42,418 nt of DNA, taken from assembly GCA_028822155.1 (NCBI GenBank), contig JAPKEJ010000016.1, positions 1 through 42,418 of the forward strand. The letters run 5' to 3'. Shown here in pieces: positions 1-42,418 of the stretch. The translations under genes were made by a program, and so were the position numbers. Position 1 is the first letter of the stretch. Each line of letters starts with the position of its first letter. Source of the stretch: Porticoccaceae bacterium (GTDB taxonomy: Bacteria; Pseudomonadota; Gammaproteobacteria; Pseudomonadales; Porticoccaceae). Under the pieces are notes generated by a model. That model was not told the DNA's origin and ran no database searches. It saw nothing but the letters and a program-made list of their open reading frames with translations.

Positions 1-176
1 CCATCTCCGTCAGAATCTGTTGTTTCATTTGGATCATTAGGGAAGGCATCACTCGCATCTGCTACGCCGTCCCCATCAGAATCTGGAGGTGTACTGCTAC
101 CGCCACCGCCACAGCCCGCTAGAGCGATCAGTAAAAAGGCGACAAGCATTTTTGATAAAATTGAATTGGTGATCAT
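1..176 (-). CDS. Lipoprotein with thrombospondin type 3 calcium-binding repeats (5' part only)
   Basis: The gene runs off the left edge, so only the first 58 codons are visible. They begin with a lipoprotein signal peptide: a Lys, a hydrophobic stretch (about residues 10-20) and the lipobox LAGC with the acylated Cys at 22. A Gly/Ser linker follows, then acidic loops of the type DSDGDGVAD (from residue 32) and a second DSDGDG, which are thrombospondin type 3 / EF-hand-like calcium-binding repeats. The ATG at 176 has AAAGGA about 7 bases upstream. The product should be anchored in the outer membrane or face the periplasm or cell surface and bind calcium. Its main domain lies outside the window, so the function is unknown. 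A strong promoter with an overlapping Fur box lies upstream, suggesting induction under iron limitation. Confidence 0.8.
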   Translation of the reverse strand, partial: MITNSILSKMLVAFLLIALAGCGGGGSSTPPDSDGDGVADASDAFPNDPNETTDSDGD

Positions 177-315
177 GATTATTCCTTTGTTAATATAAAG
201 TCTCAAAAAAAGTACAGTTGGTTCAAGCTGACCTAGATCAGACAAGTAGCCTTCTATTTGGAGGCGGAGAGATTTTTAATACTACGGAAATCGCTTCTCC
301 CATAACCCGATGAGA

Positions 316-344
316 ATAATAATCACTCTTATTTAAATAGTCAA
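316..344 (-). promoter_or_regulatory. Sigma-70 promoter of the lipoprotein gene
   Basis: On the minus strand TTGACT (344-339) and TATTAT (321-316) are separated by 17 bases, close to the sigma-70 consensus. Transcription would start near 310 and leave a leader of about 135 bases before the lipoprotein ATG at 176. The Fur box overlaps the -35 end. Confidence 0.65.
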
Positions 345-345
345 T

Positions 346-364
346 AAGAATCATTATCATTATC
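346..364 (-). promoter_or_regulatory. Fur box
   Basis: Read on the minus strand, this 19-mer matches the consensus GATAATGATAATCATTATC at 16 of 19 positions, and a further ATGAT-like unit follows on its upstream side. It abuts the -35 element of the minus-strand promoter, a position where Fur with iron would block RNA polymerase. The nearest target is the truncated lipoprotein gene. grxD is transcribed toward this site and is not its target. Confidence 0.7.
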
Positions 365-452
365 ATTAGTATTTAGGAAGTGCTATTGCTACGCCTTAGT
401 CTTTATGTGGACTTGTATCTGTAAGGAACAATTACAAGAGCGCTAATCACGA

Positions 453-782
453 TTAATTAGCGTCTTCTTTACTAAGCTCTTCATCTAACAATTCTTTCAG
501 CTCGCCTTTTTCCTGCATCTCTATGACGATATCACAGCCACCGATCAACTCTCCACCCACCCACAACTGAGGAAAGGTAGGCCAATTGCCGTAGAGCGGT
601 AAATTCGCCCTTATCTCTGGATTAGATAGAATATCTACGTAGGCGAAACGATGACCACAGGACATTAGAGCCTGCACTGTCTGAGAAGAAAACCCACACT
701 GAGGCTGATTGGGAGAACCTTTCATATAAAGAAGTACTGAGTTATTTTCTACTTGGTCACGGATGGTTTCCATTATGTCCAT
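453..782 (-). CDS. grxD: Monothiol glutaredoxin Grx4
   Basis: This 109-residue protein is a CGFS-type monothiol glutaredoxin. Such proteins bind a glutathione-ligated [2Fe-2S] cluster as dimers or with BolA and help deliver clusters. The CGFS active site is at residues 29-32, preceded by the typical LLYMKGSPNQPQ segment, and the glutathione-binding WPTFPQLW and GGCDI motifs follow (residues 67-74 and 81-85). The protein aligns end to end with E. coli GrxD. The start at 782 matches that family start; a second Met three codons later is possible. The gene stands alone, with argD divergent on one side and the lipoprotein gene downstream. Confidence 0.95.
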   Translation of the reverse strand: MDIMETIRDQVENNSVLLYMKGSPNQPQCGFSSQTVQALMSCGHRFAYVDILSNPEIRANLPLYGNWPTFPQLWVGGELIGGCDIVIEMQEKGELKELLDEELSKEDAN

Positions 783-999
783 TACGTCTTGCCTATATTG
801 GTGATTGCCTGTGGGTAGACTATTTTAAACCTTTTCAATCTCCGGTAACACTATTGAGCCTGTTTATTTTAAATCTAATGCTTAAAATAAATAATGCTTA
901 GCCCTGATTAACGCATTTTAGTACTAAACAGCCTTATAAAGCTAAATTTCGTGGCTGTTGCGAGTCTAAACAAAGCAAGCTATCATTTACTACCAAGTA

Positions 1000-1025
1000 A
1001 AGGGGCAGCGTAGCTGCCTTTTTTT
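1000..1025 (+). terminator. Intrinsic terminator in the argD leader
   Basis: GGCAGC (1004-1009), loop GTA, GCTGCC (1013-1018), then seven T: a textbook plus-strand terminator. No plus-strand gene precedes it and argD starts 36 bases downstream. It either ends a short untranslated RNA or attenuates argD. The rest of 783-1060 is AT-rich; I see no clear promoter or ARG box, only a weak TATAAA near 936. Confidence 0.75.
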
Positions 1026-1060
1026 ATTCCAGTCATAAATAGGAAAGGCTAAAGTTTTTC

Positions 1061-2239
1061 ATGATATCGCCCGTATTAATGAATACGTATGGTCCCAGAG
1101 CCGCTACCCTTGTTAAAGGTGAGGGTGCTTGGTTGTGGGATGACAAAGGTAAAAAATATCTTGATGCTCTTTCTGGTATCGCTGTTTGTGGACTCGGCCA
1201 TTCGCATCCATCTGTTGCCAAAGCAATTGCTGAACAAGCTAACGTGTTAACCCATTGTTCAAACTTTTTTGCTATTCCGAATCAAGAGGCGTTAGCTGAA
1301 AAACTATGTCTCGCATCGGGTATGAGTAAGGTCTTTTTCGGCAACTCGGGAGCCGAAGCAAATGAAGCGGCCATTAAAATGGCTCGTCTTTTCGGTAACA
1401 AAAAGGGCCTAAAATTGCCCACCGTGTTGGTGATGGATAATGCTTTTCATGGCCGTACATTGGCCACTCTAAGCGCCTCTGGTGGTCGGCGAGTGCAGGC
1501 TGGCTTTGAACCCTTAGTGAGCGGATTTGTACGAGCACCTTTTAACGATATTGAGTGTCTCAGTATAATAGCTGACAACAATCCCAACATTTGTGCGATT
1601 TTCGTCGAACCTATTCAGGGTGAAGGTGGAATACGAATTGTCTCAGATGATTACCTAAGTAAATTACGTGAGTTCTGCGATGAAAAAGACTGGTTACTCA
1701 TGTTGGATGAAGTCCAAACTGGTAATGGTAGAACAGGGCAATATTTTTGCTATCAGCATAGTGGGATCACCCCCGATGTGGTAACGACCTCAAAGGGTTT
1801 AGGTAATGGTATGCCTATTGGAGCCTGTCTCGCATCAGGAAAGGCAGCCGATCTATTACAGCCAGGTAATCACGGTTCCACTTTTGGCGGTAACCCGCTA
1901 GCCTGCGCGGCTGCACTAGCTACTATTAATACGATCCAAGCTGACGGATTACTCGATCGGGCAACTGTGGTGGGAGAGCGCATTATGTCGGGTCTTCGTT
2001 CTGAACTTGCTGGTGTAGAGCATGTTAAAGACATCCGCGGTCTCGGCTGTATGATAGGTATTGAACTAAATAAACCCTGTAAATCACTGTTTGGTATGGC
2101 CATGTCCAAAGGCCTCGTAATCAACGTTACTGCAGAGTCAGTTATCAGACTGTTACCGCCATTTATTATGACAGATGATGAAGCAGATCTGTTGGTTGCT
2201 ATTTTGGCCCCGCTGATTAAAGCCTTTAATAAGGACTAA
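1061..2239 (+). CDS. argD: Acetylornithine aminotransferase
   Basis: This 392-residue class III PLP-dependent aminotransferase makes N-acetylornithine in arginine biosynthesis and often also acts in lysine synthesis as succinyldiaminopimelate transaminase. Family motifs are in order: GNSGAEAN (94-101, phosphate binding), FHGRT (129-133), EPIQGEGG (183-190), LDEVQTG (215-221, with the Asp that contacts the pyridine nitrogen) and TTSKGLGNG with the Schiff-base Lys245. A purine-rich AGGAAAGG lies about 11 bases before the ATG. argF follows after 3 bases, so the two are co-transcribed. The product is cytoplasmic. A strong intrinsic terminator just upstream suggests control in the leader. Confidence 0.93.
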   Translation: MISPVLMNTYGPRAATLVKGEGAWLWDDKGKKYLDALSGIAVCGLGHSHPSVAKAIAEQANVLTHCSNFFAIPNQEALAEKLCLASGMSKVFFGNSGAEANEAAIKMARLFGNKKGLKLPTVLVMDNAFHGRTLATLSASGGRRVQAGFEPLVSGFVRAPFNDIECLSIIADNNPNICAIFVEPIQGEGGIRIVSDDYLSKLREFCDEKDWLLMLDEVQTGNGRTGQYFCYQHSGITPDVVTTSKGLGNGMPIGACLASGKAADLLQPGNHGSTFGGNPLACAAALATINTIQADGLLDRATVVGERIMSGLRSELAGVEHVKDIRGLGCMIGIELNKPCKSLFGMAMSKGLVINVTAESVIRLLPPFIMTDDEADLLVAILAPLIKAFNKD

Positions 2240-2242
2240 TTT

Positions 2243-3157
2243 ATGACTATTAGACACTTCCTTACTCTACGCGATCTTAATGCTGCTGAGTTCAATCACA
2301 TTATCAAGCTTGCTATTGAGATGAAAGCTGCACGTCGGGAAGGTCGTGAAGAGCAGATTTTTAAGGGCAAAGTGCTGGCTATGGTTTTTGAAAAGTCATC
2401 AACCCGAACCAGAGTTTCATTTGAAGCGGGTATGGCACAGTTAGGCGGCGACGCTTTGTTTCTATCGCCCGTTGATTCGCAACTGGGGCGCGGCGAACCC
2501 ATTGAAGATTCTGCCCGTGTAATATCACGCATGGTTGATATAGTGATGATTAGAACCTTTGGTCACGACATCATCGAGCGCTTTGCTCAATATTCAAAAG
2601 TGCCTGTAATTAATGCTCTCACTGATCAGTATCACCCCTGCCAGCTACTGGCCGACATTCAAACTTATACTGAACACCGCGGTCCGATTGAGGGTAAGAC
2701 GGTAGCCTGGATTGGTGATGGTAATAATATGTGTCACTCATGGATTAACGCCGCCATAGTACTCGGCTTTCAATTAAATATTGCCTGCCCAGAGGGCTAT
2801 GAGCCCAATGCAAAACTGGTCGCTGAGGCTGGTGATCGAGTAACAATTACACGTAACCCAGTAGAAGCTGTAAGCGGAGCAAGTCTCGTCACCACTGATG
2901 TCTTCACCTCTATGGGTCAGGATTCTGAACTGCACGTTAGACTGGAAAAATTTGCTGGCTTTCAGGTCAACCATGAACTGATGGCACATGCCGCTGATAA
3001 GGCAATCTTTATGCATTGCCTGCCTGCGCATCGTGAGGAAGAGGTTTCTGGAGCGCTACTGGAAGATGAAAATATTTCGGTAGTTTGGGATGAAGCCGAA
3101 AATCGCTTACACGCACAAAAAGCGTTGATGGTATTTTTACTGTCAGCTAATACTTAA
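2243..3157 (+). CDS. argF: Ornithine carbamoyltransferase
   Basis: This 304-residue enzyme transfers the carbamoyl group of carbamoyl phosphate to ornithine, giving citrulline. The carbamoyl-phosphate site STRTR is at 53-57, HPCQ at 131-134, the ornithine loop SMGQ at 223-226 and the catalytic HCLPAHR at 258-264. Length and motifs fit the anabolic enzyme. It follows argD after 3 bases. Its substrate is made by CarAB, encoded convergently in the same neighbourhood. It ends 10 bases from the end of greA on the other strand, with no obvious terminator between them. Confidence 0.95.
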
Positions 3158-3166
3158 ACGTTACGC

Positions 3167-3643
3167 TTATTTGTAAACCACATCGTCAATTTCATATTCG
3201 ACATCACCACTGGGTGCTTTAACTACGACAACATCACCGATTTCCTTACTGATTAGAGCCCGTGCAATTGGTGACTGATAGGAAATTTTTCCCATTTTCA
3301 CGTCAGCTTCGTCGTCACCGACAAGCCGATAACTGACCGTTTCCTCGGTATCGACATTGATGATGGTGACTAACGAACCAAAAATCACACGGTCACCCTG
3401 AGGCATCTTGGATATATCAATAATCTGTGAGTTTGATAGTTTGCCTTCGACATCTTGAATACGACCTTCAGCAAAACTCTGCTGCTCACGCGCGGCATGA
3501 TACTCGGCATTTTCTTTAAGATCACCATGCTCACGAGCAGTGGCGATAGCCTCAATAATTCCTGGACGCACCACTTTAATAAGATGATTTAACTCTTTTC
3601 GTAAAGCGGCTTCACCCTCTACTGTCATTGCATTTTTTTGCAT
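3167..3643 (-). CDS. greA: Transcription elongation factor GreA
   Basis: This 158-residue protein enters the secondary channel of RNA polymerase and stimulates cleavage of backtracked RNA. It aligns along its length with E. coli GreA: an N-terminal coiled coil (about 1-75) with the [13 protein letters not shown] segment at its tip (around 41-53), then the FKBP-like C-terminal domain ending in the conserved GDDEAD and SPIARAL stretches. Its ATG shares its A with the TAA stop of carB (TAATG), so it is translationally coupled and belongs to the carAB-greA unit. Confidence 0.96.
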
Positions 3644-6600
3644 TAGCTAATTTCCTTGTGCAGCGACTGTAAGCTGCGCACTTTAATTTTACCTTCAACC
3701 GCTCGGCTAAATCCTAGCGCTTCACAAACTGCACTGCCACCGGCCATGGTGGTGGTGTAATAAACGCGATGTTGTTCGGCGCTGGAGCGAATAGTCGATG
3801 AGTCAGAGATTGCCTGACGCCCTTCAGTGGTATTGACGATTAGATCAATCTTATCACTTTTGATCATATCGACAATATGTGGTCGCCCCTCTTTCACTTT
3901 ATTGACAATCTGCACAGTACAGCCGGACTTCTCGATAACCTCTGCCGAGCCCTTGGTTGCAATCAACTTAAACCCAAGATTATGAAACTTTTTAGCCAGC
4001 GCTGGGAGCTGTTCTTTATCGCGCTCACGAACACTTATTAAGACCGTGCCCTTAGCCGGAATTTCGTCGCTAGCGCCCAGTTCTGCTTTGCCATAGGCCT
4101 CTGCAAAGGTTTCGCCAACGCCCATCACTTCACCGGTAGACTTCATCTCTGGTCCAAGAATGGGGTCGATGCCGGGAAATTTATTGAATGGAAAAACTGC
4201 TTCTTTAACACTGAAGTATGGTGGAATAATTTCTTTGGTAAAGTTCTGCGATTCAAGGGTCTGGCCAACCATACAACGAGCCGCTACTTTTGCTAATGAA
4301 GCACCAATACACTTAGATACGAAGGGCACTGTGCGCGAGGCGCGAGGGTTAACTTCAATCACATAGATCTTGCCATCTTGCAATGCTAATTGAACATTCA
4401 TCAGTCCGCGCACACCTAACTCAACAGCCATCTTACGACACACTTCACGCATATTATTTTGAATATCTTCACTGATGCTGTAAGGCGGCAGTGAACAGGC
4501 AGAATCACCGGAGTGAATGCCGGCCTGTTCAATATGCTGCATAATCGCGCCAATCACTACCTGTTTACCATCACTGACGGCATCCACATCCATCTCAATG
4601 GCATTGGGCAGGAAGAAATCGAGCAGTACGGGACTATCATCAGATACCTGCACCGCAGTCTTCATATAATGACGCAACTCATCTTCTTTGTAGACGATTT
4701 CCATGGCGCGGCCACCCAGTACATAGGACGGGCGTACAACCAATGGATAACCAATTTCTTTAGCTAACTCAACAGCCTGGTCTGGGCTGCGGGCAGTTGC
4801 ATTACGTGGCTGCAAAAGACCGAGCTTGTCGATCATGTGCTGGAAGCGTTCACGATCTTCGGCGCGGTCAATAGCATCTGGCGTAGTACCTACTATAGGT
4901 ACGCCTGCAGCTTCAAGGGCTCGCGCCAGCTTAAGTGGCGTCTGGCCGCCGAACTGAACAACCACACCTTTGGGTTTTTCTACGCGTACAATTTCTAGTA
5001 CATCTTCTAAAGTAACAGGCTCAAAGAACAATCGATCTGAGGTGTCGTAATCTGTGGATACGGTCTCTGGATTACAGTTGACCATAATGGTTTCATAACC
5101 ATCTTCGCGCATAGCCAGAGCCGCGTGAACACAGCAGTAATCAAACTCAATACCTTGACCTATCCTATTGGGACCGCCACCTAAGATCATAATTTTATCT
5201 TTGTCACTGGGGCGCGCTTCGCACTCTTCCTCGTAAGTAGAGTACATATAAGCTGTATCTGTTGCGAACTCGGCAGCACAGGTATCAACCCGTTTATACA
5301 CTGGATGCATGTCAAAGCCGTAACGGACTTCACGCATTTGGGTTTCGCTGCAACCTAAAATATCGGCCAATCGACGGTCGGCAAAACCTTTGCGTTTAAG
5401 ACGGTAAAGCGCCTGTTTGGTGAGATCGGCAAGTACTGTACCCTGCAAACTCATCTCATCTTTAATAATGTCTTCAATCTGCACTAGGAACCAACGATCA
5501 ACCTTAGTGATGGAAAAAATTTCTTCTACACTCATGCCCTGACGGAATCCGTCGGCGAGATACCAGATGCGATCTGGACCCGCTACTGCAAGTTCATTTC
5601 TCAACACTGCTGCGGAGTTTTCATCGTCTAGATCGAGCACAGGGTCGAATCCAGCAACACCCACTTCCAGACCACGCAATGCCTTTTGCATGGATTCCTG
5701 AAAAGTTCGACCAATAGCCATAACCTCGCCCACAGATTTCATCTGTGTGGTTAAACTCTGGTCTGCCTGGTCAAATTTCTCAAAGGCAAAACGTGGAATC
5801 TTGGTCACTACATAGTCGATGCTAGGCTCAAATGAAGCCGGCGTAGCACCCCCAGTGATTTCATTTTGTAATTCATCGAGGGTATAACCCACAGCCAGCT
5901 TGGCTGCTACTCGCGCAATTGGGAAGCCAGTAGCTTTTGAGGCCAGCGCTGATGAACGAGATACTCTGGGGTTCATCTCAATAACGATCAGTCGACCATC
6001 ATCAGGATTGACGGCAAACTGTACATTGGACCCGCCCGTCTCTACCCCAATCTCACGCAATACCTTAATCGAGGCATTACGCATGATTTGATATTCTTTG
6101 TCGGTCAGTGTCTGCGCGGGTGCAACGGTAATTGAGTCACCAGTATGAATACCCATAGGGTCTAGGTTTTCGATAGCGCAGACAATAATACAATTGTCTT
6201 TGCGGTCGCGAACCACTTCCATTTCAAACTCTTTCCAACCAATCAGAGACTCATCGATGAGCAGTTCGTTAGTTGGTGAAAGGTCAAGACCACGACGACA
6301 AATTGTTTCGAATTCTTCGCGGTTATAGGCAATGCCTCCGCCGGAACCACCCATGGTAAAGGATGGTCGAATAATGCAAGGAAAGCCAAATCGGTCAGCA
6401 ACTTGGACGGCTTCTTCCAAGCTATGAGCTATACCCGAATTAGGCGTATCCAAGTCAATCGCTTTCATAGCTTTGTCAAAGCGCTCACGATCTTCGGCTT
6501 TATCGATCGCATCGGCGTTGGCGCCAATCATCTCTACATCGAATTCATCCAGCACACCATGCTTGGCAAGATCCAGCGCACAGTTCAGTGCCGTCTGACC

Positions 6601-6873
6601 ACCCATAGTGGGTAGTAATGCATCTGGCCGCTCCTGTTTAATAATACGTGCCACGGTGCGCCATTCTACCGGCTCAATGTAGGTGGCATCGGCCATCGCC
6701 GGATCAGTCATAATCGTTGCTGGATTAGAGTTCACCAGAATTACCCTAAAGCCTTCTTCACGAAGCGCTTTACAGGCCTGGGCGCCGGAGTAGTCAAACT
6801 CACAGGCCTGACCAATAATAATTGGACCAGCGCCAAGTATTAGGATGCTTTTTATGTCAGTTCTTTTTGGCAT
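3643..6873 (-). CDS. carB: Carbamoyl-phosphate synthase large subunit
   Basis: This 1076-residue subunit makes carbamoyl phosphate from bicarbonate, ammonia released by CarA and two ATP, for pyrimidine and arginine synthesis. It has the duplicated architecture of the family: two preATP-grasp/ATP-grasp halves (about 1-400 and 550-935), each with a GGGPNRIGQ- or GAGPIIIGQ-type start and an EMNPR/EVNPR metal-binding motif. An oligomerization region lies between them and a C-terminal MGS-like allosteric domain (about 937-1076) follows. The length is close to the E. coli protein. The ATG has GGAGAAAAC in front, 17 bases after the carA stop. Confidence 0.97.
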
Positions 6874-6890
6874 GTTTTCTCCGCAAGCGC

Positions 6891-8033
6891 CTAGCGTTTG
6901 GCTTCCATTAGTTCGATAAAGTGGTCAAACAGTACTGCTGCTTCATGGGGGCCAGGGCTAGCTTCAGGGTGACCCTGGAAGCTAAATGCTGGTTTGTCAG
7001 TACGATGAATACCCTGCAGCGAACCATCAAATAACGAGCGATGCGTAGCAACCAGGTTAGCTGGTAAACTGGATTCATCAACGGCAAAACCGTGATTTTG
7101 GCTGGTGATCATTACCACCTTATGTTTAAGATCTTCAACTGGATGGTTAGCACCATGGTGGCCAAACTTCATCTTTACCGTTGTGGCGCCCGAGGCCAGC
7201 GCTAAAAGTTGGTGGCCCAAACATATGCCAAAAACTGGAATATCGGTTTCGAGGATTTCAGTAATAGCCTGAATAGCATAGTCGCAAGGCTCTGGATCGC
7301 CAGGGCCATTAGACAGGAATATACCATCGGGATTCATTGCCAGAACATCTGCCGCGGACGTCTGTGCTGGAACAACGATCAGTTCGCAGCTACGATCGAC
7401 AAGCATACGTAGAATATTGCGCTTAACGCCGTAATCGTAAGCCACAACCTTAAATTTAGTGGTGCTAGCCTCTTGGCTTTTGTGGCCAACACCCAATTCC
7501 CAACTGTGCTCAGACCATTGATAGCTAGTGACGGTAGTCACTTCTTTAGCCAGGTCCATACCTTTGAGACCAGCAAACTGTTTAGCAGAAGCAAGTGCCT
7601 GCTCATCACTGACCTCGCCGGCCATAATGCAACCGCTCTGGGCGCCAGTTTCACGTAGTATGCGCGTCAACTTGCGGGTGTCGATATCGGCGATTCCAAG
7701 AATGCCTTTTTCTTTCAAGTAGTCATCGAGGTTCTGTTCACTACGAAAATTTGAAACCAATAGTGGCAAGTCTCGAATAACAAGGCCCGCTGCCCAGATC
7801 TGATCTGACTCCTCATCTTCCTTATTCACACCGACGTTGCCGATATGGGGATAAGTAAGCGTTACGATCTGACGAGCATATGAGGGATCAGTAAGAATTT
7901 CCTGATATCCCGAAAGGGCTGTATTAAAAACGATTTCACCAACAGAGGACCCATCTGCACCAATGGCAGTTCCTCTGAAAATTGTTCCGTCTGCTAGCGC
8001 AAGTACGGCTTCCCGGTAAGTCTGGGAATTCAC
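6891..8033 (-). CDS. carA: Carbamoyl-phosphate synthase small subunit (glutaminase)
   Basis: This 380-residue class I glutamine amidotransferase hydrolyses glutamine and passes ammonia to CarB. The N-terminal CPSase_sm domain is about 1-150 and the glutaminase domain about 194-376. The catalytic triad is visible: Cys271 in GICLGHQ, His355 and Glu357 in GHPEAS. The start is GTG at 8033, with AGGAGG four bases upstream, and [13 protein letters not shown] aligns with family N-termini. A terminator lies between dapB and this gene, so carAB-greA is probably transcribed from its own promoter in 8034-8124. Confidence 0.96.
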
Positions 8034-8060
8034 ACAACCTCCTAAATAGTAGATGTTTCG

Positions 8061-8088
8061 CTTATATTAGCCAACGCTATATAAACAA
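8061..8088 (-). promoter_or_regulatory. Candidate carAB promoter
   Basis: On the minus strand TTGTTT (8088-8083) and TATAAG (8066-8061) are 16 bases apart, downstream of the dapB terminator and about 30 bases before the carA GTG. The match is moderate. No convincing ARG or PurR box was found next to it. Confidence 0.35.
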
Positions 8089-8124
8089 ATCCGAAAGTGG
8101 TAGCAGAGTTTTACCTATTTTTGC

Positions 8125-8161
8125 AAAAAAGCGAGATGAAACAATTTGTCTCATCTCGCTT
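8125..8161 (-). terminator. Intrinsic terminator after dapB
   Basis: A perfect 11-bp stem (AAGCGAGATGA, 8129-8139, pairing with 8151-8161) with an 11-base loop is followed on the minus strand by a run of six T. It ends transcripts coming from dapB and separates them from carAB. Between it and the dapB stop (8162-8318) I see no gene. Confidence 0.8.
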
Positions 8162-8318
8162 AATTAAAATATTCTGCTGTACGCTAACCTCTCAGAACGA
8201 GACCGCTTTTTAGTGCTGCGGTGTTAGCCGAACAGTATAGGGAAAGGGGGGTATATTGTCTATTTATCTGTATGAAAAATTCACTCTTAAATTAAGATGA
8301 ACCGGTAAATCGCGTTTT

Positions 8319-9122
8319 TTACTTGAGACCCAAGACGTCCTGCATATCAAATAAGCCCACTGGTTGCTTATCTATCCATTTAGATGCGCGGATTGCACCA
8401 AGAGCGAAGGCCATACGACTAGAAGCTTTATGCGTAATTTCGACACGCTCCCCTTCAGACGCAAACAACACAGTATGATCACCCACGATATCGCCAGCCC
8501 TAACAACCGAAAATCCGATAGCTTCGCTCCCTCGAACACTGGTCAGATCTTGCCGGTCATAAACAGCAACTTCATCTAAATTTCGACCCAAAGCACCAGC
8601 CACAGATTCACCAAGGGATAATGCTGTACCGGACGGAGCATCTATTTTATTCCGATGGTGAGCTTCGCTAATTTCAACATCAGCATCAGCCCCAAGCACT
8701 GAGGCTGCTAATGCAGCTAGCTTGAAACATAAATTTACACCAGTGGAAAAATTCGAAGCCATGCAGATAGCTGTATAATCACTAGCCTGTTGAATGATCT
8801 GGACTTGATCAGTCGATAGACCAGTAGTACCGATCACCATCTTTTTGCCATGGCGCCGACAAAACTCAGCATTCTCAACTGTAGCTACTGGAACACTGAA
8901 ATCGATTAGAACATCAAATGAATCAGCAAGCTCTTCTAAGGAGCTCACCACTGCCACGTTATTGCGCCCTAGACCAGAAGCTTCACCTGCGTCAACGCCA
9001 ATGAGTGAACTCTCCGAATGTTCAACAGCGACAGTAAGTTGCATGCCATCAGTGCCTGCAATAGCCTCAATCAAGGCTTTACCCATCCGGCCACCGGCCC
9101 CAGTAATAGCGATATTGCTCAC
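8319..9122 (-). CDS. dapB: 4-hydroxy-tetrahydrodipicolinate reductase
   Basis: This 267-residue NAD(P)H-dependent enzyme acts in the diaminopimelate/lysine pathway. The nucleotide-binding GAGGRMG is at 8-14, GTTGLS at 98-103, ASNFSTG at 122-128, and the catalytic and substrate segment EAHHRNKIDAPSGTAL at about 153-168 (His155/156, Lys159). The start is GTG at 9122 with GGGAG about 7 bases upstream. It lies 62 bases after dnaJ, an arrangement also known in Pseudomonas, and is followed by a strong terminator. Confidence 0.96.
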   Translation of the reverse strand: MSNIAITGAGGRMGKALIEAIAGTDGMQLTVAVEHSESSLIGVDAGEASGLGRNNVAVVSSLEELADSFDVLIDFSVPVATVENAEFCRRHGKKMVIGTTGLSTDQVQIIQQASDYTAICMASNFSTGVNLCFKLAALAASVLGADADVEISEAHHRNKIDAPSGTALSLGESVAGALGRNLDEVAVYDRQDLTSVRGSEAIGFSVVRAGDIVGDHTVLFASEGERVEITHKASSRMAFALGAIRASKWIDKQPVGLFDMQDVLGLK

Positions 9123-9184
9123 AACAAAACTCCCAAAGAGATATTAACGGACTTTAGGTTTTCACCAAGCCCAACACTTTACCT

Positions 9185-10312
9185 TCATCTGGTTAGATTA
9201 TCGAAAAAACTTTTTACACCGTCGAACCAGCTTGTACTGCGAGGTGAATGCTTACTATTTCCAGCTAGACTATCGTCGAAGGTTTTTAATAGTTCACACT
9301 GTTCTGCACTTAAATTAACTGGCGTCTCAACTACCACACGACACAATAAATCGCCCTGAGCCCCACCCCTAACGGGCGCAACACCCTTACCTCGCAAACG
9401 GAATAATTTGCTACTTTGAGTTTCCGCTGGAATCTTTAGCTTCACTTTCCCAGAGAGGGTTGGAACTTCAAGGTCACCCCCTAACGCGGCCTGAGCAAAG
9501 CTAATTGGAACTTCACAATGCAAATGACTACCATCACGAACAAAAATAGAATGCTCACGAACATGCATCTCAACGTAGAGGTCGCCTTCCGGCCCTCCTT
9601 GTGGTCCCGCCTCACCCTTTCCAGCAAGCCGAATACGATCACCTGTATCAACCCCAGCAGGGATTTTAACCGACAGGGTCTTTCGCTCTTCCTTTACACC
9701 CTGGCCATGACAACTTCCACAGGGATCTGAAATCATCTTTCCTCGGCCTCGGCATTTTGGGCATGCCTGCTGAACCGAAAAGAATCCTTGGGACATACGT
9801 ACCTGGCCAGCACCGCCGCAGGTATCACAGGTAATGGGAGAAGTCCCTTTTCTTGCTCCTGAGCCACCACAGGGATCGCAGTGCGTCATTGTTGGAACGT
9901 CGATCTGAATGGTCTTACCTTTAACTGCGTCTTCTAAATCTAACTGAAGGTCATAGCGCAAATCGGAACCTCGAGCCGGTCCACCACGGCCACGCCCGCC
10001 ACCGCCACCGCCACCGCCAAAAATATCACCAAATACATCTCCAAATACATCACTGAACCCAGCAGCACCATGTCCACCGCCATTTTGATCAACACCGGCG
10101 TGACCGAAACGGTCGTAAGCGGATTTCTTCTCTTCGTCACCTAAAACCTCATAGGCTTCTTGTGCTTCTTTGAATTTTTGATCGGAGTTTTTGTCATCAG
10201 AATTGCGGTCGGGATGAAACTTCATCGCTATACGACGAAATGCCTTCTTTACTTCCTGATCAGAGGCATTCTTATCAACTCCTAGCACTTCGTAATAATC
10301 GCGTTTTGCCAT
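9185..10312 (-). CDS. dnaJ: Chaperone DnaJ (Hsp40)
   Basis: This 375-residue class A J-protein stimulates the DnaK ATPase and delivers unfolded clients. It has a J domain (1-70) with HPD at 33-35, a Gly/Phe-rich linker with a long glycine run (about 78-112), four CxxCxGxG zinc motifs (145-152, 162-169, 184-191, 198-205) and the C-terminal substrate-binding domains. It follows dnaK after 149 bases without a gene; that gap contains no strong terminator, so the heat-shock transcript probably continues through. Confidence 0.97.
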
Positions 10313-10461
10313 AATTTAAACGTCTTCCCAAACTGAATGGCCAAATCTTATTGGCTGACTATAAAACCTTAAAAAAATAAGCGCGAAAGTCCTCTCGAAA
10401 CTCTCTTCGAAATTCTTTTCACGCCTAATTAGAGACAGGGTAAGATACTTACCGATAGTAG

Positions 10462-12396
10462 TTACTTACTATCTTCTTTTGTATCCTCTTCTTTCTCATC
10501 TTTAACTTCTTCAAACTCTGCATCCATTGCATCATCACCTGCCGGCTCTTCGCCTGCTGCTTGCTCACCCGCTTCAGCTTGCTCTGCATACATCTTCTGG
10601 GCTAAACCAGATGATGCTTCAGATAGAACTTTAGCTGCTTCATCGATGGCCTCTTTATCATCGCCCTGAACAGCTTCTTCAACCTGCTTAATGGCGGCTT
10701 CGATGGCCGACTTCTCTTCGTCAGAGGCCTTATCTCCAGCTTCCTCAAGAGTTTTCTTGGCGGCGTGAGCCAAACCATCGGCGGTATTACGTGCTTGAAC
10801 CACCTCTTCAAACTTCTGATCTTCAGCTGCATTAGCTTCGGCATCCTTTACCATTGCATCGATTTCTTCATCAGACAATCCCGAGGACGCCTTGATAATG
10901 ATCGACTGCTCTTTACCAGTGGCTTTATCCTTAGCACCAACATGCAGAATACCGTTAGCATCAATATCAAAGGTCACTTCAATCTGCGGCATCCCGCGCG
11001 GAGCCGGTGGAATATCGGCTAAGTCGAAACGACCCAATGATTTATTACCTGTTGCTTGCTTGCGCTCACCCTGAACAACGTGAATAGTTACGGCAGACTG
11101 GTTGTCATCAGCGGTAGAGAAAATTTGTGATTTTTTGGTCGGGATCGTCGTGTTTTTCTCGATCACTGGTGTCGCCACACCACCCATAGTTTCTATACCC
11201 AAGCTTAAGGGAGTTACATCAAGTAACAATACGTCAGTCACATCACCAGACAAGACTGCACCCTGTAACGCAGCACCAACGGCGACTGCTTCGTCGGGAT
11301 TAACATCTTTTCGCGGCTCTTTTCCGAAAAAGGCGGTTACTTTTTCTTGCACCAAAGGCATACGAGTCTGACCGCCCACTAAGATAATTTCATCTATCTT
11401 ATTTTTCCCAAGCTTTGCATCGTCTAGAGCGACCTGGAGCGGTTTCAATGAACGTTCAACCAAATCTAAGACCAATGATTCAAGCTTGGCGCGAGTCAAC
11501 TTAACAACCAAGTGCTTTGGGCCGGTAGCATCAGCGGTAATATAAGGTAAATTAACTTCCGTTTGCTGGCTCGACGACAACTCGATTTTTGCTTTCTCGG
11601 CAGACTCTTTTAGACGCTGCATTGCCAATGGATCGCCATGTAAATCAATGCCACTGTCTTTCTTGAATTCATCTGATAAATGCTCGATCAAGCGCATATC
11701 GAAGTCTTCACCACCTAGAAATGTGTCACCATTAGTTGCTAATACTTCAAATTGCTTTTCACCGTCGACATCAGCTATTTCAATGATCGAGATGTCAAAA
11801 GTGCCACCACCCAGATCGTAAACAGCAACAACACTATCACCTGCACTTTTATCCATACCATAAGCCAACGCCGCAGCTGTTGGCTCATTAATAATACGCT
11901 TTACGTCTAATCCAGCTATTCGCCCAGCATCTTTGGTTGCTTGACGTTGTGAGTCATTAAAATAAGCTGGAACGGTAATAACCGCCTCAGTTACTTTTTC
12001 ACCCAGATAGTCTTCAGCCGTTTTCTTCATCTTCTTTAGGATTTCAGCAGAAATCTGCGGCGCAGCTTTGCTATCGCCCTTAATCTCAACCCATGCATCG
12101 CCGTTATCAGCTTTGACGATTTTATAAGGCACCATTTTAATATCTTTTTTAACCACTTTATCTTCAAAGCGACGGCCAATTAGACGCTTAACTGCATAAA
12201 CCGTATTTTCCGGATTCGTCACAGCCTGTCGTTTAGCAGACTGGCCAACCAAGATCTCGCCACCGTCAACATAGGCAACCACAGATGGAGTAGTGCGCGC
12301 ACCCTCCGAATTTTCAATTACCTTGGGTTTATCTCCTTCGAGCACGGCAACACATGAATTCGTCGTTCCCAAATCAATTCCGATAATCTTTCCCAT
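10462..12396 (-). CDS. dnaK: Chaperone DnaK (Hsp70)
   Basis: This is an ATP-dependent Hsp70 chaperone working with DnaJ and GrpE. Visible are the N-terminal phosphate loop [14 protein letters not shown], the [10 protein letters not shown]-type phosphate 2 motif, the VGGQTRMP adenosine motif, the hydrophobic linker [13 protein letters not shown], the beta substrate domain and an acidic C-terminal tail rich in Glu and Asp. The ATG at 12396 is chosen rather than the GTG one codon earlier because the family start is [10 protein letters not shown] and GGAGAG lies about 8 bases in front. A sigma-32-like promoter lies about 75 bases upstream. Confidence 0.97.
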
Positions 12397-12468
12397 CACT
12401 TCTCTCTCCGTTACTTGTCATAAAGCCTGTTTAAGGCATTGTCTTTAAAAATTTATTGCTTGGTCTTT

Positions 12469-12498
12469 ATGTGGGTGCATTTTTAGTAAATTCAAGGG
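12469..12498 (-). promoter_or_regulatory. Sigma-32 heat-shock promoter for dnaK
   Basis: On the minus strand CCCTTGAA (CTTGAA at 12496-12491) is followed after 15 bases by CCCACAT (12475-12469), matching the RpoH consensus CTTGAA-N13-16-CCCCATnT with small deviations. It lies between grpE and dnaK, so dnaK-dnaJ can be induced separately from grpE. Confidence 0.6.
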
Positions 12499-12518
12499 CA
12501 CCTAAACCAATAATTCAA

Positions 12519-13106
12519 TTAACTTGCTTTGGATACCACTACCATGGCCGGCCTAACCAAACGACCATTCAAGGTGTAACCTTTCTGAAACACGTCCAAC
12601 ACAGTATTGGGCTCCACATCAGTATTAGGGACCATACTCACTGCTTGGTGAAGGTCCGCGTCAAATGGTTGACCGGCAGGATCGATGGCTTCAATTTTAA
12701 AACGAGTAAAAACATCAAAGAATGACTTTAACGTCAACTCTAAACCTGTAGAAACCGCCTGTTGAGCCTTATCAGAATCTTCAATCGTGCCTAGAGCGCG
12801 CTCTAGGTTGTCGACGACCGGCAATAGCTCAGCTGTGAATTTATCCAATGCAAATTTATGTGCATTTTCCACATCACGCTCGGCTCTACGTCGCATATTC
12901 TGCATTTCGGCCTGAATCCGCAGTACCTGGTCATTTGCGTTACTAACTTGTTCTTGCAGGTTTTCCGCCTCGGTCAACACATCATCATTGAGAAGCTCTT
13001 CAACAATTTCTGCATTAATTTTCTCAGTTTGAGTTGCAGTATCCTCAGCGGGAGCTTCGGAAGAGTCGACCGTTTTTTCCTCACCACTATTTACTTCATC
13101 TTGCAT
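12519..13106 (-). CDS. grpE: Nucleotide exchange factor GrpE
   Basis: A 195-residue GrpE releases ADP from DnaK. It has an acidic disordered N-terminus, a long helix (about 45-110, with MQNMRRRAERDVENAHKFA near its end) for dimerization, then the beta domain ending in the family motif VLDVFQKGYTLNGRLVRPAMVVV. I choose the ATG at 13106: GAGGA lies 8 bases before it, whereas an upstream TTG at 13151 has no ribosome site and would add a tail not expected for the family. A sigma-32-like promoter lies upstream and recN diverges. Confidence 0.95.
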   Translation of the reverse strand: MQDEVNSGEEKTVDSSEAPAEDTATQTEKINAEIVEELLNDDVLTEAENLQEQVSNANDQVLRIQAEMQNMRRRAERDVENAHKFALDKFTAELLPVVDNLERALGTIEDSDKAQQAVSTGLELTLKSFFDVFTRFKIEAIDPAGQPFDADLHQAVSMVPNTDVEPNTVLDVFQKGYTLNGRLVRPAMVVVSKAS

Positions 13107-13195
13107 GCTTTTTTCCTCGATTTCTTTGTCACTAAATACACTAATGTTCAAGATTATTGATTAGATGCTTGGTTACCATTACCCTATGGCTACAT

Positions 13196-13223
13196 ATATT
13201 GGGACAAACTCCCAAGTTTCAAG
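13196..13223 (-). promoter_or_regulatory. Sigma-32 heat-shock promoter for grpE
   Basis: On the minus strand CTTGAA (13223-13218, followed by A) and CCCAATAT (13203-13196) are spaced by 14 bases, a good RpoH match. It lies in the grpE-recN divergent region about 90 bases before the grpE start. Confidence 0.65.
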
Positions 13224-13282
13224 CGATGACCGCTGATTAATCTACTCTGATGGGCATCTATTAACTATTTGGTGATAAAATT

Positions 13283-14956
13283 TTGCTTGTTTCAATTAAT
13301 ATCCGTAATTACACCTTAGTAGAATCCCTTGAAATTGAATTTTTTAAGGGTACGACTGCTATTACCGGTGAAACCGGTGCTGGAAAATCACTGGTGCTCG
13401 ACGCGTTGGGTATGGCTCTGGGGGATCGAGCAGACAGCGGGACCATTCGCCATGGAAAAGAACGTGCAGAAATCACCGCAAGCTTTGACATCAGTGCTAT
13501 AGAGGACGCTCAACTGTGGATGGAATTTCACGACTTTGATATCGATGAAAGTTGTATTCTACGCCGTATTTATACCTCAGAGGGCCGCTCAAGAGGTTAT
13601 ATTAACGGCCAACCCTGCACCATGCAGCAGCTCCAGCAGTTGGGCGATATGGTGGCGGATATTCATAGCCAGCATGAGCATCAGTCTCTATTGCGCAAAG
13701 AGACCCACCGCAAATTAGTAGATGAATATGCTTCTGCAGGGGATTTAGCGATACAAGTCGGCGAACATTTTCGTGAATGGCATAAAGTTGAAAAAAAGTT
13801 ATCAGAATTGATGAATCGCGCAGATGAACTGCTCGCACGTAAAGATTTACTCAGCTTTCAGGTCAATGAGCTGAAAGAACTCGATCTAGATCCTAGCGTA
13901 CTAAAAAAGCTCGAAACTGAGCAGCAAACTCTCGCAAATGCCGAACAGATATTGCAAGACAGCCACAGCCTGCTGGCAATCTGCGACCAAACCGAAGGTT
14001 TTAATATACGCGATGGCCTCAACCGAGCCATTGCTATTTTAACTGGGCTCAAACACAAGCCTGAAGCATTAGTAAGTGCTGAAGAATTACTTCAGAGCGG
14101 CCTTATTCAAGTTGAGGAGGCCACTAGGGAAATAGAACATCATGTCGATCGATTCGAAGCAAACCCTGAACGGCTTCAACTGGTAGAAGACCAGCTATCA
14201 GTTATTTTTCAATTAGCCCGCAAACATAGAGTTAACCCTGACCAATTAGCTGACACTCTTAGTACGCTAGGAACAGAACTAAGTAGCTTAATGGGTGGTA
14301 GCGATAATGTTGAATCACTGCAACATCAGCTCGCCGAATTAGCATCCACCTACGAAAGAGCCGCTAAAAAACTTAGTACCGCCCGAAATAAAGCTGCAAT
14401 AACAATGGCCTTAGAAATAAACGAGCAGCTGCATCGATTATCTATGGAAGGTGCAGAATTATTAATACAGCTTACCCCCGCCAATACTGGAGAATATCGC
14501 TCGAGTGGCCTCGAAGAAATTGAGTTCCTGCTAGCGACGAACCCAGGACAACCGCACAAAATGTTGGCCAAAATAGCCTCAGGGGGAGAGCTCTCTCGCG
14601 TTAGTCTAGCCATTCAGGTGGTTGCCGCCAGTCACTCGAAAATTCCAACCCTCGTATTTGATGAGGTCGATGTCGGTATTGGCGGAAGTACCGCGGATAT
14701 TGTTGGGCAGCTACTCAAGCAATTAGGTGAACGTGGCCAGGTTATCAGTGTTACTCACCAGCCCCAGGTGGCGGCGCATGCCCACCACCATTATAGAGCC
14801 AGTAAAGTCATTGAAGAGAATAGTGCAGAATCACTCATGTCGCCCCTTGACCATCAACAGCGAGTCGAAGAACTAGCTCGCATGCTGGGGGGTGCTAAAG
14901 TCACCGATCAATCCCTCTCGCATGCGTCAGAGCTGCTGAGCTTAGCTTCAACCTAG
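13283..14956 (+). CDS. recN: DNA repair protein RecN
   Basis: This 557-residue SMC-like ATPase acts in double-strand break repair. Walker A GETGAGKS is at 29-36. A long coiled-coil middle (about 160-400) follows, then the ABC signature SGGELSR (about 432-438) and Walker B with LVFDEVDVGIGG (about 457-468), and the THQPQVA switch. The start is TTG at 13283, which aligns exactly with the N-terminus of E. coli RecN; GGTGA lies about 9 bases upstream. In many bacteria recN is SOS-controlled, but I did not see a clear LexA box in the 176-base gap before it. Confidence 0.95.
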   Translation: MLVSINIRNYTLVESLEIEFFKGTTAITGETGAGKSLVLDALGMALGDRADSGTIRHGKERAEITASFDISAIEDAQLWMEFHDFDIDESCILRRIYTSEGRSRGYINGQPCTMQQLQQLGDMVADIHSQHEHQSLLRKETHRKLVDEYASAGDLAIQVGEHFREWHKVEKKLSELMNRADELLARKDLLSFQVNELKELDLDPSVLKKLETEQQTLANAEQILQDSHSLLAICDQTEGFNIRDGLNRAIAILTGLKHKPEALVSAEELLQSGLIQVEEATREIEHHVDRFEANPERLQLVEDQLSVIFQLARKHRVNPDQLADTLSTLGTELSSLMGGSDNVESLQHQLAELASTYERAAKKLSTARNKAAITMALEINEQLHRLSMEGAELLIQLTPANTGEYRSSGLEEIEFLLATNPGQPHKMLAKIASGGELSRVSLAIQVVAASHSKIPTLVFDEVDVGIGGSTADIVGQLLKQLGERGQVISVTHQPQVAAHAHHHYRASKVIEENSAESLMSPLDHQQRVEELARMLGGAKVTDQSLSHASELLSLAST

Positions 14957-14990
14957 TTCTCTTAAATTGAGGAAGTGCCAAATTATAAGC

Positions 14991-15024
14991 AAAAAAAACC
15001 CCAGTTAAATACTGGGGTTTTATA
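14991..15024. terminator. Bidirectional terminator between recN and pnp
   Basis: The stem AACCCCAGT (14997-15005), loop TAAAT, ACTGGGGTT (15011-15019) is flanked by eight A on the left (T run for minus-strand transcripts from pnp) and by TTTT on the right for recN. It serves the two convergent genes. Confidence 0.85.
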
Positions 15025-15036
15025 AATAACAAGATC

Positions 15037-17199
15037 CTATGCGTCCGGCTCTTGCTCTTTCTCTGCAGCTTCAGTTGGTGCTGCTTCAACTGGCGCTGTT
15101 TCAGGCACTGTGCCCTCTTCAAGTTGTGCTTCTTTGATTGATAGCTTCACACGGCCACGGTTGTCGATCTCTGTCACTTTGACCCTAATATCTTGGCCTT
15201 CGGTCAAGTAATCAGTAACCTTAGCGACACGCTCTTGAGCGATCTGTGAGATATGCACAAGTCCATCTGTACCCGGCATAAAGTTAACGAAGGCGCCAAA
15301 ATCAACAATTCGAACAACTTTACCATCGTAAATAGTGCCCGGCACAGGATCAGCAACAATTGCCTTGATGGCGTCCATTGCAGCATTAAGACCCTCAGTA
15401 TCTTCTGAGTAAATTTTCACTGCTCCGTCATCATTAATATCGATAGTCGAATTATGCTCTTCACACAGACCACGGATAGTCGCGCCACCTTTGCCAATCA
15501 CATCACGAATCTTATCTGAATCAATTTGCAGCATACCCATACGCGGCGCTGTTTCTGCCACTTCATCCCGACCCGAACTAAGTACTTTGTTCATCTCGTC
15601 AAGAATATAGAGGCGCGCTTCCATAGCCTGTTCAAGGGCAATTTCCATAATCTCTTCAGTGATACCTTCAATTTTGATATCCATCTGTAAAGCAGTTATG
15701 CCCGCAGCAGTTCCGGCGACTTTAAAGTCCATATCACCAAGATGATCCTCATCACCCAGAATATCAGTCAGTACGGCAAATCCTTCATCTTCTTTAACCA
15801 GACCCATAGCGATACCAGCAACAGGCGCTTTAAGAGGTACACCAGCGTCCATTAATGCCAGGCTTGAACCACACACAGATGCCATAGAGCTAGAGCCATT
15901 TGACTCAGTGATCTCTGACACTACGCGAATGGCGTAAGGAAAGTCTTCAGGGTTAGGCAATACGGCATTAATGCCGCGACGAGCCAATCGACCATGGCCT
16001 ACTTCACGACGGCTAGTAAAACCGATGCGGCCACACTCACCTACTGAGTAAGGAGGGAAATTATAGTGCAACATGAAAGGATCATCACGACGACCCTCAA
16101 GAGCATCAATCATCTGCGCATCACGCGTAGAACCAAGTGTCGCAGCAACAATTGCCTGAGTCTCGCCACGGGTAAACAGTGCCGATCCATGAACTCGATC
16201 AAGAATACCCACTTCAACATTAATCCCACGAACGGTCTTGGTGTCACGTCCATCAATACGCGGCTCACCGCGAATAATTCGGCCACGAACAATATTTTTC
16301 TCGAGCTTCTTAAACGCATCTTTTAAATCGTCTTTAGAATGGCCATCTTCTGATGTTAATTCAGCTGTAGCACGGTCGCGAAGAGCATTAACGCTGACCA
16401 CACGAGCCTGCTTGTCAACCACCTGATAGGCAGCATCCAATTCAGTGCCAACAGAAGCAGTTAATGCCGCCTTAAGGTCAGCGTTCTCTTCTTCGAGCTG
16501 CCAATCCCAGCGCGGCTTACCTGCTTCAGCAACAAGTTCTTCAATAACACTAATTACAGCCTGCATTTCTTGGTGAGCAAATAACACACCGCCCAACATA
16601 GTATCTTCTGATAGCTCGCTAGCTTCAGATTCAACCATTAGAACTGCGTCCTTAGTGCCGGCTACAATCATATCCAATGAAGAATCAGCGAGTTCGCTAT
16701 AAGTTGGATTGAGCAGATAACCTTGCTCGTCTGTATATCCCACTCGAGCACCGCCGATTGGGCCATTAAAAGGAATACCAGAAATAGAAAGTGCAGCTGA
16801 AGTACCAATCATTGCTGCAATATCTGGATCAATATTTTTCTCAGCAGACATTACCGTACAGACAACCTGTACTTCATTCTTAAAGCCGTTGGGGAAAAGA
16901 GGACGGATAGGTCGATCAATAAGACGTGAAGTCAGCGTCTCTTTCTCATTTGGACGACCTTCGCGCTTAAAGAAACCACCGGGGATTTTCCCTGCAGCGT
17001 ACGCTTTCTCAACGTAGTGAACGCCAAGCGGGAAAAAATCCATACCTGCTTTGGCTTCTCTTGCACCAACAACAGTACAAAGTACTGAGGTATTATCAAT
17101 TGAACATAACACTGCACCGGTTGCCTGTCGGGCAATGCGGCCAGTCTCTAAAGTAACGGTATGATTACCGTATTGAAACTTCTTAATTAAAGGATTCAT
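15037..17199 (-). CDS. pnp: Polyribonucleotide nucleotidyltransferase (PNPase)
   Basis: This 720-residue 3'-5' phosphorolytic exoribonuclease belongs to the RNA degradosome. It has two RNase PH-like core domains (about 1-230 and 310-545, the second with the FTRGETQA-type phosphate site), a KH domain (about 552-615, with IGKGGATI) and an S1 domain (about 620-690, with VHISQIA). A short Ala/Glu-rich tail ends the protein. The ribosome site AAAGGT lies close to the ATG. It is downstream of rpsO as in E. coli and has a long stem-loop in its leader resembling the RNase III target through which E. coli PNPase controls its own mRNA. Confidence 0.97.
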
Positions 17200-17253
17200 A
17201 ATTTTACCTTTGTTTGTTTACCTTATGGCGCCTTACTGAGGTCCTGATAGTGC

Positions 17254-17310
17254 GCTGCTCGGGTTACTTATAGCGACCAGAAAATGGTAGTCATAAGTAA
17301 CTCGATCAGC
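17254..17310 (-). promoter_or_regulatory. Long stem-loop in the pnp leader, RNase III-type
   Basis: Minus-strand bases 17310-17293 can pair with 17271-17254: 16 of 18 positions match, including an uninterrupted 9-bp GTTACTTAT/ATAAGTAAC segment. The stem has two mismatches and encloses about 21 bases. It lies 55 bases before the pnp ATG. By analogy with E. coli, RNase III would cut it and PNPase would then destabilize the mRNA. The analogy is inferred. Confidence 0.55.
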
Positions 17311-17359
17311 ATAGACACAGACATCCTGTTCAGACAATTAAATTATGCGCTCATTAACA

Positions 17360-17386
17360 GTGCGGCCCCGATTGAAGGAGCCGCAC
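17360..17386 (-). terminator. Hairpin after rpsO, weak terminator or processing site
   Basis: GTGCGGC (minus strand) pairs with GCCGCAC, extended by a G-T wobble and CC/GG to about 10 bp around a 7-base loop, 10 bases after the rpsO stop. It lacks a proper T run, so it is probably a leaky terminator or an mRNA 3'-end stabilizer, leaving read-through into pnp. Confidence 0.5.
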
Positions 17387-17395
17387 CATGAACAC

Positions 17396-17665
17396 TTATC
17401 GTCGTAAACCAAGCTTCTTAATTAGCTGGCCATACCGCTCGATATTCTTACTCTTCAAATAATCAAGTAATTTACGACGCTGATTAACCATACGAATTAA
17501 ACCACGACGTGAATGGTGATCTTTTTTGTGATCGCCAAAATGGCCCTGTAGCTTATTGATATTTACGGTGAGCAATGCAACCTGAACTTCAGGTGAACCT
17601 GTATCATTTTCACAGGTAGCATATTCCGCTACGATTGCTGCTTTTTCTTCTGCACTTAGTGCCAT
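17396..17665 (-). CDS. rpsO: Small ribosomal subunit protein uS15
   Basis: This 89-residue protein binds 16S rRNA early in assembly of the 30S platform. It aligns over its full length with E. coli S15, including the conserved stretches [14 protein letters not shown] (19-32), [11 protein letters not shown] (43-53) and RRKLLDYL. The ATG at 17665 is chosen: GGAG lies 9 bases upstream and MALSAEEK corresponds to the family start; a start six codons earlier would include that ribosome site in the coding region. It sits between truB and pnp, as in related bacteria. Its 174-base leader holds two hairpins that could serve autoregulation. Confidence 0.96.
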
Positions 17666-17742
17666 GATGATTTTCTCCAACATGCGATTAAAAAAAATTC
17701 AGGCTTGCCCGCGCATATTTACAGACAACCTAACTTGAAATC

Positions 17743-17790
17743 TGACGCTAATGCGTCAGCATTTATAAGGTAATAGACTTTCTATTACCT
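17743..17790 (-). promoter_or_regulatory. Two tandem hairpins in the rpsO leader
   Basis: In minus-strand order: a 10-bp stem around CTT formed by 17790-17781 and 17777-17768 (AGGTAATAGA with its complement), then TGACGC-ATTA-GCGTCA (17758-17743). They lie about 80-125 bases before the rpsO ATG. S15 is known to repress its own mRNA through leader structures that differ between bacteria; this is a candidate, not a demonstrated site. A T8 run at 17690-17697 lies between the hairpins and the ribosome site. Confidence 0.45.
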
Positions 17791-17828
17791 AAATACTATA
17801 TTCTTCAATTACTAACTTTAAGGGCCTT

Positions 17829-17857
17829 GTGGTGGGGCTCTAAGCCCCCTCAACCAC
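17829..17857 (-). other. Hairpin overlapping the truB stop codon
   Basis: GTGGT/ACCAC outside and GGGGCT/AGCCCC inside form an interrupted stem that contains the truB TAG. No T run follows on the minus strand, so termination is unlikely; it may slow read-through or protect the end of an mRNA. Confidence 0.3.
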
Positions 17858-18784
17858 CAAACGTTTTGGCGCTACTTTTCCATCATCAGTCACTTCACCA
17901 ACACCCAAAAAGTCCCCGCCTTCGCGAAAGACGCGCACTATATCCCCTTCTTGGCCATTACGAAAGGCCTGTGGCGACATTACTGCTTGCCCTAACTGAA
18001 AATAACTGGCCACAATTGGAGATAAATCAACCGCCATCCTGTCTGCAACAGCAATATCCATCGGTTTTAGCAAGTAATCTAGCCCACTGGGTTCTATATT
18101 TTCTCGAATTATTTCCAACGCCTCAAGGGTCATTGTCTGATCATCGGTAAAAGGCCCTGCAACATGCCGATGTAGCGCGCTAACATGAGCGCCACAACCC
18201 AGTAGCTCTCCAAGATCTTCCGCCAAACTTCGAACATAGGTACCCTTACTAACATGCACTTCAACATCCATCTGTGCCGTTTGACCTGGCCGGAACGCGA
18301 GTATTTTATAGCTAAAAACATTAATGGCCCTAGCTTCTCGCTCTACTACAATACCCTGACGAGCCAGCTTATATAGCGGCTGCCCATTATGTTTTAGAGC
18401 TGAATACATAGAGGGTATTTGCCAAATCTCTCCCCTAAACGTGTCAACGGTATTTTCGATTTGGCTGAGCGTGATCGAAGAAGCATCCTGTTCTCCACGA
18501 ATCTGGCCATCACTATCACCGGTCTCTGTGCTAACGCCCAAAGTGAAAGTACTAAGATAATGTTTGTCCGAATCCAATAGAAACTGACTAAACTTCGTCG
18601 CTTCTCCCAAGCAAATTGGCAGAACACCCGTCGCTAAAGGATCGAGACTTCCAGTGTGTCCAGCTTTATTCGCGTCAAATAGATTCTTTACTCTCTGCAG
18701 TGCTTGATTGGAGGACAATCCCAGAGGTTTATTAAGTAAAAATATACCATTGATCGAACGACCACGATTACGTCTACGAGCCAA
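17840..18784 (-). CDS. truB: tRNA pseudouridine(55) synthase
   Basis: This 314-residue enzyme isomerizes U55 in the T loop of tRNAs. The catalytic motif AGHTGSLDPLATGVLP begins near residue 41, with the nucleophile Asp48, the same number as in E. coli TruB. The KxxGxTS-type KPLGLSSNQAL (19-29), the central YSALKHNGQPLYKLAR segment and a C-terminal PUA-like domain follow. It starts 5 bases after the rbfA stop, so the two are translationally linked in the nusA operon. A basic N-terminus (MARRRNRGRS) precedes the core. Confidence 0.96.
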   Translation of the reverse strand: MARRRNRGRSINGIFLLNKPLGLSSNQALQRVKNLFDANKAGHTGSLDPLATGVLPICLGEATKFSQFLLDSDKHYLSTFTLGVSTETGDSDGQIRGEQDASSITLSQIENTVDTFRGEIWQIPSMYSALKHNGQPLYKLARQGIVVEREARAINVFSYKILAFRPGQTAQMDVEVHVSKGTYVRSLAEDLGELLGCGAHVSALHRHVAGPFTDDQTMTLEALEIIRENIEPSGLDYLLKPMDIAVADRMAVDLSPIVASYFQLGQAVMSPQAFRNGQEGDIVRVFREGGDFLGVGEVTDDGKVAPKRLVVEGA

Positions 18785-18789
18785 GCTTA

Positions 18790-19170
18790 TTAACCCTCTT
18801 GGTCTGCATCTGATTGCGTTGAGATAGCATAATCAATCAACGCGGATAAATGCTGCCCACGGCGACCGCTCTCATCGAATAGAAAAGTAAGTTTGGGCGT
18901 AATGCGCAACTTTATACTGGCGGCAAGTAATTTGCGTAAATACCCTGAAGCACCATTCAGCGCAGCCATGGCCTCATCAATTTCTTTTTGAGTATGGTCG
19001 CCTATAAAGGTAACGTGTATTTTGGCGTAAGCTAGATCTCGACTAACATCAACATCAGTGACGCTTACCATACCCACTCGTGGATCACGAACTTCATCGC
19101 GAATCAGTACAGCCAACTCTTGTTGGACAGCGTCTGAAACACGCTCTGCTCGGGTAAATTCTCTTGGCAT
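18790..19170 (-). CDS. rbfA: 30S ribosome-binding factor A
   Basis: This 126-residue, single KH-fold protein aids late 30S maturation and cold adaptation. The N-terminus RAERVSDAVQQELAVLIRDE, the VRDPRVGMVSVTDVDVSRDL block and the C-terminal LTFLFDES are typical. It sits between infB and truB, 47 bases after infB and 5 bases before truB, the standard order of the nusA operon. Confidence 0.95.
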   Translation of the reverse strand: MPREFTRAERVSDAVQQELAVLIRDEVRDPRVGMVSVTDVDVSRDLAYAKIHVTFIGDHTQKEIDEAMAALNGASGYLRKLLAASIKLRITPKLTFLFDESGRRGQHLSALIDYAISTQSDADQEG

Positions 19171-19217
19171 GGCAGTCTTTAATTACACCTGATTGAATGT
19201 CGTTTACGAAGCATCAC

Positions 19218-21812
19218 TTAAAGAGAGCGCTTCACTTCAGTAACGTCATATACTTCAATGAGATCACCAGTCTTAACATCATTGTAATCTTTGACTCCGA
19301 TACCACATTCCATACCGTTACGAACTTCAGTAGCTTCATCCTTAAACCGACGCAAAGATTCCAGCTCACCTTGATAGATCACCACGTCATCGCGCAGAAC
19401 ACGTATTGGCTTGTTTCGGAAAACAGAGCCCTCGGTAACCATGCAGCCAGCAATAGCACCAAACTTAGGCGAACGGAACACATCACGCACCTGAGCTATA
19501 CCAACAATCTCTTCGCGAGTCTCTGGAGCCAGCATTCCTGAGAGAGCTAACTTCACTTCGTCTAGAAGGTTATAAATAATACTGTAGTAGCGAACCTCAA
19601 CTGCTTCTTTTTCAGCCAGTGCTTTGGCTGAGCCACCAGCTCTCACGTTAAAGCCTAGAACGATGGCCCCAGTTGTCAGAGCTAGGTTAATATCTGATTC
19701 GGTAATGCCACCTACGCCCGACGCGACGATATCAACGGCAACTTCATCAGTAGCAAAGTCGTTCAGCGCACTATTAATAGCTTCCAGAGATCCGCGAACG
19801 TCAGTCTTGACAATCAAGTTTAACTTGCTTACCTGATCAGCGCCCATATCAGTGAACATATTTTCTAGTTTAGCGGCCTGTTGTCTAGACATGCGATCAT
19901 GACGAGATTTAGTCACGCGCAAATCAGCAATTTCTTTCGCTTTGCGTTCATCTTCAACAACAAAAAACTCATCGCCCGCATTAGGAGTCTCATCCAAACC
20001 TAATATCTCAACGGGTATTGAAGGGCCAGCATCGGTGATCGGGGTTTTCATTTCATCTGTCATAGCACGAATCTTACCGACACTTTCACCAGCCAACATG
20101 AAATCACCCTTACGCAAAGTGCCTTGCTGCACTAACGCCGTAGCAACAACTCCTCTGCCTTTGTCCACTCGCGCTTCAACAATAACGCCGCGCGCTGGCA
20201 CATCAACAGGTGCTGTTAACTCGAGTAATTCAGCTTGCAACAGCACAGCTTCGAGTAATTCATCAATGCCATCGCCGGTCTCTGCGGAGACTTTAATAAA
20301 CTGAGTATCACCACCCCACTCTTCAGGGATAACATCTTTGGCACCCAATTCACTGGTAACTCTCTCAGAATCAGCGCCTTCTTTATCCATTTTATTAATA
20401 GCGACCACCAAAGGTACTCCAGCAGCACGCGCATGTTGGATAGCTTCTTCTGTTTGCGGCATAACGCCATCATCAGCTGCCACCACCAAGATAACTACAT
20501 CGGTAGCCTGAGCGCCCCGGGCCCGCATTGCAGTAAAGGCTGCGTGACCTGGAGTATCTAAGAATGTGACCATCCCTTTGGGAGTGTTCACATGATAGGC
20601 GCCAATATGTTGGGTGATACCACCCGCTTCACCTGAGGCTACATGGGTCTTTTTAATCCGATCTAGTAATGACGTTTTACCATGATCAACATGGCCCATC
20701 ACTGTAACTATGGGAGCTCTCGGCTCACCATTAGTTTGACTTTCAGCGACCTCAAACTGCTTAGCTAATTCATCTTCAACGGTGTCCTCAACAGCAGCAG
20801 CCGGACGATGACCTAGTTCTTCGATAACCAAAAAAGCCGTCTCTTGGTCGATCACCTGATTAATGTCGGCCATAACACCCAATTTCATCAGCTCTCTAAC
20901 AACTAATCCCCCCTTAATTGACATTCTTAGGGCAAGATCAGATACCGTTAATTCCTCTGGCACTGCGACGTCCAGAATCTTTTTCCCAACGGGTCTTTGA
21001 AATGTGTGCTTGTTATCTATCTTTAAGGCCGCACCTGTTGTTCTAAAGCGACCTCCTTTATTCCTATCTTCCCTGACATCATCTAGCTGCAAGCGTCCTT
21101 TCTTTTTAGAGGGCTTACCAAGAGGTTTTTTAGCTTTTTTGGCTAATTTATCTTCATCATCATCAACTGGCTTGCCGTGTCTGCGTCCCTTATCTTGCAC
21201 TGGCTCAGATGCGGGTGCAGCAACATACTTAGTTGTTTTCCCAACTTTCTTAGCCTCGTCACTCTCAAGTGCTGAAGCGGCCTCTGTAGCTTTACGAGAC
21301 TCCTCTTCGAGCTTTTCCTTAGCTTCATTTTCAACAGCGACTAAGGCATCGTTTTCAACTTTACGCCGATTGGCAATAGCCGCAAGACGCTGTTCTTCGA
21401 TATCATCCGTTCCAGAGCCCTTCTTAACTAATGGCTCTTCCAATGCCGCTTGTGCAGCAGCCTCTGCTTCTTGTCGCGCCTTGACTTCAATCTCTATAAC
21501 GGCCTGCGCTTGCAATTCTTCGTCGCTACGTTTGACATAAGTACGCTTTTTACGCACTTCAATATTTACCGTTTTACGGTTTCCAGATCTCAGGGTACTT
21601 ACCGTCTTGCGTCGCAGAGTGATTTTCTTAGGCTCAGCGGTATTTTCGCCGTGGAGTCCTTTTAAATAAACCAATAAGGTCTGCTTTTCTTCATCAGAGA
21701 CATTAGCGTCAGCAGAGCTATGGTTAAGCCCTGCCTCTTTCATTTGCATAAGCAAACGATCGACAGATGCGCCCACGGTTTTTGCTAATTCAGTTACTGT
21801 AACTTCAGCCAT
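19218..21812 (-). CDS. infB: Translation initiation factor IF-2
   Basis: This 864-residue GTPase places initiator tRNA on the ribosome. It has an IF2_N domain at the start ([21 protein letters not shown]), a long charged Ala/Glu/Lys-rich linker (about 90-260), a second IF2_N-like domain (about 280-340), then the G domain. G1 GHVDHGKT is at 373-380, followed by DTPGH and NKMD, and then domains II-IV. It follows nusA after 28 bases. It is functionally close to the initiator tRNA gene that heads the same operon. Confidence 0.97.
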
Positions 21813-21840
21813 CAGTTATCCTCTAGTACCGCCGGATTAA

Positions 21841-23337
21841 TTACTCACCTTGCTCTTCAGCAAACCAAGGTGCACGTGCAGTCATAATTAATGCTGCGGC
21901 TTTTTCTTCATCCATCTCTTCAACATCCATAAGCTCATCAACGGCTTGCTCAGCGAGATCTTCCATAGTGATGATATTTTTTGCAGCTAACTTATAGGCT
22001 AATGCTTTATCCATGCCCTCCATTGCTAACAAGTCATCAGCTGGTTCAGCGTTAGATAACTCTTCTTCGCTGGTCAAAGCTCTGGTAAGCAAAGCGTCTT
22101 TTGCTCTAGCACGCAATTCCTCGGCAATATCCTCATCAAAGCCTTCGATAGCACTGATCTCTTCGAGGGGCACATAGGCCACCTCTTCAATGCTGGTAAA
22201 GCCCTCTTCGACAAGAACCACCGCAACATCTTCATCAACATCCAGCGCTTTCATCAAGCTTTCAACAAAGTTGGAAGATTCGGCGTCTTGCTTCTCTAAC
22301 GCATCTTCGACCGTCATTACGTTAATTGTCCAACCCGTCAATTCAGAGGCAAGACGAACGTTCTGACCGCCCTTACCAATAGCTTGAGCTAAGTTGTCAG
22401 CTTGCACCGCAACATCCATAGAGTGAGTATCTTCATCTACGATCAAGGACTCAACTTCTGCCGGGGCCATCGCATTGATGACCAACTGTGCAGGGTTATC
22501 ATCCCACAAGATAATATCAACTCGCTCATCGTCCAAGTCATTTGAAACTGCTTGAACCCGAGCTCCACGCATACCGACGCATGCGCCAACTGGGTCAACG
22601 CGCGCATCCTTACTCTTAACAGCAATTTTAGCCCGCTGACCGGGATCTCTAGCTGCGGCTTTGATCTCGATGATACCTTCAGAAATCTCAGGCACTTCAA
22701 TCTCAAACAACTGGATTAGCATCTCAGGTGTAGCCCGAGACACTAACAATTGTGGCCCGCGAGTTTCCTCTCTAATGCCGAGCAAAATAACTCTAGTTCG
22801 ATCATTAATACGAAATATTTCCCGCCCTACCAACTCTTCACGAGGCAACATACCTTCGGCATTTTCACCAAAATCTACCACAATGTGATCACGTGTCACC
22901 TTTTTAACAGTACCGTTAAGTAGCTCTCCAACACGGTCCTTAAAGCGATTAACAATCAACTCGCGCTCAGCATCTTTTACGCGCTGCACAATTACTTGTT
23001 TAGCTGTTTGAGCCGCTATACGGCCGAAAGCAATATTATCAACAGCTTCCTCAAAAGTGTCGCCCACCTTTAAAGTCGGATCTTTTTCGATCGCTTCTTC
23101 AGTAGTAAATTGGGTGCCAAGTTCCGCCATCACATCGTCTGCAACAACATCCCACCAACGGAAAGACTCATAATCACCAGTCTCTCGATCGATCACTACG
23201 CGCACGTTAGCACCTTCTTCGTAGCGTTTTTTTGTCGCTGTTGCCAATGCCTGCTCAATCGCTTCAAAAATTATCTCTTGGCTCACACCCTTTTCGTTGG
23301 ATACGGCCTCTGCAACCATTAAAATTTCTTTACTCAT
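21841..23337 (-). CDS. nusA: Transcription termination/antitermination factor NusA
   Basis: This 498-residue RNA polymerase-binding factor influences pausing, termination and rRNA antitermination. It has an N-terminal polymerase-binding domain (1-130), an S1 domain (about 135-200, ELLNGTVKKVTRDHIVVD), two KH domains (about 230-345, with IGKGGQNVRLASELTGW in the second) and two C-terminal acidic repeats (about 365-495), the form found in gammaproteobacteria. It starts 19 bases after rimP. Confidence 0.97.
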   Translation of the reverse strand: MSKEILMVAEAVSNEKGVSQEIIFEAIEQALATATKKRYEEGANVRVVIDRETGDYESFRWWDVVADDVMAELGTQFTTEEAIEKDPTLKVGDTFEEAVDNIAFGRIAAQTAKQVIVQRVKDAERELIVNRFKDRVGELLNGTVKKVTRDHIVVDFGENAEGMLPREELVGREIFRINDRTRVILLGIREETRGPQLLVSRATPEMLIQLFEIEVPEISEGIIEIKAAARDPGQRAKIAVKSKDARVDPVGACVGMRGARVQAVSNDLDDERVDIILWDDNPAQLVINAMAPAEVESLIVDEDTHSMDVAVQADNLAQAIGKGGQNVRLASELTGWTINVMTVEDALEKQDAESSNFVESLMKALDVDEDVAVVLVEEGFTSIEEVAYVPLEEISAIEGFDEDIAEELRARAKDALLTRALTSEEELSNAEPADDLLAMEGMDKALAYKLAAKNIITMEDLAEQAVDELMDVEEMDEEKAAALIMTARAPWFAEEQGE

Positions 23338-23356
23338 TTATTAAACTCCACATGTC

Positions 23357-23815
23357 TCAAAACTGAGGAACCACGTTAGCCTTTTCTATCGCTTCAATTG
23401 GAAACAGAAATTCATGATCTGTCGCCACCATAACAATTTCATCGCCATCAACTGATGTTAAACGGCCCTTAAAGTTGCGTCGCCCCTCGTAAGGAAATCG
23501 CAATTTAAGTGAAATGTCTTCACCAATATACTTCTGGTAATGTCCGATCTCGTACAACGGACGGTCCATCCCCGGTGAAGATACCTCTAAGATATATTCA
23601 CCATTAATAACATCTTCAACGTCGAGAATACTACTAGATTGACGACTGACTTTTTCGCAATCTTCAATTCCGATTACGCCACCTTCCCGATCGATGAAAA
23701 CTCTCAACAATTTCGTCTTAGCCCCAGATTGCAAGTCGATACCCCAAAGCTGGCAACCCAAAGCCTCAATCACCGGCTGCAGTAACTCTTTTATCTTACC
23801 GTCGGCCGCAGCCAT
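23357..23815 (-). CDS. rimP: Ribosome maturation factor RimP
   Basis: This 152-residue 30S assembly factor is the first protein gene of the nusA operon. It has the family blocks LGCQLWGIDL, LLRVFIDREGG, the CEKVSRQSSSILD helix, YILEVSSPGMDRPL and the C-terminal SH3-like domain. I place the start at the ATG 23815, which has CAGGAG 7 bases upstream and matches family N-termini. An in-frame ATG at 23854 lies inside a terminator hairpin and is unlikely to be used. Confidence 0.93.
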   Translation of the reverse strand: MAAADGKIKELLQPVIEALGCQLWGIDLQSGAKTKLLRVFIDREGGVIGIEDCEKVSRQSSSILDVEDVINGEYILEVSSPGMDRPLYEIGHYQKYIGEDISLKLRFPYEGRRNFKGRLTSVDGDEIVMVATDHEFLFPIEAIEKANVVPQF

Positions 23816-23833
23816 AGCAAACTCCTGACAAAC

Positions 23834-23856
23834 AAAAAATGGGCCGTGGCCCATTT
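23834..23856 (-). terminator. Intrinsic terminator just before rimP
   Basis: ATGGGC-CGTG-GCCCAT (plus-strand spelling) is followed on the minus strand by six T, ending about 20 bases before the rimP ATG. Because rimP and the whole operon lie downstream, it must act as an attenuator or be read through. Confidence 0.65.
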
Positions 23857-23866
23857 ATCTTCTGCT

Positions 23867-23891
23867 AAAGAAAAGCCCCAATATGGGGCTC
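23867..23891 (-). terminator. Second terminator between tRNA-fMet and rimP
   Basis: The stem AGCCCC/GGGGCT with loop AATAT (plus-strand spelling, 23874-23890) is followed on the minus strand by TTTTCTTT. A third inverted repeat, GCGTCAG-AC-CTGACGC, at 23900-23915 precedes it and lacks a T run. The three form a tandem leader structure. Confidence 0.6.
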
Positions 23892-23996
23892 CTCGATTTG
23901 CGTCAGACCTGACGCGGATATTCAGCGTAGAAAATGTCATGCTTAACAAGCGAGACCCCTTTTTCTACTGGCGTAATGCAAGCATAGACAAAAATT

Positions 23997-24025
23997 ACTC
24001 TATTCACATTACTTTTTGGTGTCAA
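23997..24025 (-). promoter_or_regulatory. Candidate promoter of the rimP-nusA-infB operon
   Basis: On the minus strand TTGACA (24025-24020), 17 bases, TAGAGT (24002-23997). It lies right behind the 3' end of the tRNA-fMet gene, so it would supply transcripts independent of the tRNA promoter. The leader from here passes both terminators before rimP. Confidence 0.5.
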
Positions 24026-24037
24026 TTTATTAAAAAT

Positions 24038-24114
<77 letters not shown>

Positions 24115-24163
24115 CCGACACCGTGGTTTTAAACAATAAACCACCCTCCTTAAGAGGTCGAGC

Positions 24164-24192
24164 ATTATAGGTAGGCACTGCAGTGAGGTCAA
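24164..24192 (-). promoter_or_regulatory. Strong promoter of tRNA-fMet
   Basis: On the minus strand TTGACC (24192-24187), 17 bases, a perfect TATAAT (24169-24164), followed by the GC-rich stretch GCTCGACC, as expected for a growth-rate and stringently controlled stable-RNA promoter. It precedes the tRNA 5' end by about 50 bases. Confidence 0.8.
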
Positions 24193-24261
24193 CAAAGCAT
24201 TATTAATAATCGCACTTTTATTTCTAGCTAAATTAAGCTGAGACTAGTTATGGTTAATTAA

Positions 24262-25059
24262 CTATGGTTCTTTGCGTTGTTTGATAATTAAATCATAGGC
24301 TACTTGAATCTCTTGGGTCTTCTGTGTAGCAAGACTAATCATGTCTTCAGGCATTCCCTGGCCAATTAGTTTATCTGGGTGATTCTGACTCATCAGCTTT
24401 CGATAAGCCTTTTTGATCTCCCCGCTAGAGCTACTAGCTAAGACGCCTAGCGCCTGGTAAGCATCCGCAAGTTGATCTTGCGAAGGCCTGCTGTGACCAC
24501 CAGACCCTGAACCCCTAAACTGAGATTGAGCTTTAATCATCTGAATAAATTGATCAAACAAAGCAGCTGAAAAACCAAGATGACTTGCTACTTTTCGCAG
24601 GACATCCTGCTCACTTTTGTGTAAATCTCCGTCGGCCATGGCTAAAGATATAAGGCAATTCAGAAGCTGTTGCTTAAGATTATTATTTCTACCGCAGACC
24701 GACATAAATCGTTGCATGACGTCATCAACCGAAAAATTCGCTCCAGATCCTTCTTTAAATAGATCAATGGCCCGACGTCTAGCAATTGGGTCCAAATTCA
24801 TTTTGGCCATTAGGCTTTCCGCCTGAGAAACCTCTACGCTAGAAACGCGCCCATCGGCCTTAGCGACATTCCCTAATAAACTGAATACCGTTTCAAAAAA
24901 AGCCTCGCTAATACGTGCCTGCTCTGCGGTGGAAACAGGACGAGAAAAACCGCCCACGCCACGATCAAATTGGTGTCCAACATACATTCCCAGTACTGCA
25001 CCAAAAGGTCCCGCCACCATGTACCCAAGGCTACCGGCAACTAGTTTTCCCAACATCAT
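24262..25059 (-). CDS. djlA: DjlA-type membrane-anchored J-domain co-chaperone
   Basis: This 265-residue protein has an N-terminal glycine-rich hydrophobic segment (about 5-28) that can span the inner membrane, a TerB-like helical domain (about 50-175, with the repeated acidic AKADGRVS and AMADGDLH turns) and a C-terminal J domain (about 198-262) with HPDK. That order is typical of DjlA, which stimulates DnaK at the membrane. The first ATG has AGGA 7 bases upstream. It stands alone: the 160 bases upstream (25060-25219) hold no gene and the next gene, a dehydrogenase, belongs to the accessory region. Confidence 0.88.
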   Translation of the reverse strand: MMLGKLVAGSLGYMVAGPFGAVLGMYVGHQFDRGVGGFSRPVSTAEQARISEAFFETVFSLLGNVAKADGRVSSVEVSQAESLMAKMNLDPIARRRAIDLFKEGSGANFSVDDVMQRFMSVCGRNNNLKQQLLNCLISLAMADGDLHKSEQDVLRKVASHLGFSAALFDQFIQMIKAQSQFRGSGSGGHSRPSQDQLADAYQALGVLASSSSGEIKKAYRKLMSQNHPDKLIGQGMPEDMISLATQKTQEIQVAYDLIIKQRKEP

Positions 25060-25219
25060 TGAAATATCCTAAAAAGTATTTTTATTTGAAATGCTATTGT
25101 AAATAGTTTTTTGCCAATTGCATTCAATATCCTTAGAAAGTGCTAAGCCAAGGAGCTTGAGAAATATTTCTACGCTAATATGAAGACTACTACTATTGGG
25201 GTTCAAGAAAATAGGATGC

Positions 25220-26599
25220 CTACTTTATTACTCGACCTGGATTTAAAATACCCTTGGGATCCATCGTAGACTTCAGCGTTTTCATAAGAGCAATTTCGCT
25301 TTCAGAGCGAGTTTGAGATAAATAATCTCGCTTCAAAACACCTATCCCATGCTCAGCAGTAATAGCGCCCGAATATTCACCTATCATCAACATAATGTCG
25401 TGATTGATTTTGAATTTATCTTCTTCAAGACCGGTGTAGGCAACGGCATGCAAATTGTTATCGCCAATATGTCCAAACAACAACAAATCTATATTGGCGT
25501 ACTTCGCGACTAAGCGCTCTTTTAAATCCTTAGCAAAAGCACCAATTTCGCTAATTGGTAGACTAACATCTTGATTTGATACGGGACCCAGAACCTGCAA
25601 AAGCTCACCTATACCATCACGTATTTGCCAAAAAACGGCTGCATCTTGATGTGATTTTGCAATCACAGCATCTACAATGACTCCCAACTCTAACTGCTGA
25701 AAGAGAGCCGATTCAAAACGCTCAGCACCCAACTCAGCATTATTATCTTTATATTCAACCAATAGATAAAAGGGAAATTTACCCTCTAATGGATCAGTTA
25801 AGTCAGTCACCGTTGCCAATACTTTATGGTAATAATTATCCCACATTAACTCAAAACCAGTGAGTCCTGACCCAAGGCTTCGCTTTAGTTCAACGAGTAA
25901 TTGGGTCGCAGACTCATAACTACTGAGTCCGCAGAGTGCCGTATGAGAACTGCCCGCCTTCGGTTGTAACTGAAGAACAACCCGAGTCACGATACCTAAT
26001 GTCCCTTCAGACCCTATAAATAAATGCTTAAGATCATAACCTGAGTTATTCTTAACCATTTTGTTCATTGCTGTTATCACCGTGCCATCAGCCAGAACGG
26101 CCTCCAAGCCCAACACTAGAGACCTTGTCATGCCATAACGAATGACTTCCGTCCCACCCGCGTTAGTCGAAACATTACCACCTATCTGGCAACTACCGCG
26201 AGCTCCCAAATCTAAGGGCAAGGATAAATTATGCTCATCAGCAGTATCTTGTAGCACCTGTAAGGGGGTTCCAGCGAGCGCAGTTAAGGTCATAGCAACG
26301 GGATCTATTTCTTCAATACCCTGCATTCTCTCCAGAGAAACGGCGAGTTCTCCGTCTAAGGGTGTTGCACCGCCGGCCAAGCCGGTCAATCCGCCTTGGA
26401 CCACTACAGCCTGATCATGCTGATGGCACAAGGCCATAACTTTAGATAGCTGGTCGGTAGTCTTTGGTTTAACCAATACCGCCGGAGCACAAGCATCTGC
26501 GCCACTCCAGTCAGCATAGTATTTTTCACTAATATCATCGCCGAGAAAAAGCGAAGATACACCCAGAAGGGCAGAAAGTTCATCAATCAAAGTACGCAT
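25220..26599 (-). CDS. FAD-dependent D-2-hydroxyacid dehydrogenase, copy 1
   Basis: This 459-residue flavoprotein belongs to the family of D-lactate, D-2-hydroxyglutarate and glycolate (GlcD) dehydrogenases. The FAD_binding_4 (PCMH) domain lies at about 38-215, with QGGLTGLAGGATPL (68-81) and a second FAD-contact stretch near 139-158. The FAD-oxidase C domain follows, with GHIGDNNLH and EHGIGVLKRDYL, which supply metal and substrate residues in this family. The exact acid oxidized cannot be read from sequence. It lies 56 bases after the TauD-like gene and is probably co-transcribed with it. It is collinear, without gaps, with the gene at 29979-31358. Confidence 0.85.
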   Translation of the reverse strand: MRTLIDELSALLGVSSLFLGDDISEKYYADWSGADACAPAVLVKPKTTDQLSKVMALCHQHDQAVVVQGGLTGLAGGATPLDGELAVSLERMQGIEEIDPVAMTLTALAGTPLQVLQDTADEHNLSLPLDLGARGSCQIGGNVSTNAGGTEVIRYGMTRSLVLGLEAVLADGTVITAMNKMVKNNSGYDLKHLFIGSEGTLGIVTRVVLQLQPKAGSSHTALCGLSSYESATQLLVELKRSLGSGLTGFELMWDNYYHKVLATVTDLTDPLEGKFPFYLLVEYKDNNAELGAERFESALFQQLELGVIVDAVIAKSHQDAAVFWQIRDGIGELLQVLGPVSNQDVSLPISEIGAFAKDLKERLVAKYANIDLLLFGHIGDNNLHAVAYTGLEEDKFKINHDIMLMIGEYSGAITAEHGIGVLKRDYLSQTRSESEIALMKTLKSTMDPKGILNPGRVIK

Positions 26600-26655
26600 T
26601 AAGGTCTCGTCGCTAGCTCATTAGAAAGCTGACACGGGCTATCAGCGTCAGCTAG

Positions 26656-27726
26656 CTACCACTTATTATCAGAGGTTTCTAATCTATCAAAAGCATCGCC
26701 GATAAGCACGCCTAATTCACGATCCTCGCCCTCTTTAAGATGAACAGCTGGGCGGCCATGGGCAAAGCGATAATTACAAATGAGCGCTACATCCCCGACT
26801 TTCCAGGCAATAGGAATACCATAATCATCATACACATCGAGGAATAGTTTCTTTTCGTCATAGGTCATTTCAGAACCATCACCAAAAGTCATCTTCAATG
26901 GACGCTCATTTATCGGCACATGCTGCACCAAAGGCCAAGTATCAAACCAAGCACTATCGTCGGCCATACTGCTGTAGAGCAAATTTCTATCCAATTGGGG
27001 GAAATACTCAAACGCTGAAACAGTATATCGAGTCTTTAATAAACCATGATATCCCCATTCAGCATCCAAACCACGCTTGCGTGCTTCTGCTATTGCTTCG
27101 TCTGGGTCTTCAGTCATCATTGACTGCTGCCAATGGTTATAAACACCAATTTCGGGAACGCCTACAAACTCGCTACGGTCAGTCAAATTTCGGTGATAAC
27201 AAATACCAAGCTCTTTGAGTTTTTGACCAAAGGGAGTTGCTAGGATGGCATTAGTGGCCTGAATATTATCTGAAACATAGGTATAGCCGCCTTCACTAGG
27301 CATTTTATGGCACAGGAACCCCAACATTGTGGTGCTAGATCCTATATATGCCATTTCGTGATGATAATGCAGCCACGCCTCAAGAGGCGCCCCTACTTCG
27401 TAAACATTAGCCCCTATGCTCTTTCGTGGATTAGCCCCACCTTCATAGTCACGCTGAGTTTTGAGGACCTGGGTAGCAATGAGACGCATTGACTGGAGCT
27501 CATCCAAACCCGTGTTGATGACATGTACAAGACCGACATCATCAAAGGTTTTTTGCATCCGCTCAGACAACGCTTTACTAGGCTCAAGAGGAGCACCGTC
27601 CACACGGAATTCATTACCGTCAATGGTGAACAACTCTATTGATAATGCTGGCGCACCTGTCCACCATCTTGGTTCTGACAAGTTGGGTAAGGGGGCAAAA
27701 TCTGCGTTTAAAAGTGCACTGTTCAT
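26656..27726 (-). CDS. TauD/TfdA-family Fe(II)/2-oxoglutarate dioxygenase
   Basis: The protein has 356 residues. The TauD-like region covers most of the chain. The predicted iron site is H122-x-E124 (in LHYHHEMAY) with the distal His323 in RFAHGRP, and Arg336 is placed to bind 2-oxoglutarate. The HxE instead of HxD form is known from clavaminate synthase. GGYTYVSD (146-153) matches the GGxT turn of the family. Such enzymes hydroxylate or desaturate small acids, amino acids or xenobiotics. It heads a two-gene unit with the dehydrogenase. The 258 bases upstream (27727-27984), shared with the divergent CPBP gene, show no clear operator. Confidence 0.75.
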   Translation of the reverse strand: MNSALLNADFAPLPNLSEPRWWTGAPALSIELFTIDGNEFRVDGAPLEPSKALSERMQKTFDDVGLVHVINTGLDELQSMRLIATQVLKTQRDYEGGANPRKSIGANVYEVGAPLEAWLHYHHEMAYIGSSTTMLGFLCHKMPSEGGYTYVSDNIQATNAILATPFGQKLKELGICYHRNLTDRSEFVGVPEIGVYNHWQQSMMTEDPDEAIAEARKRGLDAEWGYHGLLKTRYTVSAFEYFPQLDRNLLYSSMADDSAWFDTWPLVQHVPINERPLKMTFGDGSEMTYDEKKLFLDVYDDYGIPIAWKVGDVALICNYRFAHGRPAVHLKEGEDRELGVLIGDAFDRLETSDNKW

Positions 27727-27984
27727 ATGTCTAGATGTTTAGATGGCTAAATGGAAGGCTATTCTAATCCCTAAATTATGTTTGGACAAGTAAATAAATA
27801 GATAAAACAGACATAATCACTCAAATATAAGCGCCAAATGAGAAAGTCAGCATTGAGAAATTACATATTCAGGCTAATATGTGGCTATTAGAACCTAATA
27901 TTCTTTTACCAAGGGGTATTTTATATAGCCTGATAGGCCTCACCAAAAGTCTGACGAAAGACATAACACGGAATTATTTTAATC

Positions 27985-28395
27985 ATGCGTCGCTTCTATT
28001 TAGACCCCGCGTTCCTCATTATGCTGTTATGCCCAGTTCCAATATGGATCTTTTTATATATCCAAAGCGGTTTCTTAGACGGCATGGAAATCAAGATTTT
28101 CTTAGCTTTAGTTTTTGTGTACCCAATAGCAGAGGAGATTATCTTTAGGGGGTTATTGCAACCGACCCTGGCGAAGTATTTCAGTCAGAACTGGTCTGCA
28201 CTATCCGCTGCTAATTTATTAACAAGCCTAGCATTCGCTTTAATGCACTTTATTAACCACTCTCCGATTTGGGCTCTAGCAACCGTTATACCGTCTCTCG
28301 CATTTGGTTATAGCATGGAGCGAGCAAAAAATCTTAGCGCACCAATCACACTACACTGCACCTATAATGCTGGTTACTTTTTGTTTTTTGTATAA
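27985..28395 (+). CDS. Small CPBP-family intramembrane glutamic protease
   Basis: A 136-residue protein, mostly hydrophobic, with about four membrane segments. All three motifs of the CAAX-protease/bacteriocin-processing (Abi) family are present: EEIIFR (Glu50, Glu51, Arg55), FALMHF with His88, and HCTYN with His124 and Asn128. This is shorter than most family members and resembles the compact MrtJ type reported to process JDVT-CTERM proteins; that assignment is from memory and unproven. The ATG has only a weak GGA upstream, so translation may be low. Neighbours give no substrate. Downstream, 28396-28651 contains no gene that I can support. Confidence 0.7.
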   Translation: MRRFYLDPAFLIMLLCPVPIWIFLYIQSGFLDGMEIKIFLALVFVYPIAEEIIFRGLLQPTLAKYFSQNWSALSAANLLTSLAFALMHFINHSPIWALATVIPSLAFGYSMERAKNLSAPITLHCTYNAGYFLFFV

Positions 28396-28651
28396 CCTCT
28401 GGTTGCCAAAGTAGTTCGAGATGAAAAGGGCTATTATCTATACGGTATAATTTTAGTAGCGAAAAAACTACCGCGAAAACTAGAGTCTGCGGTCAATAAT
28501 ATGCACTACGACTGTTTAAGCTTTAACCCGTCAATAGCGCACAACTCAGCAAGCCCAGTACCAACATAAATGCTCAAGGTTAGTAGTATTTTTTATCGCA
28601 TAGATTCGCTAGTATAGGAAAAAATAAAATAATAATAATCGGGAGAAGTTC

Positions 28652-29977
28652 TTGTACCCCCCCTCAGAAATAAACACCTATCCACCCCAAAAACAGGCGC
28701 GCAATGCCGTATTGATTCTTACACTGGCAAATATCCTAGCCTTTATTGATCGCCAAATACCTGCAATGTTAGTTGAGCCAATTAAACAGGATTTTGGTCT
28801 TTCAGATTCTCAAATTGCTCTTTTGGGCGGGGCAGCCTTCTCGTTATTCTACGCATTAATGGCGCTTCCCATCGGCTATGCGGTAGATCATATGAAAAGA
28901 ACAAGAGTGCTGGGTACTGGTATCTTTCTTTGGTCTTTTATGACGGTATCAGCAATATTTACCAATACATTTTCTCAACTATTTGGCGCACGTATAGGTG
29001 TCGCAGTAGGCGAGGCGGTTGTAGCCCCAACCACCGTGTCTCTTATAGGTGATTATTATCCTCCAAATAAACGCGGCACCCCCATGGCGATCATTACTTC
29101 TGGTGTCTACTTAGGGATAGGTATCAGCCTACTGGGTGGAGGCTATTTAATTGACTACTTAACCGAGATCGGCGGTATAACATTGCCTGTGATCGGATAT
29201 ATTAAACCCTGGCAAGCCGTATTTATGATCGCAGGTGCACCTGGATTATTTCTTGCGGCTGCGGCTTTCTCTTTTACGGAGCCTGCGCGAAGTCATGCGG
29301 GACAAACCACAGAATCACAACAGACTAAAAAGGCAATCATTACCCACCTCAGCAATCACAAGGCTACCTTAGCTCCGATGTTTGCAGGGTTCATTTTTAT
29401 GTCCATGATCTTTTACTCGTTCTCCTTTTGGGGCCCGACTATGATGCTACGGACATTTGACTTAACCCTAACGGAAGTAGGCGCGACGTTGGGTATTGTG
29501 ACAATCTTATGCTCAATCGCGGGTACTTTTTTAGCCGGATTTACAGTGGACTGGTTAAGCGCCAGAGGCTACAAGGATGCGCCAGTACGCGCAGCAATCT
29601 ATGCTAGCCTGCTGGCATTGCCAATGATCTTTCTGGCGCCTCTTATGCCCTCAGCATTTCTCTCATGGTGTTTGATAGGACTGTATCTTATGTTTATTAG
29701 CGCCTATGCAACCCTGGGCTTGCTAGCGGTGGGTGGTGTAGCAGCACCCAACGTAAGAGGTCAGTTAACGGCAGTATTTGCGTTATTTATGATGATATTT
29801 GGATTGACACTAGGGCCTCAGTTAACGGCCTTTATAACCGATTTTATACTTGCCGATGCCAGCTCATTGAATTGGTCCATTTCGCTCACGGGCGGTCTAA
29901 CACTTCCCATTGCCGCATGGCTTTTTAAAATATCTTTACCTCATTACAAGGCATCGGTAGAGCGACTGGATAAATAG
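28652..29977 (+). CDS. Spinster-type MFS transporter
   Basis: A 441-residue major facilitator with about 12 membrane helices in two halves and a hydrophilic middle loop (about 205-235). The N-terminal LANILAFIDRQIPAML and the GYAVDHMKRTRVLG loop between helices 2 and 3 are typical of the spinster-like group, often found next to genes for breakdown of aromatic or hydrophobic compounds. The start is TTG at 28652, with GGGAGA 7 bases upstream; the next Met is too far in. It ends one base from the end of the convergent dehydrogenase. Likely role: import or export of a cluster substrate. Confidence 0.82.
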   Translation: MYPPSEINTYPPQKQARNAVLILTLANILAFIDRQIPAMLVEPIKQDFGLSDSQIALLGGAAFSLFYALMALPIGYAVDHMKRTRVLGTGIFLWSFMTVSAIFTNTFSQLFGARIGVAVGEAVVAPTTVSLIGDYYPPNKRGTPMAIITSGVYLGIGISLLGGGYLIDYLTEIGGITLPVIGYIKPWQAVFMIAGAPGLFLAAAAFSFTEPARSHAGQTTESQQTKKAIITHLSNHKATLAPMFAGFIFMSMIFYSFSFWGPTMMLRTFDLTLTEVGATLGIVTILCSIAGTFLAGFTVDWLSARGYKDAPVRAAIYASLLALPMIFLAPLMPSAFLSWCLIGLYLMFISAYATLGLLAVGGVAAPNVRGQLTAVFALFMMIFGLTLGPQLTAFITDFILADASSLNWSISLTGGLTLPIAAWLFKISLPHYKASVERLDK

Positions 29978-29978
29978 C

Positions 29979-31358
29979 TTATTCGAAGACACGGCCTCGA
30001 TTGAGAATGGCCTTGGGGTCCATAGCAACTTTTAAAGTCTTCATTAACGCGATTTCGGCAGCACTTCTCGATAACGGGAGATAATCGCGTTTCAAAACAC
30101 CTACACCATGTTCTGCCGTGATGGCTCCAGAATATTCGCCAATCAACTGCATAATGTCATGACTTATCTTAGTCTTATCTTCCTCGCGGCCAGTATAGGC
30201 GCAGATATGCATATTGTTATCACCAATATGACCAAATAGTAAAACTGAAATACCTGGGTATTTAGCTTTTAATCGCCGCTCAAGGTCAGTGGCAAATAAA
30301 CCAATATCTGCAACAGGGAGACTGACATCTTGGTTGGATACCGGACCTAGCACTTGAAATAGTTCCCCAATACCATCGCGTATCTGCCAAAATTTCTCTG
30401 CATCTTGGTAGGATTTAGCAATAACTGCGTCCTGTAAAACCCCTAACTCCAACTGTTTATACAACACGGCCTCGAATCGATCTGCTCCCAACTGTTGATC
30501 ATTGTCGAGGTATTCCACCAATAAATAAAATGGAAATTGGCCCTCTAAAGGACTCGACAATGCAGGAATTACCTCTAGTACCTTTTCGTAATAGTTATCC
30601 CACATGAGCTCAAAACCGGTCAGCCCGGGGCCGAGACTACGCTTAAGTTGAACTAATAATTTAATAACTGATGAATAGTCCGCCACTGCACAGAGTGCGG
30701 TATGAGTACTACGAGCTTTCGGCTGCAGCTGCAATACGACGCGAGTTACAATGCCCAAGGTCCCCTCTGAGCCAATAAAAAGATGTTTAAGGTCGTAACC
30801 CGAATTGTTTTTGACTAATGTGTTCATGGCATTAATCTGGGTGCCGTCGGCCAAGACAGCCTCCAAACCTAAAACCAGCGCGCGAGTCATGCCATAGCGA
30901 ATGACTTCAGTGCCCCCCGCGTTGGTAGATACATTTCCACCGATTTGACAACTCCCTCGAGCGCCTAAATCTAACGGCAACGAGAGATTATGATCATCCG
31001 CTGCGTCTTGTAAAACCTGCAACGGTGTTCCCGCTAGTGCAGTCAATGTCATCCCAGAAGGATCGATAGTTTCTATTCCCCGCATTCTCTCAAGAGAAAT
31101 TGCTAATTCTCCGGCTAGAGGAGTTGCACCGCCAGCCAGGCCGGTCAAACCACCCTGAATGACGACGGGCTGGTCATATTCAAAACACAGGGCCATTATC
31201 TCAGAGAGTTGATCTGTTGTTTTGGGCTTTAATAAAACAGATGGCGCACAGGGATCTGCGCCACTCCAGTCTGCATGATATTTTTCACTAATATCCTCAC
31301 CAAGGGAGAGGCTTGGACGGTCTAAAATCGCTGAGAGTTTGTCAATTAAATTACTCAT
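29979..31358 (-). CDS. FAD-dependent D-2-hydroxyacid dehydrogenase, copy 2
   Basis: Same length (459) and family as the gene at 25220-26599; by eye roughly three quarters of residues are identical and no gap is needed. The FAD-binding glycine-rich stretches and GHIGDNNMH, EHGVGVLKRDYL are all kept, so both should be active. Differences concentrate in the C-terminal half around the substrate pocket, and near the end copy 2 has NRGR where copy 1 has the usual NPGR. It is the last gene of the minus-strand row cupin-Dabb-dehydrogenase, 141 bases after the Dabb gene. The gap holds no feature that I recognise. Confidence 0.85.
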   Translation of the reverse strand: MSNLIDKLSAILDRPSLSLGEDISEKYHADWSGADPCAPSVLLKPKTTDQLSEIMALCFEYDQPVVIQGGLTGLAGGATPLAGELAISLERMRGIETIDPSGMTLTALAGTPLQVLQDAADDHNLSLPLDLGARGSCQIGGNVSTNAGGTEVIRYGMTRALVLGLEAVLADGTQINAMNTLVKNNSGYDLKHLFIGSEGTLGIVTRVVLQLQPKARSTHTALCAVADYSSVIKLLVQLKRSLGPGLTGFELMWDNYYEKVLEVIPALSSPLEGQFPFYLLVEYLDNDQQLGADRFEAVLYKQLELGVLQDAVIAKSYQDAEKFWQIRDGIGELFQVLGPVSNQDVSLPVADIGLFATDLERRLKAKYPGISVLLFGHIGDNNMHICAYTGREEDKTKISHDIMQLIGEYSGAITAEHGVGVLKRDYLPLSRSAAEIALMKTLKVAMDPKAILNRGRVFE

Positions 31359-31499
31359 GAAATCTTCACTTTAAATCAATTAAAATATATCAAGGCCCAA
31401 AACCTTAGCGGCCGCTATTAAACAGCCTGCCGTTTCATCGTGTAACTGTTGTTGTTAGTCTTTATCGATAAGGGTTGTGGGTTTGCCATAAAACATCAG

Positions 31500-31790
31500 T
31501 TAACACTCAAAATCCATGGCCAGAATATCAGCATTCTTAACCAGCTTTTTACCAACAGCTACATGCGCAGGATGACTAATATAAGCTTGGAGAGCCCGTT
31601 GATCGGCCACCGTCACTATAATGCCGTGAGTAAAGCCATCAGCGCGATCAGTTATATTTATGCCACTATTAACACTTTGTATCTCTGAAATAACGTTTGC
31701 CAAACTGCAGACTTCGTCTAGCAGAACTTGCATCTGTTGTTGACTGCAATAATCTTTTTTCTTTAACCACACTATATGTTGAAGGGGCAT
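31500..31790 (-). CDS. Dabb (stress-responsive A/B barrel) domain protein
   Basis: A 96-residue single-domain protein with the Dabb ferredoxin-like pattern: the N-terminal QHIVWLKKK strand, a helix (about 15-30), VNSGINITDRADGFTHGIIVTV and the C-terminal YISHPAHVAVGKKL, where the conserved His-Pro-x-His lies. Dabb proteins dimerize into a barrel; some are cyclases or decarboxylating enzymes, others lack a known activity. The ATG at 31790 with GAGAG upstream is preferred over a TTG four codons earlier. It lies between the cupin gene and dehydrogenase copy 2. Confidence 0.75.
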   Translation of the reverse strand: MPLQHIVWLKKKDYCSQQQMQVLLDEVCSLANVISEIQSVNSGINITDRADGFTHGIIVTVADQRALQAYISHPAHVAVGKKLVKNADILAMDFEC

Positions 31791-31815
31791 AAGGTCTCTC
31801 AAGCACTACTAAACG

Positions 31816-31852
31816 TAAAAATTAAAGCCGCCGCTAATTATTAACGGCGGCT
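31816..31852 (-). terminator. Terminator between cupin and Dabb genes
   Basis: A perfect 8-bp stem AGCCGCCG/CGGCGGCT with an 11-base loop is followed on the minus strand by TTAATTTTTA. It lies in the 116-base gap after the cupin gene and should reduce expression of the two genes behind it. Confidence 0.6.
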
Positions 31853-31906
31853 AGTGGTGGCCCACACAAGATAGTCTCGATTGTTAAAAGCCAAACATGC
31901 CTTGGC

Positions 31907-32992
31907 TTAGGCCTGCACCTTTAACATAGTGGACGCCAATAGCGTTGTATCATTGGGATTCGCACTAGGAATTAACTCCACGCCAAAGGCTGCTGCCAGC
32001 TCTTTATACTCTATCCATGAGAGCACGGCAGAGACAGGCGTGCCTTTCCCTTCATCAAAAATAAGCGGGCCGTAGACATTGGCTGTATAAATCAAATCTT
32101 CATCGGTCACCCGTTGAGTGGCATCGTGACGAGCGCCTGATGGCTCAAAAAACCATACGCCTGGGCCATAACCCTCTGGAGGCCCAGCGCGATAACCAAT
32201 GTGTCCATTAAGAACAAGAAAATCACTAGAACCAATGTGGGTGTGCCCCGACGCAACTCCATTCTGTCGCACAATCAACGAGATATAACCATTGTCTTCA
32301 CTAACACGCAGAATTTTCAAGCCTATATCGGGTAGGTCTGGGAGAATTACCCAGGGCACCTGTCTAGTGTCTACGAAGTGCGGATGATTGAAGCCACCAG
32401 TACCTGCAGCTTCACTCTCCACAGAGTCAACCAATTTTTGCCCATTTGTACCTGTAATAGCCAGCGGCTCAGGACTATTTTTTAGTTCTTCTGGTCGATC
32501 CTGTATGCAAGCTGATAGTGTACTAGGCACCAAGGTCACACCATATTGTCGAGCCAAACGCATAATATCAAGACTAGTTAGAATACTTGCTATCGATTGC
32601 TGGTCATCTAAAAAAGCGACAGCGCCATAAAAATTCGCAAGAAACTCCGACTCCTCATCCGCACGCATTTCCGCAACCTTTGAGTTTGCTGAAATATAGC
32701 CCCAGGTGCCTGGTATCAAACGACTTTCCTGATCATCCTGCCTATAGGTAATTTGGCCCGATAATAATGTTAGATCCATACCACTTAAATAAACCGCAGC
32801 TGGCATTTTTGATCCAGCATCGAGTTTTACGATAACTGAATAGGAACCCGTTTCGGCACTCGCTCTCATGGTCTTTAAAGACATGCCAGGCACTTCTTTG
32901 ATCGCGATCCATGGCAACAGGTTGGTATCGACACCACCTTCTATGCCGGTAGGGTTATAATCTGGATTAAATTGCTCTGTAACTTGACTCAT
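31907..32992 (-). CDS. Tandem cupin protein, 2,4'-dihydroxyacetophenone dioxygenase-like
   Basis: A 361-residue protein made of two similar cupin (ChrR-like) domains, each starting with a VDT..PWI/V..K segment (21-32 and 207-217). In the second domain the three-His metal site can be seen: H250-T-H252 and H289 in SGARHDATQ. In the first domain the matching positions read GSKMPAAVY (60-68) and SKVAEM, with no His, so it probably does not bind metal. The family includes 2,4'-dihydroxyacetophenone dioxygenase, which cleaves a C-C bond. The ATG at 32992 with GAGGGA is chosen. It has its own promoter and a dyad operator upstream. Confidence 0.7.
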   Translation of the reverse strand: MSQVTEQFNPDYNPTGIEGGVDTNLLPWIAIKEVPGMSLKTMRASAETGSYSVIVKLDAGSKMPAAVYLSGMDLTLLSGQITYRQDDQESRLIPGTWGYISANSKVAEMRADEESEFLANFYGAVAFLDDQQSIASILTSLDIMRLARQYGVTLVPSTLSACIQDRPEELKNSPEPLAITGTNGQKLVDSVESEAAGTGGFNHPHFVDTRQVPWVILPDLPDIGLKILRVSEDNGYISLIVRQNGVASGHTHIGSSDFLVLNGHIGYRAGPPEGYGPGVWFFEPSGARHDATQRVTDEDLIYTANVYGPLIFDEGKGTPVSAVLSWIEYKELAAAFGVELIPSANPNDTTLLASTMLKVQA

Positions 32993-33021
32993 GGGTTCCC
33001 TCGCGTAGTTGTTTCTTATTG

Positions 33022-33050
33022 ATAATATTTCCACTAAAAATTTAAACTAA
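33022..33050 (-). promoter_or_regulatory. Candidate promoter of the cupin gene
   Basis: On the minus strand TTAGTT (33050-33045), 17 bases, TATTAT (33027-33022), about 30 bases before the cupin ATG. The dyad operator lies just upstream of the -35 element. Confidence 0.5.
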
Positions 33051-33062
33051 CACTAGTCGCTA

Positions 33063-33086
33063 TAGGTAGTAGATGAGTACTACCTA
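33063..33086. promoter_or_regulatory. Dyad operator, site A (GTAGTA-N6-TACTAC)
   Basis: TAGGTAGTA (33063-33071), six bases, TACTACCTA (33078-33086): a perfect 24-bp palindrome with 9-bp arms. It lies 13 bases upstream of the -35 of the cupin promoter. The same core recurs at 39765 and 40357. Confidence 0.65.
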
Positions 33087-33171
33087 AAGTGCTTTTTATG
33101 CTGAGGATACAAACCTCTACTTTTAAAAAATTAGCCCTTAAATTTCTCTCATGAACGGTCCCTGCATCTCA

Positions 33172-33693
33172 TCAGTTGCCAACCACTGCGCTGGTAATAA
33201 TATTAGAGGTCCCCTCTGCAGATAGTACCTCTATCCAATAACCATCGGGATCCTTTATAAATGCTAATCCCTTCATTGCGCCATCGTCTGGCCGCTTAAC
33301 GTACTCTACACCTAGTTCATCGAAGCGCTCACAGGCGGCGTAAACATCCGGCACCGTGATACCAATATGTCCAAACCCCTTAGGTTCTTCATTGCCCGAA
33401 TGATAACCACCAAAATCATTATCTGCTTCAGTGCCCCAATTATGCGTCAGCTCGATGGTACCTATCTGATTGAACACCCAAACAACCTTAGCCGGCCCGG
33501 CTGCTGGTGGCTCGCCAACCAGCCCGTTCTCGTAAGCGAGAAAATAGAGTGAAAACTCCATGCTGTCGAAGTCATAACGATCGAGCAAGGTCATCCCTAG
33601 TACATCGCGATAAAAAGGAATTGAAACCGCCGGATCTTTGATCCGCAGCATCGTTTGGGTTAGCTTGTAATCTTGCGTATTGGTATTGGTCAT
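33172..33693 (-). CDS. gloA: Lactoylglutathione lyase (glyoxalase I)
   Basis: A 173-residue VOC-fold enzyme of the longer glyoxalase I type found in Pseudomonas and eukaryotes. It isomerizes the methylglyoxal-glutathione hemithioacetal to S-lactoylglutathione. The four predicted metal ligands are Gln13 (TQTMLRIKD), Glu81 (ELTHNWGTE), His109 (GFGHIG) and Glu155 (DGYWIEVL), and the glutathione contact FIKDPDG is present. A Gln first ligand is as in the human enzyme. It may be a housekeeping detoxifier or deal with a reactive aldehyde made by the pathway. No strong ribosome site is visible. Confidence 0.85.
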
Positions 33694-33799
33694 TATTTAA
33701 GGCCACTCATTATTATTACTCCAAATATGCCGTGTTAGAGATTGATCAAGTAACACAACATAACCTTTTACAACTAGCGATGATACGCAGTGCTATTAA

Positions 33800-34540
33800 C
33801 TACTCTCGAGGAAGATGCGCAAACACACTGTTCGTTACGCCTCCATCAACAACCATTTCATTGCCTGTTATGTATTTAGCCGCTTCAGAATCTAAAAATA
33901 ACACCGCATTGGTGATATCACTAGCATCCCCCAATGAACGCAATGGCACTCCACTACTGCGCTTCTCTCGTACTTTTGGGTCTTCAAAGAAGGGTTTTGA
34001 CATTCCTGCATCGATAAATCCAGGGGCTATAGAGTTGACTCGAATGCCCAGGGGACCCCATTCAATTGACATTAATTGAGTCAAAGAATGCAGTGCGGCC
34101 TTGGTAGCCGCATATAGCCCGACCCCTGGTGCGGGATGGACTCCATTGACTGACGTTATGTTAATAATATGTCCCGACCCCCTAGTAATCATGCCCTTAA
34201 CAGCAACTCGCGAGCATAGACATGGGCCAAGTAGATTCGTTTCTATCACCTGGGTGTAATCTGAGACAGCCTGCTCATGCAGCGGGCCGATGCGAACAAT
34301 CCCAGCATTGTTGATCAACAGATCGGGAGCCTCACCGAACGCTGTAAAGGCTGCTTCGACCGCATCATTATCACTAACACTGGCAATTAGTGGTATTGCA
34401 TTACCAAGCCGACTGGCGGTCGCTTCAGTTTGCCGCTTATCCAGGTCCATAATACCGACTTGATAGCCAGCTTTGACTAAGGCAGCGGCCATATCCGCCC
34501 CCAAACCTGTGGCGCCGCCGGTTACAATCGCTCGTCTCAT
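33800..34540 (-). CDS. Short-chain dehydrogenase/reductase, classical type
   Basis: A 246-residue SDR with all canonical elements: the cofactor loop TGGATGLG (7-14), an acidic Asp32 after the second strand that favours NAD, NNAG (77-80), Asn102, and the catalytic Ser130, Tyr143 and Lys147 (YAATK). DGGVT is near the C-terminus. It should oxidize an alcohol or reduce a ketone in the pathway. GAGGAG precedes the ATG and the gene follows the ACMSD-like gene after 28 bases on the same strand, so it is part of that operon. Confidence 0.85.
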   Translation of the reverse strand: MRRAIVTGGATGLGADMAAALVKAGYQVGIMDLDKRQTEATASRLGNAIPLIASVSDNDAVEAAFTAFGEAPDLLINNAGIVRIGPLHEQAVSDYTQVIETNLLGPCLCSRVAVKGMITRGSGHIINITSVNGVHPAPGVGLYAATKAALHSLTQLMSIEWGPLGIRVNSIAPGFIDAGMSKPFFEDPKVREKRSSGVPLRSLGDASDITNAVLFLDSEAAKYITGNEMVVDGGVTNSVFAHLPRE

Positions 34541-34568
34541 AAAACTACTCCTCGGGCTCTGATTTCAC

Positions 34569-35573
34569 TCATTGGTTGATACGCAATAAACGTCTGGCAT
34601 TGTCGGCAAGTAACTTCAACCAGGCAGTATCACTACCCAAATTGTGCTGATCCCAGCCAGCAAAATTAGTACCTAAAAGAAGATGGTCGGTGCCCAGTAC
34701 ATTGACCGCAAAATCCAGTACCCGCGGATCATGAACATGATTATCAAACCATAATTTTGATAAATAGGCTTCGAAGGCACCGTCTTTACGCAACGCTTCG
34801 CTAGCCCAAGGGCGGCGCATTCCAGCCTCATTGAGTCTGCCTATTAACATAGGAATGGCGCCGCCAGCATGACTAAAGCAAATATCTAAATTTGGATGCC
34901 TTTCCAATACACCGCCATAGATAAGGGTGGCTATAGCAAGTGTCTCTTGGGAGGCAAAGCCCGTTAATATATCCAAGTCATACTGAGTTAAATTAGGGTC
35001 GCCTTTGGGCCCATCAAGACCAGCTGGGGCAGGATGAATAAAGAGTGGTACATCGAGCGCAACTAATTTTTCATAGAATGGATCTAGATCTGAACTGTCC
35101 AGATGGTGCCCAATATCAGTTCCTATATAGGCGCCGATTAGGCCCAATTCCATTACGGCTCGCTCTAATTCATCGCAGGCTGCGGCAATATCCTGCATGG
35201 GCAACGCAGCTAAACCGCGAAAGCGATCAGGATAGGCTTTGATGCGGGATTGCAGTGCATTATTGTGCTGCTGGCAAAAGTTAATGGCATCGCTAGCTTC
35301 GATAAAATGAAAGTAACTCAATGGATTTGGCGACAAAATTTGGCAATCTATTCCAGCTAAGTCCATTCCCCTTAGTCGAATCTCCATATCCATAAAAGCA
35401 CTGTTCTCATACTTCACACCATGCAAGTAATAATCTCCAACGCGGAACCAGGGCTTGTTATTCTCATCGCAACCAATTTCAGGACCAAACTCACCCGCCT
35501 GATGCATGCTCTCGACTAGCACGATATGTGCGTGCACATCGATAGTTTTGGCATTGTTCATTGTGATAGTCAC
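34569..35573 (-). CDS. Amidohydrolase-2 family protein, ACMSD-like
   Basis: A 334-residue TIM barrel related to aminocarboxymuconate-semialdehyde decarboxylase and gamma-resorcylate decarboxylase, enzymes that remove a carboxylate or hydrolyse C-C bonds of ring-derived acids. Predicted metal and catalytic residues: His14 and His16 (DVHAH), His180 (LFIHPAP), His235 (FSHAGG). The barrel-end position usually held by Asp (GTD) is Asn303 here (GTNFAGWD). The start is GTG at 35573, with AGGAG five bases upstream overlapping the stop of the preceding SDR gene; an in-frame ATG four codons later lacks a site. The gap to that SDR is 8 bases. Confidence 0.78.
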   Translation of the reverse strand: MTITMNNAKTIDVHAHIVLVESMHQAGEFGPEIGCDENNKPWFRVGDYYLHGVKYENSAFMDMEIRLRGMDLAGIDCQILSPNPLSYFHFIEASDAINFCQQHNNALQSRIKAYPDRFRGLAALPMQDIAAACDELERAVMELGLIGAYIGTDIGHHLDSSDLDPFYEKLVALDVPLFIHPAPAGLDGPKGDPNLTQYDLDILTGFASQETLAIATLIYGGVLERHPNLDICFSHAGGAIPMLIGRLNEAGMRRPWASEALRKDGAFEAYLSKLWFDNHVHDPRVLDFAVNVLGTDHLLLGTNFAGWDQHNLGSDTAWLKLLADNARRLLRINQ

Positions 35574-35581
35574 GACGTCTC

Positions 35582-36370
35582 CTAAACCGTTTGCGCGCAG
35601 CCGCCATCGACTGGTATAGCAGCACCAGTAATATAACTAGCTGCCGGTGAGGCAAGAAAAAGAGCCACTGCAGCTATTTCTTCTGGCTGGGCCAAACGCT
35701 GCAGAGGTATTTTTGAGATGATTTGGTTGGCAAGCTCTCGCGGATCTACACCCTGTGCATCAGCGCGCACCTCAAGTAATTGATCAACACGCTGAGTCTG
35801 CGTCCAGCCTGTGCAGATGGTATTAACCAAGATATTGTATTGTCCAACTTCATTAGACAAGGTCTTAGCCCACCCCAGTGCAGCAAGACGCAGACTGTTG
35901 GATAACAGCATAGAGTCCATTGGCTGTTTTACCGAATATGATGACAAATTAATGATTCGACCACCGCCGGAGGCTTTCATACCCGGCAAGACTAGGTTAG
36001 TCAGGCGAACCGCAGAACGTAAGGTTAAATCAAATGCGGCGCCCCACTGCTCATCATTGATACTGTCATGATTGCCTGATGGTGGCCCACCAGCATTATT
36101 AATCAACACATCGACCGTACCCCATTGGCCGAGAAGGTCATCCATCATATTACCAATATCTGCCGCCACACTGAGATCGGCAACAAATGCTAGTACCGGC
36201 TTACCCGTCTTAGCTTCAATTTCCTGCTGAGCCTCTTTTAATTGTTCTTCTCCGCGCGCACAGATGGCAACCTGCGCACCAGCCAGTTGAAAGGCACACG
36301 CTGTTGCCTTACCAATACCACTACTGGCAGCACTCACTAAAACCCTTTGTGTCGATGTGTCGGTGCTCAT
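35582..36370 (-). CDS. SDR-family protein lacking the YxxxK catalytic pair
   Basis: A 262-residue protein with a Rossmann fold of SDR type: ASSGIG (15-20), NNAGGPP (91-97), NLSS (141-144) and DGG near the end. Counting from Ser144, the usual catalytic Tyr position is Ser157 and the Lys position is Arg161 (SNSLR). This variant, with NNAGGPP and SNxxR, forms a recognized subgroup related to beta-ketoacyl-ACP reductases but without the canonical residues; its reaction is not established. It lies between two hydrolase genes, 8 bases from the next gene downstream and 41 bases after the previous one. Confidence 0.8.
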   Translation of the reverse strand: MSTDTSTQRVLVSAASSGIGKATACAFQLAGAQVAICARGEEQLKEAQQEIEAKTGKPVLAFVADLSVAADIGNMMDDLLGQWGTVDVLINNAGGPPSGNHDSINDEQWGAAFDLTLRSAVRLTNLVLPGMKASGGGRIINLSSYSVKQPMDSMLLSNSLRLAALGWAKTLSNEVGQYNILVNTICTGWTQTQRVDQLLEVRADAQGVDPRELANQIISKIPLQRLAQPEEIAAVALFLASPAASYITGAAIPVDGGCAQTV

Positions 36371-36411
36371 AGGTTACTCTCTCGATTGGGTCACAGACCC
36401 GCGGTAATCCT

Positions 36412-37743
36412 TCATTTTTTATGGGCCAAATCATAGGTCAAAATGTCCGTTGAATACTGCCCAGCTCGCCAGCCTGGGATATTCCAATCACCAGACAATG
36501 GCTGGTCCATATTCACTAGTTTGCCAGCCTTGAAGACCGCACGAATATTAGTCTTTTCCCCTAGTAAATTAATATCTGCCTCTAAGTCTCCCTCAACTAG
36601 GACTAGGTCGGCGATATAGTTTTCTTCAATGCGACCCAATTCGTTTTGCAGACCAAAAATACTCGCTCCAGCTTCTGTGGCACAGGCAATGGCCTCCAAC
36701 GGAGTGAGTCCCAGATGCTCCACAAACAGACCCATTTCTCGGTAGTGCCAGTCGCCATAAGGGGTGACTGAAAAACCACTCTCGCTACCACACATTAGCG
36801 GGACCCCCGCGTCATAGGCGCGACGTAACATAGCGGAGCTCTGCGCGATCTCATTACGAAATATATTTTGCAGCGCCGGGTTTGAGCCAATTTTATCGCC
36901 ATAATCAATTAAGTTAGCTAAGAATGTGAACGTAGGCACCAGAGAGACACCCTTATCAATCACCACCCCTAGTGCCTCTTCATCCATATAAGAGGCGTGT
37001 AATATCATATCGAAACCTGCGAGCGCAGCATCTCTAGTGCTAGACGCGTTGCGGCAATGGCCCACGACAGGCACCCCTAGGGCATGCGCTGTGTCACAAA
37101 CAAGCCGCAATTCATCCAATGTCCAAGCTTGAATCTCGCCGTCGCCGTGCATTGGCGTTTTACGTACCGGAAGGCCGCTGACATGGACCTTGATCCAATC
37201 ACAGCCCGCTTTTACTTGGCAACGAATTTCACGAACAATCTCGTCAGCAGTCTGGACGATAACCGCGTAACCCAGCTTACCACTATCGGGTAATAGCCGG
37301 CCAGCCGTGCCACCTACGCTAGTGATCAACACATTACCTCCAGTCGCCATACGAGGGCCTTCTACAACCCCTGCTTCCATCGCATCTCTCAGATCAATAC
37401 CCACATCGAATATGCAGTCAGCGTCGAAAAAACTTGTTACCCCAGCGCGCAATACTTTTTGGGCATTAACCGAGGCCACAATACTGGCGAGACCAGGCCG
37501 ACGATGAAAGAATAATTCATCGTTGGACTTAGGCCGATCAAAGCTAATATGGCAGTGCGCATCGATGAGGCCAGGAATCAGAGTGCAACCTCTGCCGTCG
37601 ACAACATTAACCGACTCATCCGCGGCCGAAATTGCTTTATCGCCAAGGGCTACAATACGATCTTGCTCAATAAGTACGGAGCTAAGAGACTGCTGACCCC
37701 CTGAAATGATCTTGGTGTTTTTAATCAGATAAGCGCTATTCAT
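36412..37743 (-). CDS. Metal-dependent amidohydrolase, imidazolonepropionase/Xaa-Pro dipeptidase-like
   Basis: A 443-residue amidohydrolase. The N- and C-terminal beta sandwich surrounds a TIM barrel. Binuclear-site residues are visible: His63-x-His65 (DAHCH), Lys185 (WIKVHVSG, probably carboxylated), His229 (GHCR), His249 (LHAS). The final ligand position, normally Asp in GTDSG, is Glu321 in GSESGFSVTPYG. Relatives hydrolyse cyclic amides, lactones, dipeptides or organophosphates. No signal peptide is seen. It follows the Rieske gene after 73 bases, where no feature stands out, and it has no strong ribosome site. Confidence 0.78.
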   Translation of the reverse strand: MNSAYLIKNTKIISGGQQSLSSVLIEQDRIVALGDKAISAADESVNVVDGRGCTLIPGLIDAHCHISFDRPKSNDELFFHRRPGLASIVASVNAQKVLRAGVTSFFDADCIFDVGIDLRDAMEAGVVEGPRMATGGNVLITSVGGTAGRLLPDSGKLGYAVIVQTADEIVREIRCQVKAGCDWIKVHVSGLPVRKTPMHGDGEIQAWTLDELRLVCDTAHALGVPVVGHCRNASSTRDAALAGFDMILHASYMDEEALGVVIDKGVSLVPTFTFLANLIDYGDKIGSNPALQNIFRNEIAQSSAMLRRAYDAGVPLMCGSESGFSVTPYGDWHYREMGLFVEHLGLTPLEAIACATEAGASIFGLQNELGRIEENYIADLVLVEGDLEADINLLGEKTNIRAVFKAGKLVNMDQPLSGDWNIPGWRAGQYSTDILTYDLAHKK

Positions 37744-37816
37744 AGGTTTAATCTCATGCAGTTATTGTCCGCAGTTTAAGGTAAGAATATCGATACTATA
37801 CGATCTGTATGACCAA

Positions 37817-39001
37817 TTAGTTTTCATAAGATCTGCGTTTAGGCCGCTGCCAGCTATTATTTTTTGAATCCATAAATTTCGCTATCCAGCGATGGTAATT
37901 CTGAACGGCAGGCTCGTTACGACCAAATAAGAAGTGGTCATTAGCGCCAGACTCTAGACCTGACTGTATGGAAAAACCAATACCATAGTCTTCTTCTTGC
38001 ACAGCCTTTAACGTCAACGCACTAAACTCGTTAGTTGCTTTAAGTTGTTCCGACGTTTCTGGTTTCTTTGCTACTAAAATAGTTTGGCGCGTAATGGTGG
38101 TAGCAGGGGTTTCGCCTGGAAATACCTGACTCACTAAACAATGGTCACCGAGAATGCCAGATATTGAGAGGTTCGGGAACCCAGAATGGATAAGGCGGAT
38201 ATGTTCATCGGGACACCATTGGTCGCGAGGTTGGTCAATTAGATCACGTAGTGATTTACGTCCAAAAGTGAGTCTCTGGTGAGGGCCATAAGTATCCAAA
38301 ACCAGAAGATTGCCCACAGTATATTTGCCCACCGTCTCGCGGTGCACTAACTGGTGATGGTAGGCTTCCAGATATCCGTCCATGGTCACTTTCCAACCGG
38401 GGCCAGGTAAATCGCGCTGTTCATGCATATGCCAGTTGGCTAGATCTAGGGTGCTTAACTCATCGCCAAAGTCGCCCAACCAGGTGTCGATATTAAATAC
38501 TTCTCCCGCTGTCAGACAAACCCAGACAATGCCTGCTTTTTCCTCGCAATGAAGTAAGGTTAAACCATATTGATCGTTTTCTATATCGCCAAAAGTCGTG
38601 CCGCCATAGCGACCGACTAAGTCTCCCTTCTGGTTATAGCTCCAAGCGTGATAAGGGCAGGTAATCATTTGCCGACTGCCTGCACCTTCTTTACACAGCT
38701 GAGCACCCCGGTGACTGCATACATTAAGCATGGCCCTAACCTGCATATCTTCGCCTCGGATGAGCAATATTGGTACACCCATTAGCGTCATTGCGCGGTA
38801 GTTGCCCGCTTCGGGTAACTCAAGACTGAGTGCCGCAGCAAGTGGTAGATGCTTGAAAATACGCTCAACTTCAACGTCGTATCTACCTGCGTCACGATAA
38901 GCCGACAGCGGAATCTCCATTGTTGATTCAGCTTGATCCGTAGTTTTATCAGCAAAGTGGCGGAGCGCCCTTGCCGCTAGCGCCAGCGTTTCCTTGTTCA
39001 T
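37817..39001 (-). CDS. Rieske non-heme iron oxygenase, alpha subunit
   Basis: A 394-residue aromatic-ring-hydroxylating-type oxygenase. The Rieske [2Fe-2S] ligands are Cys95-x-His97 (CSHRGAQ) and Cys115-x2-His118 (CPYHAW). The catalytic domain carries the bridging Glu212 and iron ligands His215 and His220 (LEAYHHQLVH); an acidic EED at about 345 is a candidate third ligand. The Glu bridge resembles carnitine monooxygenase CntA more than naphthalene dioxygenase. No ferredoxin or reductase gene is present in the window, so electrons must come from elsewhere. Its ATG overlaps the stop of the SnoaL-like gene by 4 bases (ATGA), giving tight coupling. Confidence 0.87.
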   Translation of the reverse strand: MNKETLALAARALRHFADKTTDQAESTMEIPLSAYRDAGRYDVEVERIFKHLPLAAALSLELPEAGNYRAMTLMGVPILLIRGEDMQVRAMLNVCSHRGAQLCKEGAGSRQMITCPYHAWSYNQKGDLVGRYGGTTFGDIENDQYGLTLLHCEEKAGIVWVCLTAGEVFNIDTWLGDFGDELSTLDLANWHMHEQRDLPGPGWKVTMDGYLEAYHHQLVHRETVGKYTVGNLLVLDTYGPHQRLTFGRKSLRDLIDQPRDQWCPDEHIRLIHSGFPNLSISGILGDHCLVSQVFPGETPATTITRQTILVAKKPETSEQLKATNEFSALTLKAVQEEDYGIGFSIQSGLESGANDHFLFGRNEPAVQNYHRWIAKFMDSKNNSWQRPKRRSYEN

Positions 39002-39558
39002 AATGCGTCTTCTGACGCAAAGCGTTGCCAGCTCTCTAGACTCTCAGGAAAATCTGCAGCATGCCAGGCACCCTCTATAAAAACTCTATCTGTCTGATTA
39101 AGACCCTCATTATATTTGGTCACTGGAACATAGTAGAAAAAATTAATCTCCCGTCGACTAAAACGCCAAACTCCATCTTCGCGCACATAGCTATCTTTGT
39201 ATTTCATTGCCGCTAGGCTGACAACACCGTTTGGCGTCGTTTCCGCGTGACTATAAACTAGCCCAGTAGCGCGATCGACATTATCAGAGTCGATAGTGGC
39301 ATGCACATCATGTGTCCAATGAAATCCAGGGCCTCGCGTTTTCAGTATGACGCTAAACATATCGCGAATAGCATCGCGGCCAGTGGATACCATGGCGCCG
39401 TTTGGCGAGCAAAAAACCGCATCCTCAGAGAATAAATCAGCCAGCCTAGGAATATCATGCTCATCACAGGCAATCGCATAAGCTGTAGCTAATGTCCGGA
39501 TCGATTGGTGTGACTCAAGACAATCTAATCGCCGTAAAATACTCTCTAGGTCTATCAT
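38998..39558 (-). CDS. SnoaL-like (NTF2-fold) protein
   Basis: A 186-residue protein of the SnoaL_4 type: an N-terminal helix, DEHDIPRLADLFSEDAVF (32-49), GRDAIRDMF (60-68), the WTHDVHATID strand and a WRFSRREINFFYY strand at about 131-143. The fold is that of scytalone dehydratase and also of the beta subunits of ring-hydroxylating dioxygenases. It is the first gene of the six-gene minus-strand row and overlaps the Rieske alpha gene by 4 bases, so it may pair with that subunit or act as a dehydratase or isomerase. AAGGAAATCACG precedes the ATG. Confidence 0.75.
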   Translation of the reverse strand: MIDLESILRRLDCLESHQSIRTLATAYAIACDEHDIPRLADLFSEDAVFCSPNGAMVSTGRDAIRDMFSVILKTRGPGFHWTHDVHATIDSDNVDRATGLVYSHAETTPNGVVSLAAMKYKDSYVREDGVWRFSRREINFFYYVPVTKYNEGLNQTDRVFIEGAWHAADFPESLESWQRFASEDAL

Positions 39559-39764
39559 CGTGATTTCCTTTGACTTACATCGATAACATGTTTAATTAAA
39601 GTATCCGTTTAGAATACCCTAATAACTACTAATATTGGCCAAGTTAGCCCCGCTCGCATAGCACTAAATCTAAACCCTGTAAGGCTCTGACGCAACCAGT
39701 TTTCCTCAGTATACTTAGATTTTTCATATGCTCAGTAATACTAGCCATGGGCAGTTTATTTTTG
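39559..39764. other. Intergenic region upstream of the Rieske operon
   Basis: No gene was found here. It must hold the promoter of the minus-strand SnoaL-Rieske unit; only AT-rich segments with weak -10-like ACTTTAAT are visible near 39595. The full gap to the next gene is 39559-39877. Confidence 0.5.
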
Positions 39765-39782
39765 GTAGTACCTGACTGCTAC
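39765..39782. promoter_or_regulatory. Dyad operator, site C (one mismatch)
   Basis: GTAGTA (39765-39770), six bases, TGCTAC (39777-39782): the same spacing as sites A and B with one mismatch. It lies 31 bases upstream of the -35 of the ribbon-helix-helix gene and about 205 bases from the start of the divergent SnoaL gene. Confidence 0.5.
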
Positions 39783-39813
39783 TTTATAGGCCCTTTTACC
39801 ATGATGTTCAAGG

Positions 39814-39842
39814 TTGCATGCTCGGTCGGTTAAGATTAATAT
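39814..39842 (+). promoter_or_regulatory. Promoter of the ribbon-helix-helix gene
   Basis: TTGCAT (39814-39819), 17 bases, TAATAT (39837-39842), 35 bases before the ATG at 39878. Confidence 0.55.
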
Positions 39843-39877
39843 CTAGAGGTGAAGAATTGGAATTAAAGAGGTGATTT

Positions 39878-40189
39878 ATGTGTGAAATTTTCTTACGCGG
39901 GGATTCAGCTTTATTTGAAAAAAGATCTCGTTCAATGCGTATTGACGGACACGTCACCAGTGTATGTGTCGAAGTTATATTTTGGGATCTGTTAGAGCGA
40001 GTATCCAGCGAACAAAATCTGAAATTATCGCAGTTTGTATCAGAATTATATCGCGAAGGGCTTGTAAAGACGGGTGAGGTAAATAATCTAAGTTCGGTAC
40101 TGCGTGTGGCATGCCTTAACTATCTAACCCATGAAGATACCGTCTTGCCTAACACCCAGACGACGCTTCAGGCCACTATGGCGAGTTAG
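39878..40189 (+). CDS. Ribbon-helix-helix domain protein (RHH_4 type)
   Basis: A 103-residue protein whose middle matches the RHH_4 family: SMRIDGHVTSVCVEVIFWDLLERVSSEQNLKL in outline, that is a beta strand (19-30), helix A with FWDLL (35-39), helix B with LSQFVSELYREG (50-61), and NNLSSVLRVACLNYL near residues 69-83. Such proteins usually dimerize and insert the strand pair in the DNA major groove, but RHH_4 members are poorly characterized. AGAGGTGATTT gives a good ribosome site. It lies between the Rieske operon and the TonB receptor gene, with a dyad operator upstream. It is the only visible regulator candidate of the region. Confidence 0.75.
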   Translation: MCEIFLRGDSALFEKRSRSMRIDGHVTSVCVEVIFWDLLERVSSEQNLKLSQFVSELYREGLVKTGEVNNLSSVLRVACLNYLTHEDTVLPNTQTTLQATMAS

Positions 40190-40356
40190 CTTTATACACT
40201 AGCCGAAAGACCAAATCGTCTAGAGCAATTTTTCCCCTCAATTTACCCCTTCAATTTAATAGGGTAACGCATAGCCTAAACATCCTCAATGCTAGCTAGG
40301 CCACCATTAATAGTTGGCTTTAGGTGTGATCACAAATGTCATTATCCAGCTAAACA
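40190..40356. other. Intergenic region between the RHH gene and the TonB receptor
   Basis: No gene seen. It contains a short inverted repeat TTACCC/GGGTAA near 40242-40266 without a T run and the 10-base palindrome TGTGATCACA at 40325-40334. The gene-free stretch continues to 40574. Confidence 0.5.
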
Positions 40357-40374
40357 GTAGTAATCATTTACTAC
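40357..40374. promoter_or_regulatory. Dyad operator, site B (GTAGTA-N6-TACTAC)
   Basis: GTAGTA (40357-40362), ATCATT, TACTAC (40369-40374), an exact copy of the site A core; the right flank CCCTAAA also resembles CCTAAA of site A. It lies 200 bases before the receptor ATG. A promoter between 40400 and 40520 is likely but no hexamer pair stands out (a TATAAA is at 40516). Confidence 0.6.
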
Positions 40375-40574
40375 CCTAAAACTATGTTCTCTCGCTAGGA
40401 TTGTTATTTGGAGGATCGTGTAGGGCAATCCTAAACTTATTTCCTTTGCCCTTGACGCTCCCATTTAACTGCGCAGTACCGTCTAAGACAAATCTAACTA
40501 GGTGGCATATTGCGTATAAAATCTATATTTAATTTAAAAAGAGTAGTTACAATAATTTAAAAGGGGTAGTTCTA

Positions 40575-42418
40575 ATGAATCATAAAAATATAAAAACTAA
40601 TATTTGGTCTCTGACCGCCATGAGTTTAGCTATAAGCACCTTCTCTGGCGTCACTATGGCTGAGGACATTTCTCTGCAACTCGAGGAAATTGTTGTCACC
40701 GCACGTAAACGTAACGAAAGCATGCTGGAAATTCCAGACTCAATTAAGATGATTACTGGTGAATCTGCGGCTAGACAGAATATTAAAGGCCTTAATAAGA
40801 TTGGTTTGGCTGTACCTAATGTGAATCTTTCGATGCGTGCTGATAGTTATCCCAACGTCTCTATTCGGGGTATTGGAGCGTTTGGTTTGACACAGGGTGT
40901 TGGTTTTCATGTTGACGACGTACAAATCTACAAGGGCGACGCATCCTCAAGATTTGGCGACATAGAGCGTATTGAAGTTCTAAAAGGACCTCAGGGCACT
41001 ATGTATGGCGGAAGCAACATTGGTGGTGCAATCAAGTACGTAACCAAACGTCCTACGACGGATGAAATGTCTGGCCGAGTTAAATTATTAGCAGGTGGAC
41101 AAGGCATAGTCGACGGCGAGGTTAGTCTTAATCTACCGCTTAATGACGATTGGGCGATGAGGGTGTTTGGTTATAACCGAACTGATGACGGTTTTATGAC
41201 TAATCCCAACTCTCCTTCGCCAGTGTTCGGCGAAATATCGAATCACCCAAAAAACATTACTCAATACGATGAGAGTGCCTTAAGACTTTCATTGGCTGGC
41301 GACGTGAGTGATACATTTTCGATCTATGCTACGGCGCGTTACAGCAAGTATGATGGACCAGCAAACAATTGGTCACGAGAGTTAATCGATGGTGCTGCTT
41401 ACTCAAACACAGGTAATGTGCCAGCCAATATGCAGTACTCCAATATATTGGATGTCAATAATCTTCCAGAGCATGATCGAGAAACGGTGGGTGCCTCGCT
41501 AGAGATGGTGTGGGAGAGAGACGGATATGATATAGCATCAATCACGTCCTACTCTGACACAGACAGCCTACGAAAGACCGATGTCGATGGCACACAACTT
41601 TGGTTTATTTATACCAATCGCCCCGAAACCTATAAGTTTACAACCCAAGAGCTACGTGTCACCTCTAATAATGACGGTAACGTGCAATGGATGGGTGGCC
41701 TCTACATGAGCGAAGGCAAAACAAGTATGCGCTCAACGCTAGACCTAGGATGGCTAATCTTAGGAGCGGATGAATTTATGAATTTCGCGGTGCCTTTTGA
41801 AACTAGTGACCAGACGGACAGTAAGTTAGCTGGTTTTGGTAATGTTACTGTTGACCTCGGAGAGTGGGAAATAGCTTTAGGTCTGCGACTAGACCGTTGG
41901 AAAGCTGAGAGAGAAGCAGTAGATATCGGCCATAAAGCCTCTCAATCAGATACTCAGGTTCTTGGTAATTTCTCGATGACTAAAACCATCTCTGATGATG
42001 CTATCGGGTACTTCTCAGTAGCGCAGGGCTATGAGCCCGGTCAGTGGAATGGTATCGCAGACGGTGCACCACCAGTATTTGGACCCAATGGTGAGAAAAC
42101 ACTCCTTGGGATCGATCCTGAGGAGCTAATCCAATATGAGCTAGGTTGGAAAGCCTCGGGGATGGATGGTCGTGGAAGCCTTACAGCGGCAATTTTCTAT
42201 AGCAACTACAATGATCGCATTTATCAATATGTAGTGGCCAACCCAGACGGAAGCGGGACTCTGATGGAAGCGCTCTTGAACGTCGGTGACTCTACTCAAA
42301 AGGGTATTGAGCTTGAAGCCAGTATCAAAGCCAATGAGTTCTTGCAAATATCTGGCTCATTAGGGTGGATCGATGCCACATGGGATAATGGCACAATGGT
42401 TGGTGATCTAGATCTTAG
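40575..42418 (+). CDS. TonB-dependent outer-membrane receptor (3' part outside window)
   Basis: The first 614 codons are open to the right edge. A signal peptide ends near residue 29 (VTMA followed by ED), the TonB box EEIVVTA is at 37-43, and the plug domain runs to about 160 with NVSIRGIGAF (94-103) and RIEVLKGPQGTMYG (132-145). Beta-barrel strands follow, with TSYSDTDS, ELRVTS and the late YELGWKASGMDGR and GIELEAS strands, so about 80-85% of a typical receptor is present. AAGGGG lies about 9 bases upstream. No Fur box precedes it; a dyad operator does. This points to uptake of an organic compound rather than iron. Confidence 0.9.
   Translation, partial: MNHKNIKTNIWSLTAMSLAISTFSGVTMAEDISLQLEEIVVTARKRNESMLEIPDSIKMITGESAARQNIKGLNKIGLAVPNVNLSMRADSYPNVSIRGIGAFGLTQGVGFHVDDVQIYKGDASSRFGDIERIEVLKGPQGTMYGGSNIGGAIKYVTKRPTTDEMSGRVKLLAGGQGIVDGEVSLNLPLNDDWAMRVFGYNRTDDGFMTNPNSPSPVFGEISNHPKNITQYDESALRLSLAGDVSDTFSIYATARYSKYDGPANNWSRELIDGAAYSNTGNVPANMQYSNILDVNNLPEHDRETVGASLEMVWERDGYDIASITSYSDTDSLRKTDVDGTQLWFIYTNRPETYKFTTQELRVTSNNDGNVQWMGGLYMSEGKTSMRSTLDLGWLILGADEFMNFAVPFETSDQTDSKLAGFGNVTVDLGEWEIALGLRLDRWKAEREAVDIGHKASQSDTQVLGNFSMTKTISDDAIGYFSVAQGYEPGQWNGIADGAPPVFGPNGEKTLLGIDPEELIQYELGWKASGMDGRGSLTAAIFYSNYNDRIYQYVVANPDGSGTLMEALLNVGDSTQKGIELEASIKANEFLQISGSLGWIDATWDNGTMVGDLDL

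Follow-up and report, generated by a model that had tools for sequence, protein, structure and literature searches.

TrcR (All0854) of Anabaena sp. PCC 7120 is a small ribbon-helix-helix (RHH) repressor that binds its own promoter, and in the available excerpts of its description the authors call its lineage restricted to cyanobacteria (PMC10272220). AmrZ of Pseudomonas is an RHH protein able to activate, and its dimers read two half-sites (PMC3325190). In 2012 AmrZ and H. pylori NikR were the only RHH proteins named, in the excerpts of that paper, as both activating and repressing (PMC3325190). Protein BP1543 (PDB 3kk4) is also among the closest systems and is labelled uncharacterised; in the open-access literature it was found as a modelling template only. 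In class II activation, of which CRP at −41.5 is an example, the activator's site takes the place of the −35 element. A search of the open-access literature found no described function for PF13467 (RHH_4) and no publication joining ribbon-helix-helix with PF13467, RHH_4, DJ-1 or "class II promoter".

The window, that is the whole 42,418-nucleotide stretch analysed, carries copies of the dyad GTAGTA-N6-TACTAC in a catabolic gene cluster of a marine bacterium. On the sequence evidence it is fairly likely that the RHH_4 (PF13467) regulator encoded at 39878..40189 on the plus strand (103 aa, identified by Pfam and lying between sites B and C) binds the dyad together with a following C, and that three transcription units are activated from this site in a class II-like manner.

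Dyad sites and gene cluster

Two exact copies and one one-mismatch copy of the dyad were present in the window and all three were intergenic, as the preliminary description had reported. On the gene list used, intergenic DNA accounts for about 11% of the window. Dyad A (33066..33083, exact) lies before the cupin-Dabb-FAD oxidase genes and with its outer bases reads GGTAGTA-N6-TACTACC (33065-33084). Dyad B (39765..39782) has one mismatch, and its perfect half is towards the SnoaL-Rieske operon. Dyad C (40357..40374, exact) lies before a TonB-dependent receptor gene (40575..42418, plus strand) which is truncated by the contig end.

All other genes of the cluster listed here are on the minus strand. 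The first gene behind dyad A encodes a ChrR-like cupin (31907..32992), and is followed by genes for a Dabb-domain protein (31500..31802) and an FAD-linked oxidase (29979..31358). ATG 32992, which has GAGGG ahead of it, looks like a better cupin start than the GTG 33034 given in the ORF list. The operon behind dyad B begins with a SnoaL-like protein (38998..39558). This protein, the Rieske oxygenase alpha subunit (37817..39001) and two amidohydrolases, Amidohydro_1 (36412..37743) and Amidohydro_2 (34569..35573), were identified by domain scan. SDR2 (35582..36370) is an SDR-like gene named by resemblance only and not by Pfam. An SDR oxidoreductase (33800..34540) and a glyoxalase-fold protein (33172..33693, NCBIfam glyox_I above cut-off) were also encoded.

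The chance expectation for the exact dyad is 0.0034 per window, in agreement with the earlier estimate of about 0.003, and 0.19 per genome. In the genome scanned (2,444,599 bases, 108 contigs, 89% complete) the exact dyad was found at two places and the dyad with at most one mismatch at four, namely sites A, B and C and C92:9171 in a Nudix coding frame. Many copies scattered in coding regions had been named as evidence against a regulatory site; this was the only other one-mismatch copy genome-wide. As 7.0 places with at most one mismatch are expected per genome and the reversed control pattern gave seven, the one-mismatch total is not above chance, and it is the exactness, clustering and intergenic position of the copies that are. 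At three mismatches the window alone held 12 copies against 11.8 expected, which is the chance level. A further two-mismatch dyad at 10455-10472 of the window is probably due to chance.

The shortfall of one-mismatch copies, four against about seven, would fit three intergenic words that are alike by coincidence, but this explanation was rejected as next to impossible because it is contradicted by conservation. The exact dyad stood before the cupin gene in 5/5 clusters read and before the receptor gene in 4/4, the window's included in both counts, so that the conservation upstream of orthologues which had been looked for is present. In the orthologous clusters the half-sites are constant while the spacer bases vary. 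The one-mismatch form of dyad B also recurs in two other genomes, G008 and G003. The family-wide association with RHH_4 and the preferred −10 spacing, both given below, also argue against coincidence.

Promoter geometry

A −10-like hexamer was predicted to begin 21-22 bases past the dyad, the offset being 22 at sites A and C. The predicted hexamers are TAAATT for the cupin promoter (33039..33044, minus strand), TAGTAT for the SnoaL-Rieske operon (39738..39743, minus strand, offset 22 from dyad B) and TAGGAT for the receptor promoter (40396..40401, plus strand). The −35 elements earlier placed 15-31 bases downstream of sites A and C were not recognisable there; the dyad itself occupies the usual −35 place. 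Site B had been assigned to the RHH gene. Its −10-like hexamer instead faces the minus-strand SnoaL-Rieske operon, and no TANNNT was found in the window at offsets 21-22 in the direction of the RHH gene.

In three sets of predicted promoters the −10-like hexamers peaked at offset 22 and no −35 element was recognised. Given this spacing and the lack of a −35, the dyad would be centred near −42.5, a position as for class II activators. The predicted promoters have the class II features of a site near −41.5 and no consensus −35. The offset-22 signal is an average, the single best −10 being at 21-22 in 5/16, 16/36 and 5/16 rows of the three sets. When the scan was extended beyond offsets 8-59, words within the dyad such as TAGTAT scored equal or higher in most sets. 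A mixed set made up of nine other directions showed none at 22 among its six highest peaks. The site was absent for 9/45 labels in the promoter-spacing comparison.

The geometry makes RHH_4 probably an activator rather than a repressor; as suggested earlier, an activator fits the position better than a steric repressor would. RHH_4 may instead be a repressor lying over the promoter and released by an inducer, like most described RHH proteins, which is considered rather unlikely. TrcR, with a common half-site word, is described in the excerpts as repressing from a site that overlaps the −10 (PMC10272220). The −10-like words inside the dyad, such as TAGTAT, score highly in 25/52 rows of the family set, TG precedes the −10 in 20/26 DJ-1 promoter rows, and extended −10 promoters are able to function without a −35. 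A simple steric repressor, however, has no need of a downstream −10-like hexamer at a preferred offset, the words inside the dyad had no −35 peak about 17 bases ahead of them, and the promoters of the window's cluster have neither a −35 nor a TG.

With RHH_4 as an activator, its dimers would occupy the two half-sites (12 bp from centre to centre) in place of the −35, and would help RNA polymerase to reach the −10 starting 21-22 bases on, as class II activators do. The receptor gene, the Rieske-oxygenase operon and the cupin operon would then all be turned on by a single small regulator upon a pathway signal. Direct binding, its stoichiometry, activation and the signal are what we infer from these patterns. 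Control of the three units by a single regulator, as first proposed, is very probable, with the adjacent RHH_4 as candidate; the accompanying label "ring-processing" for some of the genes was a guess.

The RHH_4 protein and its association with the site

The protein at 39878-40189 matched PF13467 over residues 16-83 with 73.9 bits against a Pfam cut-off of 25, and was the only match found in the genome (89% complete). The structure model and the fold match, for which Foldseek's top matches were realigned, gave a strand followed by two helices as in Arc and MetJ. The predicted DNA-facing strand (positions 27-32), which in an RHH dimer or tetramer would enter the major groove, is highly conserved across 81 sequences. 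Residue 30 is Arg in 76 of these and Cys in 4, the window protein being among the latter. The change from Arg30 to Cys was not supported as the cause of the symmetric sites in the window's lineage, since symmetric sites also occur in the f13 genomes, where Arg30 is retained.

Exact dyads were found in 6/9 genomes of the genus with RHH_4 compared to 0/41 without (50 genomes), and across 293 genomes of the order the site was upstream of DJ-1 genes in 43/43 genomes with RHH_4 and 0/11 without, both tests being inflated by kinship. The family search gave at least 578 stretches encoding PF13467. Relatives throughout the Proteobacteria have the site ahead of their own operon, often DJ-1/PfpI-RHH_4, and in many of them it stands at a fixed position in the adjoining promoters, suggesting a family of regulators with no role described so far. 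What the sequences show are the sites, how they are conserved, that they depend on RHH_4 and that one −10 spacing is preferred.

RHH_4 is very likely to be the binder of the dyad. Against this, genome G039 has five perfect dyads, two of them on a contig piece without RHH_4, and the one RHH_4 stretch detected in this genome is broken. The closest receptor relative in G039, which has 42% identity and lies on contig C4 away from the cluster, is not immediately preceded by a site even when two mismatches are allowed. G108 has one perfect dyad and RHH_4 was not detected in it, and G003 has an exact dyad (C36:274) apart from RHH_4. The exact pattern was absent in 19/62 RHH_4 genomes, 12 of these 19 having it with one or two mismatches before DJ-1. 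The dyads retained in G039 and G108 could indicate a different regulator, encoded elsewhere, with RHH_4 a mere neighbour or co-regulator. This is very improbable, since the site tracks RHH_4 in the DJ-1 test and in gene surroundings of several kinds, and neither G039 nor G108 is complete (76% and 74%, respectively).

Among the neighbours in 80 RHH_4 loci, DJ-1/PfpI occurred in 62 and GMC oxidoreductase in 9, and glyoxalase-fold proteins were present in several clusters. Cys2 was found in 81/81 aligned sequences and so was Cys79; the 80 loci had been chosen by a peptide pattern covering position 79 and not position 2, and an in-frame upstream start is possible for 30/80. Should Met1 be removed, Cys2 would be a free 1,2-aminothiol, with aldehyde-trapping chemistry. 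The neighbours fit the tentative suggestion that RHH_4 proteins may be a widespread proteobacterial family of class II activators whose N-terminal cysteine serves as a sensor of aldehydes, other electrophiles or oxidants, and that in the window's lineage such a sensor was recruited to run a whole oxygenase and uptake cluster; this is a possibility rather than an expectation. The regulated genes (DJ-1/PfpI, glyoxalase and GMC oxidoreductase, and here the Rieske/cupin/TonB cluster) hint at the signal. For PF13467 there is now a candidate mode of action together with a candidate DNA code, GTAGTA-N6-TAHTACC with a −10 beginning about 22 bases beyond it, and the code allows candidate regulons to be read from genomes.

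Comparison with known systems

AmrZ belongs to what is presumably a different family from RHH_4. Its half-sites are GGC and it activates algD from 282 bp upstream, unlike the dyad, as far as the excerpts describe it (PMC3325190). The TrcR site given in the excerpts, ATACTACACTTGTATTAC, contains the half-site words TACTAC/TATTAC, as does the dyad (PMC10272220). The half-sites of TrcR repeat directly at a distance of 11 bp and overlap the −10 (PMC10272220), whereas those of the dyad are inverted, 12 bp apart and upstream of the predicted −10. The direct TAYTAC repeats over the −10 that mark the TrcR lineage were thus not found, the dyad being inverted with a spacer of 6. A PF13467 search of phage record KU230356, said in the excerpts to hold a TrcR homologue (PMC10272220), found no match even with E values of up to 10 allowed. 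The dyad is like a class II site in that it replaces the −35 and is predicted to be centred near −42.5, a position that would be unusual for RHH proteins. The fold of the class II activator CRP is unrelated to that of RHH_4, and the likeness here is one of promoter geometry alone.

Dyads in the window and in orthologous clusters

The window is the entire contig C51 of a 2.44-Mb genome with a completeness of 89%. A pattern search confirmed the three dyads (GTAGTA-N6-TACTAC) of the preliminary description, site A at 33066-33083 (cupin), site B at 39765-39782 (SnoaL-Rieske operon) and site C at 40357-40374 (receptor). The minus strand encodes, in this order, SnoaL, a Rieske oxygenase, an amidohydrolase, an SDR-like protein, an amidohydrolase_2, an SDR and a glyoxalase-fold protein, after which come a ChrR-like cupin, a Dabb protein and an FAD oxidase. 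The plus strand encodes the ribbon-helix-helix protein RHH_4 (39878-40189, 103 amino acids), the only PF13467 match found in a search of the genome, and a TonB-dependent receptor truncated by the contig end. The dyads had been described as marking this cluster, and with up to one mismatch only one further copy was found genome-wide, in a Nudix coding frame, with none scattered otherwise. These four places compare with seven for the reversed pattern at the same mismatch level and with chance expectations per genome of approximately 0.2 exact and 7 one-mismatch dyads. As the total is not above chance or control, the finding rests on exactness, clustering and conservation. A two-mismatch dyad (ATAGTAGTTACTTACTAT) overlapping the 3' end of a minus-strand gene at 10455-10472 is probably due to chance.

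Orthologous clusters, some partial, were compared from genomes G008, G003, G039, G099 and G108. The expected conservation was observed: an exact dyad preceded the cupin gene in all five readable clusters (the window's own genome G000, G003, G039, G099 and G108) and the receptor gene in 4/4 (G000, G008, G003 and G099). All 12 half-site bases were invariant among five cupin and three receptor sites while spacer positions were mostly variable. The one-mismatch form of site B was kept in G008 and G003. In G039 and G099, whose gene order differs from that of the window, dyads lie upstream of the glyoxalase-SnoaL-Rieske genes and also separate the cupin gene from the divergent amidohydrolase gene; G039 has a further dyad upstream of Dabb. 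The glyoxalase-SnoaL-Rieske end of the cluster is present in G039 as two divergent copies, on contigs C1 and C14 (L052 and L053). Each copy has dyads, and the pair may reflect duplication or mixed strains. RHH_4 of the window and of loci L078, L079 and L080 formed a single clade (support 100/98) in a tree of this short protein in which many forks were unresolved.

Co-occurrence of the dyad and RHH_4

RHH_4-like stretches were present in nine of 50 genus genomes, counting a broken one in G039. Exact dyads were found in six of these nine compared to 0/41 genomes without such a stretch. Ten of the 13 exact places share a contig with RHH_4, the others being on G003 contig C36 (one) and G039 contig C14 (two). 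The reversed pattern was similarly frequent (9 exact places, 8 genomes), so the location and not the number of dyads is informative. G039 has five perfect dyads and a broken RHH_4 stretch, and G108 has one perfect dyad with RHH_4 not detected; both genomes are incomplete. These dyads in genomes where no intact RHH_4 was detected count against RHH_4 as the proposed binder. The cluster-adjoining stretch of G039 (L052:12801-13260) is split among several frames with stops. RHH_4 adjoins unrelated housekeeping genes in G016, G004 and G014 (L050, L051 and L047), and close to it lies a dyad that is exact or has one mismatch; Pfam analysis, for G016 only, identified lpxK-type, murB-type, chorismate-binding and other neighbors.

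The order sample comprised 293 genomes, at least 90% complete apart from the window's own. PF13467 was present in 62 and GTAGTA-N6-TAHTACC in 69 (both 43, RHH_4 alone 19, site alone 26, neither 205; Fisher p 5e-19, uncorrected for kinship, which inflates such tests). Within 5 kb of RHH_4 were 44 of the 85 sites, spread over 41 genomes, and genomes without RHH_4 had a mean of 0.12 sites. DJ-1 orthologues (E ≤ 1e-40) were found in 54 genomes, 43 with RHH_4 and 11 without. An exact site lay 61-136 bp upstream of the DJ-1 match in 31 of the 43. The remaining 12 had their best word, in a 400-bp upstream region, 64-120 bp before the match and with 1-2 mismatches when scored against whichever of two consensus forms was closer, whereas the best upstream word in the 11 had 3-6 mismatches. 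The site thus follows RHH_4 and not the DJ-1 gene.

An RHH_4 alignment scan of GTDB genomes gave at least 578 encoding stretches, of which the best 80 loci were kept (1.43 Mb). Allowing one mismatch, these contained 57 sites, and for 47 the distance to RHH_4 was no more than 1 kb. Identical half-sites at spacings of 4, 5, 7 and 8 gave 0, 0, 0 and 2 sites. Scrambled half-sites gave 0-13 (0-4 near RHH_4) and reversed half-sites 12-29 (0-4 near RHH_4). The site precedes a unit containing or adjoining RHH_4, namely DJ-1/PfpI-RHH_4, glyoxalase-GMC oxidoreductase-RHH_4 or RHH_4 alone. In the five genomes of group f13 that were compared, RHH_4 adjoins another cluster, comprising gene 18, a GMC oxidoreductase and a glyoxalase, whose units are preceded by dyads. 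A further contrary observation is that for nine of 45 labels no site with up to two mismatches was found in the scanned region. RHH_4 of L081 (Vibrio tapetis) groups with the own-type (window lineage) and f13 proteins in the tree; no nearby site with up to two mismatches was found. The sole actinobacterial label among the best 80 loci, Nocardioides marinus (L092), belongs to a contig with DJ-1 and RHH_4 genes and a site, and may reflect contamination or transfer. Cys2 and Cys79 were invariant in all 81 aligned proteins (the 39878-40189 product and loci L078-L157), which suggests that RHH_4 could be a cysteine-based sensor.

Promoter geometry

Sites were oriented toward the target gene and the -10 element was scored at offsets of 8-59 bases after the dyad. 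The mean score was highest at offset 22 in 16 own-type promoters, 36 sites taken one per genus from 45 labels, and 16 f13 sites, a peak reached by 0/2000 rotations in each set. In a mixed set of nine other directions, offset 22 was not among the top six peaks. TANNNT begins at offset 21 or 22 in all 19 cluster promoters listed, three divergent ones included and several being near-copies; among the first 16 it is at 22 in 11 and at 21 in five. The row-wise best -10 was at these offsets in only 5/16 own-type, 16/36 one-per-genus and 5/16 f13 rows, and words within the dyad also resemble a -10. In 20 of 26 DJ-1 rows (G351 and G112 counted twice), a TG occupies offsets 19-20, ahead of the -10. The -35 elements previously considered plausible were not borne out, no -35 being recognizable; the best -35-like word in a 52-site set falls within the dyad end at 19-bp spacing. 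A longer perfect palindrome encloses the dyad at L046:274-291 (G003 contig C36), away from RHH_4, and neither flank has a -10-like hexamer at offset 22.

With the predicted -10 at -12 to -7, the dyad center would be at -42.5. RHH_4 could occupy this same position as a repressor, which we consider less likely; activation by RHH_4 is the reading preferred here. A search of the window's genome with the composite pattern, allowing two mismatches, recovered all three window sites (two without a mismatch, one with a single mismatch) and four other places that have two; its reversed control gave seven matches. The regulon detectable in this genome is predicted to be the window cluster.

Comparison with known regulators

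Among the open-access papers searched, none dealt with PF13467. AmrZ is an RHH protein described as activating from far upstream (PMC3325190). The nearest described factor to the putative RHH_4-dyad system is TrcR of Anabaena (PMC10272220). It has half-site words in common with the dyad but differs in their arrangement and position, and in sign from the proposed RHH_4 activator.
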